From positions 62,001 to 126,000 of the forward strand of contig SCNI01000006.1 in the NCBI GenBank assembly GCA_005502775.1: 64,000 nt of DNA, given 5' to 3'. The DNA is from Microbacteriaceae bacterium 3FA27C10. Its GTDB lineage: Bacteria > Actinomycetota > Actinomycetes > Actinomycetales > Microbacteriaceae. Under the pieces are notes generated by a model, which saw nothing but the letters and a program-made list of their open reading frames with translations, did not search any database and had not been told where the DNA came from. Shown piece after piece: positions 1 to 64,000 of this stretch (position 1 is the stretch's first letter; every line of letters begins with the position of its first letter). Both the position numbers and the translations under genes were made by a program.

Positions 1-932
1 AGCTCCTGCGAACGGATGCGCAGGGTCTCGCGCAGGGCCGCCAGGCGCTCCTTCGAGGCGTCGTCCTTCTCCTTTTTGAGCGCGAGCTCCTCGAGGCGCA
101 GCCGGTCGACGCTGCGCCGAAGCTCGTCGATCTCCACCGGAGCGGAGTCGATCTCCATGCGCAGGCGCGACGCAGCCTCGTCGATCAGGTCGATGGCCTT
201 GTCGGGGAGCTGACGGCCCGGGATGTAGCGGTTCGACAGCGAGGCAGCGGCCACGAGCGCCGCATCGGCGATGGACACCTTGTGGTGCGCCTCGTAGCGC
301 TCCTTCAACCCGCGCAGGATCGCCACGGTGTCTTCGACCGAAGGCTCCCCCACGAACACCTGCTGGAAGCGCCGCTCCATGGCGGCGTCCTTCTCGATGA
401 ACTCGCGGTACTCGTCGAGCGTGGTGGCGCCGATCAGGCGCAGCTCGCCGCGCGCGAGCATCGGCTTCAGCATGTTCGACGCCGCCACCGAGCCCTCGCC
501 GCCGCCGGCGCCCATCAGAGTGTGCAGCTCGTCGATGAAGGTGATGATCTGGCCGTCGGCGTCGTTGATCTCCTTGAGAACCGCCTTCAGCCGCTCCTCG
601 AACTCGCCCCGGTACTTGGCGCCGGCCACGAGCGCCGCCAGGTCGAGCGACACCAGCTGCTTGCCCTTCAGCGAATCGGCCACGTCGCCGGCGACGATGC
701 GCTGGGCGAGGCCCTCGACAACGGCCGTCTTGCCGACACCGGGCTCGCCGATGAGCACGGGGTTGTTCTTGGTGCGGCGCGTGAGCACCTGGCTGACGCG
801 CCGGATCTCGGCGTCACGCCCGATCACCGGGTCGAGCTTGCCGCTCGCCGCGATCTCGGTCAGGTTGACGCCGTACTGCTCGAGAGCGCTCTTCTGCTCG
901 TCGTCGCTCGGGGTTCCCTGGTTGGTTGCCAT
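1..932 (-). CDS. clpB: ClpB disaggregase, N-domain-less form (3' end outside window)
   Basis: AAA+ chaperone that pulls aggregated polypeptides apart with DnaK/DnaJ/GrpE in the cytoplasm. About 310 codons are visible: a short lead, then directly the first nucleotide-binding domain with Walker [10 protein letters not shown] and Walker B FIDELH, then the start of the coiled-coil middle domain. The usual ~150-residue N-domain is absent, because the protein begins about ten residues before the [11 protein letters not shown] segment that normally follows it. The ATG at 932 is the only plausible start, since a HAIR operator lies 25 bp upstream. The middle domain and its position beside the dnaK operon argue for ClpB rather than ClpC. 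The gene runs off the left edge, so the second AAA domain is not seen. Confidence 0.93.
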
Positions 933-956
933 GCTGGCTCGCATTCTCCCTTTAAA

Positions 957-977
957 CTTGAGTTGACCTGACTCAAG
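957..977. promoter_or_regulatory. HAIR operator (HspR site) of clpB
   Basis: Perfect inverted repeat CTTGAGT-N7-ACTCAAG, the consensus HspR-associated inverted repeat. Read on the minus strand, the TTGAGT of one half-site can serve as a -35 element with a TAAAGG-like -10 about 16 bp further on, so bound HspR would block the clpB promoter. The repressor gene itself lies at 3889-4314. The promoter assignment is inferred; the repeat is read directly. Confidence 0.92.
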
Positions 978-1078
978 TTTAGCAGAATGGATGTTCTCGC
1001 GCCAGCGGCAAAGCCGCTCGATGCCCGCCTGCGACCCATCGCTGGCTGATATTCAGCTGAACGTGGTAAGAAATAGGC

Positions 1079-2638
1079 GTGTATGTCCTCTCGCCGCGCG
1101 TACGACTGATCCTCGGGGTGGTCGGTTCCGTCAGCATCGCTGTCGGCTCGCTCGGCGTCGGCTGGTTGAGTCCCGCCTCCAGCATCCAGAGCTGGCTCCT
1201 CATCGATCTGCTCCGCAACACCCGCGGCGCGGTCACCATCTGCGGCATCCTCGTGGTCGGCGGCGCGCTGCTCCTCCTCGCCGCCTGGCTCGCGCTCGGC
1301 GTCTCGCTGCTCCGCACCCGGCAGGGCGCAGCAGACGCAACCACCCCCAAGACGGAGTCGGCGACGGATGCGGCGACCGCCTCCAAGCAGGCCTCCCCGC
1401 TCCGCCAGGTGGTGACCTCGGCGATCGCGTGGGGCATCCCGCTGCTCGTCACCGTGCCGATGTTCAGCCGCGACATGTTCGCCTACGTCGGCCAGGGCCG
1501 TCTGATGGCCGCCGGCATGAACCCCTACACCACGGGCATGGCCGACCTGCCGGGCTGGTTCGCCCTCGGCGTCGACCCCCTCTGGGCCGACACGCAGACC
1601 CCCTACGGCCCCGTGTTCGTGTGGCTCAGCAAGCTCACCGTGATGGCGACGGATGCGCTGCCCACCGAGGTGCCGATCTTCATCTTCCGACTGCTCGCGG
1701 CGGGCGGCCTCGCGATGCTGGCCTACTACGCCTGGCGCATCGCCCGCCTGCGCGGCCTCAACGAGGCCGGCGTGCTGTGGATCGTGGCCGCCAGCCCCCT
1801 CGTGCTGATGAACTTCGTGGTGGCCGGCCACAACGACGGCCTGATGCTCGGCTTCATCGTCGGCGGCGTCTACTACGCCCTGAAAGACCGGCCCATCCTC
1901 GGCACGATCTTCGTGGCCGTCGCCATCGGCGTGAAACCGATCGCGCTCATCGCCTTGCCCATCATCGGTCTCATCTGGGCCGGGCAGAACGCCGGCTGGG
2001 GCGCCATCATCAAGCGCTGGGTGGCCGTCGCGAGCATCGCGCTCGGCGGCATCGCGGTGCTCGGCTGGGGCCTCGGCATCGGCGTCGGCTGGGTCTCGGC
2101 GCTGGCGACCCCCGTCACCATCTCCTCCTGGTACGCCCCCGCGAACATCCTCGGCATCAGCGTCGGCGGCCTCGCCAACGGCGTCGGCCTGTCGGGCGAC
2201 ATCACGCAAGAGGTGTTCAAGCTCGGGATGCTCGGCCTCGGCTGCACGGCCGCCGCCTACCTGGTGATCGCCAAGCGCCGCGTCGACCCGCTGTGGCTGC
2301 TGGCCGGATGCTTCGCCGTGATCATGCTCTCCTCGCCCGTGCTGCACCCCTGGTACGGCATCTGGCTGCTCACCTTCTTCGCGCTCGCGGGCGTCGACCG
2401 GCTCTGGCGCATCCGCGTCGTGGTCTACTCGACGGCGTTCTTCATGCTCATCGGCCTCGCCGAGCCGTTCGACCTCATCCCGCGCTTCGACCACGACACG
2501 ATGATCCCGGTGGCCGTCATCGGCACCGCCCTCATCGGCGTCGCGGCCATCCTGATCAGCACCGAGCTCACCCTCAAGAACCGCTTCCCGGCCCGCGTGC
2601 TGTCAGCGCCGGCACTCCCCACCCGCGCTCTGCGGTAG
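1079..2638 (+). CDS. Polyprenol-phosphomannose-dependent mannosyltransferase, MptB-like (GT-C)
   Basis: Integral membrane glycosyltransferase of about 519 residues with some 12-14 hydrophobic segments. The segment SRDMFAYVGQGRLMAAGMNP, followed by an Asp-Pro-Leu-Trp-x-Asp stretch and PYGP, matches the actinobacterial MptA/MptB family. These enzymes use polyprenyl-phosphate mannose on the outer membrane face to extend alpha-1,6-mannan cores of lipoglycans. The start is GTG at 1079, just inside a region that also carries the clpB promoter. A hydrophilic linker lies near residues 82-105. The acceptor cannot be told from sequence; a lipomannan-like polymer is the family expectation. Confidence 0.8.
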   Translation: MYVLSPRVRLILGVVGSVSIAVGSLGVGWLSPASSIQSWLLIDLLRNTRGAVTICGILVVGGALLLLAAWLALGVSLLRTRQGAADATTPKTESATDAATASKQASPLRQVVTSAIAWGIPLLVTVPMFSRDMFAYVGQGRLMAAGMNPYTTGMADLPGWFALGVDPLWADTQTPYGPVFVWLSKLTVMATDALPTEVPIFIFRLLAAGGLAMLAYYAWRIARLRGLNEAGVLWIVAASPLVLMNFVVAGHNDGLMLGFIVGGVYYALKDRPILGTIFVAVAIGVKPIALIALPIIGLIWAGQNAGWGAIIKRWVAVASIALGGIAVLGWGLGIGVGWVSALATPVTISSWYAPANILGISVGGLANGVGLSGDITQEVFKLGMLGLGCTAAAYLVIAKRRVDPLWLLAGCFAVIMLSSPVLHPWYGIWLLTFFALAGVDRLWRIRVVVYSTAFFMLIGLAEPFDLIPRFDHDTMIPVAVIGTALIGVAAILISTELTLKNRFPARVLSAPALPTRALR

Positions 2639-2656
2639 TGCTCTCCGTACCGGAGG

Positions 2657-3796
2657 TCAGCGCTTCGTCGACACCATCACCGTGAACTTCGCGTTGCGAT
2701 CGGCCTGACGGGTCTCCCCCACCGCGCGATGCAGCGCTGCCCGGTAGGACAGGTGCGAGTTGAACACCGTCCAGAGCTCGCCACCGGGCGCGAGCACGCG
2801 GCCCGCGGCCTCGAAGAGCTTGAGGGCGATGCCCGCGTGCACCGTCGAGCCGATGTGGAACGGCGGGTTCAGAACGACGAGTTCGGCGCTGTCGTCGTCG
2901 AAGCCGCTCAGCGCATCCGCCCGCACCACCTCGACGCGGTCGGCGAGCCCGTTCGCGGCCATCGTCTCCTGTGCTGAGGCGACCGCGGCGGCGGACTGGT
3001 CGGTGGCGATCACGGAGAGGGCGGGGCGCGCTTGTGCGAGAGCGGCAGCGAGCACGCCGGTGCCGCAACCGAGGTCGACGGCGGTGCGCGCATCCGGCCG
3101 CATCTCGGGCAGGTGGTCGAGCAGCAGGCGGGTGCCGATGTCGATCTTGGTGCCGGCGAAGGCCCCGCCGGAGGCGCACACCCACAAGCCGAGGTCGTCG
3201 TGGAACTCGCGGTGGTGCAGCGGCGCCCCCACCTCGGGCCGGGCGCCGCGGGCCACGAGCACGCGTGACTTCTGGCGGGCGAGCGTGGCGGTGACCTCGG
3301 TGAAGGAGGCCGACAGCACCTCGTTCATGGCGGGGGTCATGTGCTTCACCCGGCCGCCCGCGTAGACAACCACGGCGGGGTCGGCGTAGGCGGCGATGGT
3401 GCGCGCGATGTCGTCGAGAGCGGCGAGGCTACGGGGAAGCTGGAGGAGCACGACGGTGGCGCCCTCGAGCAGCTCGCGGCCGAGCGGCAGGATGCGGTAT
3501 CGGCCTGTGAGGTCGATCTCGGAGGCACGCTTGGCGTTGGCGGCGAGAGCGAGCTCGCTCGAGAGGGCGTCCTGGTGCACGCGGATGCCGTGCAGCCCGA
3601 GCACTGCGGCCGAGGCGAGCGTGAGGGCGCCGTAGTTGTCGCCGATCACCACCACCCGGCCGGGGTCGCCCGCAGTCTGCTCGAGCGCGGCATCCGCTTC
3701 GTCGAGGATCAGCCGGTCGCTCGCGTCGACCGCGAAGAGGTTCTCGGCCTCGACGTCGGGAAATCGGCGCAGGGCGTCGAAGGAGAACTCACTCAC
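2657..3796 (-). CDS. Class I SAM-dependent methyltransferase, RsmC/RlmG-like
   Basis: A 379-residue protein with two Rossmann-type halves. The C-terminal half (about residues 190-379) is a complete methyltransferase small domain: glycine-rich SAM loop VDLGCGTG and the catalytic NPPF motif typical of enzymes that methylate the exocyclic N2 of guanine in rRNA. The N-terminal half looks like the degenerate duplicate seen in RsmC and RlmG. It converges on the mannosyltransferase gene with an 18-bp gap and lies 92 bp upstream of the hspR stop, on the same strand as the dnaK operon. The modified nucleotide is not certain. Confidence 0.78.
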   Translation of the reverse strand: MSEFSFDALRRFPDVEAENLFAVDASDRLILDEADAALEQTAGDPGRVVVIGDNYGALTLASAAVLGLHGIRVHQDALSSELALAANAKRASEIDLTGRYRILPLGRELLEGATVVLLQLPRSLAALDDIARTIAAYADPAVVVYAGGRVKHMTPAMNEVLSASFTEVTATLARQKSRVLVARGARPEVGAPLHHREFHDDLGLWVCASGGAFAGTKIDIGTRLLLDHLPEMRPDARTAVDLGCGTGVLAAALAQARPALSVIATDQSAAAVASAQETMAANGLADRVEVVRADALSGFDDDSAELVVLNPPFHIGSTVHAGIALKLFEAAGRVLAPGGELWTVFNSHLSYRAALHRAVGETRQADRNAKFTVMVSTKR

Positions 3797-3888
3797 CCCT
3801 CAACCGTACGCGGTGTGCCAGGCCGCCCGTGGAGCGAGCGCGTTCGAGGCCGCCATCCGGCCGACCCCATGCGGGCGCCGCGGACGGC

Positions 3889-4314
3889 TCAGTCGTCGAA
3901 GCGGGGCTGCCACACCATGAGCTCGGTGCGGCGCTGCGTGCGGGTGCCGTGCTTGAGCGAGATGACCTCGCCCTCCACACCGGCGGCGAACACGCGGCGG
4001 CCGGGGCGGTTGAGCAGTTCGTCGGCGAGAGCGCCTTCGAGCTCGCGCACGCGCGCCGAGAGGGCCGAGACCTGGTTCTCGAGCTGCAGGATGCGCGCGA
4101 TGCCCTCGAGCGAGACGCCCTCCGAGGAGAGGCGGGCGACCTCGCGCAGTTGCACCACGTCGCGCATCGAGTAGCGGCGCGACTTGCCGGCGGTGCGGGT
4201 GGGCACCACGAGTCCGAGCCGGTCGTACTGCCGGAGGGTCTGCGCGTGCATGCCGGCGAGCTCGGCCGCCACCGCGATGGCGAACAACGGCGAGTTCTCG
4301 TTCACGTCAGTCAT
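3889..4314 (-). CDS. hspR: Heat-shock repressor HspR (MerR family)
   Basis: A 141-residue MerR-type regulator. The winged-helix DNA-binding region spans residues 8-75, including HAQTLRQYDRLGL and SRRYSMRDV, followed by a short coiled coil (LQLENQVSALSARVRELEG). HspR binds HAIR repeats, with DnaK as corepressor, and controls dnaK and clpB. It is the last gene of dnaK-grpE-dnaJ-hspR, 40 bp after dnaJ, the classical actinobacterial arrangement. Matching HAIR sites are visible upstream of dnaK and clpB. The start is the ATG giving MTDVNENSPLF; upstream in-frame codons overlap dnaJ and look non-coding. Confidence 0.95.
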   Translation of the reverse strand: MTDVNENSPLFAIAVAAELAGMHAQTLRQYDRLGLVVPTRTAGKSRRYSMRDVVQLREVARLSSEGVSLEGIARILQLENQVSALSARVRELEGALADELLNRPGRRVFAAGVEGEVISLKHGTRTQRRTELMVWQPRFDD

Positions 4315-4354
4315 GCGCAGACATCCTCTCGACTGGTCCGGCCCGGCACGGGCC

Positions 4355-5356
4355 CTACTCGCGGGCCTTGGCCAGCAGTTCGGCGCGCGGGTTCTCCTGC
4401 GGCTCCACCTGGTGGAACTGCTCGAGCGCCTCGCGCTGCTCGGCGGTGAGGTGCGACGGAACCGCCACCTGCACCACGGCGAGCAGGTCGCCCTTGCCCT
4501 TGGGCGACTCGACGCCACGGCCCTTGACGCGCAGCACGCGCCCGGAGGGCGTGCCGGCCGCCACCTTGAGCTTCACCGGAGGACCGCCCAGCGTGGGCAC
4601 CTCGATGGTGGCACCCAGGGTGGCCTCGACGAAGGTGACCGGAACGTTGACGCGCAGGTTCAGGCCGTCGCGCTCGAACACCGGATGCTTGCGCACCGAG
4701 ACCGTGAGCACGATGTCGCCGGGCTCGCCGCCGTCGGGCGAGGGTTCGCCTTTGCCGCGCAGCTTGATCTTCTGCTGGTCGGCCACACCGGCCGGGATCT
4801 TCACCGTGATCGGCTTGCCGTCCGCCGTCTGCAGCTTGATGGTGTCGCCCTTGACCGCGGTGATGAAGTCGATCGTGGTGCGGGCCGTGACGTCCCGGCC
4901 CCGGGTGGGACCGTAGGCCCCGTTGCCGAAGCCGGCGCGCTGCGAGCCGAAGCCGCCCCCGCCGAACATGCCACCGAGGATGTCGTCGAAGCCGCCGGGC
5001 GCCTGCTGGTAGCTGTAGCTCTGGCCGCGGGCTCCACCGCCACCCTGCCCGAACATGCCGCCGAAGACGTCTTCGAAGCCCCCGCCCTGGCCGCCGCCGC
5101 CCGCCGTGAAGCGAGCGCCGGAACCCATGGCGCGGATCTGGTCGTACTCTTTGCGCTGCTCGGCGTCGGAGAGCACCGAGTAGGCCTCGGAGATCTCCTT
5201 GAACCGGGCCTCGGCCTTGGCGTCGCCCTGGTTGGAGTCGGGGTGGTACTGGCGGGCGAGCTTGCGGTACGCCTTCTTCAGCTCGGCCTCGGAGATGTCC
5301 TTCGACACCCCGAGCACCTTGTAGAAGTCTTTGTCGAACCAGTCCTGGCTAGCCAT
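4355..5356 (-). CDS. dnaJ: DnaJ-type co-chaperone without zinc finger
   Basis: A 333-residue J-protein that stimulates the DnaK ATPase and delivers substrates. The J-domain covers residues 8-75 with the HPD motif (QYHPDSN). A Gly/Phe-rich linker follows (about 80-150), then two beta-barrel substrate-binding domains. The four CxxCxGxG repeats of classical DnaJ are absent, making it a type II (CbpA-like) protein. The first codons overlap the grpE stop by 8 bp, indicating translational coupling in the dnaK operon. A zinc-finger DnaJ may exist elsewhere in the genome; it is not in this window. Confidence 0.93.
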   Translation of the reverse strand: MASQDWFDKDFYKVLGVSKDISEAELKKAYRKLARQYHPDSNQGDAKAEARFKEISEAYSVLSDAEQRKEYDQIRAMGSGARFTAGGGGQGGGFEDVFGGMFGQGGGGARGQSYSYQQAPGGFDDILGGMFGGGGFGSQRAGFGNGAYGPTRGRDVTARTTIDFITAVKGDTIKLQTADGKPITVKIPAGVADQQKIKLRGKGEPSPDGGEPGDIVLTVSVRKHPVFERDGLNLRVNVPVTFVEATLGATIEVPTLGGPPVKLKVAAGTPSGRVLRVKGRGVESPKGKGDLLAVVQVAVPSHLTAEQREALEQFHQVEPQENPRAELLAKARE

Positions 5357-5945
5357 TGGGCACCGCCACTACGACCTTGGCGGCGCGTAGCAGCGTGGAC
5401 CCGAGGTAGTACCCGGATTCGACCACGTCGGCGATCGTGGGGGTCGTCACGTCGTCGCTCGGCTGCTGGAAGATCGCCTCGTGGAGCTGAGGGTCGAACT
5501 CCTCGCCGGCCGCGGCGAAGGGCTTGAGGCCCACCCGCTCGACGCCCGAACGCAGCTTCGCCGCGATCGCGGTGAAGGGGCCGCCCTCCTCGAGGTCGCC
5601 GTGCTTGGCCGCGCGGTCGAGGTCGTCGAGCACGGGCAGCAGGATCTTCACCACGTCGCCGACGGCGCGCTCCTTCTCCACCTCACGGTTGGCCTCGGTG
5701 CGCTTGCGGTAGTTCGCGTACTCGGCGGTCACCCGCTGCAGGTCGGCGAGCCGCTCGGCCGCCAGCTCCTCGGAGGAACTCTGACCCGAGAGGAACGACA
5801 GGTCGGCATCGCTCAGCGAGGTCTCGACATCCGGGCCCTCGGCCTCGATCGGTTCGTCAGCCACGAACCCCGAGTCGGGGGTCTCTTCCTCAGAGGCCCC
5901 CGACTCGTCGTCAGGCTGACGACCGTTGTACTTGTCGTCAGTCAT
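5349..5945 (-). CDS. grpE: GrpE nucleotide exchange factor
   Basis: A 198-residue GrpE that releases ADP from DnaK. The N-terminal ~55 residues are acidic and probably disordered. A long coiled-coil helix (ELAAERLADLQRVTAEYANY) follows, then a C-terminal beta domain with conserved DPQLHEAI and VESGYYLG motifs. It starts 3 bp after the dnaK stop and overlaps dnaJ, so it is the second gene of the HspR-controlled operon. Confidence 0.96.
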   Translation of the reverse strand: MTDDKYNGRQPDDESGASEEETPDSGFVADEPIEAEGPDVETSLSDADLSFLSGQSSSEELAAERLADLQRVTAEYANYRKRTEANREVEKERAVGDVVKILLPVLDDLDRAAKHGDLEEGGPFTAIAAKLRSGVERVGLKPFAAAGEEFDPQLHEAIFQQPSDDVTTPTIADVVESGYYLGSTLLRAAKVVVAVPNG

Positions 5946-5948
5946 GGA

Positions 5949-7817
<1,869 letters not shown>

Positions 7818-7867
7818 GCTGGCTGCTCCTTCTGTCGTGTTTCTGGATGTATCGAAGTCTTTCAAGA

Positions 7868-7888
7868 CCTGAGCCTTGTGACCTCAAG
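7868..7888. promoter_or_regulatory. Second, imperfect HAIR site upstream of dnaK
   Basis: Minus-strand reading is CTTGAGG-N7-GCTCAGG: HAIR spacing with one half-site degenerate. It lies about 50 bp upstream of the dnaK ATG and 42 bp downstream of the perfect-spacing HAIR at 7931-7951. A further CTTGAG half-site occurs between them. It probably allows cooperative HspR binding; inferred from spacing and sequence only. Confidence 0.6.
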
Positions 7889-7930
7889 TTTTCCAGACCG
7901 CCGGCCTCAAGTCAAGTTCTCCCAGCAAGA

Positions 7931-7951
7931 CTTGAGCTAACCCGACTCAAG
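7931..7951. promoter_or_regulatory. HAIR operator (HspR site) of the dnaK operon
   Basis: CTTGAGC-N7-ACTCAAG, one base off the HAIR consensus (CTTGAGT-N7-ACTCAAG). It sits in the 178-bp divergent region between dnaK (minus) and the SseB-like gene (plus, start 7996), so HspR bound here could affect both directions. The dnaK transcript is the known HspR target; any effect on the plus-strand gene is speculative. Confidence 0.9.
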
Positions 7952-7995
7952 TTCACGGAGGCCACGAACGGCCGCGATTCGGCTAGCGTCGCATT

Positions 7996-8736
7996 GTGGC
8001 GACCTCTGAACATCCAGACATCGAATCGCTCTTGAACGAAGCCGCACGCGAACCGGCTGCTGTTCCCGCCTTCGTGACGGCGCTTCTCGAGAGCACCGTC
8101 CTCGTTCCCGGAACACGTTCGGGCGAGATGGTGACGCTCGCCGATCTGCTCGACCAGCATGGGTCTCACGCGCAGCCGTTCTACACCTCGGAGGAGCGGA
8201 TGCAGGACACGCTCACCGTCGTGCCCAGCTTCGCGCGCAACTTCCTCGCCATGCCGTGCCGCCCGTTCTTCGAGATGACGCGCGGGACTACGCTCGTGCT
8301 CAACCCGCACTCCGCGGTCAGCAAGATGTTCCTCCCGGGCGAGGTCGGCCAACTCCTCGACGGCGCCGCCACGCTTACTCCCAGGGTTCTCGAGAAGGAC
8401 ACCCAAGTGCTGGTCGGGGCACCCGCGAACATCCCGCCTGGAATGACCGAGGTGTTGACGGCGATCTTCGCCGCACACCCCGAGGTCGACGAGGCAACGC
8501 TCGGCTGGAAGGTGACTCCGCGCGAATCCGGCTCTGTCGACGAGAGCTACCTGCTGGAGATCCGCGGCGCCACGACAGCGCGCGTGGCCGTCAGCGACGA
8601 ACTCGGGCGAGCACTCACGGCGTTCTCGATCGCCACCCCGATCGACGTCCTGTTCACCCCGCAGCACGGCGATCCCTTCCTGAACAAGCTTGCGCCGTTC
8701 TACCGCCGCCGCCGCGGACTCTTCCGTCGCCACTGA
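7996..8736 (+). CDS. SseB family protein
   Basis: A 246-residue soluble protein with an N-terminal SseB domain (residues ~12-120, including TLVLNPHSAVSKMFLPGEV, where the family has a conserved NP segment) and a C-terminal SseB domain (~130-235). The family is named after an enhanced-serine-sensitivity protein and its biochemical role is unclear. The GTG start at 7996 is 45 bp from the dnaK HAIR site. It ends at a strong bidirectional hairpin shared with the convergent protease gene. Confidence 0.72.
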   Translation: MATSEHPDIESLLNEAAREPAAVPAFVTALLESTVLVPGTRSGEMVTLADLLDQHGSHAQPFYTSEERMQDTLTVVPSFARNFLAMPCRPFFEMTRGTTLVLNPHSAVSKMFLPGEVGQLLDGAATLTPRVLEKDTQVLVGAPANIPPGMTEVLTAIFAAHPEVDEATLGWKVTPRESGSVDESYLLEIRGATTARVAVSDELGRALTAFSIATPIDVLFTPQHGDPFLNKLAPFYRRRRGLFRRH

Positions 8737-8764
8737 TCCGAGCTCGGCACACCGATGCAGCAGC

Positions 8765-8799
8765 GAACCCCCGGCCTTCAGGGGAAAGGCCGGGGGTTC
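8765..8799. terminator. Bidirectional intrinsic terminator
   Basis: A 14-bp perfect stem (GAACCCCCGGCCTT pairing with AAGGCCGGGGGTTC) with a 7-base loop, midway between the convergent SseB-like gene (ends 8736) and the protease gene (ends 8823). There is no long T tract, as is common in high-GC actinobacteria. Confidence 0.85.
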
Positions 8800-8822
8800 G
8801 GGTGCAGCGAGGTGGTGTGGGG

Positions 8823-10442
8823 TCAGACGGCGGGGCCCTGCACCAGGGTGACGGTGGCGGTCTGCGAGGTGCCGGCCGCGGTGGTCCAGGTCAGGGAGAC
8901 CTGCTCGCCGGGCTCCATGGCGCCGAGCACCGAGGAGAACTGGGTGCCCGAGGTGATGGCCGTACCGTTCACGGCGGTGACGACATCGCCCGCGACGAGA
9001 CCGGCATCCGCACCCGGGGTGCCCGCGACGACACCCGCGATGACCGCGCCGGTGCCCGAGGTGGTGGACCGGCCGGTGCGCGAGCCGGTGGAGCTCTGCG
9101 CCACCTGCACGCCGAGGAACCCGGGGTAACCGATCTCGATGGTCGCGGTGTCCTGACCGGCCTCGATCTGGGTCACGATGTCGAGCGCGGTCGAGATCGG
9201 GATGGCGAAGCCGGTGATGTTCGCCGAGCCCGACGACGCCGCCGTGTCGATGCCCACGACCTCGCCCTGCTCGTTCAGCAGGGGCCCGCCGGAGTCGCCG
9301 GAGACGATGTCGGCGTCGACCTGGATGAGGCCGTTGAGGGTCTCGCCCGAGACACCGGTCTCGCTCTGGGTGGTGATGGTCTGGTCGGTGGCCGTGACGC
9401 TGCCGGTGGCGGCCACGAGGTTGCCGGTGCCTTCCGCATTGCCCACGGCGGTGACGGTGTCACCGGTCGAGGCGGCGGTCGACGAGAGCGAGGCGGTGCG
9501 GAGACCGGATGCCCCCTGCAGCTGCAGCACGGCGATGTCGTCGGTCTTGTCGGTGCCCACGACGGTGGCCGTGTAGGTGGCGCCCGTGGTCTCATCCGTG
9601 ACCTGGATGCTCGTCGAGCCCTCGATGACGTGGTTGTTGGTGAGGATGAGGCCGTCGGAGGTGAGGATGATGCCCGTGCCGGCCGACTGCGCGTTCTGGT
9701 AGGTGAGGTCGGAGACGATGGTCACCACGCCCGCGGTCTGGGCGGCGGTGGCCGCGACGGCCGACGAGCCCGAGGTGCCCGATGAGCCCGAGGCCGAGCT
9801 CGAGCCTCCGTTGCCGTAGCCGTTCCCGTAGGAGTAGCCGTTGCCGTTCCCGTTGCCGTACGGCGAGGTCGTCGTGCCGGAGCCGGAGCCCGTCGAGCCC
9901 GACCCGATGCCCGTCGAGCCGGAGGCCGGGTCGTCGAGGAGGGCGGTCGAGGCGCTGTTCGAGGAGTTGGCGGCCTGGTTCACGGCGAAGGTGGCGCCAC
10001 CGGCGCCGAAGCCCACGGCGAGCGCGAGGGCGGTGAGTCCGCCGATGAGGGCGACGCGCCCGCGCCTGCCACGGAGGGCCGCACGGCGGTCGCGGCGCGG
10101 CGGCTGGCCGCCCTGACCCGGCTGCTGGCCGGTCTGCTGGTAGAAGGCCATCTGCTCGACGGTCATCGGCTGCGGGGCCCCGTACTGGGGGGCGCCGAGC
10201 TGCGGGACGCCGTATGGCGCGGCGGCGTACTGCGGCGCCGGGTGGCCCATCACAGGGAAGGGCGGGAGTCCCGCGACGTTCTGTGCGTCAGGGCGGGGGA
10301 AGTAGACGGGCCCCTGCTCGGTGTGGGCGATGACCGGGGTGACCGGCTCGACCGGGGCGCCCGCGGGCGCGGCCTGCTCGGGCGTCGGCGCCTGCCCATC
10401 GGGTGCCTGGCCCTCGGGGTTCTGGTTCTCGTTCTCGTTCAT
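8823..10442 (-). CDS. HtrA/PepD-type membrane-anchored serine protease with PDZ domain
   Basis: A 539-residue S1C protease probably acting outside the membrane on misfolded envelope proteins. The layout is a ~115-residue Pro/Gln-rich cytoplasmic part, one transmembrane segment (about 130-154), a Ser/Gly/Asn-rich linker (160-228), a trypsin-like domain, and a C-terminal PDZ domain (about 440-539). The catalytic triad is visible: His271 in NNHVIEG, Asp302 in DDIAVL and Ser384 in SGDSGGP. It is monocistronic, divergent from an MFS gene, and ends at the 8765-8799 hairpin. Its closest role model is mycobacterial PepD. Confidence 0.9.
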   Translation of the reverse strand: MNENENQNPEGQAPDGQAPTPEQAAPAGAPVEPVTPVIAHTEQGPVYFPRPDAQNVAGLPPFPVMGHPAPQYAAAPYGVPQLGAPQYGAPQPMTVEQMAFYQQTGQQPGQGGQPPRRDRRAALRGRRGRVALIGGLTALALAVGFGAGGATFAVNQAANSSNSASTALLDDPASGSTGIGSGSTGSGSGTTTSPYGNGNGNGYSYGNGYGNGGSSSASGSSGTSGSSAVAATAAQTAGVVTIVSDLTYQNAQSAGTGIILTSDGLILTNNHVIEGSTSIQVTDETTGATYTATVVGTDKTDDIAVLQLQGASGLRTASLSSTAASTGDTVTAVGNAEGTGNLVAATGSVTATDQTITTQSETGVSGETLNGLIQVDADIVSGDSGGPLLNEQGEVVGIDTAASSGSANITGFAIPISTALDIVTQIEAGQDTATIEIGYPGFLGVQVAQSSTGSRTGRSTTSGTGAVIAGVVAGTPGADAGLVAGDVVTAVNGTAITSGTQFSSVLGAMEPGEQVSLTWTTAAGTSQTATVTLVQGPAV

Positions 10443-10542
10443 GATTGCGTCCTTGGTGTGAGGCGATGGTGGAGTCTGCTGGGGGCATCCGTTCGATGCG
10501 ATGGAGCCATCTCACCCTCCGGAGCAAAGCGCGACCTGGGGA

Positions 10543-10571
10543 CGGGTTATGACCTCCCTATGACGAACCCG
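10543..10571. promoter_or_regulatory. Candidate response-regulator site: 11-bp-spaced direct repeats inside a dyad
   Basis: Two TATGAC repeats start at 10548 and 10559, exactly 11 bp apart, and are enclosed by CGGGTT (10543) and AACCCG (10566). It lies in the 216-bp divergent region between the HtrA-type protease (start 10442) and the MFS permease (start 10659). Direct repeats one helical turn apart are typical of OmpR-family regulator boxes. No regulator is encoded nearby, so this is a prediction. Confidence 0.35.
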
Positions 10572-10658
10572 GATGTTTCCTGTGCGCCACAAGGCGGCGT
10601 TCAGAATCGGCAGGCACCAGCGCCCCCGTTGTTCACCGCCTGCCACTACTGTTTCCCC

Positions 10659-12062
10659 ATGACCGTGGGTGCGACCGCCAGCGAACTCAGCTCTCCCTCC
10701 CCCTCCGATTCCGCGCCGACGCGGGGCCGTGTGCTCGCGTGGGGGCTCTGGGACTGGGGCTCGGCCTCGTTCAACGCGGTCATCACGACCTTCGTCTTCA
10801 CCGTCTACCTCACCAGCAACGCCTTCGGCGGCGAGACCGCCGTCTCGGCCCAGCTCGGTGTGGCGATGACCATCGCCGGCGTGCTCGTCGCGCTGCTCGC
10901 TCCCATCACGGGGCAGCGATCCGATCGCCGCGGCCGGCGCAAGCTCTGGCTCGCGGTGAACACCTACATCGTGGTGGTGCTCTCGGCGGCGATGTTCTTC
11001 GTGGCGCCCGACCCCGGCTACCTCTGGCTCGGCCTCTTCTTGCTCGCGGCCGGCACCATCTTCTACGAGTTCGCCACGGTCAACTACAACGCCATGATCA
11101 CGCAGGTCTCGACCCCGAAGACGATCGGCAAGGTCTCGGGCTTCGGCTGGGGCATGGGCTACGTGGGCGGCATCGTGCTGCTGCTCATCGTGTACTTCGG
11201 CTTCATCGAGCCCATCGGCGGCACCGCGCTGTTCGGCGTGCCGGCGACCGACGGGCTGCCGGTGCGCGTCACGATGCTCGTCGCGGCAGCCTGGTTCGGC
11301 CTGTTCGCGTTGCCCGTGCTGCTGCGGGTGCCCGAGTACCACGCGCCGGCCAAGCCGGGCGGAGCGGATGCGGTGCTCGCGCCGCGCGTCGGATTCTTCG
11401 CCTCGTACGGGGTGCTGTTCCGCGACATCCGCACCCTCTACCGCGAGAGCCGCCAGACGGTGTACTTCCTCATCGCGAGCGCCGTGTTCCGCGACGGGCT
11501 GACGGGCGTCTTCACCTTCGGCGGCGTGCTCGCCGCGGGTTCGTTCGGCTTCTCCTCGGGCGAGGTCATCATCTTCGCCATCGCCGCGAACGTCGTGGCC
11601 GGCGCCTCCACCATGCTGGTCGGGCTGCTCGACGACAGGTTCGGCGCCAAGCCCGTCATCATGACCTCGCTGATCGGCCTCGTGATCAGCGGCACGGCGG
11701 TCTTCTTCCTGCACGACGGCGGGCAGACCGTGTTCTGGATCTTCGGCCTCATCCTCTGCGCCTTCGTCGGGCCCGCGCAGTCGGCCAGCCGCTCCTTCCT
11801 CGCCCGGCGCATCCCGGCGGGCCGCAACGGCGAGATCTTCGGCCTCTACGCCACCACCGGCAAGGCGGCGACCTTCCTCGCCCCGGCCATGTTCACGCTC
11901 TTCATCGGCATCGGCGCCGCCATCAACGGTCCGGATGCGAACGTGCAGTACTGGGGCGTGCTCGGCATCGTCCTGGTGCTGTTCGTGGGTCTGCTGCTGC
12001 TCATCCCGGTGCGGAGCAACGACGTCGTGGTCGGAGATCCGGCGGAACCCGCCGCGAAGTAG
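10659..12062 (+). CDS. MFS permease, UMF1/Atg22-like family
   Basis: A 467-residue integral membrane protein with about 12 hydrophobic segments. The N-terminal motif GLWDWGSASFNAVITTFVF and the loop PITGQRSDRRGRRK are typical of the UMF1 (Atg22-like) branch of the major facilitator superfamily, often annotated as a permease of unknown substrate. The start is ATG at 10659. It converges on the crcB pair with a 26-bp gap. Nothing nearby identifies the substrate. Confidence 0.82.
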   Translation: MTVGATASELSSPSPSDSAPTRGRVLAWGLWDWGSASFNAVITTFVFTVYLTSNAFGGETAVSAQLGVAMTIAGVLVALLAPITGQRSDRRGRRKLWLAVNTYIVVVLSAAMFFVAPDPGYLWLGLFLLAAGTIFYEFATVNYNAMITQVSTPKTIGKVSGFGWGMGYVGGIVLLLIVYFGFIEPIGGTALFGVPATDGLPVRVTMLVAAAWFGLFALPVLLRVPEYHAPAKPGGADAVLAPRVGFFASYGVLFRDIRTLYRESRQTVYFLIASAVFRDGLTGVFTFGGVLAAGSFGFSSGEVIIFAIAANVVAGASTMLVGLLDDRFGAKPVIMTSLIGLVISGTAVFFLHDGGQTVFWIFGLILCAFVGPAQSASRSFLARRIPAGRNGEIFGLYATTGKAATFLAPAMFTLFIGIGAAINGPDANVQYWGVLGIVLVLFVGLLLLIPVRSNDVVVGDPAEPAAK

Positions 12063-12088
12063 CGGTCAGCGACTACGACGACTGGGAC

Positions 12089-12466
12089 TCAGGCGAGCGA
12101 GCCCAGCCACAGGCCGAGCACGGCCGCGGCGACGGAGGCGGCGAGCATCCCGAACCCGTTGGCGAGCGCCGGAAGCATCCGCCCGGTCTGCAGCAGCCGC
12201 ACGGTCTCGAAGCTCGCGGTGCTGAAGGTGGTGTAGCCGCCGAGGAAGCCGCCGCCGAGCACGAGCCGCCACTCGTCGCCGACGAGATGGGTGAGCGCGA
12301 TGCCGGTGACGAGCCCGAGCAGCAGGGAGCCCGAGACGTTGATGACCGTGGTGCCGAGCGGGTAGTTCAGGCGCAGGCGCGCCCGGATGGCACCGTCGAC
12401 GAAGAAGCGGGTGGCGGCGCCCACACCGCCGGCCGCCGAGAACACGAGGAACAGGAGCGGGGTCAC
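12089..12466 (-). CDS. crcB: Fluoride channel subunit CrcB/Fluc (second of a pair)
   Basis: A 125-residue protein with four transmembrane segments and the Fluc signature GGYTTFSTAS, plus an Asn-rich start to TM2 (INVSGSLLLG). Fluc channels release toxic fluoride. The ATG overlaps the stop of the upstream crcB paralogue by 4 bp. Two adjacent divergent copies are the usual layout when the channel is an antiparallel heterodimer rather than a homodimer. Confidence 0.93.
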   Translation of the reverse strand: MTPLLFLVFSAAGGVGAATRFFVDGAIRARLRLNYPLGTTVINVSGSLLLGLVTGIALTHLVGDEWRLVLGGGFLGGYTTFSTASFETVRLLQTGRMLPALANGFGMLAASVAAAVLGLWLGSLA

Positions 12467-12957
12467 GAGGGCGCTCCCTTTCGGCGGCGGCCGAGCAGAC
12501 CGCCGACGGCGATGCCGAGCCAGCTCGCCACGGCGCCGAGGAGAACCGTGGCCACCGCATAGACGATGGCCGGGCCGGGCTGGCCGCCGGTGAGCAGCAG
12601 ACCCGAGTCGGTGGCGAGCGCGCTGTAGGTGGTGAAGCCGCCGAGCACTCCCGTGCCCGCGAAGAGGCGCAGGCGGCGGCGGCGGCCCTCGTCGCTGCCG
12701 CCGAGGGCGAGCGTCTCGAGCAGCGCGCCGAGCACGAAGGCGCCGACGACGTTGATGCCGAAGATCGCCACCGGGTAGGGGCCGACGGCCGGAACAGCGA
12801 GCACGAGGAGTTCACGGAGCCCGGTGCCGATCATTCCGCCGAGGGCCACGAGGGCCAGGTAGCCGGGTTGCAGGTGGGCGGGCAGCGGACGCGACGCCGT
12901 GGTCTCTTCGATGTCACTGTCGCCCGGCAGCTCGGGATTCGAGTCGGAGGTGCTCAC
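12463..12957 (-). CDS. crcB: Fluoride channel subunit CrcB/Fluc (first of a pair)
   Basis: A 164-residue Fluc subunit with a ~35-residue hydrophilic N-terminal extension before TM1. It has the family motif GGFTTYSALA and the TM2 motif INVVGAFVLG, so the key Phe and Thr/Ser positions are kept. The GTG at 12957 (VSTSDSN) is chosen because AAGGAGAG lies about 11 bp upstream; a longer reading frame upstream looks non-coding. It is translationally coupled to the second crcB. The 187-bp leader shows no convincing fluoride riboswitch. Confidence 0.9.
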   Translation of the reverse strand: MSTSDSNPELPGDSDIEETTASRPLPAHLQPGYLALVALGGMIGTGLRELLVLAVPAVGPYPVAIFGINVVGAFVLGALLETLALGGSDEGRRRRLRLFAGTGVLGGFTTYSALATDSGLLLTGGQPGPAIVYAVATVLLGAVASWLGIAVGGLLGRRRKGAPS

Positions 12958-13144
12958 CCGTCCCCCCTCTCCTTCCGCGACAGGCCGCGCTCCGAGTGTC
13001 GCGGGTCGTCGTCCAGCGTAATCTCCCCGGGCTGGGCGGTTCCGCATCCCCTCGCCCGATTCCCGGCCCCTGGGAGGCGACATCGACGCGAGGGGAGGTG
13101 GAGGGGTGGCCCCGGTCGCCGCAGCGCCGAGGCCACCCGCTTCA

Positions 13145-13975
13145 TCACGCGCGCGGTGCGCCCGAGTCGCGCGGGGCGTCGGGTTCCTGCGGATCACCCG
13201 GCGCCACCGGAGCACCCTCGCCGCCGGGCAGGCGACGTCGGCGCACCACCACGACGGCCACGGCCCCGACGACCACCAGCACGGCGAGGGTCGCGCCGAT
13301 GCCGATCCAGAGGAACGGAGTGGTGTCGGATGCCGCGGACGCCGCCGGGGTCGTGATCGGCGCCGGCGTGCCGAGCGAGGCCCCGCCGACCGGAGTCGCC
13401 GGCGCAGACGCTGTCGGAGCCGGTGAGGCGGTGGATGTCGTCGCGCCACCGGGCGCCGCGCTGCTCGTCGGCGCCGCACCTCCCCCGGCGCCGGCCAGCG
13501 GGCCCTCGTAGTCGAACGCGAAAGTGCCCGACACCGCGTGCCCGTCGGCCGAGACGGTCTGCCACAGCACGGTGTGCGTGCCGAGCGCCGTCGGCGCGGC
13601 CTTGATGCTCAGCGTGCTGTCGACGATCGTGACGCCGCCGGTCGCGATGTTCGCCCCGCTCGGGTCGTGCACCTCGATGGCGATCGCCGCGGTCGCGTCG
13701 GCGAGGGGCGGCTCGTTGAAGGTGAGCGACACCTCGGTGAGCGCCTCGGTGACCGTGGAGTCGGCCGCCGGGTTCGTCGACTCGAGGAAGTCGTGAGCGG
13801 ATGCGCCCGGCGCCCCGCCCAGGCCGACCGCCGGCAGGAGCGTCGCCGCACCGACCGCGACCAGGGCAGCGAGCGCGAGCAGGCGCGCCCGACTCACCGC
13901 GCGTGCGTTCGTCTCGCCCGATCCGGCACGGGCGGCCGCAGGCGCGATCGCGTGGACCGAACCGAGACGGCTCAT
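13145..13975 (-). CDS. CopC-domain protein with C-terminal membrane anchor
   Basis: A 276-residue exported protein. It has an N-terminal signal segment (about 29-61, ending ASA before HDFLESTNPA), a CopC beta-barrel (about 62-160) with the mature N-terminal His expected for Cu(II) binding and the WQTVSADGHAVSG motif carrying a second His, a Ser/Thr/Pro/Ala-rich linker, and one C-terminal transmembrane helix (about 223-245). CopC proteins bind extracytoplasmic copper. Its ATG overlaps the ycnI stop by 4 bp. Last gene of the copper-type operon. Confidence 0.87.
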   Translation of the reverse strand: MSRLGSVHAIAPAAARAGSGETNARAVSRARLLALAALVAVGAATLLPAVGLGGAPGASAHDFLESTNPAADSTVTEALTEVSLTFNEPPLADATAAIAIEVHDPSGANIATGGVTIVDSTLSIKAAPTALGTHTVLWQTVSADGHAVSGTFAFDYEGPLAGAGGGAAPTSSAAPGGATTSTASPAPTASAPATPVGGASLGTPAPITTPAASAASDTTPFLWIGIGATLAVLVVVGAVAVVVVRRRRLPGGEGAPVAPGDPQEPDAPRDSGAPRA

Positions 13976-14784
13976 GAGAGGTCCGTCCGGCTCGCGGTCG
14001 AGGTGCCAGCCGCCGCCGGGCGCCGCAGCAGCCCGATGACGGCCACCACCAGCGCGATCGCCCCGAGCGCGAAGCCGCCGATGCCGAAGCCGAGGGCGGC
14101 CGAGGTGGACGCCGAGGATCCCGACGACCCGCCGTCCGCCGCCGCGCCGGCGCCGGCATCCGCCGCTGCTGTGACCACGGGCGTCGAAGCCGACTCGTCA
14201 TCGGCCGGCGGAGTGTCGTTCACGTAGAGCACGGGCGCCGGATGCTCCGGCTCGCCTCCCGAGGCCGGGGTCGGTTCGGTCCAGTCCACGACCGATCCGT
14301 CGGAGTAGCCCTGGTGCACCGGCAGCAGCAGGCTGCCCACGTCGGGCACCGCCCCCGCCGAGATCGGGAACTCCTGGAACTGGCCGTCGGCGATGCCGCC
14401 TCCGGCGTCGGCGGTCCAGACGACCGAGAGCGGAGCCTTGGTCAAGGTGACGTCGCCCGAGACGACCGGGGCGGGCAGCGCGCCGGTGACGACCTTCGCG
14501 CTCCACCCCGGAACGGGCTGATACGAGACGCTCGTGAAGGGCGTGTCGGCCGGCAGGTCGATGGTCACCGAGGTGGTGACGGCCGTGGCCGACTCGTTCG
14601 GCACCTTGAAGGTCAGGGTCGAATAGCTGCCGGCGGCGGCCTGCCCGGGCTCGACGTGCACGTGGGCGCTCGCGGCGAGCGGAGCGGCCGCGAGAACGGC
14701 GACGGCGGTGAGTACGGCGGCGGCGGAGCCGATCGCAGCGCGGCGGGACGGTGTGCGCGTGGGCGCGGAGGTACGGGTGTTCAT
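13972..14784 (-). CDS. YcnI-family copper-associated membrane-anchored protein
   Basis: A 270-residue exported protein: signal peptide residues ~16-41, then mature HVHVEPGQAAAGSYSTLTFKVPNE, written here only as its key start HVHVEP; then a DUF1775/YcnI beta domain (~42-175) and a C-terminal transmembrane helix (~228-250). In known YcnI proteins the new N-terminal His and a conserved Trp bind Cu(II), and both features are present (HVHVEP; GWSAKV). AAGGA lies 8-9 bp before the ATG at 14784. Coupled to the CopC gene; the upstream neighbour is a metal-loop membrane protein. Confidence 0.85.
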   Translation of the reverse strand: MNTRTSAPTRTPSRRAAIGSAAAVLTAVAVLAAAPLAASAHVHVEPGQAAAGSYSTLTFKVPNESATAVTTSVTIDLPADTPFTSVSYQPVPGWSAKVVTGALPAPVVSGDVTLTKAPLSVVWTADAGGGIADGQFQEFPISAGAVPDVGSLLLPVHQGYSDGSVVDWTEPTPASGGEPEHPAPVLYVNDTPPADDESASTPVVTAAADAGAGAAADGGSSGSSASTSAALGFGIGGFALGAIALVVAVIGLLRRPAAAGTSTASRTDLS

Positions 14785-14887
14785 GAAGAGTCCTTGAGGA
14801 AAGGCAGGATGCGACGACCCTGCGGAAAGCGGGTTGGAAGGCGTTGCGAGCACGCGCCTCCGGCCCGCCGGTTCGATCCGGTCGGGC

Positions 14888-15535
14888 TCAGCGAAGCGCG
14901 GCGAACGCCGCTGGCGGCCCGCGGTGACGGAGGCCGCCGAGCAGCAGGCCGAGATCGCGCAGGCGCTCGACGACGGCGAGGCCGTCGGCCCGGCTCGGGC
15001 TGCGCTCGGGCAGCGGAACGATGAACGGCAGGCGCACGAGGGCGCCGAGCTGCAGCAGCGCGAGCGCGGCGAGACTGCGGAGCGCGACACCTCCCCGGTG
15101 CAGCAGGGCGATGGTGACGAGGGCGGCGACGGCGTGGCCCGCCCACATCCCGGCGTCCATTCCGGATGCCCCGTGCACGCCGTGCTGGCCGGCCGCGGCG
15201 AGCGCGGACAGGCTCGCCGCCGCGTCCGGAGCGGTCGTCGCCATGCCGTGGTGACCCCCCGCTCCCGACGCCGGCCCGAACACGCCGGGGGCGCCGACGC
15301 CGAAGAGGAGGTGGAACGCGAATTGACTGATCAGCACAGATATCGCCAGCGTCGGCAGGCGCATCCGCTTTCCGGCGAGGGCCACGCAGACGACGAGGGA
15401 GAACGCAGCCGCGACGGCGAGCCCCGCTCCGCCGGGAGCGCCTCCGCCGGCGGCCACGTGGGAGAGGGCTGCGACGAGCAGCGCGACCCCGGCGGCGGCG
15501 GCGCCACGAACGGCCTGCTGGCCCCGTGCACTCAT
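14888..15535 (-). CDS. Multipass membrane protein with His/Met-rich loop, copper operon
   Basis: A 215-residue protein that I do not recognise as a named family. About five hydrophobic segments are visible. The extracytoplasmic-looking loop (about residues 100-145) is rich in His and Met (GGHHGMATT, GQHGVHGASGMDAGMWAGH), consistent with Cu(I)/Cu(II) coordination. The start is ATG at 15535 (MSARGQQ). It heads the run membrane protein-ycnI-copC, with 103 bp before ycnI, and lies downstream of the palindrome at 15663-15678. Role in copper uptake or sensing is inferred from context only. Confidence 0.6.
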   Translation of the reverse strand: MSARGQQAVRGAAAAGVALLVAALSHVAAGGGAPGGAGLAVAAAFSLVVCVALAGKRMRLPTLAISVLISQFAFHLLFGVGAPGVFGPASGAGGHHGMATTAPDAAASLSALAAAGQHGVHGASGMDAGMWAGHAVAALVTIALLHRGGVALRSLAALALLQLGALVRLPFIVPLPERSPSRADGLAVVERLRDLGLLLGGLRHRGPPAAFAALR

Positions 15536-15662
15536 CCCGTCCGCCTTCCGACCGCGTACTCGTGACCCCAAGCCTACGAGACGGAATCGAGCGCATCCGA
15601 TCGCTACTGAAGCGCTGGGGGCCGGAGGATGGCACGCCGCCACGACCGTGTCAAGCCCCCAT

Positions 15663-15678
15663 ACCCCCATTAGGGGGT
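15663..15678. promoter_or_regulatory. Candidate copper-repressor operator (G/C-tract palindrome)
   Basis: Inverted repeat ACCCCC-ATTA-GGGGGT, preceded by CCCCCAT and followed by CAG. A/T-centred dyads flanked by C and G tracts resemble the operators of CsoR-family copper sensors. It lies 128 bp upstream of the metal-type operon (minus, start 15535) and about 60 bp upstream of the divergent sigma factor gene. No csoR gene is in the window. Assignment rests on sequence shape and neighbours. Confidence 0.5.
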
Positions 15679-15739
15679 CAGCAGGTGCCTGGCATAGCCT
15701 GCCGAATGACCCCGGAAGAACATCAAGCAGGAGATGAAG

Positions 15740-16723
15740 ATGTCACGCTCAGCAGTTGTTTCCCTCCCCGCAGCGTCCGATCTCGACGAGGGCGAGCCCC
15801 GGGCCCGCCTCACCGACATCCGAGGCGCATCCGAGGACCCGGTGAAGGACTACCTGCGTCAGATCGGCCGCACAGCTCTCCTCAGCGCCGAAGACGAGGT
15901 CGATCTCGGGCGCCGCATCGAGGTGGGCGTCATCGCCGCCGCGAAGCTCGCCGAGGTGCCCGTGATGGACTCCGCGCTGCAGCGGGAGCTGCAGTGGCTC
16001 GCTCGCGACGGCCAGTCGGCCAAGCGGATGCTCATCCAGGCCAACCTGCGCCTGGTCGTCTCCATCGCCAAGCGCTACCTCGAGCGCGGCCTGCCTTTCC
16101 TCGACCTCATCCAGGAAGGCAACATCGGCCTCGTGCGGGCGGTCGAGAAGTTCGACTACCAGGCCGGCTTCAAGTTCTCGACCTACGGCTCGTGGTGGAT
16201 CAAGCAGGCCATCAACCGCGCCCTCGCCGACAGCGGCCGCATCATCCGCATCCCGGTGCACACCTCGGAGAAGATCAGCATGATCACCCGCATGCAGCGG
16301 CGACTGGTGATCGAGCTGGGCCGCGAGCCCGCGATCGACGAGATCGCGAGCGCCGTCGACCTGCCGCCGGCGAAGGTGCAGGAGCTGCTGCGCCACGGCC
16401 GCGACACGGTGTCGATCCACACGCCGGTGGGAGACGACGACGCCGAGCTCGGCGACCTCATCGAGGATTCGACGCAGCCGCAGCCCTTCGACGCCGCCGC
16501 GGCCACCTTCCAGCACGAGGAGCTCGCGGTCGCCCTGGCCACTCTGCCCCCGCGCGAGGCCCGCGTGGTCTGCATGCGCTTCGGTCTCGACGGAGCGGAT
16601 CCGATGTCGTTCGACCAGATCGGCGACGCGCTCGGCGTGAGCCGTGAGCGTGCCCGGCAGATCCAGCGCCGGGCGCTGGGGATGCTGCGCGACGAGTCGC
16701 TGCACGACTACCTCATCGCCTGA
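15740..16723 (+). CDS. Group 2 sigma-70 family sigma factor
   Basis: A 327-residue sigma factor with region 1.2 ([21 protein letters not shown]), here noted by its [11 protein letters not shown] core, region 2 ([31 protein letters not shown] core, [11 protein letters not shown]), region 3 and region 4 with [16 protein letters not shown]. Region 1.1 is missing, so it is a shorter paralogue of the principal sigma factor. The second ATG (15740) is preferred: GGAG ends 6 bp before it but touches the ATG at 15734. It is divergent from the copper operon across the palindrome. Stress or metal control is possible, not shown. Confidence 0.9.
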
Positions 16724-16802
16724 TCGCCGTCGCCTGATCGCGTCGCTCTCGAAGGCCCCGGATGGCGACGTCCGGGTCCTTCCTCGTGCCCGCATCCGTC
16801 GA

Positions 16803-16871
16803 CTACCTATTTTCTACCTCCTCCCCCGGTCGGGGGCGCAGGGGGTTGACACACGGGAGATACAGGACGAT
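16803..16871 (+). promoter_or_regulatory. Putative promoter region of the secreted-protein locus
   Basis: CTACCT repeats start at 16803 and 16814, 11 bp apart, and are followed by a G/C hairpin (CCCCCGGTCGGGGG) and a consensus -35 TTGACA at 16846-16851. A weak GACGAT-like -10 lies about 15 bp downstream of the -35. This is 40-60 bp before the GTG of the exported-protein gene. The repeats could be an activator site and the hairpin a terminator for the sigma gene; both are tentative. Confidence 0.35.
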
Positions 16872-16911
16872 TGTCGAAGGTACTGAAGTCCCAGCGCAGG
16901 GGGTGACTGTC

Positions 16912-18054
16912 GTGGACTGGACAACCGAAAAGCACTCTCCACGGCTTCTCCGAATCGGACTCGCGGCCGCTGGAGTCGCTACCGGCTGGCTGATTCTCGG
17001 GATCGCCCTCGGCTCCTCCTCGGCCTCCGCCGAGGAGTCGCAGCCGCCGTCAGGGCTTCTGGGATCTGTGACCTCGGCCGTGTCGTCGACCGTCGGGTCG
17101 CTCGACGACACGGTCGGAGCTCTCACCGGCGCCGTCGGCGGCGCCGTCTCCGAGGTCGACACGGCCCTCGTGCAGCCGGTCAGCGATGCGGTGGTCGAGC
17201 CCGTGGTGGCTCCCGTCGCGGATGCGCTCCCCGCGCCGGTCGGAGACGTCGTGGCCGCCGTGCCCGACGTCGTGAGCGGCGTGACCGATGCCGTCGCCTC
17301 CGATCCCGTCTCCGGCATCGTGACCCCCACGGCCGACGCGGTCGACGGCGTCGTGGCGCAGCTTCCTCTGGTGCCGCAGATCGTCGGACCGGCACCCGTC
17401 GGATCCCTCACCGGTCCGGTCGCCTCCGCGGTCGACACCGCTCTCGGCGGCGCAGCCGGAGCGGTCGCCCCGATCGCCGCAACCGTGACGGCGCCGCTCG
17501 CCGGGTCCCCGGCCGGCTCGGGTTCCGGAGGCAGCGGGATGCCCGGGATTCCGGGCCCCCCGGGCATCGGCCTTCCCGGTTCGGGTGCCGCCGGCGGCAT
17601 CTCGACGGGCGTCGTCGGCGCCGGTTCCGCGACGCCCGGGGCGGTTTCCGGAGGGCTTGCTGCTGCCGGAACCACCGCGGCGTCCGGAGGTGGGAGCCCC
17701 TTCGGGCCCGCACTCGGCTTCGCCCTCTCCGCCTCCAGCGGCTCCGGCACCGGCACTTCTCCGGGCTCCTCCGGTGGAGGATCCTCGCCCGCGGACCCCT
17801 GGTCCGGCGGGGGCTCCGGCGCGCCCGGCTGGCCCGGGGGAACGCCGTTCGGCCCGGGCGGCGGGGGAGTGCCAGCACCCTCCTCGTCGAGCGGCTCCGG
17901 CGGCTCCGCGGCGGGCTCCGGTGGCGCGGCCGCGGCATCCGATCTCGGGCTGGGCGCGGTGTTCGCTCCCGCGTTCTCGGCCCTCTCCGGCAGCACGGTG
18001 AACGACGAACTCCCGTCGTCGCCGGTCTTCGAGACCGACACCTCCCCCGACTGA
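16912..18054 (+). CDS. Secreted Gly/Ser/Pro/Val-rich protein of unknown function
   Basis: About 380 residues, family not recognised. The start is taken at GTG 16912 ([11 protein letters not shown]) because AGGGGG lies upstream and a signal peptide follows (residues ~13-42, cleavage near ASA-EE). Residues ~45-200 are Val/Ala-rich with a recurring VxxPVxDAV / VTxAV pattern. Residues ~200-340 are Gly/Ser/Pro-rich, including a short collagen-like [12 protein letters not shown] stretch. The C-terminus is acidic and has no wall-anchor motif. It precedes the chaplin-like wall protein by 86 bp on the same strand, suggesting a joint surface role. Function is not inferable. Confidence 0.7.
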
Positions 18055-18140
18055 ATGAGCCCGGCCCCGCCCTGCGCGGAGCACGGACCGAAGTCTCCCC
18101 TCCGGGAGCACACCTCATTCAATCGATTCGGAGAATCATC

Positions 18141-19724
18141 ATGAACAAGTACGTGTCCCGAGGACTGTGGACAGTCCTCATCACCGGGGGCCTGTGCGTC
18201 CTCGGTGCGGGTGTCGCCAACGCCGCTGAGTCCAGCGGCGACGACGGCGTGGCATCCGGAAGCCAGGCGCTCATCACCGTCGACGTGCCGATCGACCTGA
18301 GCGGAACAGCGGTCTCGCTGCTCGGCGACTCCACGAGCTCGGGGTCGGAGGCGGCACCCGCCGCACCGGCGCCGGTGCCCGTGGCCGTCTCGACCAGCGG
18401 GTCGGACTCGGTCGCGGGCGGCACGCAGGCGCTGCTCGACGTGAACGTGCCGATCACCGTGGGCGGCAACGCCGTCTCGGTGCTCGGCGATTCGAACAGC
18501 AGCGACTCGACCGCCGGGGGTGCCGCGGATGCTCCGGCCGACGCCGTGCCGGCTGCAGCGGAACCGGCGGCGGATCCCGCCCCGGTCACGAGCGGCGACG
18601 ACAGCGTCGCCGGTGGCACGCAGGCGCCCGTCTCGGTGGCCGTTCCGGTGACGGTGGGCGGCAACGCCATCTCCGTGCTGGGCGACTCGTCGACGACGGA
18701 TGCCTCGAACGGCACCGCGGGCCCTGCGCCCGCAGCGGCCGGCTCCGGCGCCACGACGAGCGGCTCCGACGGCATCCTCGGCGGCACCCAGCTGCCGATC
18801 GATCTGGGCATCCCGGTGACGGTGGGCGGCAACGCCATCTCGGTCGCCGGCGACTCCACGTCGACGGATGCCTCGAACACCACGGGCGGAGCGGCTCCGG
18901 CCACGCCGGCGGCGGGTTCGGGCAGCGGCCCCAGCACGAGCGGCGGCGACAGCGTTCTCGGCGGCACCCAGGCGCCCGTGAACGCGGGCGTTCCGGTGAC
19001 CGTCGGCGGCAATGCCGTCTCGGTGATCGGCGACTCGACGTCGAGCGGATCGAGCACCACCACCGCCCCTGCGGCAGGTACCGGCAGCGCCGGTAGCGGC
19101 GCCAGCACCACTGGTGCGGACAGCATCGGCGGCGGCACCCAGGTTCCCGTCATGGCCGGCATCCCCGTCACCGTCGGCGGCAACGGAATCTCCGTCATCG
19201 GCGACTCGTCGTCGACCGGATCGGCCGTGACCACCACCACGGGCGGCGGCACCGGCGCCCCGATCACGAGCGGCGACGGGGGCATCCTCGGCGGCACTCA
19301 GATCGTGCCGGTGATCTCGATCCCCGTCACGATCGGCGGCAACGCGATCAGCGTGATCGGCGACTCGGGCAGCACCGGCTCGACCACGACCACCGGGCCG
19401 ACCGGGCCGACCGACCCTACGGGACCGACCGACCCCACGGATCCGACCGACCCCACCGGGCCGACGGACCCCACCGGGCCCACGGACCCCACGGGACCGA
19501 CCGACCCCGGAACCCCGGCGACGCCGACTGAGCCCGGAACCACCACGACGGTGACCGTGGCCGCAGGCTCCTCGGCACCGCTGGCGGCGACCCAGGGCAC
19601 CGGCTCCGGCAGCCTGGCGCTGACGGGCGGGAACCCGTTCCCGCTCGTGGCCGGTCTGCTCGTGATGCTCCTGGTGGGCCTCGGCCTGATCGCGGCGGCT
19701 CGTCGCAAGGCACTCGACAAGTGA
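18141..19724 (+). CDS. Chaplin-like repeat surface protein with LAXTG wall anchor
   Basis: A 527-residue wall protein. Signal peptide 1-29 (cleavage after ANA-A). Seven repeats begin near residues 32, 86, 151, 207, 267, 324 and 376, each with a core like GGTQ-x6[15 protein letters not shown]. This resembles the chaplin core (PVNVCGN-x-VSVIG), but every Cys is replaced (VGG) and the mature part has no Cys. A TDP/TGP repeat region (419-456) follows, then sorting signal LALTG (492-496), a hydrophobic helix and tail RRKALDK. LAXTG is a sortase E motif. GGAGA precedes the ATG by 8 bp. Chaplins form amyloid-like surface films; whether this one does is inference. Confidence 0.82.
19395..19508 (+). 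repeat. Coding tandem repeat (TGP/TDP units)
   Basis: Nine-base units coding Thr-Gly-Pro or Thr-Asp-Pro are repeated about a dozen times inside the chaplin-like gene (codons 419-456), forming the stalk before the wall anchor. Period and codons are nearly identical (ACCGGGCCG / ACCGACCCC), so copy number may vary between strains by slippage. Confidence 0.85.
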
Positions 19725-19769
19725 TTCGCGCGTGAGGCCCTCCCGGGCCGGCCACGCGTGAGGACCGAG

Positions 19770-19799
19770 GCGGGGCGTCGCCACCACGGGGCGCCCCGC
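19770..19799 (+). terminator. Probable terminator of the chaplin-like locus
   Basis: GCGGGGCG pairs with CGCCCCGC (8-bp perfect stem, 14-base loop), 45 bp after the stop at 19724. No T tract follows. The rest of the 199-bp gap up to 19924 shows no gene. Confidence 0.5.
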
Positions 19800-19923
19800 T
19801 GAGGCCTGCCTGGAAACAGATTCGCCGGACGGTAATTCGCCGCCCGCCCCACATCGGCTCTTCCCTCTCGCGTGCGCATCCGAAAACTGAGCTAATGTCA
19901 GTGGCTGCTGCTTGACTTGTCGT

Positions 19924-21546
19924 ATGACGGAGAAGCGGCCCACCCACGACGAAGCGCACGCGGTGCTCGCGGCGCTCTTCGCGCCGCCGGCCGGGCGGGG
20001 CGAGGCCGGGAGCGACGCGGCCGGGTTGAGCGGTCCCGGGTGGGGTGAGCGCGAGCCACGCCCCGGTGAACCGTACTCGGAGGCTCTGCTCGCTGAGGTC
20101 GCCGCCGTCGAGAGACTCGGCCGGCTCATCGATGCGCGCCGCACGCGGCTCGCGGGGGAGCTGGCCCACCGCTCGCGCAGCGAGCTCGGCGACGACGGCC
20201 TGGCCCGCTCGCAGAACTTCGTCACCCCCGCCAAGCTTCTCGCCGCCGTCGCCGGCACCTCGGTGCGCGAGGCGCAGGCCCGCATCGCGCTCGGGCTCCG
20301 CTTGCGCGAGAGCACCTCGTCGAGCGGCGCGGTGACCCGCCCGTTCTCTGAAGTCGGTGCGGCCCTCGAAGCCGGACTGCTCGGCGTCGAAGCCGCGTCG
20401 GCCGTCACGCGTGAACTCGGCGAGCTCGCCCGTCAGGGCGTCGACCCGAGTGCTCTGGCCGAGGCGGAGAGCACGCTCGTGCACCTCGGCTGCCAGAGCG
20501 AGGGCGGCCTCGGCTACAGCGCCGATGAGGTCGCGCGACTCGCCGTGCGGGTGCGAGACGCACTCGACCCCGACGGTGTCGCACCACGGGCCGAGCGGAT
20601 GCGCGAACTGCGCGGAATGACGATGTCGCGCTCCCGAGACGGCATGATCCGCGGCCGCTTCGCGCTCACACCGGAGCAGGGAGCGGTGTGGAACTCGGCG
20701 CTCCAGGCACTGGTCAGCCCACGGGTCTCCCCGCGGTTCGCGGCCGCGCCCGCGCCCGCCGGCCAGGCCGGCCCCGACGGCAGCGAATACGCACTGCGCG
20801 ACACACGAACGGGCCCGCAGAAACTCGTCGACGCTGCCACCGAGCTGATCGGCCGCGCCGCGGCAGCGCCCGAGATGCCGAAGGTCAACGGCAGTGCGCC
20901 CACGGTCAATGTGCACGTCTCCCTCGCCGACCTCAGCACGGAGCGCGGCGCCGCCTGGGCCGACGGGGTCGACGATCCGCTGCCGGTCGCCGCGGTCGAT
21001 CACCTGCTGTGCCACGCCGACGTCGTACCCACCGTGCTCGGCGCCAACGGCAGCATCCTGCAGCACGCGAAGACCCGTCGCTTGTTCTCTCCGGCGCAGA
21101 ACCGTGCTCTCGCGGTGCGCGACGGCGGATGCGTCTGGCCCGGCTGCGACCGGCCACCCTCCTACTGCGAGACCCACCACGTCGACGGCTGGACTTCCGC
21201 CGGCTACCTCCCCGGCCGCACCGACGTCGACAACGGCGTGCTGCTCTGCCATTTCCACCACGCAAACGTGCACCGCTCCGACTGGACGCTCGTGATGATC
21301 CACGGCGCACCCCATCTCATCCCTCCACGCTGGATCGACACCGCCCAGGCCCCGCGCCCCTGCACCCGCCGCCGAGTCGCCCTGCGCCCTCCGCCTATCG
21401 CCTTGCGCCCTCCGCGGCCACACCCCGCCGCCTCGCACACTGCACCTAACGCTCGGCCCCCTCAGCCACCACCGCGACCGGCACCGGCGGACGCTACGCC
21501 ACCCAGACGCGCCACCGGAGCGCCGGCGCCCCCTTCCTCCGTCTGA
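19924..21546 (+). CDS. DUF222 / HNH endonuclease domain protein
   Basis: A 540-residue protein of a type that is multicopy in Microbacteriaceae. A DUF222 region spans about residues 40-350. An HNH nuclease fold follows: DGGCVWPGCDRPPSYCETHH supplies two Cys and the His pair, and LLCHFHHANVH completes the metal-binding site. The last ~70 residues are Pro/Arg-rich and low-complexity. The ATG at 19924 is preferred over an in-frame TTG 12 bp earlier. The biological role of the family is unsettled (proposed links to mobile DNA or 13E12-type repeats); there are no repeats or ends here that mark a mobile element. Confidence 0.82.
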   Translation: MTEKRPTHDEAHAVLAALFAPPAGRGEAGSDAAGLSGPGWGEREPRPGEPYSEALLAEVAAVERLGRLIDARRTRLAGELAHRSRSELGDDGLARSQNFVTPAKLLAAVAGTSVREAQARIALGLRLRESTSSSGAVTRPFSEVGAALEAGLLGVEAASAVTRELGELARQGVDPSALAEAESTLVHLGCQSEGGLGYSADEVARLAVRVRDALDPDGVAPRAERMRELRGMTMSRSRDGMIRGRFALTPEQGAVWNSALQALVSPRVSPRFAAAPAPAGQAGPDGSEYALRDTRTGPQKLVDAATELIGRAAAAPEMPKVNGSAPTVNVHVSLADLSTERGAAWADGVDDPLPVAAVDHLLCHADVVPTVLGANGSILQHAKTRRLFSPAQNRALAVRDGGCVWPGCDRPPSYCETHHVDGWTSAGYLPGRTDVDNGVLLCHFHHANVHRSDWTLVMIHGAPHLIPPRWIDTAQAPRPCTRRRVALRPPPIALRPPRPHPAASHTAPNARPPQPPPRPAPADATPPRRATGAPAPPSSV

Positions 21547-21617
21547 TGGGCTGTCACCGCCCACCGGGTCGATGCACCCTCCCACCGCGCCGCCAGGCGA
21601 ACGACTAGCGTTGCTGC

Positions 21618-22994
21618 ATGACCACGCACCTCAGCCGGCTGCAGCACTCCCGCGCCCCGCACCTCACGCTCGACGAGGGGATGGCGGCGGGCCGGGCGCT
21701 CCGCGCATCCGTTCCCCGCTCGGCGCATCGCGAGCCGGTCGACGAGGGCGGCCGTGACCCGCTCGGCATCCTCGCCGCGCAGAACGCCACCCGGTTGCCG
21801 GAGCTCGTGCCGCTGCGGCTCGAGCGGATGCTCGCGAGCCCGTTCGCGTTCTACCGGGGCACCGCGGGCATCATGGCCGCCGACCTCGCCCGCGGACCAG
21901 CCACCGGCGTGCACCTCGTGACCTGCGGCGACGCGCACATCAGCAACTTCGGCCTCTTCGCCTCGCCGCAGCGCACCCTCATGTTCGACCTCAACGACTT
22001 CGACGAGTCGGCGGCCGGGCCCTGGGAGTGGGACGTGAAGCGGCTCGTCACGAGCGTGATCATCGGTGCCCGCGACGCCGGCTTCGGCGAGCGCACCGTG
22101 AAGGAGTCGGCACTCACCGCCGCCGCCATGTACCGCACCGCCCTGCGCGACTTCATGCAGCTCGACGCCCTCGAGCGCTACTACTACCACCCTGACCCCG
22201 AGTCGCCACGGGTCGCCCTCGACGCGCGCTCCCGCAAGGTGCTCGACCGCGCCTCCCGCCAGGCCCGCAAGCGCACCTCTCGCTCCTACCTGGAGAAGAT
22301 CTCCACGCGCGACGCCGACGGAAACCTCCTCATCGTCGAGAACCCGCCGGTGCTCACCCACGTGGCCACCTCGGTGGAGTCCGAGGTGGAGGAGCTCTTC
22401 GAGCAGTACCGCAGCACCGTTCCCGCCGACATCGCACTGCTGCTCTCCCACTTCACCCTCACCGACGTCGTGCGCCGGGTGGTCGGGGTGGGGAGCGTGG
22501 GCACGCGCTGCTTCATCCTCATCCTCACCGGCCCCTCGGGAGAGCCTCTCCTGCTGCAGGTGAAGGAGGCGCAGCGCTCCGTGATCGAGCAGTTCGGCGG
22601 GGTGCCGGCCGACGGCACCTACGACCACGAGGGGCACCGCGTGGTGGCCAGCCAGCGCATCCTGCAGTCCTCCTCCGACTCGTTCCTCGGCTACCTGCGC
22701 TACGAGGACCACGACTTCTACGTGCGCCAGTTCCGCGACATGAAGGGTTCGATCGAGACCACAGGGCTCCGGCCCGCGGAGTACACCCGCTACGTCACCG
22801 CCTGCGGCATCGCGCTGGCCCGCGCCCACGCGCAGAGCCTCGACGCACCGATCGTGGCCGGCTACCTCGGCAACTCGCGGGAGTTCGACCGCGCCGTGGT
22901 GGACTGGTCGCTCGCCTACGCCGAGCTCTCCCTCGCCGACTACGAGGCGCTGAAACGGGCAGTGGCCGAGGGTTACGGCACCAGCACCCAATAG
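21618..22994 (+). CDS. DUF2252 family protein
   Basis: A 458-residue soluble protein covering the whole DUF2252 domain. Hallmarks are FYRGTAGIMAADL, CGDAHISNFG (kinase-like catalytic loop with HisxAsn) and FDLNDFDE (DFD-like metal site), so a kinase-type fold is likely, though the substrate is unknown. It is monocistronic on the plus strand, and its last 22 bp overlap the 3' end of the convergent carotenoid operon. Confidence 0.85.
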   Translation: MTTHLSRLQHSRAPHLTLDEGMAAGRALRASVPRSAHREPVDEGGRDPLGILAAQNATRLPELVPLRLERMLASPFAFYRGTAGIMAADLARGPATGVHLVTCGDAHISNFGLFASPQRTLMFDLNDFDESAAGPWEWDVKRLVTSVIIGARDAGFGERTVKESALTAAAMYRTALRDFMQLDALERYYYHPDPESPRVALDARSRKVLDRASRQARKRTSRSYLEKISTRDADGNLLIVENPPVLTHVATSVESEVEELFEQYRSTVPADIALLLSHFTLTDVVRRVVGVGSVGTRCFILILTGPSGEPLLLQVKEAQRSVIEQFGGVPADGTYDHEGHRVVASQRILQSSSDSFLGYLRYEDHDFYVRQFRDMKGSIETTGLRPAEYTRYVTACGIALARAHAQSLDAPIVAGYLGNSREFDRAVVDWSLAYAELSLADYEALKRAVAEGYGTSTQ

Positions 22995-23860
22995 CCCGCC
23001 ACCGGATGCAGCACCCAGCTCCAGATGAGCAGCAGGGTCACGAGGAACCCGGTGACGAAATTGAGCCAGAGAAAGCGGTGCCAGCCCGCGTTCGCCCGCT
23101 CCGCATCCGCGTCGCCGAGCGACCAGAACGGCAGCACGCTCACGGCGTAGGGCAGCGCGAGCACGGCGGCGAGCGGCCCGGGCCACGGGGTGAGCAGCAG
23201 GAGCAGCCCGCCGAGCAGGTAGGCCGCGAAGGCGAAGCGCACCGTCGCCCTCGCCCCGATGACGGTGGCGATCGATCCGATGCCGGCCTCCCGGTCGGCC
23301 ACGATGTCCTGCACCGCCCCGAAGGCGTGGCTCGCGACGCCCCAGAGGAAGAAGGCGGCGAGCACGGCCCAGAGGCCCGGCGTGAACACGGCGCCGGCGA
23401 GCACGAGGCCGTAGACGGCCGGGCTCACGAAATGCGTGCTGGAGGTGAGCGAATCGAGGAACGGCCGCTCCTTGAACCGCAGGCGGGGCGCGCTGTAGGC
23501 GATGACCGCGACGATGCTCACGGCGAGCACGAGCCACGACAGCGGCGAGCCCACCACCACGAGGAACACCAGGAACGGGATGTTCGTCACGGCCACCGCC
23601 ACGAGCGTCGGCCGGTGCAGCGAACGGTCGAGCACCGCGCCCTCCACCCCTCCCTTGCGCGGGTTGCGCAGGTCGGACTCGTAGTCGAAGACGTCGTTGA
23701 TGCCGTACATCGCGAGGTTGTAGGGAATCAGGAAGTAGAGCGTGCCGAGCACGAACACCAGGTCGACCTCGCGCGTGGTCATGAGGTAGCCCGCCGCGAA
23801 CGGGAAGGCCGTGTTCACCCACGAGAGCGGGCGCGACGAGAGCAGCAACTGGCGGATCAC
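22973..23860 (-). CDS. crtEb: Lycopene elongase/hydratase-type prenyltransferase (UbiA family)
   Basis: A 295-residue membrane prenyltransferase with about eight transmembrane helices. The first Asp-rich motif is YGINDVFDYESD (NDxxDxxxD) and the second is AVQDIVADREAG (DxxxD). In the C50 carotenoid pathway it adds C5 units to lycopene, giving flavuxanthin-like intermediates. It is the last gene of crtE-B-I-Ye-Yf-Eb. GTG at 23860 overlaps the crtYf stop by 4 bp, and AAGGAG lies upstream. Its stop lies inside the 3' end of the convergent DUF2252 gene. Confidence 0.92.
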   Translation of the reverse strand: MIRQLLLSSRPLSWVNTAFPFAAGYLMTTREVDLVFVLGTLYFLIPYNLAMYGINDVFDYESDLRNPRKGGVEGAVLDRSLHRPTLVAVAVTNIPFLVFLVVVGSPLSWLVLAVSIVAVIAYSAPRLRFKERPFLDSLTSSTHFVSPAVYGLVLAGAVFTPGLWAVLAAFFLWGVASHAFGAVQDIVADREAGIGSIATVIGARATVRFAFAAYLLGGLLLLLTPWPGPLAAVLALPYAVSVLPFWSLGDADAERANAGWHRFLWLNFVTGFLVTLLLIWSWVLHPVAGYWVLVP

Positions 23861-24189
23861 GAGGGCTCCTTGCGGTCGGCGCCGAGCAACGTCCAGACGG
23901 AGGGCAGCAACACCACGGCCGCGATGGCGTAGGCGAAGTCCTCCAGGGGGGCGATGCCCACGAAGGCGCCGGAGATGAGCTTCGGGTCGTAGCCGACGAG
24001 GCCCACCGAGATCATGACGTTGTCGAACACCGCGGTGAGGGCGAGCAGCACGGCTGCGGTGATGCCGACGGGTGCCGCCAGCCGGCGGAGCGCATCCGGG
24101 GCCCGGCCCACCACGGCCACGATCGCGGCGGCGATTCCTGTGGCGGCCACGACCGCGAGGAACACGAGGTTGAGGGCCCAATAGCTCAT
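23857..24189 (-). CDS. crtYf: C50 carotenoid epsilon-cyclase subunit, CrtYf-like
   Basis: A 110-residue lycopene-cyclase-domain protein with three transmembrane helices. The conserved PLEDFAYA motif (family PxE(E/D)) lies near residue 80. In actinobacteria two such small subunits act together to close the rings of C50 carotenoids. Both its ends overlap neighbours by 4 bp (crtYe upstream, crtEb downstream), indicating tight coupling. Confidence 0.9.
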   Translation of the reverse strand: MSYWALNLVFLAVVAATGIAAAIVAVVGRAPDALRRLAAPVGITAAVLLALTAVFDNVMISVGLVGYDPKLISGAFVGIAPLEDFAYAIAAVVLLPSVWTLLGADRKEPS

Positions 24190-24563
24190 GAGTCGCCTCC
24201 CTGAGGCGGGTTCGCGTTCGCCTGGGCGCCGCGGCCGGCGCCGGCGGAGCGCGGGCGGGCGAGCACCCGCTGCGCCCCGCAGAACACGACCATGGTGAGG
24301 TAGCAGAGCAGTGTGAGGAAGAACAGCTCCTCGATCGGCAGCTCGGGCGCGAGCAGGAGGCCCGTCATGAACGCCGTCTCTCCGCGGAAGAAGATGCCGA
24401 GCCCGATGCCCGCGAGATCCCACACCACGAAGAACGTCACCCCGATGGCGAGCACCACGACCGCCCGCACCGGCCGCGCGAACAGGAACAGCCGCCAGCG
24501 CCGGTCGATCACCACCATTCCGGTGAGCGAGATCACTAGCGCCGCCAGATACAGGATGCCCAT
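24186..24563 (-). CDS. crtYe: C50 carotenoid epsilon-cyclase subunit, CrtYe-like
   Basis: A 125-residue lycopene-cyclase-domain subunit with three transmembrane helices and the conserved LPIEELFF motif (PxEE). The hydrophilic Ala/Gly-rich C-terminus (residues ~105-125) is species-specific. It pairs with the following crtYf to form the heterodimeric cyclase. It starts 14 bp after the crtI stop; the ATG at 24563 fits the family start. Confidence 0.9.
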   Translation of the reverse strand: MGILYLAALVISLTGMVVIDRRWRLFLFARPVRAVVVLAIGVTFFVVWDLAGIGLGIFFRGETAFMTGLLLAPELPIEELFFLTLLCYLTMVVFCGAQRVLARPRSAGAGRGAQANANPPQGGDS

Positions 24564-24577
24564 GGCCGGCTCCGCCC

Positions 24578-26383
24578 TCAGGCGCCGGACGGCCGCACCG
24601 GGCCCGCGCCGAGCGGCCGCAACGGCTCGGGCAACGCGGTGGTGGTGGTGTCGCCGTGCAGTCGCTTGATCACGAGTTCGGCGCTGATGAGGCACATCGG
24701 CAGGCCGATGCCGGGCGTGGTGGAACCGCCGGCGTAGTAGAGGCCGTCGACCTTGGTGCTCGCGTTGCGGGCGCGGAACATGGCGCTCTGCCGCAGAGTG
24801 TGTGCGGGGCCGAGCGCCGTGCCCTGCCAGGAGTTGAGGTCGGCGGCGAAGTCGGCGGGCCCGACCGTGCGGCGCAGCACCACGCGCTCGGCCAGGTCGG
24901 GGATGCCCGCCCATTCCGCCACCTGCGCGATGGCGGCGTCGGCGAGCTGCTCCACCCGGGGATCGCCCGCGCCGTCGATGCCGCCGGCGCCGATGGAGGG
25001 GTCTGCGGGGAGAGGAACCAGCACGAAGAGATTCTCGTGACCCGCGGGCGCGACGGAGTCGTCGGTGGCGCTGGGCCGGCAGACGTAGAGCGAGGCGGGC
25101 TCGGGCACCGAGGTCTGGTGGCCCGGGCCCGTGCCGAAGATCTTCTCGAAAGAGCCCTTCCAGTCCTTCGTGAAGAAGAGGGTGTGGTGCTCGAGCTCCG
25201 GCAGTTCGCCTTCGACTCCGAGCAGCACGAGCAAGGCGCTGGGGCCCGCCGTCTTCTTCTCCCAATAGCTCTCGGGGTAGGTCTGCAACTCCGGCAGCAG
25301 CAGGGCCGTCTCGGTGTGCCACAGATCCGCGGTGGAGACCACGAGTTCGCCGTCGAGCGAGTGGGCGCGGCCGGCCGCGTCGGTGTAGTGCACGCCGCCC
25401 ACGCGCGGACGGCCGCTGCGTCCGTCCGGCACCTCGTCGGGCTCCGGTGCCGGAACGGGCGCGATCGACGCCTCGCCCGCCAGCACCCGCCGGAGCTCGT
25501 CACGGTCGATGACGTTCGTGTCGAATTCCGTGGTCTCGTAGTCGTAGACGTCGACCGGGCCCGCCGGGGCAGCGGATGCCGCCTCCGCGCCGTCGACCGC
25601 CATCACGATCCGCGAGACCGCGGCGCCGGTCACGATCTCCACGCCCTCGGCCACGGCGAGTCGCTCGACCGCGTCGATCACCGTGGCGAGCCCGCCCATC
25701 GGGTAGAGCACGCCCTCGTCGAGGTCGAGATGGCTCATCAGGTGATACATGCTCGGAGCGGAATATGGCGAGCTGCCGAGGAAGACGGCCGGATAGCCGA
25801 GCACCTGCTGCAGCCGCGGGTCTCGCACCGTGCGCGCCGCGAAACCGGCGAGCGGCTCGGTGAGCAGGCGCGTGAGCCGGGGGAGTCGCCGCAGCACGGG
25901 GCCGGCGAGCAAGGGCGAGATCTTCTCGAAGGTGGAGTAGAGAAAGTACTCCTTGGCGAGCGCATAGGTCTCCTCGGCCGAGTCGAGGTAGCCCGCCATC
26001 CGCACGCCGGAGCCCGGCTCGATCGATTCGAAGAGCTCGAGGTTCTCGTCGCGGCCGGCGGCGATGTCGACGGGGGCGAACTCCCCCTCGAAGTAGACGC
26101 GGTAGCCCGGGTCGAGCTTCACGAGCTCGAGCTCGGCCTCCGCACTCGTGCCGAGCAGCTTGAAGAAGTGGTCGAACACCTCCGGCATGAGGTACCACGA
26201 AGGCCCGGTATCGAAGCGGAACCCCTCGCTCTCCCAGACCCCGGCTCGCCCGCCGACAGCGTCGTTCTTCTCGAGGAGGGTGACCTGATGGCCCTCGCGC
26301 GCGAGGAGCGCGGCGGTCGCCAGCCCGCTGATGCCCCCGCCGATCACGATCGCCCGCCGGGCGCTGTCGTTACTCGCGGTCAC
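24578..26383 (-). CDS. crtI: Phytoene desaturase
   Basis: A 601-residue flavoprotein that converts phytoene to lycopene. The N-terminal FAD-binding motif is IVIGGGISGLATAALLA, followed by EKNDAVGGRAG. The C-terminal signature GLYYAGGSTTPGIGLPMCL is also typical of bacterial CrtI. It is longer than most CrtI (about 500-550) because of an insert near residues 270-330 and a Pro-rich tail. The GTG at 26383 overlaps the crtB stop by 4 bp. Confidence 0.94.
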   Translation of the reverse strand: MTASNDSARRAIVIGGGISGLATAALLAREGHQVTLLEKNDAVGGRAGVWESEGFRFDTGPSWYLMPEVFDHFFKLLGTSAEAELELVKLDPGYRVYFEGEFAPVDIAAGRDENLELFESIEPGSGVRMAGYLDSAEETYALAKEYFLYSTFEKISPLLAGPVLRRLPRLTRLLTEPLAGFAARTVRDPRLQQVLGYPAVFLGSSPYSAPSMYHLMSHLDLDEGVLYPMGGLATVIDAVERLAVAEGVEIVTGAAVSRIVMAVDGAEAASAAPAGPVDVYDYETTEFDTNVIDRDELRRVLAGEASIAPVPAPEPDEVPDGRSGRPRVGGVHYTDAAGRAHSLDGELVVSTADLWHTETALLLPELQTYPESYWEKKTAGPSALLVLLGVEGELPELEHHTLFFTKDWKGSFEKIFGTGPGHQTSVPEPASLYVCRPSATDDSVAPAGHENLFVLVPLPADPSIGAGGIDGAGDPRVEQLADAAIAQVAEWAGIPDLAERVVLRRTVGPADFAADLNSWQGTALGPAHTLRQSAMFRARNASTKVDGLYYAGGSTTPGIGLPMCLISAELVIKRLHGDTTTTALPEPLRPLGAGPVRPSGA

Positions 26384-27345
26384 TGGATCGTGTCTCCCTC
26401 GTGGTCGCCGCGGGCAGCGCGTGCGCCGCTCGCCTTGGGGAGCCGCCCGAGCGCGGCCCCTGCAGCTATTCTCGCCTTCACGGGGTTCGGAACCCGGATG
26501 CGCGTGGCCGCGAGTACGGATGCCGGCGTGGCCCGCAGTCGATCCGTCAGCTCCTCGAACAGTCCTTGCGCGAGCGCGACGGCCCGCCGGCTCGACGCGG
26601 GGAGGCCGGGGAGGCAGGAGCGCGCGATCCGCAGATCGTCGTCGATGTCGTCCAGGATGCGCTCCTTCTCGGCCTCGCTGAACGTCTCGACGTCGATGCC
26701 GGGAAAGTAGCTGCGCCCGAGCGCGCCGAAATCGGCTGCCAGGTCGCGCAGGAAGTTGATCTTCTGGAACGCCGCCCCGAGGTGCCGGGCGCCGTCGGCG
26801 AGGCGCGCACGCTCGACCTCGCTCACCTGGACTCCGCGCAGGAAGGCGGCCAAGCACATCAGCCCCACCACCTCGGCCGAGCCGTAGACGTAGTCGTCGA
26901 AACTCTCCGGCGTGTGGCGGGTCTCGGAGACGTCGGAGCGCATCGAACGGAAGAACGGTGCCGTCAGCTCTTCGCCGAAGCCGGCGCGGCGGGCGGTCCA
27001 GCCGAAGGCGTGCACCACGAGGTTGGTGCTGTAGCCGCAGTGCATGGCTGTGACGGTCTCGCGCTCGAGGGCGTCGAGGCGGGCGCAGATCTCGGCCGGC
27101 GCCAGCGATGCCGAGGCCGCGACACCGTCGACCACTTCGTCGGCGATGCGGACGAGCGCGTAGATGTTCTCGACGTCCTGCCGCACCGGCTGCGCGAGCA
27201 GGCGGGAGGCGAGGCCGAACGAGGTGGAGTAGCGGCGGATCACCACCGACGCGGTCTCCATCGCGACCCGGTCGTAGAGGCTCGGAGCGTCGCCCGCGCT
27301 CGCTCCGCGCATCCAGTCGTCGCGACGCGGGTCGGTGCCGCTCAT
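26380..27345 (-). CDS. crtB: Phytoene synthase
   Basis: A 321-residue squalene/phytoene synthase that condenses two GGPP into phytoene. Both Asp-rich motifs are visible: first RIADEVVDG (DxxxD) and second NFLRDLAADF (DxxxD). The RSYFPG element of the family is present. The ATG at 27345 overlaps the crtE stop (ATGA), and the stop overlaps the crtI GTG. A C-terminal Arg/Gly-rich tail follows the conserved domain. Confidence 0.95.
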   Translation of the reverse strand: MSGTDPRRDDWMRGASAGDAPSLYDRVAMETASVVIRRYSTSFGLASRLLAQPVRQDVENIYALVRIADEVVDGVAASASLAPAEICARLDALERETVTAMHCGYSTNLVVHAFGWTARRAGFGEELTAPFFRSMRSDVSETRHTPESFDDYVYGSAEVVGLMCLAAFLRGVQVSEVERARLADGARHLGAAFQKINFLRDLAADFGALGRSYFPGIDVETFSEAEKERILDDIDDDLRIARSCLPGLPASSRRAVALAQGLFEELTDRLRATPASVLAATRIRVPNPVKARIAAGAALGRLPKASGARAARGDHEGDTIQ

Positions 27346-28412
27346 CGCACCCGCCCGAGCACCGCGGCGACGATCGGCCGGAACTCCTCCCGCACCGCGT
27401 CGGGCAGCGCCGGGTCGACGAGCGCCTCCCAGGCGCGGTTCGCGAAGTCGCGGGAGAGCGCCTCGGTGAAGCGGCGCGAGCCGGTCGACTCGAGAACGGC
27501 GCGGATGCGGTCGGCGTCGCCCGGGGTCAAGCCGGGCGACCCGAAGAGCCCGGCCACCGACTCCCACTCCGGGTGCGTCGCCGCGTGGGCGATGACGACC
27601 GTACGCTTGCCCTCGCGCAGGTCGCCGAGGGTCGTCTTGCCCGTGGCGTCCTCGTCTCCGAACACGCCGAGCAGGTCGTCGACGAGCTGGTACGCGATGC
27701 CGATGTTGCGTCCGAAGGCTCCGAGCGCCTCCACCGCGTCGCGCGGGGCGCCCGCGAGCACCGCACCGGCCTGCAGCGGCCCCTCGAAGGAGTACACGGC
27801 GGTCTTGAGGCGCTCCATGTCGAGGATCTCGTCGACGGTCGGCGGCTCGGAACGGATGGAGAAGTCGACGTCGTACAGCTCGCCCGCGGCCGCCGTGAAC
27901 ATGGCCTCGTCGAGGAGGTCCTGCAACCGGGTGCGCAGGATGCCCTCGGCACCGGAGCGGTCGATGAGGCGGTAGGCGTTGAAGAGGGCGAGGTCGCCCG
28001 CGATCACGGCCACCGACATCCCGCGGTGCTCGGCGATCGGCATCGGGATGCCCGCAGTCTGAGCGATGTCGCGGTAGCTGCCGGAGACGTTCGGGCCGCC
28101 GCGCCGCACGAAGTCGCGGTCGATCACGTCGTCGTGCACGATGAGCGCCGTGTGCAGCAGCTCGAACGCCGCGCCCACGTGGGCGGCCGCGTCGAGATCG
28201 ACGCCGCCGAGGGCCTCGTAGGCGGCCATCACCATGCGTGGGCGGAAGCGCTTGCCGCCGGTGGTGTTGCGCTCGAGGGTCTCCCAGAGGGCGGCGTATG
28301 GCGCTCCGAGGGCTTTCGCCCGATAGTGGGAATCGCTGAAGAACGCTGCCAGGACGCGCTCGACACGCTGTTGTCGGCGCTCCGACACCGCGAGCAGATC
28401 GTGCGTGTCCAC
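27342..28412 (-). CDS. crtE: Geranylgeranyl diphosphate synthase
   Basis: A 356-residue polyprenyl synthase. The first Asp-rich motif is HDDVIDRD; the second region is QLVDDLLGVFGDED. GGKRFRPRM near residue 50 binds IPP. It is the first gene of the crt operon, so it supplies GGPP to the following phytoene synthase. The start is GTG at 28412, only 45 bp from the divergent idi start. A minus-strand TTGTCC-N18-TGTAAC promoter can be drawn in that gap, which would give a very short or no leader. Confidence 0.92.
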   Translation of the reverse strand: MDTHDLLAVSERRQQRVERVLAAFFSDSHYRAKALGAPYAALWETLERNTTGGKRFRPRMVMAAYEALGGVDLDAAAHVGAAFELLHTALIVHDDVIDRDFVRRGGPNVSGSYRDIAQTAGIPMPIAEHRGMSVAVIAGDLALFNAYRLIDRSGAEGILRTRLQDLLDEAMFTAAAGELYDVDFSIRSEPPTVDEILDMERLKTAVYSFEGPLQAGAVLAGAPRDAVEALGAFGRNIGIAYQLVDDLLGVFGDEDATGKTTLGDLREGKRTVVIAHAATHPEWESVAGLFGSPGLTPGDADRIRAVLESTGSRRFTEALSRDFANRAWEALVDPALPDAVREEFRPIVAAVLGRVR

Positions 28413-28421
28413 GAACCCACG

Positions 28422-28440
28422 TTACATGGCAACCTGGTAA
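28422..28440. promoter_or_regulatory. Candidate operator between crtE and idi
   Basis: A 19-bp dyad of form TTACnnGG-nnn-CCnnGTAA fills most of the 45-bp region between the divergent crtE and idi starts. A factor bound here would cover both promoters. Actinobacterial crt clusters are often controlled by the MarR-type repressor CrtR. No regulator is adjacent here; a MarR gene lies at 63554. Operator status is inferred from symmetry and position. Confidence 0.5.
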
Positions 28441-28457
28441 TAAAGGACAATAGTGAA

Positions 28458-28985
28458 ATGAGCGCGTACTCCGAACAGGTCGTCCTGCTTGCCGATGACG
28501 GGTCGCCCATCGGTGTGGCCGACAAGCGGACCGTGCATTCCGACGACACCCCGTTGCACCTCGCGTTCAGCTGCCACGTGTTCGACGAGGCCGGTCGCAT
28601 CCTCGTGACGCGGCGTGCGCTCGGCAAGCTCACCTGGCCCGGGGTGTGGACGAACTCGTTCTGCGGGCATCCCGCGCCGGGGGAGGACATGGCGGAGGCG
28701 GTGCGCCGGCGGGCGCGCGACGAGCTCGGTCTCGAGCTGGCGGAGCTGACCTTGGCCCTGCCGGACTTCCGGTATCTCGCGATCGACGCATCCGGGATCG
28801 TGGAGAACGAGATCTGCCCCGTGTACACCGCGCGTGCGGCCGGCCCGCTCGCGCCGAATCCGGCCGAGGTCGCCGAGTGGCACTGGGCCGAGACCACCGA
28901 GGTGCAGCTCGCGGTGGCCCTCACGCCCTGGGCCTTCAGCCCGTGGCTCGTGCTGCAGCTGCCGCAGCTGCCCGCCCGGCCGTAG
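28458..28985 (+). CDS. idi: Isopentenyl-diphosphate delta-isomerase, type 1
   Basis: A 175-residue Nudix-fold isomerase interconverting IPP and DMAPP. The catalytic Cys69 is in NSFCGHP, the catalytic Glu in ENEIC, and the Nudix-like helix in EAVRRRARDELGL. AAAGGA lies about 10 bp before the ATG at 28458. It is divergent from the carotenoid operon, so both can be controlled from the same short region to feed precursor into C50 carotenoids. Confidence 0.95.
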   Translation: MSAYSEQVVLLADDGSPIGVADKRTVHSDDTPLHLAFSCHVFDEAGRILVTRRALGKLTWPGVWTNSFCGHPAPGEDMAEAVRRRARDELGLELAELTLALPDFRYLAIDASGIVENEICPVYTARAAGPLAPNPAEVAEWHWAETTEVQLAVALTPWAFSPWLVLQLPQLPARP

Positions 28986-29095
28986 CCGCCCTGTCCGGCG
29001 CACCTGCCGGGGATCTGAGCAGCTCCCCGCACGAGGTCCGAGCCGGTGCACCGCTGCGCGCCCCGAGCGGCGCAGCCCTCTGGCATGCTGATCTC

Positions 29096-30526
29096 ATGGA
29101 CGCCCACGACATCCGCAACTCCTACCTGGCCTCCCTCGAAGGCCACGGCCACACCGTCATCGACCGAGCGAATCTGGTGCCGCGCGGCGACACCAGCACG
29201 CTCTTCACCGGGAGCGGGATGCAGGCGCTCCTTCCCTACCTGCTCGGCGAGACGCATCCGGCGGGCACGCGGCTGACCGACTCGCAGCCCTGCGTGCGAG
29301 CGCAGGACATCGACGAGGTCGGCGACAACCGCCACACCACCTTCTTCGAGATGCTCGGCAACTGGAGCCTGGGCGACTACTTCAAGGAGGACCAGATCCG
29401 CTGGTTCTTCGAGTTCCTGGTCGACACGGTGGGGCTCGATCCCGAGAAGCTCTACGTGACCTGCTTCATCGGCGACGAGGCCAACGGCATCCCGCGCGAC
29501 GAGGAGGCCGCCTCGATCTGGCAGAAGGTCTTCGGCGAGCGCGGCGTCTCGAACGGCATCGCCGTGATCGGCTCGCAGGCCGACGGGGATGCGCGGGGCG
29601 TGCATCCGGGCGAGCGCATCTTCTTCTACGACGGCGGCGAGAACTGGTGGTCTCGCGGCGGCTCGCTCGCGGCCACGCCCATCGGCGACCCGTGCGGTCC
29701 CGACAGCGAGGTGTTCTACGACTTCGGGCCGGAGAAGCAGGATGCGTCGTTCGGCCTCGCGCACCCTGCCAGCGATGGCGGGCAGTTCATGGAGATCGGC
29801 AATCAGGTGTTCATGCAGTACCGGCGCCTCGACGACGGCTCATTCGAGGAGCTCGCGCGGCGCAACGTCGACTTCGGCGGCGGGCTCGAGCGCATCGCGG
29901 CAGCCTCGATCGAGTCGGACGACGTGTTCCGCATCTCGCTGCTGTGGCCGATCATCGAGTCGCTGCAGGAGCTGACCGGGCGCCGCTACGAGGACGAGAC
30001 GGCGTCGATGCGGATCATCGCCGACCATCTTCGCGGAGCCACCTTCCTCGCCGTCGACGGGGTGCGGCCCTCGAACAAGGAGCAGGGCTATGTGATGCGG
30101 CGGCTGCTGCGGCGCGCCATCCGGCTCGCGCTCTCGCTCGGCCTCACCGAGAACTTCTTCGAGGTGGTGGTGCCGGTGATCGCCGATCTCTACGCGGCCG
30201 ACTACCCCGAGGTGGCGGCCTCGCGCGAGGAGGTCATCGCCGTGCTGGTGAAGGAGGAGAACGCCTTCCGGCGCACGCTCGAGGGCGGGCTGCAGACGCT
30301 CGCCGAGTGGGAGGTGGCCTCGATCACCGGTCGCGACGTGTTCCGGCTCTCGGACACCTACGGGTTCCCGAAGGAGCTGAGCGTCGAGGAGGCGCGGCGG
30401 CTCGGCATCGAGGTGGCCGACGACTGGGAGGCGGAGTTCGCCCTGGCCCTGGGGGAGCAGCGCGAGCGCTCCCGCGGGGCGACGCGCCTCGGCGCGGCCG
30501 GCTTGCCGGGCGGCGCGACCGCCTAG
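29096..30526 (+). CDS. Free-standing alanyl-tRNA synthetase-like protein (catalytic and tRNA-recognition domains only)
   Basis: A 476-residue protein equal to the first half of AlaRS. The class II catalytic core is present (motif 2 region FFEMLGNWSLGDYFK near 83-97, motif 3-like DFGGGLER), as is the helical tRNA-recognition domain (MRRLLRRAIR, DTYGFPKELS). It stops right after EQRERSR, where full AlaRS continues into the editing domain. The HxxxH/CxxxH editing site and C-Ala domain are absent, with no downstream remnant before the terminator at 30599, so it does not look recently truncated. It could be a functional aminoacylating paralogue or have another alanyl-transfer role. Confidence 0.85.
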   Translation: MDAHDIRNSYLASLEGHGHTVIDRANLVPRGDTSTLFTGSGMQALLPYLLGETHPAGTRLTDSQPCVRAQDIDEVGDNRHTTFFEMLGNWSLGDYFKEDQIRWFFEFLVDTVGLDPEKLYVTCFIGDEANGIPRDEEAASIWQKVFGERGVSNGIAVIGSQADGDARGVHPGERIFFYDGGENWWSRGGSLAATPIGDPCGPDSEVFYDFGPEKQDASFGLAHPASDGGQFMEIGNQVFMQYRRLDDGSFEELARRNVDFGGGLERIAAASIESDDVFRISLLWPIIESLQELTGRRYEDETASMRIIADHLRGATFLAVDGVRPSNKEQGYVMRRLLRRAIRLALSLGLTENFFEVVVPVIADLYAADYPEVAASREEVIAVLVKEENAFRRTLEGGLQTLAEWEVASITGRDVFRLSDTYGFPKELSVEEARRLGIEVADDWEAEFALALGEQRERSRGATRLGAAGLPGGATA

Positions 30527-30598
30527 GTGGCGTGACGCCGTCCCCGCCCCGGATGCGCCGCGCGCCCGCCCGCATCGACGGAGTTCGGGGTGCCTTCA

Positions 30599-30650
30599 CT
30601 GAAACGACGGAGCCTAGGCCCGCATCCGGCCCGGCCCTCCGTCGTTTCAG
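30599..30650. terminator. Bidirectional terminator hairpin overlapping the dcd stop
   Basis: CTGAAACGACGGAG (30599-30612) pairs perfectly with CTCCGTCGTTTCAG (30637-30650), a 14-bp stem with a 24-base GC-rich loop. It separates the convergent AlaRS-like gene from dcd, whose stop codon (30647-30649) lies inside the right arm. Confidence 0.75.
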
Positions 30651-31252
30651 CCGCCGAGGGCGCCGTCGGTGTCAGCTGAGACGTCGCTGCGGTGGAAGTT
30701 CAGGTGCGAGCGCGAGGCGGTCGGGCCCCGCTGGCCCTGGTAACGCGAGTTGTACTGGCTCGAGCCGTAGGGCCTCTCGGTGGGGCTCGAGAGCTGGAAG
30801 AAGCACAGCTGGCCGATCTTCATGCCCGGCCAGAGCTTGATCGGCAGTGTGGCGACGTTGCTGAGCTCGAGCGTGACGTGACCGGTGAAGCCGGGGTCGA
30901 TGAAGCCCGCGGTGGAGTGGGTGAGCAGCCCGAGCCGGCCGAGCGAGCTCTTGCCCTCGAGGCGGGCCGCGATGTCGTCGGGCAGACCGACGCGCTCGTA
31001 GGTGCTGCCGAGAACGAACTCTCCCGGATGCAGGATGAACGGCTCGTCGGGCTTGGTCTCGATCAGCCGCGTGAGCTCCGGCTGGTCCTCGGCCGGGTCG
31101 ATGAAGGGGTACTTGTGGTTGTCGAACAGGCGGAAGTACCGGTCGAGGCGCACGTCGATGGACGAGGGCTGCAGCATCGCCGGGTCGTAGGGCTCGAGGC
31201 TGACCCGGTTCTCGCGGAGCTGGGTGCGGATGTCGCGGTCGGAGAGGAGCAC
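30647..31252 (-). CDS. dcd: dCTP deaminase
   Basis: A 201-residue member of the dUTPase-like trimeric family. It deaminates dCTP for dTTP synthesis. Conserved features are [10 protein letters not shown] (Ser/Arg substrate contacts), [12 protein letters not shown] with the catalytic Glu, and the C-terminal QGQRGPT lid. In some actinobacteria the enzyme is bifunctional (dCTP to dUMP); which form this is cannot be settled here. Divergent from a tRNA-Gly gene 47 bp upstream. Confidence 0.95.
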
Positions 31253-31299
31253 GGAGTCAGTGTAACGGCGCTCCTGCTATCCTCGGTTCTGCACCATAC

Positions 31300-31373
31300 G
31301 CGGATGTAGTTCAATGGCAGAACTTCAGCTTCCCAAGCTGATAGCGCGGGTTCGATTCCCGTCATCCGCTCCA
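31300..31373 (+). tRNA. tRNA-Gly (anticodon CCC)
   Basis: Complete cloverleaf. Acceptor GCGGATG pairs with CATCCGC (31300-31306 / 31363-31369). D arm GTTC/GAAC. Anticodon stem TCAGC/GCTGA encloses loop TTCCCAA, with anticodon CCC at 31332-31334. The T arm has TTCGATT loop. Discriminator T is followed by an encoded CCA (31371-31373). It reads GGG glycine codons. Confidence 0.97.
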
Positions 31374-31454
31374 CAAGGCCGCCCTGAGCGGTCGATCTCA
31401 CAGATTTCACCGGTTCGCCTCGTGGCAGCCCCGCGACGGGTGCAGGATGTGCGT

Positions 31455-31850
31455 ATGCCCGCATCCCACTCCGTCGCCCGCACCATCGGCCGCATCGCGC
31501 TCGGCGCCGCCCTCGTGTTCGCCGGCACCAGCCACCTGAGCTTCGCCCGCAAGGACTTCCAGGCCCAGGTGCCGGAATGGGTGCCGCTCGACACCGACAC
31601 CGTGGTGCTCGCGTCGGGCATCGTCGAGATCGCCCTCGGCAGCGCCCTCATCGCCCTGCCGAAGAAGCAGAGGGCGGTCGGTACGGTCGCCGCCCTGTTC
31701 TTCACCGCGATCTTCCCCGGCAACATCTCGCAGTGGCTCAACGAGCGCGACGCCTTCGGACTCGACACCGATCGCAAGCGCGCCCTCCGCCTGCTCTTCC
31801 AGCCCGTGCTCGTGGCCTGGGCGCTCTGGTCGACGCGAGCCAAGCACTGA
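31455..31850 (+). CDS. DoxX-like small membrane protein
   Basis: A 131-residue protein with four hydrophobic segments (about 11-27, 48-65, 74-92, 110-126) and short charged loops (FARKDFQAQVPEWVP). This is the layout of DoxX/DoxD-family membrane proteins, some of which sit in redox complexes. Start at ATG 31455. A single gene between tRNA-Gly and the hydrolase run; no specific role is visible. Confidence 0.68.
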   Translation: MPASHSVARTIGRIALGAALVFAGTSHLSFARKDFQAQVPEWVPLDTDTVVLASGIVEIALGSALIALPKKQRAVGTVAALFFTAIFPGNISQWLNERDAFGLDTDRKRALRLLFQPVLVAWALWSTRAKH

Positions 31851-31924
31851 CCGGCCCGGAACACGGATCGGACTGACACCGGAGGCACAGCCCCCTCACC
31901 GGCAGCGCGCGTAGCGTCGCCGGC

Positions 31925-32986
31925 ATGAACACCGCGGCAGCCCATCGGATGCCCCTCCCACGACGCTGGAGCTGGACCTCCGTGAAGAGCGGAACCGCCT
32001 TCATCCAGCGCGTTCCGGTGTGGGCCTGGCGCCTTCTCATGCACTCCGTCAGCCGCAGCGAGCACGCCCGTTTCAACGCCGACCCGATCACCGCGGTCGA
32101 CTACCGCTTCGACATCGACTTCGTGGGCGACGGGATCCGCGCGCACCGGCTCGACGTCATCTCGCCCCGAGTCGCACCCGCGGCCGGACCCCCCACCGCC
32201 GGCCTCCCGGTCTACATCTACTTCCACGGCGGCGGCTGGACCTCCGGCGACAAGCGCTCGCTCACGAAGTACTGCGCGAGCCAGGCGCTCGGAGGCATGG
32301 TGGTGGTGAACGTCAACTATCGGCGCGCCACGCAGTTCACGATGACCCACATGCTGCACGACGCGAACGCCGCCCTCGCCTGGGTCACCCAGAACATCGC
32401 AGAGTTCGGCGGCGACCCCTCGCGCATCGTGCTCGGCGGCGACTCGGCCGGTGGCCAGATCTCGGCACTGCTCGCGGCGGCGCACTTCCGACCCGAACTC
32501 GCCGAGCACTACGGGCTCGAGCCCGCGGCGCCGCGTGAGGCCGTGCGGGGCCTCGTGCAGCACTGCAGCGTGGTCGACTTCTCGGTGATGTTCGAACGCG
32601 GGTTCATCCTGAGCCTGGCCTTCGTGCGGATGCTGCTGCCGCATCCCGGGGCCACCGCGACGGGCAGGCGCACGCGCAGCGAGCTGCGCCGCGCAGCCGC
32701 CTACCTCTCGCCCATCGAGTGGCTCGATTCCGCCTTTCCTCCCGTGTTCGTGAGCACCTCCGAGCGCGACTACTTCTATCGCGCCAACCTCAACTTCATC
32801 GCGCGACTGCGCGAACACGGGGTGCGAGTGGATTCGCTCGTCTACGACCGCGCGAACGCGAACACCCTGCACACCTGGCAGCAGGACTCCCGCTACCCCG
32901 AGTCGCAGGAGGTCTACCAGCGACTGCAGGGCTTCGTGCGCGAGGTCACGGCGGTCGCCTCCCAGCCGGGTAGATTGGCCCTGTGA
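31925..32986 (+). CDS. Alpha/beta hydrolase, hormone-sensitive-lipase (type IV) esterase family
   Basis: A 353-residue esterase. The oxyanion motif YFHGGGW and nucleophile elbow GGDSAGG place it in the HSL family. The likely catalytic Asp is in STSERDYFY and the catalytic His in LHTWQQ, completing the Ser-Asp-His set. It starts with ATG at 31925 and its TGA overlaps the GTG of the nucleoside hydrolase by 4 bp, so the two are coupled, though a shared pathway is not obvious. Confidence 0.83.
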   Translation: MNTAAAHRMPLPRRWSWTSVKSGTAFIQRVPVWAWRLLMHSVSRSEHARFNADPITAVDYRFDIDFVGDGIRAHRLDVISPRVAPAAGPPTAGLPVYIYFHGGGWTSGDKRSLTKYCASQALGGMVVVNVNYRRATQFTMTHMLHDANAALAWVTQNIAEFGGDPSRIVLGGDSAGGQISALLAAAHFRPELAEHYGLEPAAPREAVRGLVQHCSVVDFSVMFERGFILSLAFVRMLLPHPGATATGRRTRSELRRAAAYLSPIEWLDSAFPPVFVSTSERDYFYRANLNFIARLREHGVRVDSLVYDRANANTLHTWQQDSRYPESQEVYQRLQGFVREVTAVASQPGRLAL

Positions 32987-33945
32987 CCGTACCTGTTCTG
33001 CTCGACGTCGACACCGGGATCGACGATGCGATGGCCATCCTGTTCGCCGTCGCCCACCCCGACATCGACGTGCTCGCCATCACATGCGTCGCGGGGAATA
33101 CCTCGCTCGAGAACGTCGTGAACAACACCCTGCGGGTTCTCGACACGGCGGGCGCCCCGGCGATTCCCGTGGCCGCGGGCGCCGTGCGGCCGCTCATCGA
33201 GCCGCCCCGTTCCTCACACGTGCACGGCAGCGACGGCCTCGGCGGCGTGGACCTTCCGGCCACCACCCGTTTTCCGGATGCGCGCCACGCCGTCGACCTG
33301 CTGCGCGACACCCTGCTCGCCGCCGCCGAGCCGGTCACCATCATCGCGCTCGCTCCGCAGACGAATCTCGCCCTGCTGCTGCGCCAGTACCCCGAGGTCG
33401 TGCCCCACATCGAGCGCATCCTCTTCATGGGCGGCTCCGCCTCCGGAGGCAACGCGACCCCGGTGGCCGAGTTCAACGTGTGGCACGACCCGGAGGCCGC
33501 AGCCATCGTGATCGACTCCGGAGCCCCCTGCTTCATGTACGGACTCGACGTCTTCAACCAGGTCACCATCGACCAGGCCGACGCCGATGCGCTGCGAAGC
33601 GCGCCCGGCGCATCCGCTCGCCTCGCCGGCGCGATGCTCTACTTCCAGATGGCCGACGACGTCGACGGCGAGGCCGACCCCGACGGTTACGCCGGGCACA
33701 TCGGCGATGCCGGCGCCGTCTGCGCGCTCGTCGACCCCGGGGCCTTGCGCGTCGAGCACCGGCCCGTGCGGGTGCAGTTGTCGGGCGACGGGCGCGGCCA
33801 GACCATCGTCGACCGCCGGCAGCGCGCCGGTGAGGATGCGAACCACGGCGGCGCCACGGCGGCGGTCGCGATCGACGTGGCCCTCGATGTCGATGCCGAG
33901 CGCTACGCGCGGCTCTTCCTCGACACCGTCGCCCTGCTCCCCTGA
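32983..33945 (+). CDS. Nucleoside hydrolase (inosine/uridine-preferring family)
   Basis: A 320-residue hydrolase that splits the N-glycosidic bond of ribonucleosides for salvage. The calcium-binding motif DVDTGIDDAMA is at residues 8-18, and the HGSDGLGG and NVWHDPEAA motifs are present, the latter holding the Asn/His typical of the active site. The GTG start overlaps the upstream esterase stop. An MBL-fold hydrolase follows after 15 bp, probably in the same transcript. Substrate preference is not assignable. Confidence 0.9.
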   Translation: MTVPVLLDVDTGIDDAMAILFAVAHPDIDVLAITCVAGNTSLENVVNNTLRVLDTAGAPAIPVAAGAVRPLIEPPRSSHVHGSDGLGGVDLPATTRFPDARHAVDLLRDTLLAAAEPVTIIALAPQTNLALLLRQYPEVVPHIERILFMGGSASGGNATPVAEFNVWHDPEAAAIVIDSGAPCFMYGLDVFNQVTIDQADADALRSAPGASARLAGAMLYFQMADDVDGEADPDGYAGHIGDAGAVCALVDPGALRVEHRPVRVQLSGDGRGQTIVDRRQRAGEDANHGGATAAVAIDVALDVDAERYARLFLDTVALLP

Positions 33946-33960
33946 GCCGGTCGAGCGGCG

Positions 33961-34959
33961 ATGATCCCCACGAGTCCGGCTGAGTTCGCGGCCTCCAACG
34001 ACCGACGGCTGCCGGTGACCGAGCAGGTCGGCGAGTACACCTGGACCCTCCCGCAGCCCGTGCCCGCCGGTACCGTGCCCTACACGCTCGGCTATCTCGT
34101 GAAGGATTCCCGAAACGGAATACATGTGATCGACCCGGGTTGGGGCTCCGACGAGAACTGGGCGCGGCTCGAAGAGGCGCTCACGGGGCTGGGCGCGCAG
34201 CCCGGAGACGTCGCCTCCATCCTCATCACGCACCTGCACCCCGACCACCTCGGTCTGGCCGAGCGGCTCCGCGAGCAGAGCACCGGCGCGCCGGTGGTCC
34301 TGCACCGCGCCGAACAGGCCGCGGCGGATGCCCTGGTCGCGAGCGCGAGCGACCGCGTGCGGACACAGGTGCAGTTGTCGGAGGAGTGGGGCGTGCCCGC
34401 CGATCGGCGCCCGGAACTGGAGCGGGTGGCCCGGCGCAGCGACACCCTCAAGCCGTTCACCGCCGACCTGCTGGTGGAGCACGACGAAGAGCTCGACATC
34501 CCGGGCCGCCGGATCCGTGCGCGTCACACACCCGGCCACACCCCCGGGCACATCTGCCTCGACGACCGGAGCCAGCGCCACCTCTTCACCGGCGACCACG
34601 TGCTGCCGACGGTCTTCCCCGGGATCGGGCTCGGCGGACCGACCACGACGAACCCGATCGACGACTACCTGAACTCCCTCGACGCCGTGCTGGAATACGA
34701 CGACTACGCCGACACCCTCCCCGGCCACGGCTACCGCTTCCGCGGCATCGCCGAGCGCTGCCGCGACATGCGGGCCCACCACCTGCGGCGCGCATCACAG
34801 GTCGAAGCGGCGCTCGACGCGCATCCGGATGCCGACATCTGGGCGGTCGCGAGCTCGATCACCTGGTCGGCCGGATGGGCGAAGCTGCACGACTTCCTGC
34901 TGTTCTCCGCGCTCGCGCAGACCGCGATGCACGTCGACCGGCTCCGCCGCCCGCGCTGA
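33961..34959 (+). CDS. MBL-fold metallohydrolase
   Basis: A 332-residue metallo-beta-lactamase-fold protein. The metal ligands are visible: THLHPDHLG (HxHxDH), HTPGHTPGH, TGDHVLP and a C-terminal LPGHG. The C-terminal helical extension (residues ~255-332) contains a HLRRASQVEAAL helix, as in MBL hydrolases with a winged C-domain. It is 15 bp after the nucleoside hydrolase. The substrate is unknown. Confidence 0.87.
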   Translation: MIPTSPAEFAASNDRRLPVTEQVGEYTWTLPQPVPAGTVPYTLGYLVKDSRNGIHVIDPGWGSDENWARLEEALTGLGAQPGDVASILITHLHPDHLGLAERLREQSTGAPVVLHRAEQAAADALVASASDRVRTQVQLSEEWGVPADRRPELERVARRSDTLKPFTADLLVEHDEELDIPGRRIRARHTPGHTPGHICLDDRSQRHLFTGDHVLPTVFPGIGLGGPTTTNPIDDYLNSLDAVLEYDDYADTLPGHGYRFRGIAERCRDMRAHHLRRASQVEAALDAHPDADIWAVASSITWSAGWAKLHDFLLFSALAQTAMHVDRLRRPR

Positions 34960-35003
34960 TCCGGGCCTGCGTGCCACAATTGACGCAACCGAGCGGAGGA
35001 TCC

Positions 35004-35654
35004 GTGGCCGAATTCGTCGACATCCCGTCACCGGGGTGGCCGCTCGAGTTCGGTGAGCCCGGCCGCCCCGGCATCGTGATCGTGCACGACGACTACGGTC
35101 GCCTGCCCTATCTCGAGGCCTACGCGAAATCCCTCGCCAATCAGGGTTTCTTCGTGGCGGTCCCCGATCTCTTCGACGGCCGGGCCACCATCCAGGCCGC
35201 CGGGGCCGCCGAGCTCGCCGCGCGCCTCGACCCGGGGTTCGCCCTCGCCGCCCTCGACGACGCGGTGGCCCTCGCGCGTGGGCACGGCGCCACCCGGGTG
35301 GGGCTCATCGGTCTCGGCCTCGGCGGCCGGCTCGCGCTGCGGCTCGCCCAGAGCGGCGCGGCGGATGCGGTGGTCGCCTATTACGCGACTCTCGGCGACG
35401 ACGAGGCCGGCATCATCCCGTGCCCCGTGCTCGTGCACCGGGCCGGCGCCGACGACGATCGAGCCGAGTCTCTTGCGGTGGACGAGTTCGTCAGCCGGCT
35501 CAAGGAGCACGGCACTCCGATCACGCAGCACCGCTACGCAGCCGCCCATGAGGGCTTTGCGAACGCGACCATGCTGGAGCTGCTCGACAAGAACGCCGCT
35601 GCGCTCGCCTTCGCCCGCTCGACGTACTTCTTGCAGGCGCAGCTGCTCGACTGA
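35004..35654 (+). CDS. Dienelactone-hydrolase-like protein lacking the nucleophile
   Basis: A 216-residue alpha/beta hydrolase of DLH fold (VIVHDDYGRLPYLEAYAKSL near residue 25; VAVPDLFDG at 51-59; terminal HEGFAN His motif). The nucleophile elbow, normally GxCxGG, reads GLGLGG at 103-108, so the catalytic Cys is Gly105. The His is retained. The start is GTG at 35004, with GGAGGA 8 bp upstream. A non-catalytic or altered function is likely; see findings. Confidence 0.8.
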   Translation: MAEFVDIPSPGWPLEFGEPGRPGIVIVHDDYGRLPYLEAYAKSLANQGFFVAVPDLFDGRATIQAAGAAELAARLDPGFALAALDDAVALARGHGATRVGLIGLGLGGRLALRLAQSGAADAVVAYYATLGDDEAGIIPCPVLVHRAGADDDRAESLAVDEFVSRLKEHGTPITQHRYAAAHEGFANATMLELLDKNAAALAFARSTYFLQAQLLD

Positions 35655-35737
35655 GCCGGCCCTTCGACTGAGCCGGCCCTTCGACCGAACCCGCGCCGCT
35701 CGACCAGGACCGCCGCCTCTGGGTAAGGTTGCCCTTC

Positions 35738-36040
35738 GTGACCACATTCTCCCCCGACGTCGTCGGCGCCATCCTGCGCCACATGAACGGCGACCACACC
35801 GTCGACAACCTGCTCATCGCCCGCGCCTTCGTGAACCCGGACGCCTCGGCCAGCACCATGATCGACCTCGACGGCGAGGGCGGCCGCTGGGAGGTCACCG
35901 TCGACGGCATCGCCTCGAACGCCTTCGTGGCGTGGCCCGCGGGCAGCATCACCGAGCGCGCCGAGGTACGTCGAGAGATCGTCGCGCTCTACGACGCCGC
36001 GTGCGCGGTGCTCGGCGTCGAACCCCGACCACATTCCTGA
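35738..36040 (+). CDS. DUF2470 domain protein (heme-associated)
   Basis: About 100 residues, essentially one DUF2470 domain with the conserved HMNGDHTVDNLLIAR helix. DUF2470 often occurs fused or next to pyridoxamine-oxidase-like heme utilisation proteins. Here it stands 79 bp upstream of heme oxygenase, supporting a heme or iron role. The start is GTG 35738, preferred over a TTG three codons earlier because GGGTAAGG is then well spaced. Confidence 0.78.
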   Translation: MTTFSPDVVGAILRHMNGDHTVDNLLIARAFVNPDASASTMIDLDGEGGRWEVTVDGIASNAFVAWPAGSITERAEVRREIVALYDAACAVLGVEPRPHS

Positions 36041-36072
36041 CGAATACCAAGGTTGCGGCGGGCCGTCTTCCG

Positions 36073-36091
36073 CTAGGTTAGGTAACACTTA
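36073..36091. promoter_or_regulatory. DtxR/IdeR-type iron box upstream of heme oxygenase
   Basis: CTAGGTTAGGTAACACTTA matches the 19-bp DtxR/IdeR consensus (TTAGGTTAGGCTAACCTAA) at 13 positions, with the left half nearly perfect. It lies 29 bp before the heme oxygenase ATG. Iron-loaded DtxR would repress, so heme iron release would be induced in iron shortage. Confidence 0.7.
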
Positions 36092-36119
36092 CTTGACTCG
36101 ACCGCATGGGAATCATCGA

Positions 36120-36773
36120 ATGCCTGCTGTAATCCCCTTCTCGCAAGCGCTCCGCGAGCGCACCTGGACCGGCCACAGCGACAGCGAAGGTGCCGGCTTC
36201 ATGACGGAGCTGATGAGTGGCAAGGGCACACGCGATGACTACGTCGCCCTCGTGGCTCAGCACTTCTTCATCTACGAGGCCCTCGAGGCGGCGGCGGATC
36301 GTATGAAGAACGATCCGGTGGCGGCCGAGTTCATCAGCCCCAAGCTCACGCGACTGCCGGCGATCGAAGAAGACCTGCGCTTCCTGATCGGCGAGGACTG
36401 GCGCGAGCAGATCACGCCGCTGCCGACGACGGCCCGCTACGTGAAGCGCATCAACGAGGTTGCGGCCACCTGGAACGGCGGCTTCATCGCCCACCACTAC
36501 ACGCGGTACCTCGGCGATCTCTCGGGCGGCCAGATCATCCGCACCCTGATGCAGCGCCAGTTCGGCTTCGAGACCAACGGCGTGGGCTTCTACCTCTTCG
36601 GCGACATCGCCAAGCCGAAGGAGTTCAAGGAGACCTACCGCACGCAGCTCGACGCCGTCGACTGGGACGACGCCGAGCGCGAGCGCGTCATCGACGAGGT
36701 GCTCGTGGCCTACCGCTTCAACACCGAGTTGTTCCTCGACCTCGCCGAGGCGAAGGCTTCCGCCGCGGCCTGA
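36120..36773 (+). CDS. hmuO: Biliverdin-producing heme oxygenase
   Basis: A 217-residue HO-1-type enzyme that opens heme to biliverdin, CO and Fe. The proximal His is in ERTWTGHSDSEG (near residue 19), and the distal helix has the flexible glycines of RYLGDLSGGQ. The ATG at 36120 gives the family N-terminus. An iron box lies directly upstream and a DUF2470 gene precedes it. No heme transporter genes are in the window. Confidence 0.94.
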   Translation: MPAVIPFSQALRERTWTGHSDSEGAGFMTELMSGKGTRDDYVALVAQHFFIYEALEAAADRMKNDPVAAEFISPKLTRLPAIEEDLRFLIGEDWREQITPLPTTARYVKRINEVAATWNGGFIAHHYTRYLGDLSGGQIIRTLMQRQFGFETNGVGFYLFGDIAKPKEFKETYRTQLDAVDWDDAERERVIDEVLVAYRFNTELFLDLAEAKASAAA

Positions 36774-36798
36774 CGCCAGCCCAGGTTCCCCCACCCGA

Positions 36799-36816
36799 CG
36801 AGCCCTGACGGGCCCG
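36799..36816. terminator. Possible short terminator between convergent genes
   Basis: CGAGCCC-TGAC-GGGCCCG forms a 7-bp stem with one mismatch in the 49-bp gap between heme oxygenase (ends 36773) and the YhgE gene (ends 36823). Weak evidence. Confidence 0.35.
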
Positions 36817-36822
36817 GCGGGG

Positions 36823-38880
36823 CTATGACGTGAGGGCTGCCACGGGTGGGGCGGCGGGCGCCGCCGGTGCAGCGATCCTCACGAGGCTGCGGGAGCGGGC
36901 CCGCACCACCGCGATGATGCTGAACACGAGCCCGACGGCCGCGAACACGAGCAGCACGAGCGCCTCCTGCGCCACCACGGCGAGCGATCCGCCGCCGATC
37001 AGCGCCTGCATGCCCGTGATGGCATGCGCCAGCGGCAGGACGGTCGAGAGCCCGGTGTAGAGCGGCGAACTCAGTCCGTTCGGGATGATCACGGCGGCCG
37101 CGGCCACCTGCACCACGATGAGGCCGAGCGAGAGCAGGCGCCCTGCCTGCCCGAACAGCGCCACGAGGCCCTGGTGCAGCATCACGAACACCGCCGAGAG
37201 GAAGAGCGAGAACAGCACGCTGCCCGCGAGATGGGCCGGATCGGCCCCCACGAAGAACATCACGGCCGCCACGATCACGGCCTGCACGAGTCCCAGCAGC
37301 AGAGCCGGCGCCAGCGCTCCGGTCACCACCCGGAAGGTCGAGGCGGTCGACGCGAGCGCCCGGCGCGTGAACGGCACGAGGAGCAGGTACACGGCGAAGG
37401 CGCCGATCCAGAGCGCGAGGGGCACCGCCACCGCGGCGATCGCCGCCGCGGGCGACGGCAGCGCCGCGATGTCGGACTTCTGGGTCACCACGGGGTTCGC
37501 GACGACGGTGGAGATGGTGTCCTGTTGCGCCGCCGTGTAGCTCGGGATGGCCGTCGCGGCCTGGCCGAGCCCCGTGGCGAGCTGCGTGGTTCCGGATGCG
37601 AGCTGCGCGGCCCCCGGGGCCAGTTGCGCCGCGCCCTCGGCGAGCTGGGCGCCGCCGGTGGCGAGCTGTCCGAGGCCGCTCGAGAGCGCACTCGTGCCAG
37701 CCGCCAGTTGGGTGGCACCGCTCGAGGCCTGGGCGATGCCGTCGGTGAGCTGGGGGAGGTCGGCCGCGAACTTCGCCTGGCCGTCGCTGACCTCGGTGGA
37801 GAACGCCTCCAGCACAGTGACTCCGAGTGCGTCCAGACCGAGCCCGGCCGTAGTTCCCAGGGACTCTGCGCGAGCGGCGTCCAGCTGACCGATGATGACG
37901 TCGAGTCGCGCCTGCACCTCGTCAGGAGTGAGGGTGGGGGCGTCGGCGCGCAACGTCGTCAGGCCGTCCCCGATCAGACGCAGCCTGTCATCGACGCCGA
38001 GGCTCTTCAGCGCTTCGTCACCGAGGCGCTGCTTCAGCACACCGATCCCGGTGGTCACGCCGCTCGATCCCTCGGAGAGCAGATTCGCATACGTCGGCAG
38101 GTCGGTCGTGGCCGTGCTGATCGCGTCCAGCCCCCCGGCGAGCGCCTGCGCCCCGGCGTCGAGCTGCACGCTGCCGCTCGCCGCGCTCGCGAGCCCGGTG
38201 GAGAGCTGCCCTGCGCCGCTGGCGAGCTGCGCCGCCCCCGTCGAGAGCTGCCCCGCCCCGGTCGCGAGCTGCTGGGCGCCCGAGGCGGCCTGGCCGATCT
38301 GGTCGTGCAACGTGGAGAAGGCGCCGAGGCTCGAGGTCACGAACTGCTTCGTCACCTGCGTCGACAGCGCGGCCTGCAGGTTCGTCGAGAGTGCACTCGC
38401 GAGCATCTCGGTCACGTAGCTGTTCGCCCCGTTCGTCTGCACCTGCAGTTGTGCCTGCACCGGGTTCGACCCCGAGATCGAGACGTACGAGGCCGAGAAG
38501 TCCTTCGGAATGGTGACCACCGCGGCGAAGTGCCCCGACTTCAGTCCGCTCGACGCGGTGTCGGCATCCGTCACGTTCCACGTGAAACCCTGACCCGAGG
38601 TGCCGGAGGTCAGCTCGCTCACCAGCAGCTTGCCGGCGAGCACGGGCGTCTGCGTGCCGTTCTGGTCGATCTGCACCATCTGGTCGAGGTTGACGACCGC
38701 GGCAGGCAGCGCAGGTCCGGAGGGCGCCGCCGCCGACTGCGTGGGCGACACCAGCGCGGTCACGGCCACGCCGGCGATCAGCAGGGGCGTGAGCACGGCG
38801 AGCGCGATGGCCACCCGCCGGGCCACGGGCGACAGCGTTGCGGTGTCGCCGCGTCTCACGAGCGAGGAGAGCCTCGTCAT
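36823..38880 (-). CDS. YhgE/Pip-type ABC-2 family membrane protein
   Basis: A 685-residue membrane protein. There is one N-terminal transmembrane helix (about 23-45), then a large extracytoplasmic region with long runs of the QLATGAGQLSTGA type (about 195-235 and 375-440) that define the YhgE heptad-repeat region. Five to six transmembrane helices follow in the C-terminal ABC-2-like domain (about 475-665). The ATG overlaps the MMPL stop by 4 bp, so the two form an export unit, as often seen for MMPL and YhgE in actinobacteria. The substrate is unknown. Confidence 0.85.
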   Translation of the reverse strand: MTRLSSLVRRGDTATLSPVARRVAIALAVLTPLLIAGVAVTALVSPTQSAAAPSGPALPAAVVNLDQMVQIDQNGTQTPVLAGKLLVSELTSGTSGQGFTWNVTDADTASSGLKSGHFAAVVTIPKDFSASYVSISGSNPVQAQLQVQTNGANSYVTEMLASALSTNLQAALSTQVTKQFVTSSLGAFSTLHDQIGQAASGAQQLATGAGQLSTGAAQLASGAGQLSTGLASAASGSVQLDAGAQALAGGLDAISTATTDLPTYANLLSEGSSGVTTGIGVLKQRLGDEALKSLGVDDRLRLIGDGLTTLRADAPTLTPDEVQARLDVIIGQLDAARAESLGTTAGLGLDALGVTVLEAFSTEVSDGQAKFAADLPQLTDGIAQASSGATQLAAGTSALSSGLGQLATGGAQLAEGAAQLAPGAAQLASGTTQLATGLGQAATAIPSYTAAQQDTISTVVANPVVTQKSDIAALPSPAAAIAAVAVPLALWIGAFAVYLLLVPFTRRALASTASTFRVVTGALAPALLLGLVQAVIVAAVMFFVGADPAHLAGSVLFSLFLSAVFVMLHQGLVALFGQAGRLLSLGLIVVQVAAAAVIIPNGLSSPLYTGLSTVLPLAHAITGMQALIGGGSLAVVAQEALVLLVFAAVGLVFSIIAVVRARSRSLVRIAAPAAPAAPPVAALTS

Positions 38881-41825
38881 GCGGTCACCTCTTCTCCGGA
38901 GTTGGGGTCGGATTGCGGATGCGCCTTCGCGTCGGGATCCGCGTTCGGGTCGGGGTTCGATTCGCCCGCCGCACCTGGCGCCTCGGCCTGGGCCGGCAAC
39001 AGCTCCGCCGGTTCGAGCGGCTCCTCCGGCACGAGCGGGGCCGGCCGCAGCTCCACGACCACCACCGGCCGGGAGCCCATCTCGAGGCGGGCACCGTGAT
39101 GTGCCACGGCCACGGTGGTGCCGAGCGGCAGGGCCGAGTGCACGATGTCGAGCGCGTGCTGCAGGTGCGCCGTCGGGATGCCCGTGGCATCGAGCGCGAT
39201 CAGCCGCACGGTCGACACGGCCGCCACCGCGAGCTGGTAGCTCCACTCCTGGGCCACCGCCGCGCCCCACAGCTCGTCGAGCTCGGCGCCGAGCTCGCGG
39301 CGCAGGCGCTCGAGCACGCTGAGGGCTCCGGGCGGAAGCGGCAGGCGCACGGCCACCGAGCCGGCGTCGGCATCCGCCCCCACCGGCCGCACCACGAGCA
39401 CCGAGTGCCGGCGCAGGGCCGCAGCCCGGAACGGCAGCGGTTCGTCGAGCACGCGCAGGTGCCCCGAGAGCACCCGCTGGCGGCCGGCGAACGCGGCGAC
39501 CACGGCATCCGGATGCGTCGACGCGGCTCCGGTGACGATCACCAGATCGCCCGGCGCGGCCCGCATCCCGAACGAGGCCGACTCGGCCGCCTCGACGATC
39601 GCGCGCTCCGCCGCCAGGGCGAACGCCCGCCCGTCGTCGTCGAGCGGGCGCCACGCCGAGGCGTCGAGCATCTCCCGCACGCCCTCGCCCTCGAGGTCGA
39701 CGTTCGGCAGCGCACGCCGCAGCGGTGCCGGGAGCGCCCAGCCCACCCGGCCGAGCAGCATCATGAGGGCCGGGATGAGCGTCATCCGCACCAGGAAGGC
39801 GTCGATGAACACGCCGGCGGCCAGGCCCAGCGCGATCGGCTGCAGCACGGCGTTGCCGCCCGGCACGAAGGAGGCGAACACCGCGAACATGATGCACGCC
39901 GCCGCGGTCACCACGCGCGCGGCGCCGATGAAGCCGTGCCGCACCGCGATGTGCGGGTCGCCGCTCTTCACGAACTCCTCGCGCATCCGCGACACCAGGA
40001 ACACCTGGTAGTCCATCGCCAGACCGAACAGCACCGCCATCAGGAGGATGGGGAAGAAGCTGATCACCGGGCCCACCTTGGCGACGCCCAGCGCATCCGC
40101 GAGCCAGCCCCACTCGAAGATCGCCGTCACGATGCCGAACGACGCCCCCACCGAGAGCAGGTAGCCGATGGTGGCCGAGACGGGCACCGCGAGCGAGCGG
40201 AACACGATGGTCAGCAGGATGAGGCACAGCCCCACGACCACGATCGCGAACGGCAGCAGCGCGTCCGCCAGCCGGGCCGACACGTCGATGCCGACCGCCG
40301 TGGTGCCGGTCACCTGGTAGCTGAAGCCGTTCTTGTCGGCGAAGGCCGGCGCCAGGTCGCGGATCGTGTGCACGAGGTCCTCGGTCTGCACGCTGTCGGG
40401 CGCACTGGCGGGGATGATCGACACGATCGCCATGTCGGCCGTCGTGTTCGGGATGGCCTGGCTCACCGACACGATGTCCGAGAGCCCCGTGAACTGGTCG
40501 TGCAGTGCGGTGAGCGCGCCGGTGATGTCGAGCGTCTTACTGATGTCTGCGGTCACGAGCAGCGGCCCGTTGAACCCGGGACCGAAGCCCTGCGCGAGCA
40601 GGTCGTAGCCCTCACGGGACTGCGAGCCCGGCGGGTCGTAGCCGGCATCGGGCAGCGTCAGGCGCATGGATGCGGCGGGCAGCGCCACGATCACGAGCCC
40701 GATCACCACCACCGCCACGGTGATGACGGGCTTGGCGGTGATCAGCGCCACCCAGCGGGCGCCGAGGGTGCGGTGGGTGCCCTCGGCGGCGAGCTCGCGC
40801 CGAGCGGCCCGGGAGCCGGCCTTGGGCGTCATCCGCTTGCCGAGGAGGCCCATGATCGCCGGCAGCAGGGTCAGTGCCACGACCACGGCCACGACGACCG
40901 AGATCGCGGCGCCGACGCCCATCACCGTGAGGAACGGGATCTGCACCACCGCGAGGCCGAGCAGCGCGATGATCACCGTGAGCGCGGCGAAGACGACGGC
41001 GCTCCCGGCCGTCGCGACCGCGATGGCCGCCGACTCCTTCGGGTCCATGCCGCGGATCAGCTGCGCACGGTGCCGGGACACGATGAACAGGGCGTAGTCG
41101 ATGCCCACGGCGAGACCGAGCATCGTGGCCAGCAGGGGAGCGGTCGACGAGATGCTGACGAACCCGGAGGCGATCGTGATGGTCGTGGTGGTGATGGCCA
41201 CCCCGATGAGCGCCGTGATGAGCGGCATCCCGGCCGCGAGCAGCGAGCCGAAGGTGATGAGCAGCACGACGAAGGCGATGACCACGCCGGCAGCCTCGGT
41301 GTAGTTCACGCCCTCCGCGGGAGGATCGGTCACACCCGAGTAGGCGACCGTCATCCCACCCGTCGCCGCCTGCTCGCCGATGGCCACCACGGCGGCATCG
41401 TCGGCGGCGGTGAGGGATGTGGTGGGCACGTTGTACTGGATGGTCGCGAAGGCCATGGAGCCGTCGGAGGAGACCTGTCCGGTCACGTTCGCGTCGAACG
41501 GGCCCGTGACGCTCGTGACGTGCCCGAGTTTCGCGAGCGCAGCATCCGCCTCCTCGATCTGCGGCTGGAAGCTGCTGATCTGGCCGCCCGTAGGCGCCAC
41601 GTAGATGATCTTCGCGGAGCCGCCGCTGGCCTGCGGGAACCGCTGGTCGAGCATGTCGATGGCCTGCTGGGACTCGGTGCCGGGGATGGCGAAGGAGGAG
41701 GCGAGGGTGCCGCCCAGCAGCTGGGCGCAGGTGATGGCGAGACCGAGGATGACGATCCAGCCCACGATCACCGCGATGCCGCGATGCGCGGCGAACCGCC
41801 CGATCCGATAGAGCAGCGTTGCCAT
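38877..41825 (-). CDS. MMPL/RND-family exporter with long C-terminal tail
   Basis: A 982-residue RND-type transporter with two repeats of one plus five transmembrane helices separated by large external loops. The proton-relay motif GIDYALFIVSRHR and the second GLAMDYQVFLVSRMREE are conserved. After the last helix (about residue 700), a hydrophilic tail of ~280 residues runs to an Asp/Pro/Asn-rich end (NPDPNADPDAKA). MMPL proteins export lipids or peptides of the envelope. GGAGGGG precedes the ATG at 41825. Coupled to the YhgE gene; no regulator is adjacent. Confidence 0.9.
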   Translation of the reverse strand: MATLLYRIGRFAAHRGIAVIVGWIVILGLAITCAQLLGGTLASSFAIPGTESQQAIDMLDQRFPQASGGSAKIIYVAPTGGQISSFQPQIEEADAALAKLGHVTSVTGPFDANVTGQVSSDGSMAFATIQYNVPTTSLTAADDAAVVAIGEQAATGGMTVAYSGVTDPPAEGVNYTEAAGVVIAFVVLLITFGSLLAAGMPLITALIGVAITTTTITIASGFVSISSTAPLLATMLGLAVGIDYALFIVSRHRAQLIRGMDPKESAAIAVATAGSAVVFAALTVIIALLGLAVVQIPFLTVMGVGAAISVVVAVVVALTLLPAIMGLLGKRMTPKAGSRAARRELAAEGTHRTLGARWVALITAKPVITVAVVVIGLVIVALPAASMRLTLPDAGYDPPGSQSREGYDLLAQGFGPGFNGPLLVTADISKTLDITGALTALHDQFTGLSDIVSVSQAIPNTTADMAIVSIIPASAPDSVQTEDLVHTIRDLAPAFADKNGFSYQVTGTTAVGIDVSARLADALLPFAIVVVGLCLILLTIVFRSLAVPVSATIGYLLSVGASFGIVTAIFEWGWLADALGVAKVGPVISFFPILLMAVLFGLAMDYQVFLVSRMREEFVKSGDPHIAVRHGFIGAARVVTAAACIMFAVFASFVPGGNAVLQPIALGLAAGVFIDAFLVRMTLIPALMMLLGRVGWALPAPLRRALPNVDLEGEGVREMLDASAWRPLDDDGRAFALAAERAIVEAAESASFGMRAAPGDLVIVTGAASTHPDAVVAAFAGRQRVLSGHLRVLDEPLPFRAAALRRHSVLVVRPVGADADAGSVAVRLPLPPGALSVLERLRRELGAELDELWGAAVAQEWSYQLAVAAVSTVRLIALDATGIPTAHLQHALDIVHSALPLGTTVAVAHHGARLEMGSRPVVVVELRPAPLVPEEPLEPAELLPAQAEAPGAAGESNPDPNADPDAKAHPQSDPNSGEEVTA

Positions 41826-41881
41826 GTATTCCCCTCCATGGAGAAGAGTAGCGGCACGGCTGCAGCGCCGAGGGCTCTGCT

Positions 41882-43159
41882 CTATTTGGGGGTATCGGCC
41901 TGCCCCTGCATGAAGGCGATGACGGCCTTGTCGACGATGATGTCGCTCGGGCGCAGCGGGCGGGTGAGGTAGAGGCCCTCGAGCGAGGTGAGCCGGCTGA
42001 GCGCCACGTAGGTCTGGCCGGGGCTGAACACGCGGGTGCCCAGGTCGACCACGGCCGCGTCGTAGGTCTGGCCCTGCGACTTGTGGATGGTGACCGCCCA
42101 TGCCAGGCGCAGAGGGAACTGCGTGAACTCGCCGATCACCTCCTTGGTGAGCTGCTTCGACTCGGGGGCGTAGGAGTAGCGGTGCTTCTCCCAGGCCACC
42201 GGATCGACCTCGTGCACCTCGCCGTCGACCTCGACGAACACTGTGGAGTCGATCTTCGTGACGGTGCCGACCGTGCCGTTCACCCAGCGACCGTCGGAGT
42301 CGTTGCGCAGGAACATCACCTGCGCGCCCACCTTGAGCTCGAGGTTCACGTCGGCCGGGTAGGCGCGCCCGCCGAAGTCGCCGCTGATCTCGGCCTTGGC
42401 GCTGAGCACGCGCCCGGGCAGCCGGCCGAGCGCCGCCTGGTTGATGCGGTTCACCGAGTCGTTGCGGGTAGCGAGCGTGATCGGGCCGTCGCCGGGCGGC
42501 GTGCGCGCGCCGGCGGCGTTCAGCACGTCGGCGATCTCCTTGGTGACCATGCCGAAGCGCACGGCGTTCAGCATGTACTTGAAGCGCTCGTCGCTCTGCC
42601 GGTGGATCTCGGTGAGCTCCACGATCTCGAGCTCGGTCTCCTCCCAGACCTTCGCGTCGAAGAACCACATCGAGCGGTAGTGATCGGCGAAATAGGCCCG
42701 CTCGTCGCCGTCGCCCGGCACGGGGGCCAGCTGGTAGGGGTCGCCGAAGAGCACCACCTGCACGCCGCCGAAGGCCTCGAGCTTTCGCTGCCGGGCCTGC
42801 CGCAGCGCGCGGTCGATCGCATCCATCAGGTCGGCGTTCACCATCGAGACCTCGTCGATCACGAGCGTGTCGATGGTGTTGAGGAGCTTGCGCACCTCGG
42901 CGTTCTGCTCGATCTCGTGGTCGGCGATCACGCCGATCGGCAGGCGGAACAGCGAATGGATGGTCTGCCCGCCGACGTTGAGCGCCGCGACGCCGGTGGG
43001 CGCCGAGATGACGAGCTGCTTCTCGGTGTTCCACGAGAGGTGGTTGAGCAGCGTCGACTTGCCGGTCCCGGCCCGGCCCGTGACGAAGACGTGCTTGCGG
43101 GTGCCCTCGATGAGGTCGTACACGCGCTGCTGTTCGGCAGAGAGCGTGGGGCGGGCCAT
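41882..43159 (-). CDS. PIF1-like superfamily 1B DNA helicase
   Basis: A 425-residue ATPase: Walker A GRAGTGKST, motif II DEVSMVNADLMD, motif III FGDPYQLAPV, and C-terminal motifs V/VI AWAVTIHKSQGQTYD and YVALSRLTSLEGLYL (only key residues named). These are the Pif1/RecD2 helicase motifs. It is short and lacks extra C-terminal domains found in some bacterial homologues. Likely translocates 5' to 3' on single-stranded DNA, for example at G-quadruplexes; inferred from family. The ATG at 43159 is chosen over a GTG one codon earlier, with GGGG just upstream. Confidence 0.88.
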   Translation of the reverse strand: MARPTLSAEQQRVYDLIEGTRKHVFVTGRAGTGKSTLLNHLSWNTEKQLVISAPTGVAALNVGGQTIHSLFRLPIGVIADHEIEQNAEVRKLLNTIDTLVIDEVSMVNADLMDAIDRALRQARQRKLEAFGGVQVVLFGDPYQLAPVPGDGDERAYFADHYRSMWFFDAKVWEETELEIVELTEIHRQSDERFKYMLNAVRFGMVTKEIADVLNAAGARTPPGDGPITLATRNDSVNRINQAALGRLPGRVLSAKAEISGDFGGRAYPADVNLELKVGAQVMFLRNDSDGRWVNGTVGTVTKIDSTVFVEVDGEVHEVDPVAWEKHRYSYAPESKQLTKEVIGEFTQFPLRLAWAVTIHKSQGQTYDAAVVDLGTRVFSPGQTYVALSRLTSLEGLYLTRPLRPSDIIVDKAVIAFMQGQADTPK

Positions 43160-43216
43160 CACCCCAATCTACCCGCCCGTCGGGGTGGGCATTCCGTCGC
43201 GTTCTACACTGTGCAC

Positions 43217-44251
43217 ATGGGCTCGACGGCTGTGGACAAGCGCCTCGCGCTGCGCCGCTCGATCGTGATCTGGAGCGGCATCCTGCTGCTCACGATCGCC
43301 GCCCTGTTCTCGGCGGTGGGCATCCTGAACCGCGAGCTCTACAGCGCACCCGCCTTCGTGCGCATCTACCTCGACGCCCTGGCGAACCACGACGTCGCCG
43401 CGGCGCTCGCCACTCCCGGCGTGACGATCGCCACGAACGACTCAGCGGGCGCGCCGAGCACGGAGCTGGTGACTCCGGATGCGCTGGGCGGGCTCTCCGA
43501 CGCCACCCTCGTCAGCGACACCGAGCTCTCGCCCGGACGCCACCGAGTGGTCTACGCCTACACGCTGACCGGCCTCGACGACCATGCGGTGCGCACGCAG
43601 ACCGAGTTCGACGTGCGGCAGACGGGCACGGGCTGGTTCCTCTTTCCGCAGTGGACCTTCGTGTCGCCGCCGACCGCCACGGTCAGCGTCACCGTCTCGC
43701 ACGCCGCGTCGTTCCGCTCGGGCACCGCCGAGGTGACCCTGCCCGATCCGGCCTCCTTCCACTCCAGCGCCGAGTTCGACGTGCTGGTGCCCGGCCTCTA
43801 CGTGCTCTCGCACTCCTCGGCCTACCTCGGTTCGCGCTCGGTCGCCGTCACCGCGAGCGCTTCGGGGGCTCGACTGAGCGCCGTGGTCGACGTGCAGCCC
43901 ACCTATGCCTTCGTCGACGCCGTGAAGAACAAGCTCGACGCCTTCCTCGACCAGTGCACCACCGAGCGGCTGCTCTACCCGCCGGGGTGCCCTTTCGGCC
44001 TCGACATCGACGACCGCATCACCACCGAGCCGAGCTGGTCGATCGAGACCTACCCGACGCCGTTCACCATCATCGCCGGCCAGGACTCCTGGATCGTGCC
44101 GAACTCGAGCGGTCTCGCCCACGTCACGGTCGACGTGCGCTCACTCTTCGACGGCACGGTGTCGACCATCGACAAGTCGGTGCTCTACAACGTCAGCTTC
44201 TCGCTCACGATCGAGCCCGACGGCTCGATCCGCTTCGGGTCGCGCGGCTGA
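43217..44251 (+). CDS. Membrane-anchored extracytoplasmic protein, unknown
   Basis: 344 residues with an uncleaved-looking signal anchor (about 17-37) and a large exported domain that appears to contain two beta-rich parts. Residues ~38-145 look NTF2-like or DUF4878-like (EVT-rich with a WxxFPQW end). Residues ~150-344 contain a Cys pair in FLDQCTTERLLYPPGCPFG. I do not recognise a family. It is divergent from the PIF1-like gene across 57 bp and converges on glutaminase. Confidence 0.65.
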   Translation: MGSTAVDKRLALRRSIVIWSGILLLTIAALFSAVGILNRELYSAPAFVRIYLDALANHDVAAALATPGVTIATNDSAGAPSTELVTPDALGGLSDATLVSDTELSPGRHRVVYAYTLTGLDDHAVRTQTEFDVRQTGTGWFLFPQWTFVSPPTATVSVTVSHAASFRSGTAEVTLPDPASFHSSAEFDVLVPGLYVLSHSSAYLGSRSVAVTASASGARLSAVVDVQPTYAFVDAVKNKLDAFLDQCTTERLLYPPGCPFGLDIDDRITTEPSWSIETYPTPFTIIAGQDSWIVPNSSGLAHVTVDVRSLFDGTVSTIDKSVLYNVSFSLTIEPDGSIRFGSRG

Positions 44252-44303
44252 GGCCGCCATCGCCACAGGTGCGGTGCAGAATGCCGCGACCGGGCGAAGC
44301 TCG

Positions 44304-45242
44304 TCAGCCCGAGAAGCCGGGCGAGGGGTCGAGCAAGTGCAGCCCGTGCTCCTCAGAGAGCAGCTGCAGCGCTGCCACTCCGCGCACGCTGTTGCCGATC
44401 GCATCCAGTCGCGGGCTGAACACGCCGAGGCCGAACCGCCCCGGCGAGGCCGCCACGATGCCGCCGCTCACCCCGCTCTTCGCCGGCAGGCCCACGCGGC
44501 TGCCCCACTCGCCGCTGTGGTCGTACATGCCGCAGCTCGCCATCAGGGCGAGGGTGTGGCGGGCCACCAGCGGGTCGACGACCCGGACCTGGGTCACCGG
44601 GTTGACCCCGCCGCCCGCGAGGGTCGCAGCCATGACCGCCACGTCGATCACCGTCACCCGCACGGAGCACTGGCGGAAGTAGGCATCCGTCGCCGCGTCG
44701 ACCTCGCCCACCAGCGCACCGCTGGCCTTCGTGAGCTCGGCGAGACCGCGGTTGCGGTGTCCTGTGGCGCGCTCGGAGGCGAGCACGGCCTCGTCGACGC
44801 CCAGGTCGCGGCCGGCGAAGGCGCCGAGGGCGCTCCGGATGCGCTCGAAGCGCTCGCCGGCATCCACTCCGGGAACGAGGGCGGTCGTCACGATCGCCCC
44901 GGCGTTGATCATGGGGTTCGACGGCCGCCCCGCGGGGTCGAAGCTCAGCGCGTTGAAGGCTTCGCCGCTCGGCTCGAAGCCCACGTGCTCGTGCACCCGG
45001 TCGAGACCGAGCTCGCTGAGTGCGAGGGCGTAGACGAAGGGCTTCGAGATCGACTGGATGGTGAAGGCCCGCTCGGTGTCGCCGGCCGAGAACACGCGCC
45101 CACCCACGCCCACGGCGGCGAGCCCGAAGCCCTCGGGGTCTGCGGCGGCGAGCTCGGGGATGTAGTCGGCGGTCGCCCCCGAGGTCTCACCCGCCGTGCG
45201 GCGCAGCACGGTCTCGAGAGCGAGGGTGACCGGATGCGTCAC
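44304..45242 (-). CDS. glsA: Glutaminase A
   Basis: A 312-residue serine-dependent glutaminase (beta-lactamase fold) converting glutamine to glutamate and ammonia. The catalytic S64-x-x-K67 is in TIQSISKPFV; further conserved blocks are NPMINAGAI, RNRG and the SGVSGG motif near residue 258. No STAS or ankyrin extension. Its ATG overlaps the metallopeptidase stop by 4 bp, so it is the third gene of a coupled minus-strand run. Confidence 0.95.
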   Translation of the reverse strand: MTHPVTLALETVLRRTAGETSGATADYIPELAAADPEGFGLAAVGVGGRVFSAGDTERAFTIQSISKPFVYALALSELGLDRVHEHVGFEPSGEAFNALSFDPAGRPSNPMINAGAIVTTALVPGVDAGERFERIRSALGAFAGRDLGVDEAVLASERATGHRNRGLAELTKASGALVGEVDAATDAYFRQCSVRVTVIDVAVMAATLAGGGVNPVTQVRVVDPLVARHTLALMASCGMYDHSGEWGSRVGLPAKSGVSGGIVAASPGRFGLGVFSPRLDAIGNSVRGVAALQLLSEEHGLHLLDPSPGFSG

Positions 45243-46276
45243 GCGTGTTCCCGGGTCACGATCCGGTGCACGAAGGCGAGCTTCGCGGCCACCGGCGGCA
45301 CGATGTCGAAGGGGTAGAGGTCGCCGAGCCCCATCGAGCGGTTGATGCGGTTGAACATCAGCGAGAGCCAGTGCCAGTCGCTGAGGATCTCGTCGATCGA
45401 GGCGCCGCGGTAGTCCTCACGGGGAAGCACGTCGGTGCTGATCAGCCCGTCGATGCGGTCGGCCTGCAGCACCACGCCGGAGTTCGCCGCCGTGGCGAGG
45501 GTGCCCGTGATGTGCAGGTAGTGCGCGAAGCACTCGGCGAAGTCCTCCCACGGGTGCATGGTCGCGTAGTCGGAGATGTACGACTCGGCCCAGCCTTCCG
45601 GGGCGCCGGTCTTGTAGTGCCGCGCGATCGCATCCTGATAGCTCGTGCGCTCGTCGCCGAAGAGCTCGCGGCACTCGGCCCAGAGTTCGCCGGTCTCGTC
45701 GGCGAGCAGGATGTTCTGGTAGTAGTGGCCCACCTCGTGCCGGAAGTGGCCGAGCATGGTGCGGTACACCTCGCCGAGGCGCACCCGCAGGTTCTCGCGG
45801 TAGTCGTCGAGCGATTCCACGAGGTCGATGGTGATCACGCCGTTCGCGTGCCCGATGGTCACCGGTTCGCCGCTGCGGCTCGAGATCAGGTCGAAGGCGA
45901 GCCCGCCCTCCTGCTCGTAGTAGGGCGTGATCGGCAGGCCCAGGTCGAGCAGCTGCACCAGCAGCCGGCGCTTGTCGACGGCCGCGTCGGCGAGCTTCTC
46001 GAGAGCCACGGTGTCGGTGCTCTCGGGGCGGCGGCGGGTGAGGCGGCACGAGAGGCACTGCCCGCTCGGCTGACCGTCGGCCGCGAGCCAGTTGCACTGC
46101 CAGCCGCGGTTCGAGCAGCGCCACCAGCGTTCGCCATCGATCAGGATGCCGTTCTCGGGAGCGAGCACGAACGACCCGGTGGGCGTGTGGTAGGCGATGG
46201 CGGCGCCGCAGTGCGGGCAGTCGAGCGACTCGAAGAACACCGCCGAGGAGCAGCGTGGGCAGCGGGGAGAGCGCAT
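45239..46276 (-). CDS. Zinc-ribbon metallopeptidase (DUF2248 / Peptidase_Mx type)
   Basis: 345 residues. An N-terminal double zinc ribbon (CPRCSS, CPHC near 5-23; further Cys in WRCSNRGWQCNW and CLSCR) is followed by a domain with the zincin motif HEVGHYYQ and a downstream Glu-rich GWAESYISDYA and EDFAECFAHYLHI (third ligand region). The family is annotated as putative zinc-binding metallopeptidase, with unknown substrates. The ATG overlaps the CopD-CtaG stop by 1 bp and the stop overlaps glsA by 4 bp. Confidence 0.85.
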   Translation of the reverse strand: MRSPRCPRCSSAVFFESLDCPHCGAAIAYHTPTGSFVLAPENGILIDGERWWRCSNRGWQCNWLAADGQPSGQCLSCRLTRRRPESTDTVALEKLADAAVDKRRLLVQLLDLGLPITPYYEQEGGLAFDLISSRSGEPVTIGHANGVITIDLVESLDDYRENLRVRLGEVYRTMLGHFRHEVGHYYQNILLADETGELWAECRELFGDERTSYQDAIARHYKTGAPEGWAESYISDYATMHPWEDFAECFAHYLHITGTLATAANSGVVLQADRIDGLISTDVLPREDYRGASIDEILSDWHWLSLMFNRINRSMGLGDLYPFDIVPPVAAKLAFVHRIVTREHA

Positions 46277-48240
46277 CAGCTGCGGTCCCGGGCGGCGAGC
46301 TTCTCGAGCATGGCGTTGTAGTCGCCGAGCTCGGCCTCTCCGGTGCGGTCGGCGTTGCGGTCGCGGCGCTTCGTCTCCTTCTTGTCGCTGCGGCTCCACT
46401 GCACGGCCACGACGAGGGCGAGGATGAAGGTGGGGATCTCGCCGATGCTCCAGGCGATGCCGCCGCCGGCCTGCTGGTCCTCGATGGCGCTCACCCCCCA
46501 GTCGCGCCCGGTGGCGCCGAACCAGTCTGCCAGCAGGAGGCCGGTTCCGCTCATCAGGGCGAGCCCGAAGAAGGCGTGGAACGCCATGGTGCCCAGCAGG
46601 AGCAGCAGCCGGAAGGGATAGGGCAGCTTGTAGGGCACCGGGTCGATGCCGATCAGCGCCTGCACGAAGAGGTAGCCCACGATCAGGAAGTGCACGATCA
46701 TCCACTCGTGCCCGATGTGGTCTTCGGTCGCCCAGCGGAACAGTGGCGTGTAGTAGAACGCCACGAGGCTGGTGGCGAAGAGCACACCCGCCACGATCGG
46801 GTTCGCGATCACCGTCGCCACCCGCGAGTGCACGGCCAGCAGGATCCACTCGCGCATGCCGCGGCTGCCGTCGTCGCGCTTGCGGATGGCCCGGAGCGCC
46901 AGCGTCACCGGACCGGCCGGAACGAGCAGCAGCGGCACCATCATGCTGAGGGTCATGTGTCCGAACATGTGCGCGGAGAACAGGAACTTCTCGTAGACGT
47001 TGAGTCCGCCGTTGGTGACGTAGAAGAGAAGCAGGATGCCGGCGACCCAGAACACCGTGCGGTACCAGGGCCACCGGTCTCCCCGCCGGCGCAGGCGGAT
47101 GACGCCGGCCAGGTAGAAGAAGATCGCGAAGGCGCAGGCGAGCACCCAGATCAGGTCGAAGTTCCACTGCGTGAGGAAGTTCTGCACCGTGAGCTCGGGC
47201 GGCAGGGGCGAGCCGGTGAGGATCTCGGCGGCCGTCTGCGTGCCGGGCACCGTCTCCGGTACCGGGGTGGCCGTGCGCGCGAGCGCCGCGGCGAACCCCG
47301 TGGCGATGCCCATGAAGCCGAGCTCGGCCACCACGAGCCACCAGAAGTGCCGGCGGCGCCCCGTGCCGCCGAGCTTCGCGATCACGAAGCGGCGGTGCAC
47401 GGCGCCGAACACGCCGAGGGCGAGCAGGGCACCCACTTTCACGAGCACGAGGAGGCCATAGGGGGTGAGCAGCCGGTCGAGCGAGCCCACCCGCAGCTCG
47501 GCGCTGACATACCCGGATGCGGCCACGACGACGAAGCAGACGATGGCCACGCTCGAATAGCGGCTCACGACATCCACGAGCCTGGGCGTGTCGATCTGGC
47601 GGCTCAGCAGTGCGATCACGACGAGACCGCCGAGCCAGGCGGCCGCGAAGATGAGGTGCAGGCCGAGTGCCGTGATGGCCGCGTCGTGGCCGGTGACGCC
47701 GGCGGCGTGGCCCTGCTGCGCCATCGGGATGAGGGAGCCGATGGCCACCAGGCCCACGAAGAAGAGCGCGGTCTGGTTGCGCACCGCGAAGCAGAGCACG
47801 GTGACGACGGCGCCGATGAGGGTGGTCTGCAGCCAGGCCTGGCCGAGGGCGATCTGGGTGAGGAACTGCCCGAGCCCCTGGCTGAAGGTGTCGTCGAAGG
47901 CCAGGCCGCGCGCCGTGACGCTGAGGTAGCTGAAGAAGCCGGTGAACGCGGCGGCCACGGTGAAGAGGGCGGCCGATCCGGCGGCCACGTCGAGCGATCG
48001 GCCGTAGGCGGGATCGTCGGGGGCGAAGACGAAGAGGGTGAGGCCGATGGCACCGATCATCCCGGCCGCGGCGATGTTCACGAGCATCGTGGCCGTCGGC
48101 AGGCCGAAGCGCACGACCGCGCCCGGATCCTGCAGCAGCTGCGGGGCGGCGCCGCCGCCGATGGCGAGAGCCACGAGAAGGGCGGCGAAGGCGGCCACCA
48201 CCAGGGTGGCGGGCCCGGCGATCCGCACGACTCTCAGCAC
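46276..48240 (-). CDS. CopD-CtaG fusion: copper-handling cytochrome oxidase assembly membrane protein
   Basis: A 654-residue membrane protein. The N-terminal ~320 residues are CopD-like, with nine or so helices and conserved GHAAGVTGHDAA and LGLHLIFAAAWLGGL His motifs. The C-terminal ~290 residues are CtaG/caa3-type (VYEKFLFSAHMFGHMTLSM, HEWMIVHFLIVGYLF, with membrane-embedded His). The C-terminus is charged and cytoplasmic. The fusion is common in actinobacteria and is thought to move copper for cytochrome c oxidase assembly. First gene of the coupled run with the metallopeptidase and glutaminase. Confidence 0.88.
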   Translation of the reverse strand: MLRVVRIAGPATLVVAAFAALLVALAIGGGAAPQLLQDPGAVVRFGLPTATMLVNIAAAGMIGAIGLTLFVFAPDDPAYGRSLDVAAGSAALFTVAAAFTGFFSYLSVTARGLAFDDTFSQGLGQFLTQIALGQAWLQTTLIGAVVTVLCFAVRNQTALFFVGLVAIGSLIPMAQQGHAAGVTGHDAAITALGLHLIFAAAWLGGLVVIALLSRQIDTPRLVDVVSRYSSVAIVCFVVVAASGYVSAELRVGSLDRLLTPYGLLVLVKVGALLALGVFGAVHRRFVIAKLGGTGRRRHFWWLVVAELGFMGIATGFAAALARTATPVPETVPGTQTAAEILTGSPLPPELTVQNFLTQWNFDLIWVLACAFAIFFYLAGVIRLRRRGDRWPWYRTVFWVAGILLLFYVTNGGLNVYEKFLFSAHMFGHMTLSMMVPLLLVPAGPVTLALRAIRKRDDGSRGMREWILLAVHSRVATVIANPIVAGVLFATSLVAFYYTPLFRWATEDHIGHEWMIVHFLIVGYLFVQALIGIDPVPYKLPYPFRLLLLLGTMAFHAFFGLALMSGTGLLLADWFGATGRDWGVSAIEDQQAGGGIAWSIGEIPTFILALVVAVQWSRSDKKETKRRDRNADRTGEAELGDYNAMLEKLAARDRS

Positions 48241-48315
48241 CTGATCACTTTACGCGGTGGATGCTGGGCGTCCGGTCACCGCGGGCGCCCGAGCGGGTGC
48301 ACACCCCGAGACGGC

Positions 48316-48347
48316 GAAAGGGCGACGACCGAAGTCGTCGCCCTTTC
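48316..48347 (-). terminator. Intrinsic terminator of the HU gene
   Basis: GAAAGGGCGACGAC and GTCGTCGCCCTTTC form a perfect 14-bp stem with a CGAA tetraloop, 18 bp after the HU stop (48366). It ends in TTTC on either strand and also insulates the divergent-downstream CopD-CtaG gene start. Confidence 0.9.
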
Positions 48348-48365
48348 GAGGCAGTGAAGCGTGGA

Positions 48366-48653
48366 CTACTTGGCAGCAGCCTTGAGCTTCGAACCGGCCG
48401 AGATCTTCACGGAGTGGCCCGCGGGGATCTCGATGGTGGCACCGGTCTGGGGGTTGCGGCCGGTACGAGCGGCGCGCGAGGTGCGCTCGACGGCGAGCCA
48501 GCCCGGGATGGTGACCTTGGTTCCCGAGGCGACGGAGTCGGCCAGGGTGGAGAAGAGAGCGTCGAGCACCTCGTTGACGGAAGCCTGCGTCTGGCCGGAA
48601 GCGGCGGCGACGGCTGCGACGAGCTCGGTCTTGTTGAGTGACTTGTCAGCCAT
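48366..48653 (-). CDS. hup: HU family nucleoid protein
   Basis: A 95-residue HU: N-terminal helices (NKTELVAAVAAASG, VNEVLDALFSTL), beta-arm DNA-binding region RTGRNPQTGATIEIPA with the conserved RNPxTG motif, and a lysine end. It lacks the long Lys/Ala-rich tail of mycobacterial HupB, so it is the short form. A strong GGAGG lies upstream of the ATG, and the gene has its own terminator. Confidence 0.96.
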   Translation of the reverse strand: MADKSLNKTELVAAVAAASGQTQASVNEVLDALFSTLADSVASGTKVTIPGWLAVERTSRAARTGRNPQTGATIEIPAGHSVKISAGSKLKAAAK

Positions 48654-48756
48654 TTAAGGTGTCCTCCTCGGACCTTTTGCTACCGGAGTAGCTGTTTTCG
48701 TGGAACGGTCCCGGCCACCAGGGCCAGTTCGGTTGGTCGGTATGACCGTGGGTAAT

Positions 48757-49062
48757 TTACCAGCTGGACTTCGTAATGCCCGGCAATTCGCCCCGGTGAG
48801 CCATGTCACGGAAGCGGACACGCGAGATGCCGAACTTCGTGAGCACACCACGGGGACGGCCGTCGACGGCGTCGCGGCTGCGGACGCGGATCGGCGAGGC
48901 GTTGCGGGGGAGCTTCTGCAGCCCCAGACGGGCGGCTTCGCGCTCGTCGTCGGTCGAAGCCGGGTTGACGAGGGCCTTCTTCAGCTCGAGGCGCTTCGCC
49001 GCGTAGCGGTCCACGATCACCTTGCGCTGCTCGTTACGTGCGATCTTGCTCTTCTTAGCCAT
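48757..49062 (-). CDS. rpsN: 30S ribosomal protein S14, zinc-free (C-) form
   Basis: A 101-residue S14 of the long type, lacking the CxxC-x-CxxC zinc ribbon of the 61-residue form; the C-terminal half has [20 protein letters not shown] typical of S14, quoted at its limit. Last gene of rpmB-rpmG-rpsN, 4 bp after rpmG. Such C- sets work without zinc and in several actinobacteria are induced when zinc is scarce. Confidence 0.95.
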
Positions 49063-49066
49063 GTGT

Positions 49067-49234
49067 TTACCGCTCCTCTCGGAAGTCGACGTGCTTGCGG
49101 ATGACCGGGTCGTACTTCTTCAGCACGAGGCGGTCGGGGTCGTTGCGACGGTTCTTCTTGGTCACGTAGGTGTAACCGGTGCCCGCCGTCGAGCGGAGCT
49201 TGATGATGGGACGGACGTCCTGCTGCTTTGCCAT
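49067..49234 (-). CDS. rpmG: 50S ribosomal protein L33, zinc-free form
   Basis: A 55-residue L33 ([18 protein letters not shown] start; FREER end) with no Cys pairs, unlike zinc-binding L33. The conserved [14 protein letters not shown] segment is present. The ATG overlaps the rpmB stop by 1 bp (TAATG), showing coupling. Too short for many ORF cutoffs but clearly real. Confidence 0.96.
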
Positions 49235-49470
49235 TAGATCTTCTCCCCACGAGCGAGGAGGTCCTTGACGACCGACTCGATTCCACGAGCATCGATGACC
49301 TTGATGCCCTTTGCCGACAGGGTCAGCGTGACGGTGCGGCGAAGCGAAGGCACGTAGTACTTCTTCTTCTGCACGTTCGGGTCGAAGCGGCGGTTGGTAC
49401 GCCGGTGCGAGTGCGAGATGTTGTGACCGAAGCCGGGAACGGCTCCTGTCACCTGGCAGACTGCTGCCAT
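49234..49470 (-). CDS. rpmB: 50S ribosomal protein L28
   Basis: A 78-residue L28 ([20 protein letters not shown] start). It has one Cys only, so no zinc site. First gene of rpmB-rpmG-rpsN. The ATG at 49470 follows GGAGGAAGC on the minus strand and is preferred over an upstream in-frame codon at 49509. The 131-bp upstream region to zur shows no Zur-like dyad. Confidence 0.95.
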
Positions 49471-49601
49471 TGCTTCCTCCATTTGGTTACCGTGAGACGA
49501 CTGCCTCACCCAAGATGACTTGTCGACAGAACCGGCCTGTGCCGGCTCCGCAATGGGCGGAGGATTCCACCCAACCTGACTACCTTAGGCCACGCGGCCC
49601 G

Positions 49602-50003
49602 CTACGGCAACTCGGCGGCGACCGGCGGCACGCAGGCCGAACAGAAGCCGAAGATGTCGACGACGTGTTCGGGCCGGCTGAAGCCGTGCAGGCTCGCGGT
49701 GCGCTGGGCCCAGGCCTCGACCTCGTCGGCCTCGATCTCCACCGTGAGGCCGCAGCTGCGGCAGATCAGGTGGTGGTGGTGCGCGAGCGAGCAGGCGCGG
49801 TAGAGCGCCTCGCCCTCGGGCGACTGCAGCGAGTCGGCCTCGCCCTCCTGGGCGAGATCGGCGAGGGCGCGGTACACCGTGGCGAGCCCGATCTGCGAAC
49901 CCGTGCCCTTGAGCGAGGAGTGCAGGGCCTGTGCGCTGACGAATCCCATCTGGGTGCCGAGGGCGCTGCGGACGGCCTCACGCTGCCAGGTGTTCCGCTT
50001 CAC
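49602..50003 (-). CDS. zur: Fur-family zinc regulator Zur
   Basis: A 133-residue Fur-family repressor. It has an N-terminal winged helix (residues ~5-75, TVYRALADLAQEGEADSL region) and a metal-binding C-domain with HHHHLICRSCG (His cluster plus CxxC) and FCSAC (second CxxC) structural zinc site. It is the last gene of znuA-znuC-znuB-zur; its GTG overlaps the znuB stop by 4 bp. The zinc assignment rests on this operon; the target box at 52700 is visible, implying autoregulation. Confidence 0.93.
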   Translation of the reverse strand: MKRNTWQREAVRSALGTQMGFVSAQALHSSLKGTGSQIGLATVYRALADLAQEGEADSLQSPEGEALYRACSLAHHHHLICRSCGLTVEIEADEVEAWAQRTASLHGFSRPEHVVDIFGFCSACVPPVAAELP

Positions 50004-50890
50004 GACTGCTCCGCCTCTCTCACCGGCAACGGTAGCCGGGCATCCTGAATCCTTCCAGTGCCCGCACCGCGCCGCCAGGCGATCACCCGGCAGACCACGT
50101 AGATCAGAAACGAGATGGTGGTGACGTAGGGGCTGATCGGGATCGAGGCGCCGAGTGCCAGCAGGATTCCGCCGACGAGTGAGGTGACCGCGAAGATCGT
50201 GCTGAGCACCGGCACGAGCACCGGCGACGACGACACCCGCAGCGCCGCGGCGGCCGGCGTCACGAGAATGGAGAGCACGAGCAGCGAGCCCACCACCTGC
50301 ACGGAGACGGCCACGGCGAGGCCCAGCAGCAGCATGAAGTAGATCGAGAGACCGCGCACCGGCACCCCGCGCGCGGCGGCGACATCCGCATCCACGCTCG
50401 CGAAGGTGAGCGGGCGCCAGGCCACGAGCAGGCCCAGCACCACCACGGCCGAGATGGCGATGAGCGAGTTCAGCCGGGGGTCGTCGACGGCCACGATCTG
50501 ACCGGTGAGCAGTCCGAACTTGTTCGCCGTGCGGCCCGGGTAGAGCGAGAGGCACAGGATGCCGAGGCCGAGACCGAAGGGCATCAGCACCGCGATGATC
50601 GAGTTGCGGTCCCGCGCCCGCGCGCCGAGCACGCCGATGATGAGAGCGGCCACGATGGCGCCGGCGATCGAGCCCTCCACCACGCCCACGCCGAACAGCA
50701 GCCCGGCGGCGGCTCCCGCGAACGACAGTTCGCTGATGCCGTGCACCGCGAACGCCATGTCGCGCGACATCACGAACACGCCCACGAGCCCGCCGACCAG
50801 ACCCAGCACGGCGCCGGCGATGATGGAGTTCTGCAGCAGCGCGAGCAGTTCGCCGTAGTTGTCGAAGTTGAAGATCGAAGACCAGTCCAT
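50000..50890 (-). CDS. znuB: Zinc ABC transporter permease ZnuB
   Basis: A 296-residue ABC-3 family permease with about eight transmembrane helices. The family EAA-like cytoplasmic region (FAVHGISELSFAGAAAG) and the VQVVGSLLVLSILVTPAAAA helix are recognisable. The ATG overlaps the znuC stop by one base (TGATG style), and zur overlaps its end, so translation is coupled through the operon. Confidence 0.95.
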   Translation of the reverse strand: MDWSSIFNFDNYGELLALLQNSIIAGAVLGLVGGLVGVFVMSRDMAFAVHGISELSFAGAAAGLLFGVGVVEGSIAGAIVAALIIGVLGARARDRNSIIAVLMPFGLGLGILCLSLYPGRTANKFGLLTGQIVAVDDPRLNSLIAISAVVVLGLLVAWRPLTFASVDADVAAARGVPVRGLSIYFMLLLGLAVAVSVQVVGSLLVLSILVTPAAAALRVSSSPVLVPVLSTIFAVTSLVGGILLALGASIPISPYVTTISFLIYVVCRVIAWRRGAGTGRIQDARLPLPVREAEQS

Positions 50891-51711
50891 CAGGCGGCGC
50901 CTCCGAGCTCGTGCGCACCGTCGTGGTGGCCGTCGGGAGTGCCCACCACGATCACGCGGCCGTGCGAGCGGATGACGTCGACGGGCGACCCGTAGAGATC
51001 GCTCAGCACCGCGGAGGTCAGCACGTCGTCGGGCGTGCCGATGCGGAAGCTGCCACCGGCGAGGTAGAGCACCCGATCGACCATGTCGAGGATCGGGTTG
51101 ATGTCGTGCGTGACGAAGAGCACGCCGAAGCCCCGCTCGTGGGCGAGTCGCCCGATGAGCTCGCTCACCGAGCGCTGGTGCGCCGGGTCGAGCGAGAGCA
51201 GCGGCTCGTCGCAGAGCAGCAGGCGCGGGTCGCCCGCCAGTGCCTGGCCGATGCGCACGCGCTGCTGCTCGCCGCCCGAGAGCGTCGAGACGCCCACGTT
51301 GCCGTAGGCGGTCGCGCCGACGGAGGCGAGGAGCGCATCCACCTGCCGGCGGCGGGCCGCGGACGGCAGCGGGATGCCCCAGCGATGCCCGGTGAGCCCG
51401 AGCGCCACGAGGTCACGGGCCCGCAGGGGCGTGCCGTCGTCGGCGAGCTTCTGCTGCGGCACGTAGCCGATGCGGCGGTCGCCCCGGCGGCCGGGCCGGC
51501 CGAGGAAGTCGATGCTGCCCGAGGTGAGCCGCAACTGCCCGAGGATGGCCTTCAGCAGGCTCGACTTGCCCGAGCCGTTCGCGCCGAGCACCGCCACGAT
51601 CTCCCCCGGCGCCACCTCGAGGTCGAGGTGCGACCAGAGCGTGCGGCCTCCGAACGAGAGCCCGCCGTCACGCACCGAGAGCACGGAGCTGACGGGGTCG
51701 GAGGCGGTCAC
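50890..51711 (-). CDS. znuC: Zinc ABC transporter ATPase ZnuC
   Basis: A 273-residue ABC ATPase: Walker A GANGSGKSS, Q-loop YVPQQK, signature LSGGEQQR, Walker B LLLCDEPL, H-loop VTHD. The start is taken at the GTG giving VTASDPVSS (51711), since TAAGG is 7-8 bp upstream; the GTG at 51717 would touch that site. It is 30 bp after znuA. Energises uptake through ZnuB. Confidence 0.95.
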   Translation of the reverse strand: MTASDPVSSVLSVRDGGLSFGGRTLWSHLDLEVAPGEIVAVLGANGSGKSSLLKAILGQLRLTSGSIDFLGRPGRRGDRRIGYVPQQKLADDGTPLRARDLVALGLTGHRWGIPLPSAARRRQVDALLASVGATAYGNVGVSTLSGGEQQRVRIGQALAGDPRLLLCDEPLLSLDPAHQRSVSELIGRLAHERGFGVLFVTHDINPILDMVDRVLYLAGGSFRIGTPDDVLTSAVLSDLYGSPVDVIRSHGRVIVVGTPDGHHDGAHELGGAA

Positions 51712-51741
51712 CAGCACACCTTACCCGCCGGGCGACGCACG

Positions 51742-52656
51742 CTACTCGCCGAGCGCCGCGGCGACCGCATCGACGTTCTGGGTCATCCAGGCGAAGTAGT
51801 CGAGGCCGGCCGGGAGCGTCTCGGTGAAGGGCACCGCGGGAACGCCGGCGCTCTGCGCGGCGGCGACCACCGCATCCGACTGCGGACCGCCGGTCTGCGA
51901 GTTGTAGCCGAGCAGCACGACGGAGTGGGAGGCGAAGAGGCCGAGGGTCTGCTGCAGAACGAGCGCGGGCGCATCCGTTCCGCCTTCGACGGCCGCGCTG
52001 AAGGCCTCGGGCGTCTTGTCGACGAGGCCGGCGGCGGTGAGCAGGTAGAGCGGCACGGGCTCGGTGATGGCCGCGCCGGCCCCGCTGTGGCGGGTGGCGA
52101 GATCGGCCTCGCGGGCGGAGAGCGCGCTGAGCTTCTGCTTCGCGGCGTCGCCGTTGGCCTGGAAGGTGCTCGCGCCGCCCGGGTCGGCCGCCGAGAAGGT
52201 GCTGACCAGCGAGTCGACGAGCTTCGAGACGGTGGGGAAGTCATACCAGAGGTGCTCGTTGAACGAGCCGGTGGCGGGGTTCTGGTCGTAGCCGGAGATG
52301 TCGGCGACGTTCAGCACGGTGGCCGAGCCGTTGTCGGCCGCCGAGAGCATGGTGTCGACGAAGTCGTCGTAGCCGCCGCCGTTCTCGATCACGACCTGCG
52401 CCTTCGAGAGCGCGAGCTGGTTCTGGGCGTCGGCCTGGAACTCGTGCGGGTCTTTGTTCGGGTCGTCGATGATCGAGGTCACCGAGACGAGGTCGCCCCC
52501 GATCGCGGCGGCGAGATCGCCGTAGACGTTGGTGGAGGCGACGACGGGGATGCCCGTGGGGGCAGTGCTGCCGGCGGTGGCGCTCGTCGAGCATCCGGCG
52601 AGCAGGAGAGCAGCCGCCGAGGCGGCGAGGGCGAGGGAGAGGACGTGTCTTTTCAC
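51742..52656 (-). CDS. znuA: Zinc-binding lipoprotein ZnuA
   Basis: A 304-residue cluster A-I substrate-binding protein. Lipoprotein signal peptide with lipobox LLAGC (Cys22). Metal-ligand regions include DPHEFQ (His), NEHLWYDFPT (His) and a late GYNSQTGG segment. The long His-rich loop of many zinc binders is missing, and the usual third His is not obvious. The GTG at 52656 (VKRHVLSLAL) starts a clean signal peptide; a start at 52689 would add a non-hydrophobic leader. A promoter TTGAAA-N16-TAACGT lies upstream, overlapped by the Zur box. Confidence 0.9.
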   Translation of the reverse strand: MKRHVLSLALAASAAALLLAGCSTSATAGSTAPTGIPVVASTNVYGDLAAAIGGDLVSVTSIIDDPNKDPHEFQADAQNQLALSKAQVVIENGGGYDDFVDTMLSAADNGSATVLNVADISGYDQNPATGSFNEHLWYDFPTVSKLVDSLVSTFSAADPGGASTFQANGDAAKQKLSALSAREADLATRHSGAGAAITEPVPLYLLTAAGLVDKTPEAFSAAVEGGTDAPALVLQQTLGLFASHSVVLLGYNSQTGGPQSDAVVAAAQSAGVPAVPFTETLPAGLDYFAWMTQNVDAVAAALGE

Positions 52657-52699
52657 GTGGGGCCTGTCTAAGTCGGGGACAGGCTCCACGTTAGCTAAT

Positions 52700-52720
52700 T
52701 GATAATGATTTTCAAAATCA
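52700..52720. promoter_or_regulatory. Zur/Fur-type box of the znu operon
   Basis: TGATAATGATTTTCA (52700-52714) is one base off the actinobacterial Zur consensus TGAAAATGATTTTCA. Overlapping it is a perfect palindrome TGATTTT-C-AAAATCA (52706-52720). It overlaps the -35 (minus-strand TTGAAA) of the znuA promoter and also the stop codon of the E2 gene (52718-52720). An A/T-rich island in a GC-rich region. Confidence 0.88.
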
Positions 52721-54103
52721 ATCCAGGAGGAGTGCCGGTTCCTCGATGATCGACGCCACGTCGGCCACGAAGCGGCTGGCCACGTCGCCGTCGACCACGC
52801 GGTGGTCGAAGCTGGCTCCGATGGTGGTGACGAAGCGCGGTCGCACCTCGCCGTCGACCACCCAGGGCTTCTGCTTGATGGTGCCGAGCGCGACGATCGC
52901 GACTTCGCCGGGGTTGAGGATCGGCGTGCCGCTGTCCATGCCGAACACGCCGATGTTCGTGATGGTGATGGTGCCGTCGGCCATCTCGGCGGGGGAGGTG
53001 CGGCCCTCGCGCGCGGTGATGGTGAGCTGCTCGAGGGCGCCCGCGAGCTGGCGCAGCGACATGTCGTGCGCGTCTTTGATGTTCGGCACGATCAGGCCGC
53101 GGGGCGTGGCCGCGGCGATGCCGAGGTTCACGTAGTTGCGCACGATGATCTCCGTGTCGGTCCAGGCGGAGTTGACCATCGGGTTGCGGCGCACGGCCCA
53201 GATGATGGCCTTCGCCATGACCAGCAGCGGCGAGATCTTCACGCCCACGAAGTCGGGCGAGGTCTTCAGCCGCTTGACGTACTCCATCGTGCGCGTGGCA
53301 TCCACGTCGACGAAGAGCGAGACGTGCGGTGCCGTGAACTTCGACGCCACCATCGCCTTCGCGATCTGCTTGCGCATGCCCTTGACCGGAATGCGCTCCT
53401 CGCGCACCGGCGCCCACTGCGGCGTCTCGATGTTGTGGAAGACCTTCGCCTGGTCGGCGTGCCGGATGACGTCCTCGCGGGTGATGTCGCCGATCAGCCC
53501 CGTGGGGGTCACCTCGTTGAGGTCGACGCCGAGGTCTTTCGCGAGCTTGCGGATGGGCGGCTTGGCGATGACGGGGAGCCCCGGGATGGGCTGGTGCACG
53601 CGCGCCACCCGCTGTGCCGGCGGCTTGGCGTCGACCGCCTCGCCGATGGCGGGGATCGCGACCCGGGCACCGCCGCGGCCGGTGCGGCGGCTGGCGACGT
53701 GGCCCTTGATGCCGTAGCCCACGAGCACGGCGCCGGGCTTCTCCTCGGCCGCGGCCGTGGCCTGGGCGGTGCTCGCGAGCGCCTCGGTCGCGGCGAGGTC
53801 GGCGGATGCCGGCAGCACGTGCCGGTCGACGGGCTCGGGCGGCGGCGGGGCCTCCTGGCCGTCGGTGGAGCTGACCGTGATGATGGGCGTTCCGACGTCG
53901 ACCGTCGCGCCCTCCTCCACGAGCAGTCCCTCGACGGTGCCGGCGAAGGGCGAGGGCAGCTCGACGAGCGACTTCGCCGTCTCGATCTCGACGATCACCT
54001 GGTTGATCTCGATGGTGTCGCCGGGGGCGACCTTCCACGAGACGATCTCGGCCTCGGTGAGGCCCTCGCCGACATCCGGGAGGTGGAACTGTGAACTCGT
54101 CAT
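52718..54103 (-). CDS. 2-oxo-acid dehydrogenase E2 (dihydrolipoyl acyltransferase)
   Basis: 461 residues. One N-terminal lipoyl domain (1-80) with lipoyl Lys44 in [11 protein letters not shown], a linker, a peripheral subunit-binding domain (about 165-205, [16 protein letters not shown]-like), and a C-terminal catalytic domain with the active-site [10 protein letters not shown] motif. It transfers acyl groups to CoA. It is 33 bp after E1beta. E3 is not in the window. Branched-chain (Bkd) or pyruvate specificity cannot be decided from sequence, though Bkd is likely because actinobacteria usually use AceE for pyruvate. Confidence 0.92.
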
Positions 54104-54136
54104 GCGCTTGTCCTGAATCCTCGAGAGCCCGGAGGC

Positions 54137-55198
54137 CTAGTACGCCATGGCCCGGTCGACTGCCTCCATGACGCGGTCGGCGTCGGGGAGGTACAGCGTC
54201 TCGAGCTTCGCGGGCGGGAACGGGGTGTCGAAACCGGAGACCCGCAGCACGGGGGCCTGCAGCGAGTAGAAGGCACGCTCGGCCACGGTGGCGGCGATCT
54301 CCGAGCCGAGGCTCACGAAGCCCGGGGCTTCCTGCGCCACCACGAGGCGGCCGGTCTTGGCCACTGAGTCGAGGATGGGCCGGTAGTCGACGGGGGAGAG
54401 CGAGCGCAGGTCGACGACCTCGGCACTGATGCCCTCCTCGGCCGCGATCTCGGCGGCCTGCAGCAGAACGCTCACCATGGCGCCGTGGGCCAGGAGGGTG
54501 ACATCCGTTCCCGTACGCACCACCCGGCTCGCGTGCAGCGGCGCGGCCGTGCCGGCGAAGTCGACCGGACCCTTGGGCCAGTAGCGGCTCTTGGGTTCGA
54601 AGAACATCACCGGGTCGTTCGAGGCGATGGCCTCCTGGATCATCCAGTAGGCGTCGTTCGGCGTGGAGGGGCTCACCACGCGCAGCCCCGCGGTATGGGC
54701 GAAGTACGCCTCGGGGCTCTCCTGGTGGTGCTCGACGGCGCCGATGTGGCCGCCGTAGGGCACGCGGATGACCACGGGCATCGAGAACGCCCCGCCGCCG
54801 CGGTTCGTCAGCTTCGCCAGCTGCGAGGTGATCTGGTCGAACCCGGGGTAGATGAAGCCGTCGAACTGGATCTCGCACACCGGCCGGTAGCCGCGCATGG
54901 CGAGGCCGATGGCGGTGCCGATGATGCCCGACTCGGCGAGCGGGGTGTCGACCACGCGGTCCTTGCCGAACTCGGCCTGGAGCCCCTCGGTGACACGGAA
55001 CACGCCACCGAGTGGGCCGATGTCCTCGCCCATCAGCAGCACCTTGGGGTCGTCGGCGAGTGCTTGGCGCAGTCCGGCGTTGAGCGCCTTCGCCATCGGG
55101 AGCTCCTCGACGCGGGATGCGGGCACGCCGGTCGCTGCAGCCGCCGCGGCCGGCGCATCCGGGCTCGTGACCGTCGCGGGGGTCTCGATGGGGCTCAT
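54137..55198 (-). CDS. 2-oxo-acid dehydrogenase E1 beta subunit
   Basis: A 353-residue transketolase-like subunit. MGEDIGPLGGVFRVTEGL with the conserved Glu contacting thiamine diphosphate is present, as are DTPLAESGIIG and the C-terminal transketolase domain (VVDLRSLSPVD). A ~25-residue Ala/Pro-rich N-terminal extension precedes the domain. The ATG overlaps the E1alpha stop by 4 bp, giving a coupled heterotetramer pair. Confidence 0.93.
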   Translation of the reverse strand: MSPIETPATVTSPDAPAAAAAATGVPASRVEELPMAKALNAGLRQALADDPKVLLMGEDIGPLGGVFRVTEGLQAEFGKDRVVDTPLAESGIIGTAIGLAMRGYRPVCEIQFDGFIYPGFDQITSQLAKLTNRGGGAFSMPVVIRVPYGGHIGAVEHHQESPEAYFAHTAGLRVVSPSTPNDAYWMIQEAIASNDPVMFFEPKSRYWPKGPVDFAGTAAPLHASRVVRTGTDVTLLAHGAMVSVLLQAAEIAAEEGISAEVVDLRSLSPVDYRPILDSVAKTGRLVVAQEAPGFVSLGSEIAATVAERAFYSLQAPVLRVSGFDTPFPPAKLETLYLPDADRVMEAVDRAMAY

Positions 55199-56319
55199 GC
55201 CTTCTCCTCCTCGAACGAGGCCTCGTAGCGTTCGAGCCACAGCTTCTGCTCCTGCATCACCGGATGCGGCTCGGAGTACACGTTGTCGAACATGATGGCG
55301 GGCGACGGCGGCGTGAGAGCCAGCGTGCGGTGACGGATGTCGGCGGCGAAGTCCTCCGCCTCGGTCGCGACCTCGGCGAAGAAGTCGTCGCCCTCGCCGA
55401 GCGAGCGCAGGTACTTCTCGAAGCGCAGGATCGGGTCACGCGCCACCCAGTGGGCGTGCTCCTCGGGGTCGGCGTACTTCGTGGGGTCGTCGGAGGAGGT
55501 GTGCGCGCCGATGCGGTAGGTGAGCGCCTCGATGAACTGCGGGCCCTCGCCGCCGCGGGCCGCATCCAGGTGCTTGGCCGTGACGGCGAAGCTCGCGAGC
55601 ACGTCGTTGCCGTCGATCTGCACGCTCGGGATGCCGAATCCGCGCGATCGCAGGTAGAGCGGGGTGCGTGACTGCACCCGAACCGGCACCGAGATGGCCC
55701 ACTGGTTGTTCTGCAGGAAGAAGACGTTCGGCGTCTGGCTCGAGGCCGAGAACACGAAGGCCTCGCTCACGTCGCCCTGCGAGGTGGCGCCGTCGCCGAA
55801 GTACGAGATGACGGCGGTGTCGACCTCCGGGTCGCCCGTGCCGACGACGCCGTCGCGCTGCAGGCCCATGGCGTAGCCCGTGGCGTGCAGGGTGTGCGAG
55901 CCGATCACGAGCGTGTAGCCGTGGAAGTTGCCGTTGGTGGGGTCGGTCGGGTCCCACCCGCCGTGGGTGTTGCCGCGCAGGAGCTCGACGATCGAGAGCA
56001 CGTCGATGCCGCGCACGAGGCCGACCGCGTGCTCACGGTAAGAGGGGAACACGTGGTCCTGCGGCTTGGCGGCCGAGGCGGAGCCCACCTGCGCGGCCTC
56101 CTGGCCGTGGCTCGGCACCCACAGGGCCATCTGACCCTGGCGCTGCAGGTTCGTGCCCTCATGGTCGAAGCGGCGGATGACGACCATGTGCCGGTAGAAG
56201 GCGCGCAGGTCTTCGGAGGTGAGGCCCTCGAGGTAGGAGGCGTACTCCTCGGCCGGCCCGCTCGGGGCGAACTCGCCCTCGACGGTCAGGAACTGGACTG
56301 TCGGCGTCGATTCTGACAT
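55195..56319 (-). CDS. 2-oxo-acid dehydrogenase E1 alpha subunit
   Basis: A 374-residue thiamine-diphosphate subunit. The ThDP motif runs from GDGATSQGD to NNQWAIS. Phosphorylation-loop-like YRIGAHTSSDDPTKY is present. The N-terminal ~35 residues are an extension. The ATG overlaps the upstream aminotransferase stop by one base, so aminotransferase-E1alpha-E1beta-E2 form one transcription unit, which fits branched-chain amino acid breakdown (transamination, then oxidative decarboxylation); inference from order. Confidence 0.93.
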   Translation of the reverse strand: MSESTPTVQFLTVEGEFAPSGPAEEYASYLEGLTSEDLRAFYRHMVVIRRFDHEGTNLQRQGQMALWVPSHGQEAAQVGSASAAKPQDHVFPSYREHAVGLVRGIDVLSIVELLRGNTHGGWDPTDPTNGNFHGYTLVIGSHTLHATGYAMGLQRDGVVGTGDPEVDTAVISYFGDGATSQGDVSEAFVFSASSQTPNVFFLQNNQWAISVPVRVQSRTPLYLRSRGFGIPSVQIDGNDVLASFAVTAKHLDAARGGEGPQFIEALTYRIGAHTSSDDPTKYADPEEHAHWVARDPILRFEKYLRSLGEGDDFFAEVATEAEDFAADIRHRTLALTPPSPAIMFDNVYSEPHPVMQEQKLWLERYEASFEEEKA

Positions 56320-57428
56320 CAGCGCACCTCCGTGATTATCTGCTCCGAAGCGTAGAGGAGTTTCTCGACCGACTCCTCTTCGCCGATGGTGAGGCGGACA
56401 CCGTCGGGGAGGTAGGCGCGCGCGATGATGCCGTTCTCGCGGAATACGTCGAGAGCAGCCTCCGTGCGGTCGCCGGTGGGGAACCACACGAAGTTGCCGT
56501 GCGGCTTCGGGATGTCCCAGCCCTGCTCGAGCAGGGCCCGCCAGACCGCGTCGCGCCGGGTCGCGATGGTGCGCACGCGCTCGTGCAGCTCCTCGCTGCG
56601 GTCGAGCGAGGCGATGGCCGCGACCTGGGCGTGGTCGGTGAGGCTCAGCGGGAGGATCGTGGTGCGGGCGGCGGCGAGCACGGCGGCGGGACCGATGCCG
56701 TAGCCGACGCGGAGACCGGCGAGCCCGTAGGCCTTCGAGAAGGTGCGGAGGATCACGAGGTTCGGGTAGCGCCGCACGAGCTCGCGGCCGTTCACGGCCT
56801 CGGGGTCGGTGACGAACTCGGCGTAGGCCTCGTCGAGGATGACGAGCACGTCGCTCGGCACCTTCTGCATGAAGGCGGCGAACTCCTCGGCGGTGACGAC
56901 CGTCGACGTGGGGTTGTTCGGGCTGCACACCATCACGAGGCGCGTGCGCTCGGTGACGGCGGCGGCCATGGCGTCGAGGTCGTGGCGGTGGTCGGGGGTG
57001 TTGGGAACGGGAACCTTCGTGGCCCCCGGCAGCACCGTCATCCAGGGGTACACCTCGAAGGAGCGCCAGGAGTAGACCACCTCGTCGCCGTGCCCCGCGG
57101 CCGCGAGCGTGAACTGCATCAGCAGAGCCACCGAACCGGCGGCCACGATGACTTCCTCCGGCTCGACGCCCCATTCCTCGGCCAGACGGGCCGTGATCTC
57201 GGGCGCGGCGGCGTTCGGGTAGCGGTGCAGCTGCCGGGTGGCCAGGTCGACGGCGTCGAGCACGCCGGGCAGCGGATCGAAGGGATTCTCGTTCGACGAG
57301 AGTTTGAAGCCCGTAGGGGCGGCCTGGCCCTGCTTGTAGGCGGGGAGGGCGAGGATCTCGGGGCGCAGCTTGACCGTGCTGGTCGGACTGACTGCGCTCT
57401 CCAGGGGATGTTCGGGGCCGGAGCTCAT
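56319..57428 (-). CDS. Class I/II PLP aminotransferase, HisC/Pat-like
   Basis: A 369-residue fold-type I aminotransferase. It has the substrate pocket SSNENPFDPLPG, PNNPTST, the Asp that binds the PLP nitrogen in ILDEAYAEF, and the Schiff-base Lys in RTFSKAYGLAGLRVGYG, plus the C-terminal FVWFPTG. It aligns with histidinol-phosphate aminotransferase and with corynebacterial aromatic aminotransferase Pat. It is not near other his genes; the coupling to E1alpha suggests a keto-acid-forming role. Confidence 0.85.
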   Translation of the reverse strand: MSSGPEHPLESAVSPTSTVKLRPEILALPAYKQGQAAPTGFKLSSNENPFDPLPGVLDAVDLATRQLHRYPNAAAPEITARLAEEWGVEPEEVIVAAGSVALLMQFTLAAAGHGDEVVYSWRSFEVYPWMTVLPGATKVPVPNTPDHRHDLDAMAAAVTERTRLVMVCSPNNPTSTVVTAEEFAAFMQKVPSDVLVILDEAYAEFVTDPEAVNGRELVRRYPNLVILRTFSKAYGLAGLRVGYGIGPAAVLAAARTTILPLSLTDHAQVAAIASLDRSEELHERVRTIATRRDAVWRALLEQGWDIPKPHGNFVWFPTGDRTEAALDVFRENGIIARAYLPDGVRLTIGEEESVEKLLYASEQIITEVR

Positions 57429-57450
57429 TGGTTCATCCTAGTTCGGGCTG

Positions 57451-58059
57451 TCAAAGCGCCTCGGGAATATGTTCCGCCCGCCATTCGTCGCGCGTGATGG
57501 CGAAGACGAGGTCGTCGGTCCACTCGCCTTTGAACCAGCTCGCGCGCAGGTGATGGGCCTCCTGGCGCATGCCGAGCCGGCGCAGGAGGCGGGCGGATGC
57601 ATCGTTGCGGGCATCGAGGTTCGCCACCACCCGGTGCAGCCCGAACTCCTCGAACGCCAGGGCGAGCACCGCCTCGGCCGCCTCGGTGCCGAAGCCGTGC
57701 CCGGCCACGTCGGCGGCGAGCGCGTAGCCCAGCTCGCCCCGCGCATCCGTCTCGCTGTCGTACTTGAGCAGCACCTCGCCGATCACGCGGTCGGGGCGCT
57801 CTGCGCTGCTGCCGCCGCCGCGCAGCACGATGGCCAGCACGAGCCACTGCCCCGGCTCGAAGACCGAGCCCTGACGGGTGCGCGCGTCGAGCGCGGCCGC
57901 CGTCTGCTCCCGGGTGCGGGCGGGCCAGGGGATGTAGCGCACCACCTCGGGGTCGGAATGGTAGACGACGAGGTCGTCGAGATCGTCGAGGCGGTGGGGA
58001 CGGAGATCGAGACGGGCGGTGCTGACCGGGTATGCAGGCGCCCAGGGGATGCGGACCAT
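57451..58059 (-). CDS. GNAT N-acetyltransferase (RimJ-like)
   Basis: A 202-residue GNAT with acetyl-CoA motif GYALAADVAGHGFGTEAAEA (Q/RxxGxG/A type), ending with DARNDASARLLRRLGM, as in RimJ/RimL relatives. It probably acetylates a small amine or protein N-terminus. Start uncertain: ATG at 58059 or 58077; no convincing ribosome site is seen. It is 22 bp after the aminotransferase start, divergent from the small membrane protein gene. Confidence 0.82.
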   Translation of the reverse strand: MVRIPWAPAYPVSTARLDLRPHRLDDLDDLVVYHSDPEVVRYIPWPARTREQTAAALDARTRQGSVFEPGQWLVLAIVLRGGGSSAERPDRVIGEVLLKYDSETDARGELGYALAADVAGHGFGTEAAEAVLALAFEEFGLHRVVANLDARNDASARLLRRLGMRQEAHHLRASWFKGEWTDDLVFAITRDEWRAEHIPEAL

Positions 58060-58119
58060 CCACCGACTCTGCCGCATGCGGCCATTCCGCGGAAGGTGCG
58101 GGTCTGGGATAGTGAGTGC

Positions 58120-58518
58120 ATGCGCAGATTCCTGGTCTCCCTCGTCGCCAATGCGATCGCCCTGTGGCTCACCACGCTGATCGTGACGGGCGTGAAGGTC
58201 GACGCCTTCGGCACCGACGACGGGGTGCTCTCGACGGTGTTCACCTATCTCTTCGTCGCGCTCATCTTCGGCATCGTGAACGGCATCGTGGGCACCTTGG
58301 TGCGTGTGGTGGCGTTCCCCCTCTACATCCTGACGCTGGGGCTCATCTCGCTCGTCGTCAACGCGCTGCTGCTGATGCTCGCGGGCTGGGTGTCGCAGCT
58401 GTTCGGTTTCGGCCTCACGGTGGAGAGCTTCTGGTGGGCGGTGCTCGGTGCGTTGGTCCTGGCCATCCTGAGCGCGATCATCGGCGCCATCCTGCGCCCG
58501 CTGGCCGGCCGGCGCTGA
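58120..58518 (+). CDS. Phage-holin-family (DUF/4TMS) small membrane protein
   Basis: A 132-residue protein with four transmembrane segments (about 5-24, 43-62, 65-92, 105-126). This is the pattern of the mycobacterial four-TM holin superfamily (PF04020-like), which is chromosomal in many bacteria and not evidence of a phage. The start is ATG at 58120. No lysis gene is nearby. Role unknown. Confidence 0.7.
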   Translation: MRRFLVSLVANAIALWLTTLIVTGVKVDAFGTDDGVLSTVFTYLFVALIFGIVNGIVGTLVRVVAFPLYILTLGLISLVVNALLLMLAGWVSQLFGFGLTVESFWWAVLGALVLAILSAIIGAILRPLAGRR

Positions 58519-58579
58519 GCCCGGGCGGCCGGCTCCGAGCTGCCGGGGGCCCGGCGCGCACGCCGCCTCTGATGAGACA

Positions 58580-59119
58580 ATGAGTGTCATGCCCCGCGAC
58601 CTCGACGAGCCGAATGCCCAGGCGTTCCGCATCAGCATGGTCTGCACCGGCAACATCTGCCGCTCGCCGATGGCCGAGATCGTGCTGCACGACCTCGTGG
58701 AGAAGGGCGGCCTCGCCGAGCAGGTGTCCGTGACCTCGGCGGGCACGGGGGAGTGGCATGTGGGCGAGCACGCCGACCCGCGCACCGTCGACGCCCTCGC
58801 CGCACGCGGCTACGACGGCAGCCGCCACCGGGCCCGGCAGTTCGACCCGACCTGGTTCGACGAGCTCGACCTGGTGATCGCCCTCGACCGCAGCCACGAG
58901 CGGGTGCTGCGCTCCTGGGCCCGCACCGACGACGACCGCGCCAAGGTGCGCCTGCTGCTCGGCTTCGACCCCGAGTACGCGGGGCGATCCGACGTTCCAG
59001 ACCCCTACTACTCCGACGCGGCCATGTTCGAATCGGTGCTCGCCATGATCGAGCACTCGTGCCAATCGTTGTTCCGGCAGCTCGAACCGGCGTTCCGCCA
59101 CCCCCGACTCGCACTCTGA
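58580..59119 (+). CDS. Low-molecular-weight protein-tyrosine phosphatase
   Basis: A 179-residue phosphatase with the P-loop VCTGNICRS (Cys22 nucleophile, Arg28) and general acid Asp141 in DVPDPYY. These are the LMW-PTP hallmarks. An ~18-residue N-terminal lead precedes the domain. It lies 61 bp after the membrane protein gene and 23 bp before purB. In actinobacteria such enzymes affect polysaccharide export or host signalling, but no partner kinase is seen here. Confidence 0.93.
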   Translation: MSVMPRDLDEPNAQAFRISMVCTGNICRSPMAEIVLHDLVEKGGLAEQVSVTSAGTGEWHVGEHADPRTVDALAARGYDGSRHRARQFDPTWFDELDLVIALDRSHERVLRSWARTDDDRAKVRLLLGFDPEYAGRSDVPDPYYSDAAMFESVLAMIEHSCQSLFRQLEPAFRHPRLAL

Positions 59120-59142
59120 CCCCCCCTCGACCGAAAGCCACC

Positions 59143-60537
59143 ATGAGCCCTCTGCCTCCCCAGCCCATCAGCCCGCTCGACGGCCGTTACCGCCCCGCCG
59201 TCTCCGAGCTCGGCGAGTTCCTCTCCGAGGCCGGGCTCAACCGGGCGCGCGTGCACGTCGAGATCGACTGGCTGCTCTACCTCACCGACCACTCGATGTT
59301 CGGCTCCTCGCCGCTCGACCCGGAGCTCTCGCGTCGGCTGCGCTCGGTCGTCCAGGACTTCGGGCAGCACGACATCGACCAGATCGCCGAGCTCGAGGCG
59401 ACCACGCGCCACGACGTGAAGGCGGTCGAGTACTACGTGCGGCGCAAGCTCGCCGATCTCGGGCTCACTGACATCGCCGAGCTCACCCACTTCGGCTGCA
59501 CGAGCGAGGACATCAACAACCTCTCCTACGCCCTGACCATCCGTGAGGCGGTCACCGAGGTGTGGCTGCCCGCGTTCAGCGCGGTCATCGAGGTCCTCCG
59601 TGACCTCGCGGTCGCCCACCGCGACGACGCCATGCTCGCGCACACCCACGGGCAGCCGGCCACGCCCACGACGATGGGCAAGGAGTTCGCCGTGACGGTG
59701 CACCGCCTCGAGCGGGTGAAGGCGCAGATCGAGGCCACCGAGTACCTCGGCAAGTTCTCCGGCGCCACCGGAACCTTCGCCGCCGACCTCGTGGCCGACC
59801 CGGGCGCCGACTGGCAGGCGATCTCGCGCGGCTTCGTGACCTCGCTCGGGCTCACCTGGAACCCGCTCACCACGCAGATCGAGTCGCACGACTGGCAGGC
59901 CGAGCTCTACAACCGCATCAGCCACGCGAACCGCATTCTGCACAACCTGGCGACGGATGTCTGGACCTACATCTCGATGGGCTACTTCACCCAGATCCCC
60001 GTGAAAGGCGCCACGGGCTCCTCGACGATGCCGCACAAGATCAACCCCATCCGCTTCGAGAACGCCGAGGCCAACCTCGAGCTCTCGAGTGCCCTGCTCG
60101 ACTCGCTCGCGGCCACCCTGGTGACCTCGCGGCTGCAGCGCGACCTCACCGACTCCACTACGCAGCGCAACATCGGCGTGGCGCTGGGGCACTCGCTGCT
60201 CGCGCTCGACAACATCCGCGGCGGCCTCGGCCAGATCTCCCTGAACACCGAGAAGCTCGCCGACGACCTCGACGGCAACTGGGAGGTGCTCGGCGAGGCC
60301 ATCCAGACGGTGGTGCGCGCCGAGGTCACCGCCGGGCGCTCGTCGATCGCCGATCCTTACGCCCTGCTCAAGGAGCTCACCCGTGGCCACCGCATCGGCC
60401 AGGCCGAGCTCGTGGAGTTCGTGTCGGGGCTCGACATCGGCGACGAGGCGAAGGCCCGGCTCGTGGCCCTCACTCCGGCGGCGTACACCGGGCTGGCCTC
60501 GCAGCTCGTCGACCACATCCTGCCGGCCGCCGAGTAG
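59143..60537 (+). CDS. purB: Adenylosuccinate lyase
   Basis: A 464-residue fumarase/aspartase-fold lyase acting twice in purine synthesis (SAICAR and adenylosuccinate cleavage). The signature GSSTMPHKINPIRFENAE holds the mobile-loop Ser and Lys. The TH-rich HTHGQPATPTTMGKE motif carries the catalytic His. The start is ATG at 59143 (MSPLPPQPISPLDGRYRP). Converges on the small membrane gene with a 9-bp gap. Confidence 0.96.
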   Translation: MSPLPPQPISPLDGRYRPAVSELGEFLSEAGLNRARVHVEIDWLLYLTDHSMFGSSPLDPELSRRLRSVVQDFGQHDIDQIAELEATTRHDVKAVEYYVRRKLADLGLTDIAELTHFGCTSEDINNLSYALTIREAVTEVWLPAFSAVIEVLRDLAVAHRDDAMLAHTHGQPATPTTMGKEFAVTVHRLERVKAQIEATEYLGKFSGATGTFAADLVADPGADWQAISRGFVTSLGLTWNPLTTQIESHDWQAELYNRISHANRILHNLATDVWTYISMGYFTQIPVKGATGSSTMPHKINPIRFENAEANLELSSALLDSLAATLVTSRLQRDLTDSTTQRNIGVALGHSLLALDNIRGGLGQISLNTEKLADDLDGNWEVLGEAIQTVVRAEVTAGRSSIADPYALLKELTRGHRIGQAELVEFVSGLDIGDEAKARLVALTPAAYTGLASQLVDHILPAAE

Positions 60538-60546
60538 CGAAGGCGG

Positions 60547-60795
60547 TCAGTGACCGCTCGGGCGCTCCGGGTCGTCGTCGATCTCGTGCTGCTCGAGCTC
60601 GTTGGGCTTGATGGTGAGCGAGAACATCGCCATCACCACGAGGGTGACGATGAAGGCGATGCCGAAGAACACCGCCGCGAGCAGGATCTCCCGGGTGGCC
60701 AGGAGCACCACCAGCCCGACGAAGAGCGACATGACGGCGGAGAGAACGAGCAGTTCGACCGGCTTCAGCCGATCGCGCCTCGAGGGTTGGTTCAC
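60547..60795 (-). CDS. Small two-helix membrane protein, unknown
   Basis: 82 residues. A basic start (VNQPSRRDRLKP) is followed by two hydrophobic segments (about 13-35 and 39-61), then an acidic tail (ELEQHEIDDDPERPSGH). No family recognised. GTG at 60795 overlaps the stop of the next upstream gene by 4 bp, so it belongs to a two-gene unit with the HdeD-like protein. Confidence 0.65.
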   Translation of the reverse strand: MNQPSRRDRLKPVELLVLSAVMSLFVGLVVLLATREILLAAVFFGIAFIVTLVVMAMFSLTIKPNELEQHEIDDDPERPSGH

Positions 60796-61385
60796 GATGC
60801 CTTTCCACTTCGGGGATTCCCGGTTCGGGTGACCGGCGTGGTGTGGGTCCCCCAGCGGAGCGACAGCCCGGCGATCACGAGGAACAGCCCGATGACGGCG
60901 GCGTACGCGCCGAACATCCCCACCGCGAAGACCGGGTCGGTGGGGAAGAAGATCAGAACCAGCGCGAACACCACGGTGAGGCCGCCCACGACGGCCCAGT
61001 CCCGGGCGGCGGGGTTCTTCGTGTTGCGCAGGCCCGCGTAGAGCTCGAGGAAGCCGCAGATGGCCGAGTTCATGGTGGCGCAGAACAGGAAGAAGCCGAG
61101 ACCGCCCGAGTTGAACGCGAGGGCGAGGCTGCCGAAGACCACGCTCGAGATGCCCTGGATGAGGAAGTTCACCCGCACCGACCTCTCGCGGATCGTGCGC
61201 CACGAGAGCGCCCCCACGATGACGCCCGAGACGATGGCGAACACTCCGTAGGCGAACAGCCCCACCTGCGAGGAGTGGTTCGAGCTGAAGGTGATCACGA
61301 AGGCCGTCACGATGAACGGGATGGCGCGCGCCACCGGGACACCCCAGTAGGGTGACCGCGGAAGGGTGCGGGGTGCGTCGGTCAC
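60792..61385 (-). CDS. HdeD/DUF308-like six-helix membrane protein
   Basis: A 197-residue protein with about six short transmembrane helices arranged as repeating pairs (SGVIVGALSWRTIRERS, then FLIQGISSVVFGSLALAF, quoted in pieces), as in the DUF308/HdeD family, where some members act in acid or stress resistance. The loop RNTKNPAARDW is basic. Coupled to the downstream small membrane gene. Function not assigned. Confidence 0.65.
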   Translation of the reverse strand: MTDAPRTLPRSPYWGVPVARAIPFIVTAFVITFSSNHSSQVGLFAYGVFAIVSGVIVGALSWRTIRERSVRVNFLIQGISSVVFGSLALAFNSGGLGFFLFCATMNSAICGFLELYAGLRNTKNPAARDWAVVGGLTVVFALVLIFFPTDPVFAVGMFGAYAAVIGLFLVIAGLSLRWGTHTTPVTRTGNPRSGKAS

Positions 61386-61416
61386 TCCGGGGGCCTCGAT
61401 TCAGATTGCGCTGCCC

Positions 61417-63495
61417 TCAGTTTACCGAGCCGCGCCTGGGTGCCGGATGCGACGGCCACCAGAAGGCGTCACCGGTGAGGAACACGAGGGCCGGCACGAG
61501 CACCGTGCGCACCACCAGGGTGTCGAGCAGAACGCCGATGCACACGATCACGCCGATCTGGGTGAGCGCCACCACCGGCAGCACGCCGAGCACCGCGAAC
61601 ACGGCGGCGAGCAGGATGCCGGCGCTCGTGATGACCCCGCCGGTCGACGAGAGGGCGCGCACCATCCCCTCCCGGGTGCCGTGCCGCACGGTCTCCTCCC
61701 GCGCCCGCGTCACCAGGAAGATGTTGTAGTCCACCCCGAGCGCCACCAGGAACAGGAAGGCGAAGAGGATGACGTTGGAGTCGAAGGCCGGAAACCCGAG
61801 CACGTTCTGGAACAGCCAGTTCGATGCCCCGAGACTGGCGAAGAACGTGGCCAGCACGCTCGCGATGAGCAGCACCGGTGCCACCAGGGACCGCAGCAGC
61901 AGAGCCAGGATCGTGAACACGATCGCCAGGATGAGCGGGATGATGAGGGCCTGATCGGCCGCCGCCGTGGTGTTCGTGTCGAGCGCCGTGGCGTCGCTGC
62001 CGCCGACGAGGCTCTCGGACACCGGCGACGGGGCGGAGTGATACACCGACCGCAGGTCCTCGATGGTGCGGAAGGTCGCGTCGCTCTCGGGCTCGCTCGT
62101 CAGAGAGAGGTCCAGGCGCGTGAGGCCGCCCGAGCTCTCCCCGGGCCGCACGGATGCGACTCCCGCGACACCCTGCGCGAGCTGCGTCGCATCGGCGACC
62201 GCCGCATCCGGGGTCAGCACGATCGTCTGGCCGGTGAGCCCCGCCGAGAAGGAGGCGTCGACCACCTGCTGCGCCGCCACCGACTCGGGGTGGCCGAGGA
62301 GCTGGTCGGTCTGCGAGAGGCCCACCCGGAAGCCCGACAGCCCCAGGGCGAGGATGCCGATGCCGAGCGTCGCCACGATCGCCACGACTGCGGGGCGGCG
62401 GGCCACGCCACGGCCCAGGCGCATCCAGAGCCCCGGCTTCGCGGGTGCAGCGGCGCCGTCGGCCCCCCGGTGCACTCGCGGCACGAACGGCCAGAACAGC
62501 CCGCGCCCGCACACCACGAGTGCCGCCGGCAGCACCAGCAGCGCGAACAGGATGGCGATCACCACGCCGATCGCACAGGCCACCCCGAGCGCGCGGTTGC
62601 CGGCCAGCTGGGCGAAGAGCAGCGTGAGCAGGCTGAGAGCGACGGTTCCGCCGCTCGCCGCGATGGCCGGGCCGGCGCTCGTGACGGCGGTGAACATCGC
62701 GCGGTGCCGATCGTCCTGGTGCGTCAGCTCCTCGCGGTACCGGGCCACGAGCAGCAGGGCGTAGTTGGTGCCGGCGCCGAAGACGAGCACCGAGAGGATG
62801 CCGCCGATCGAGGCGTCGACGGTGATGCCGAGCGGGTCGGCGAGCGCGTTGACCACGACCCGGGCGAGCCCGTCGGCAGCACCGACCACGGCGAGCGGAA
62901 CGATCCACAGCACGGGGCTGCGGTAGGTCACGATGAGCAGCACCGCCACCACGATGACGGTCACGAGCAGCAGCCGGAAGTCGGCGCCGGCGAAGGCGTT
63001 GGTGATGTCGGCCTGGAAACCGACCGGGCCGGTGAGCAGAGCGGTCAGGCCCTCGGGCAGGTTCGCCGAGGCGTCCGAGCGGATGCTGGTGGCCGTGGCG
63101 GTGATGTCGGCCTCGGCGGCCGAGGCGCTGAGAGGCACGACCACGAGCGCGGCCTTGCCGTCGTCGCTGAATTGCGGCTGCACGGCCTGGGGGGCGAGGG
63201 AGCCCGCGGCGAGCGTGGCGGAATTGGCCTTGATCGCGGCCCGGTCGGCCTCGGTGAGCGCTGCTCCGTCGCGGCTGTAGACCACGAGCGCGGCCGTGCT
63301 GTCGGCCGAGGGGAACTCGGCCAGCAGGGCCGTCACCTGCGCGGCTTCGCTCGAGTCGGGCAGCCCCGATGAGGGGTAGGCGGTGCTCGAGCCCTTCGGC
63401 AGGAGGGCGAAGAGCAGCGCGATCGCCACCGCGGCAAGGCCGAGGGCCACCCACGCGGTTCTCCGGGCGCTGACGAAGCGGGCGATCGATCGCAT
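61417..63495 (-). CDS. MMPL/RND-family transporter, divergent from MarR regulator
   Basis: A 692-residue RND-type exporter with two halves. Hallmarks are FGAGTNYALLLVARYREE in the first half and ALGVDYNIFLVTRAREE in the second, the usual Gly-x-x-x-(D/N)-Y relay positions. It is shorter than the 982-residue MMPL at 38877 and has no long tail. GGAGG precedes the ATG at 63495. It faces a MarR-type gene across a 58-bp region containing a 21-bp dyad. The layout resembles the CrtR/MMPL association in corynebacterial carotenoid loci. Confidence 0.92.
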   Translation of the reverse strand: MRSIARFVSARRTAWVALGLAAVAIALLFALLPKGSSTAYPSSGLPDSSEAAQVTALLAEFPSADSTAALVVYSRDGAALTEADRAAIKANSATLAAGSLAPQAVQPQFSDDGKAALVVVPLSASAAEADITATATSIRSDASANLPEGLTALLTGPVGFQADITNAFAGADFRLLLVTVIVVAVLLIVTYRSPVLWIVPLAVVGAADGLARVVVNALADPLGITVDASIGGILSVLVFGAGTNYALLLVARYREELTHQDDRHRAMFTAVTSAGPAIAASGGTVALSLLTLLFAQLAGNRALGVACAIGVVIAILFALLVLPAALVVCGRGLFWPFVPRVHRGADGAAAPAKPGLWMRLGRGVARRPAVVAIVATLGIGILALGLSGFRVGLSQTDQLLGHPESVAAQQVVDASFSAGLTGQTIVLTPDAAVADATQLAQGVAGVASVRPGESSGGLTRLDLSLTSEPESDATFRTIEDLRSVYHSAPSPVSESLVGGSDATALDTNTTAAADQALIIPLILAIVFTILALLLRSLVAPVLLIASVLATFFASLGASNWLFQNVLGFPAFDSNVILFAFLFLVALGVDYNIFLVTRAREETVRHGTREGMVRALSSTGGVITSAGILLAAVFAVLGVLPVVALTQIGVIVCIGVLLDTLVVRTVLVPALVFLTGDAFWWPSHPAPRRGSVN

Positions 63496-63519
63496 GGGTC
63501 CTCCGAGGTCGTCTACCTT

Positions 63520-63540
63520 GTATCTAAGCAACTTAGCTAC
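63520..63540. promoter_or_regulatory. MarR-type operator between MMPL and MarR genes
   Basis: Dyad GTATCTAAG-CAA-CTTAGCTAC, with 8 of 9 bases matching per half. It sits in the 58-bp region between the divergent starts (63495 and 63554), where a MarR dimer would repress both genes. It is a very typical MarR site by size and position. Confidence 0.75.
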
Positions 63541-63553
63541 CTATGGGATTAGC

Positions 63554-64000
63554 ATGTCAGTCATGGCCGAAGCCCGCAAGTCGCCGACGGATGCGACGAC
63601 GCCGTGGTCCCGAGAGGAACTGCGGCCTGAGCGCGTGCCCGAGGCGAACGCCATCAACCTCGCGCTGCGCGAGATCAACGCGCTCTCGCGCGCCTTCGAG
63701 CGCCGACTGGGCACGGTGTTGACGGTGAACCAGACCGATCTCGCGGCGATGGAGCACCTCATCCAGGAGGGCCCGCTCACCCCCAGCGAGCTCGCCGCGC
63801 GGCTCAACGTGACCACCGCCGCGAGCACCCTCGTGGTCGACCGCCTGGTGGCGCTCGGACACGTGGAGCGGCACCGGCACGAGCACGACCGGCGCAAGAT
63901 CGTGGTGGTTCCGGCGCGAGCATCCGTGAACCGCGCTGTCGACGAGCTGATGCCGGTGATGTTCGGCATCTCGGCGCTCGTCCACGAGCTCCCCGAGTCC
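63554..64000 (+). CDS. MarR family transcriptional regulator (3' end outside window)
   Basis: 149 codons are visible and the frame is open to the window end. The winged helix is clear: PLTPSELAARLNVTTAAST as recognition helix region, then LVVDRLVALGHVERHRHEHD and wing DRRKIVVVP. The dimerisation helices are at residues ~30-60 and from ~130 on. Start at ATG 63554 or 63563. It is divergent from the MMPL gene and likely represses it; autoregulation through the dyad is probable. A CrtR-like role in carotenoid control is possible but unproven. Confidence 0.88.
   Translation, partial: MSVMAEARKSPTDATTPWSREELRPERVPEANAINLALREINALSRAFERRLGTVLTVNQTDLAAMEHLIQEGPLTPSELAARLNVTTAASTLVVDRLVALGHVERHRHEHDRRKIVVVPARASVNRAVDELMPVMFGISALVHELPES

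Follow-up and report, generated by a model that had tools for sequence, protein, structure and literature searches.

A free-standing alanyl-tRNA synthetase core of Saccharibacteria descent in actinobacteria and its possible role in lipid alanylation

We found that a gene of Microbacteriaceae bacterium 3FA27C10 encodes a free-standing core of an alanyl-tRNA synthetase (AlaRS) that is of Saccharibacteria (CPR) descent and is not a truncated actinobacterial alaS. The gene lies on the forward strand of the stretch of 64,000 nucleotides analyzed here (the window), at 29096..30526; its open reading frame starts with ATG and encodes 476 aa, which make up a catalytic and tRNA-recognition core of the CPR/Saccharibacteria type. 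We refer to this protein and its short relatives as mini-AlaRSs. In our judgment, there is about an even chance that the mini-AlaRS is an active, nonediting enzyme that supplies Ala-tRNA for lipid alanylation, as an alanine analogue of LysX. This proposal builds on the origin and architecture of the gene, its intact pocket, the purifying selection acting on it, the presence of a full-length alaS, and the neighborhood and co-occurrence observed in relatives; from these we infer aminoacylation activity, a lipid target, and the same job in the window genus.

Architecture and conserved residues of the window protein

Residues 5 to 462 of the window protein matched the Pfam family tRNA-synt_2c at profile positions 1 to 431 of 552 (E value = 1.3e-108), and the score of 364 bits, against a curated cutoff of 30.3, identifies an AlaRS catalytic core; no other Pfam family, tRNA_SAD included, matched at E values up to 1. 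The best NCBIfam model was PRK01584 (383 bits, below its cutoff of 529), and the full-length AlaRS equivalog TIGR00344 alaS also stayed below its cutoff (371 bits versus 457). The protein lacks the editing and C-Ala domains of a full-length AlaRS. An AlphaFold2 model (pLDDT 90.1, pTM 0.87) placed AlaRS folds at the top of the structure searches: VIA-align gave a Z score of 44.7 over 409 residues with the AlaRS catalytic fragment 3htz and of 43.6 over 418 residues with the Escherichia coli AlaRS fragment 3hxu, and Foldseek matched 9jdn (E value = 5.9e-37). By model and alignment, the protein closes with a long C-terminal helix (residues 444 to 468; 30425..30499, forward strand), after which the editing domain starts in CPR relatives; residues 464 to 476 of the model have a pLDDT below 50. 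Pfam, alignment, and model thus agree with a first-pass annotation, made from the sequence alone, that the protein stops where AlaRS enters its editing domain.

That annotation had also reported no decayed editing remnant downstream of the gene. A tblastn search with two CPR editing domains and the rest of full-length AlaRS bore this out: it found no editing remnant in the window, where the sole match (E value = 0.33) falls within the mini-AlaRS open reading frame and the positive controls matched, and none in 45 mini-AlaRS loci, with flanks of mostly 1.5 kb. The terminator that had been placed after the gene fared less clearly. A strong hairpin is present between the mini-AlaRS gene and the convergent dcd gene (30599..30650, arms 30599 to 30610 and 30639 to 30650, z = −3.9), but a terminator scan that requires a T-run does not call it; the hairpin is possibly a two-way terminator with no T-run.

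Beyond the hairpin, the region 30647 to 31373 holds dcd (dCTP deaminase), convergent with the mini-AlaRS gene, and then a tRNA-Gly(CCC) gene (31300..31373, forward strand). The pair of mini-AlaRS and dcd genes recurs in two other loci (L123 and L125), which makes a tRNA-side entry point possible. On the other side, at about 22973 to 28985, the window carries a carotenoid-biosynthesis-like cluster with a polyprenyl synthase gene matched by Pfam (27342..28412, reverse strand) and, by reading, phytoene synthase-like, desaturase-like, cyclase-like small membrane, and prenyltransferase-like genes and an idi-like gene (28458..28985, forward strand).

We aligned the window protein with 46 mini-AlaRS rows, 39 CPR rows, and E. 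coli AlaRS, whose residues are numbered with Met as residue 1. The equivalents of E. coli R70, N213, V215, D236, G238, N303, R315, and D400 were identical in the window protein and in all 46 mini-AlaRS rows. The Arg equivalent to R70 lies within residues 64 to 92 (29285..29371, forward strand), a region with invariant columns that we take to be the motif 2 region, and residues 236 to 270 (29801..29905, forward strand; invariant in the alignment), in which N236 corresponds to N213 and D259 to D236, presumably form the alanine/adenylate pocket and motif 3. The alignment further identified Asn327 (30074..30076, forward strand) as the equivalent of N303 and Asp420 (30353..30355, forward strand) as that of D400. 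In E. coli, N303 contacts U70 and D400 contacts G3 of tRNA-Ala, according to excerpts of PMC10036535. This Asn and Asp, which read G3:U70, were kept in 46 of 46 mini-AlaRS rows, and the position of D400 held Asp in all of them versus 12 of 39 CPR rows. The host tRNA-Ala with anticodon TGC (the one read) carries G3 opposite U70, so that, with the residues kept, the sequence offers nothing against charging of the host tRNA-Ala. The earlier claim of intact catalytic motifs and tRNA recognition was upheld by the eight residues checked; a loss of ATP/Ala pocket residues on alignment, which had been named as evidence to the contrary, did not appear.

Descent, distribution, and selection

A scan of GTDB contigs yielded 590 confirmed candidates, of which the best 80 were taken. 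Among these best 80 of 590, the nearest relatives were AlaRSs of Saccharibacteria/Patescibacteria and mini-AlaRSs of scattered actinobacteria. All 8 actinobacterial loci among them encode 463 to 471 aa, versus 577 to 660 aa in 69 of the 72 nonactinobacterial loci (including L036 and L064, which seem incomplete at the 5′ end); the other 3 are cut by contig ends or masked. The long forms run about 160 aa further; this extension is an editing domain, marked by the motifs HTATHLL and CGGPH, which are missing from the mini-AlaRSs. Over the core, the window protein was 54 to 69% identical to 11 forms of the Saccharibacteria group, and an insertion and the NWWS, GPDSE, and GGLER signatures of the alignment are common to it and the CPR/Saccharibacteria forms. 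Eight of these 11 rows are titled Saccharibacteria and one (L022) only Patescibacteria; two (L025 and L033) are titled only “bacterium,” so their placement in Saccharibacteria rests on the tree. With 35% identity to the alaS product of its own genome and a grouping with CPR forms, the mini-AlaRS is not a recent duplicate of the host alaS. The phylogeny that the first-pass annotation had proposed thus sets the core apart from the full AlaRS of the host, and it adds the CPR/Saccharibacteria descent that the annotation had overlooked.

In a tree of 64 rows, 26 mini-AlaRSs fell within the Saccharibacteria rows at two places. Clade A comprises the window genus, Subtercola, Brachybacterium, and Brevibacterium; its sister (branch support 100/99) is formed by L021, from a Saccharibacteria metagenome-assembled genome (MAG), and L022, from a Patescibacteria MAG, both long forms that bear the editing domain. 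Clade B comprises Rhodococcus, Rhodococcoides, Williamsia, Pseudonocardia, and some members of the window family, with L033, again a long, editing-bearing form, as sister (branch support 100/96). A single origin of all mini-AlaRSs was rejected: constraining them to one clade cost 62.9 log units (AU test, P value = 0.0095), in a test that used one model, with some long CPR branches and with the 11 Saccharibacteria-group rows picked by similarity to the query. The simplest reading is that Saccharibacteria passed the gene to actinobacteria at least twice and that the editing domain was then apparently lost each time at one and the same joint, after the QRxRSR helix; as an alternative, an unsampled mini-AlaRS of Saccharibacteria, itself transferred twice, may be the source of both clades. 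Each of the 11 Saccharibacteria-group genomes has the long type and no other AlaRS core (the long type is in pieces in 2 genomes and accompanied in one by an extra short match to the profile end). Saccharibacteria are small episymbionts whose known hosts are actinobacteria.

CPR-like AlaRSs with about 40 to 45% identity also occur in MAGs labeled Clostridia, Christensenellaceae, Alphaproteobacteria, Methanoplasma, Methanomassiliicoccaceae, and similar (L075, L087 to L089, L092, L095 to L097, and L099), reflecting either a wider spread of the type or misbinned contigs.

All 16 genomes of the window genus carried the mini-AlaRS gene (a count that includes the genome of 3FA27C10 and was made apart from the threshold of the other samples), and the 15 congeners were 85 to 88% identical. 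At an E value of 1e-90, and again with this genome included, it was found in 23 of 299 genomes and 8 of 84 genera of the family sample, in 9 of 396 genomes of the order sample, and in 2 of 396 genomes of the phylum sample. Within the genus, dN/dS had a median of 0.20 and a maximum of 0.26 (45 pairs from 10 of the 16 genomes), compared with a median of 0.15 for the full-length alaS of the same 10 genomes (45 pairs); at the family level, the median was 0.34 for both genes (36 pairs each), and the mini-AlaRS gene reached at most 0.65. The gene is under purifying selection in the genus. No broken copy was found among the 46 mini-AlaRS rows, the matches flagged with TGA being those that extend beyond their own stop codon. 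The dN/dS within the genus, the presence of mini-AlaRSs of 473 to 481 aa in 16 of 16 congeners, and the absence of remnants together rule out a truncated pseudogene or an assembly break.

We also looked for the gene on mobile elements and found no carrier in the viral-contig, phage, and plasmid collections searched. Seven loci lay on viral contigs: six (L227 to L232), encoding AlaRS relatives, were near full length at 33 to 43% identity to the mini-AlaRS, and the seventh was an end piece of 102 bases at 76% identity. All matches in 30 phage and 126 plasmid records were below 60% identity, with no mini-type carrier at the settings used.

The first-pass annotation had called for a search for a full-length alaS elsewhere in the genome, and one encoding 905 aa was found on another contig. 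A full-length alaS was likewise present in 35 of 35 further mini-AlaRS genomes and in 6 of 6 named ones (Brachybacterium, Rhodococcus, Rhodococcoides, Williamsia, and two Pseudonocardia genomes), that is, in 42 of 42 genomes checked, which excludes the mini-AlaRS as the sole essential AlaRS. Only two tRNA_SAD genes were found in the genome of 3FA27C10, alaS and an open frame of 711 aa that is probably a threonyl-tRNA synthetase. A stand-alone AlaX for trans-editing was thus rejected for this genome, and trans-editing would fall to the full-length AlaRS.

Lipid-gene neighbors and candidate functions

Neighborhoods were read in 24 loci from clusters of open reading frames and a simple gene caller (the caller left the mini-AlaRS genes of L023, L028, L030, L133, and L135 uncalled, and their neighbors were taken from the clusters). 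An MprF-like aminoacyl-lipid synthase was the next gene in 6 of the 24 loci, in 5 genera and both clades: in Williamsia, two Pseudonocardia loci, and three members of the window family (L126, L128, and L129). Pfam confirmed LPG_synthase_C on the synthase of L129 (P0002) and on that of L128. The synthase of L126 lies 14 bp from the mini-AlaRS gene; in L128 it starts about 7 bp past it in the same direction, whereas the other five of the six pairs are convergent and so do not form operons. A seventh locus, L136, has a synthase 5.4 kb away. Coordinates place the mini-AlaRS and synthase genes side by side in every sampled genome of g50 (five) and g76 (two). An esterase (PF00756) lies near the mini-AlaRS gene in 5 of the 24 loci (in L137, 46 bp downstream on the same strand); we take it to be PesT-like, after pesT of Corynebacterium glutamicum, presumably the esterase gene beside alaDAGS. 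Neither synthase nor esterase was nearby in 16 of 24 loci, the window included, and neighbors varied by genus. The annotation's suggestion of a role in lipid or wall modification is thus favored by a synthase or esterase adjoining the gene in some relatives, but none adjoins the window gene; together with the full-length alaS in 42 of 42 genomes, those neighbors make it likely that the mini-AlaRS works outside bulk translation.

Two further features of the neighborhoods stood out. The synthase of L128 (10355 to 13132) is an unusual fusion in which a VTT/DedA domain at the N terminus and a weak rhomboid-like match precede LPG_synthase_C. In Rhodococcoides and, by reading, in Rhodococcus (L031, 2134 to 10749, and L030), the mini-AlaRS gene lies between cobN, identified by Pfam, and genes that read as cobalamin-biosynthesis-like.

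Next, we looked into how the mini-AlaRS and the adjacent synthase co-occur. In a quick tree, the adjacent synthases of both mini-AlaRS clades fell in one subfamily, together with nonadjacent synthases of G086, G152, G202, G939, G976, and G1061, and the synthases of Rhodococcus and Rhodococcoides lay next to this group. Searching 299 family genomes with the synthase of L129 (E value of 1e-105), we found the subfamily in 39: in 15 of 23 genomes with the mini-AlaRS versus 24 of 276 without it (Fisher test, P value = 8.7e-10, with genome counts that are not independent of kinship) and, by genus, in 6 of 8 versus 7 of 76 (P value = 1e-4). The 24 genomes with the subfamily and without the mini-AlaRS mean that the subfamily does not need it. 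Eight genomes had the mini-AlaRS without the subfamily, namely, the 7 sampled from the window genus and G040; 3FA27C10 and 6 congeners carry 2 other synthases each and G040 carries 5 (G006 and G010 left out). In 3FA27C10, one of the two starts 4 bp behind a related esterase (L171, by longest open reading frames). The adjacent pair is found in g76, whose mini-AlaRS is 86 to 87% identical to that of the window; the window genus may therefore once have had this partner, losing the synthase and keeping the mini-AlaRS. Among the 26 mini-AlaRS genomes searched for LPG_synthase_C, no such gene was found in 3 of 3 of the Brachybacterium/Brevibacterium branch, so the mini-AlaRS cannot serve such a synthase there; either something else draws on its Ala-tRNA in this branch or the lipid reading fails for the family as a whole. 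The amino acid handled by the synthase could not be told from solved structures: the best match in the PDB was a lysyl enzyme, and the alanyl one scored lower.

If the mini-AlaRS does supply Ala-tRNA for lipid alanylation, it would make alanyl-AMP and charge the ordinary G3:U70 tRNA-Ala of the cell, as a second source beside the housekeeping AlaRS. Most likely, this Ala-tRNA would go to the MprF-like membrane synthase, which would pass alanine on to a lipid; the product would be alanyl-diacylglycerol or alanyl-phosphatidylglycerol, with the esterase in the same pathway. In the window genus, the other synthases would have to replace the subfamily partner. Editing would be dispensable because the charge is destined for lipid and because the full-length AlaRS can clear mischarged tRNA.

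We consider it unlikely that the gene encodes a target-duplication (resistance) AlaRS, i.e., a foreign enzyme that is resistant to an AlaRS inhibitor, for example an alanyl-sulfamoyl nucleoside, and that, like AcmD of the ascamycin producer, sustains translation while the housekeeping AlaRS is blocked. The sporadic spread (23 of 299 family genomes and 2 of 396 phylum genomes), the descent from a distant phylum, and the intact pocket would fit such an enzyme, and AcmD is indeed a second AlaRS, more ascamycin resistant than the canonical one; AcmD, however, clusters with ordinary AlaRS homologues (both points from excerpts of PMC12945691). Moreover, an enzyme that does not edit would be a poor substitute in bulk translation, reading the neighbors of the 24 loci revealed no inhibitor cluster, and every genome of the genus (16 of 16) carries the mini-AlaRS, which in several genera neighbors lipid genes.

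The zinc site of AlaRS is located in the editing domain, and an enzyme reduced to the core would therefore go on charging tRNA under zinc shortage. A metal-sparing AlaRS of this kind would suit the absence of the editing motifs of the long forms, and in Brachybacterium and Brevibacterium, the mini-AlaRS gene shares a conserved island with nrdI and with genes for a ribonucleotide reductase small chain, an FMN reductase, and a ZnuA-type component of a metal importer (open reading frame clusters in 4 loci; Pfam on L023). We nonetheless regard this explanation as improbable. No metal genes were recognized beside the mini-AlaRS of the other branches, except for a metal-sensitive repressor two genes off in L137, and AT-rich palindromes in the 160 bases upstream of 20 mini-AlaRS genes occurred only in L023 and not in the window, an inconsistency for which we rejected a Zur-type operator.

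Little probability is likewise given to a spare translation AlaRS with no distinct job, redundant or on its way out. The sporadic distribution and the family dN/dS, at a median of 0.34 and as high as 0.65 in individual pairs, would suit such a gene; the genus dN/dS of about 0.2, the presence in 16 of 16 congeners, and the lack of broken copies among 46 mini-AlaRS rows speak against it. It is very improbable that the mini-AlaRS is an AlaRS-shaped transferase like AcmF, moving alanine from Ala-tRNA to a small molecule without activating it: AcmF is also truncated to the aminoacylation and tRNA-recognition domains, but, as described in the excerpts of PMC12945691, it lacks most ATP and alanine residues, whereas the eight residues checked here are kept in 46 of 46 mini-AlaRS rows.

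Comparison with known systems

For the supply of Ala-tRNA to lipid synthases, a close parallel is LysX of mycobacteria, in which an MprF enzyme is fused to a lysyl-tRNA synthetase (excerpts of PMC10580965); the mini-AlaRS may likewise be a dedicated synthetase tied to an MprF-type enzyme, to judge by the adjacency in 6 of 24 loci and the enriched co-occurrence. It is no member of the LysX family, being a free-standing AlaRS core of 463 to 494 aa with no MprF fusion, and the synthase is a separate gene that is adjacent in some genera only. C. glutamicum also pairs an MprF-like alanyl-lipid synthase, alaDAGS, with an esterase, pesT, as seen in L171, Williamsia, and Pseudonocardia (the comparison is by description); alaDAGS makes alanyl-diacylglycerol (Ala-DAG), and a joint deletion of pesT and alaDAGS takes away the gene for Ala-DAG and Ala-PG synthesis (excerpts of PMC10580965, which mention no mini-AlaRS).

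AcmF, a truncated AlaRS-like protein, and AcmD, an extra actinobacterial AlaRS, resemble the mini-AlaRS in part, and the excerpts of PMC12945691 mention a CPR descent for neither. With the eight residues checked kept in all 46 rows, the mini-AlaRSs do not show the loss of ATP and alanine residues described for AcmF. As AlaRS paralogues, a review table (excerpts of PMC9437257) lists only amino acid:carrier protein ligases. Within mostly open-access literature, a search for “mini-AlaRS” returned only the Tupanvirus paper, one on horizontal transfer of the alanyl-tRNA synthetase gene involving Saccharibacteria returned nothing, and no other title found describes such a protein.

By identity, signatures, and tree, the mini-AlaRS belongs to the same lineage as the CPR/Saccharibacteria AlaRS of the PRK01584 type. 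The latter, however, carries an editing domain and has no second AlaRS core beside it in the cell (11 of 11), whereas the mini-AlaRS ends earlier and is a second copy. In architecture, the mini-AlaRS matches TuAlaRS of Tupanvirus, a protein of 461 aa that consists of the aminoacylation and tRNA-recognition core only, with no editing or C-Ala domain, and that charges tRNA-Ala and replaces yeast AlaRS (excerpts of PMC10036535); the mini-AlaRS, too, has only the catalytic and tRNA-recognition domains, and the long C-terminal helix of its model is common to both. The two differ in lineage. According to excerpts of PMC10036535, TuAlaRS is of eukaryotic lineage and lacks the Asn/Asp pair, whereas the mini-AlaRS is bacterial, nests among Saccharibacteria in our tree of 64 rows, and keeps N327 and D420. 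Judged on sequence, its architecture is the one already known from TuAlaRS, and what seems new is the CPR lineage, the bacterial host, and the retained Asn/Asp pair.

We hold it possible, at somewhat less than an even chance, that mini-AlaRSs were captured at least twice from an episymbiont phylum, lost editing at the same joint, and became tied to one subfamily of MprF-like enzymes as its dedicated nonproofreading supplier. If so, cellular life would have its first mini-AlaRS, an alanine counterpart of LysX, and such an enzyme could also allow serine or glycine to reach lipid. A family of these cores, found in free-living bacteria beside a full-length alaS, makes it testable whether proofreading is needed when aminoacyl-tRNA serves lipid. 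Moreover, if a translation gene has repeatedly passed from episymbionts into the phylum of their hosts and shed the same domain each time, the direction of this gene flow would be unusual and the parallel evolution clear.
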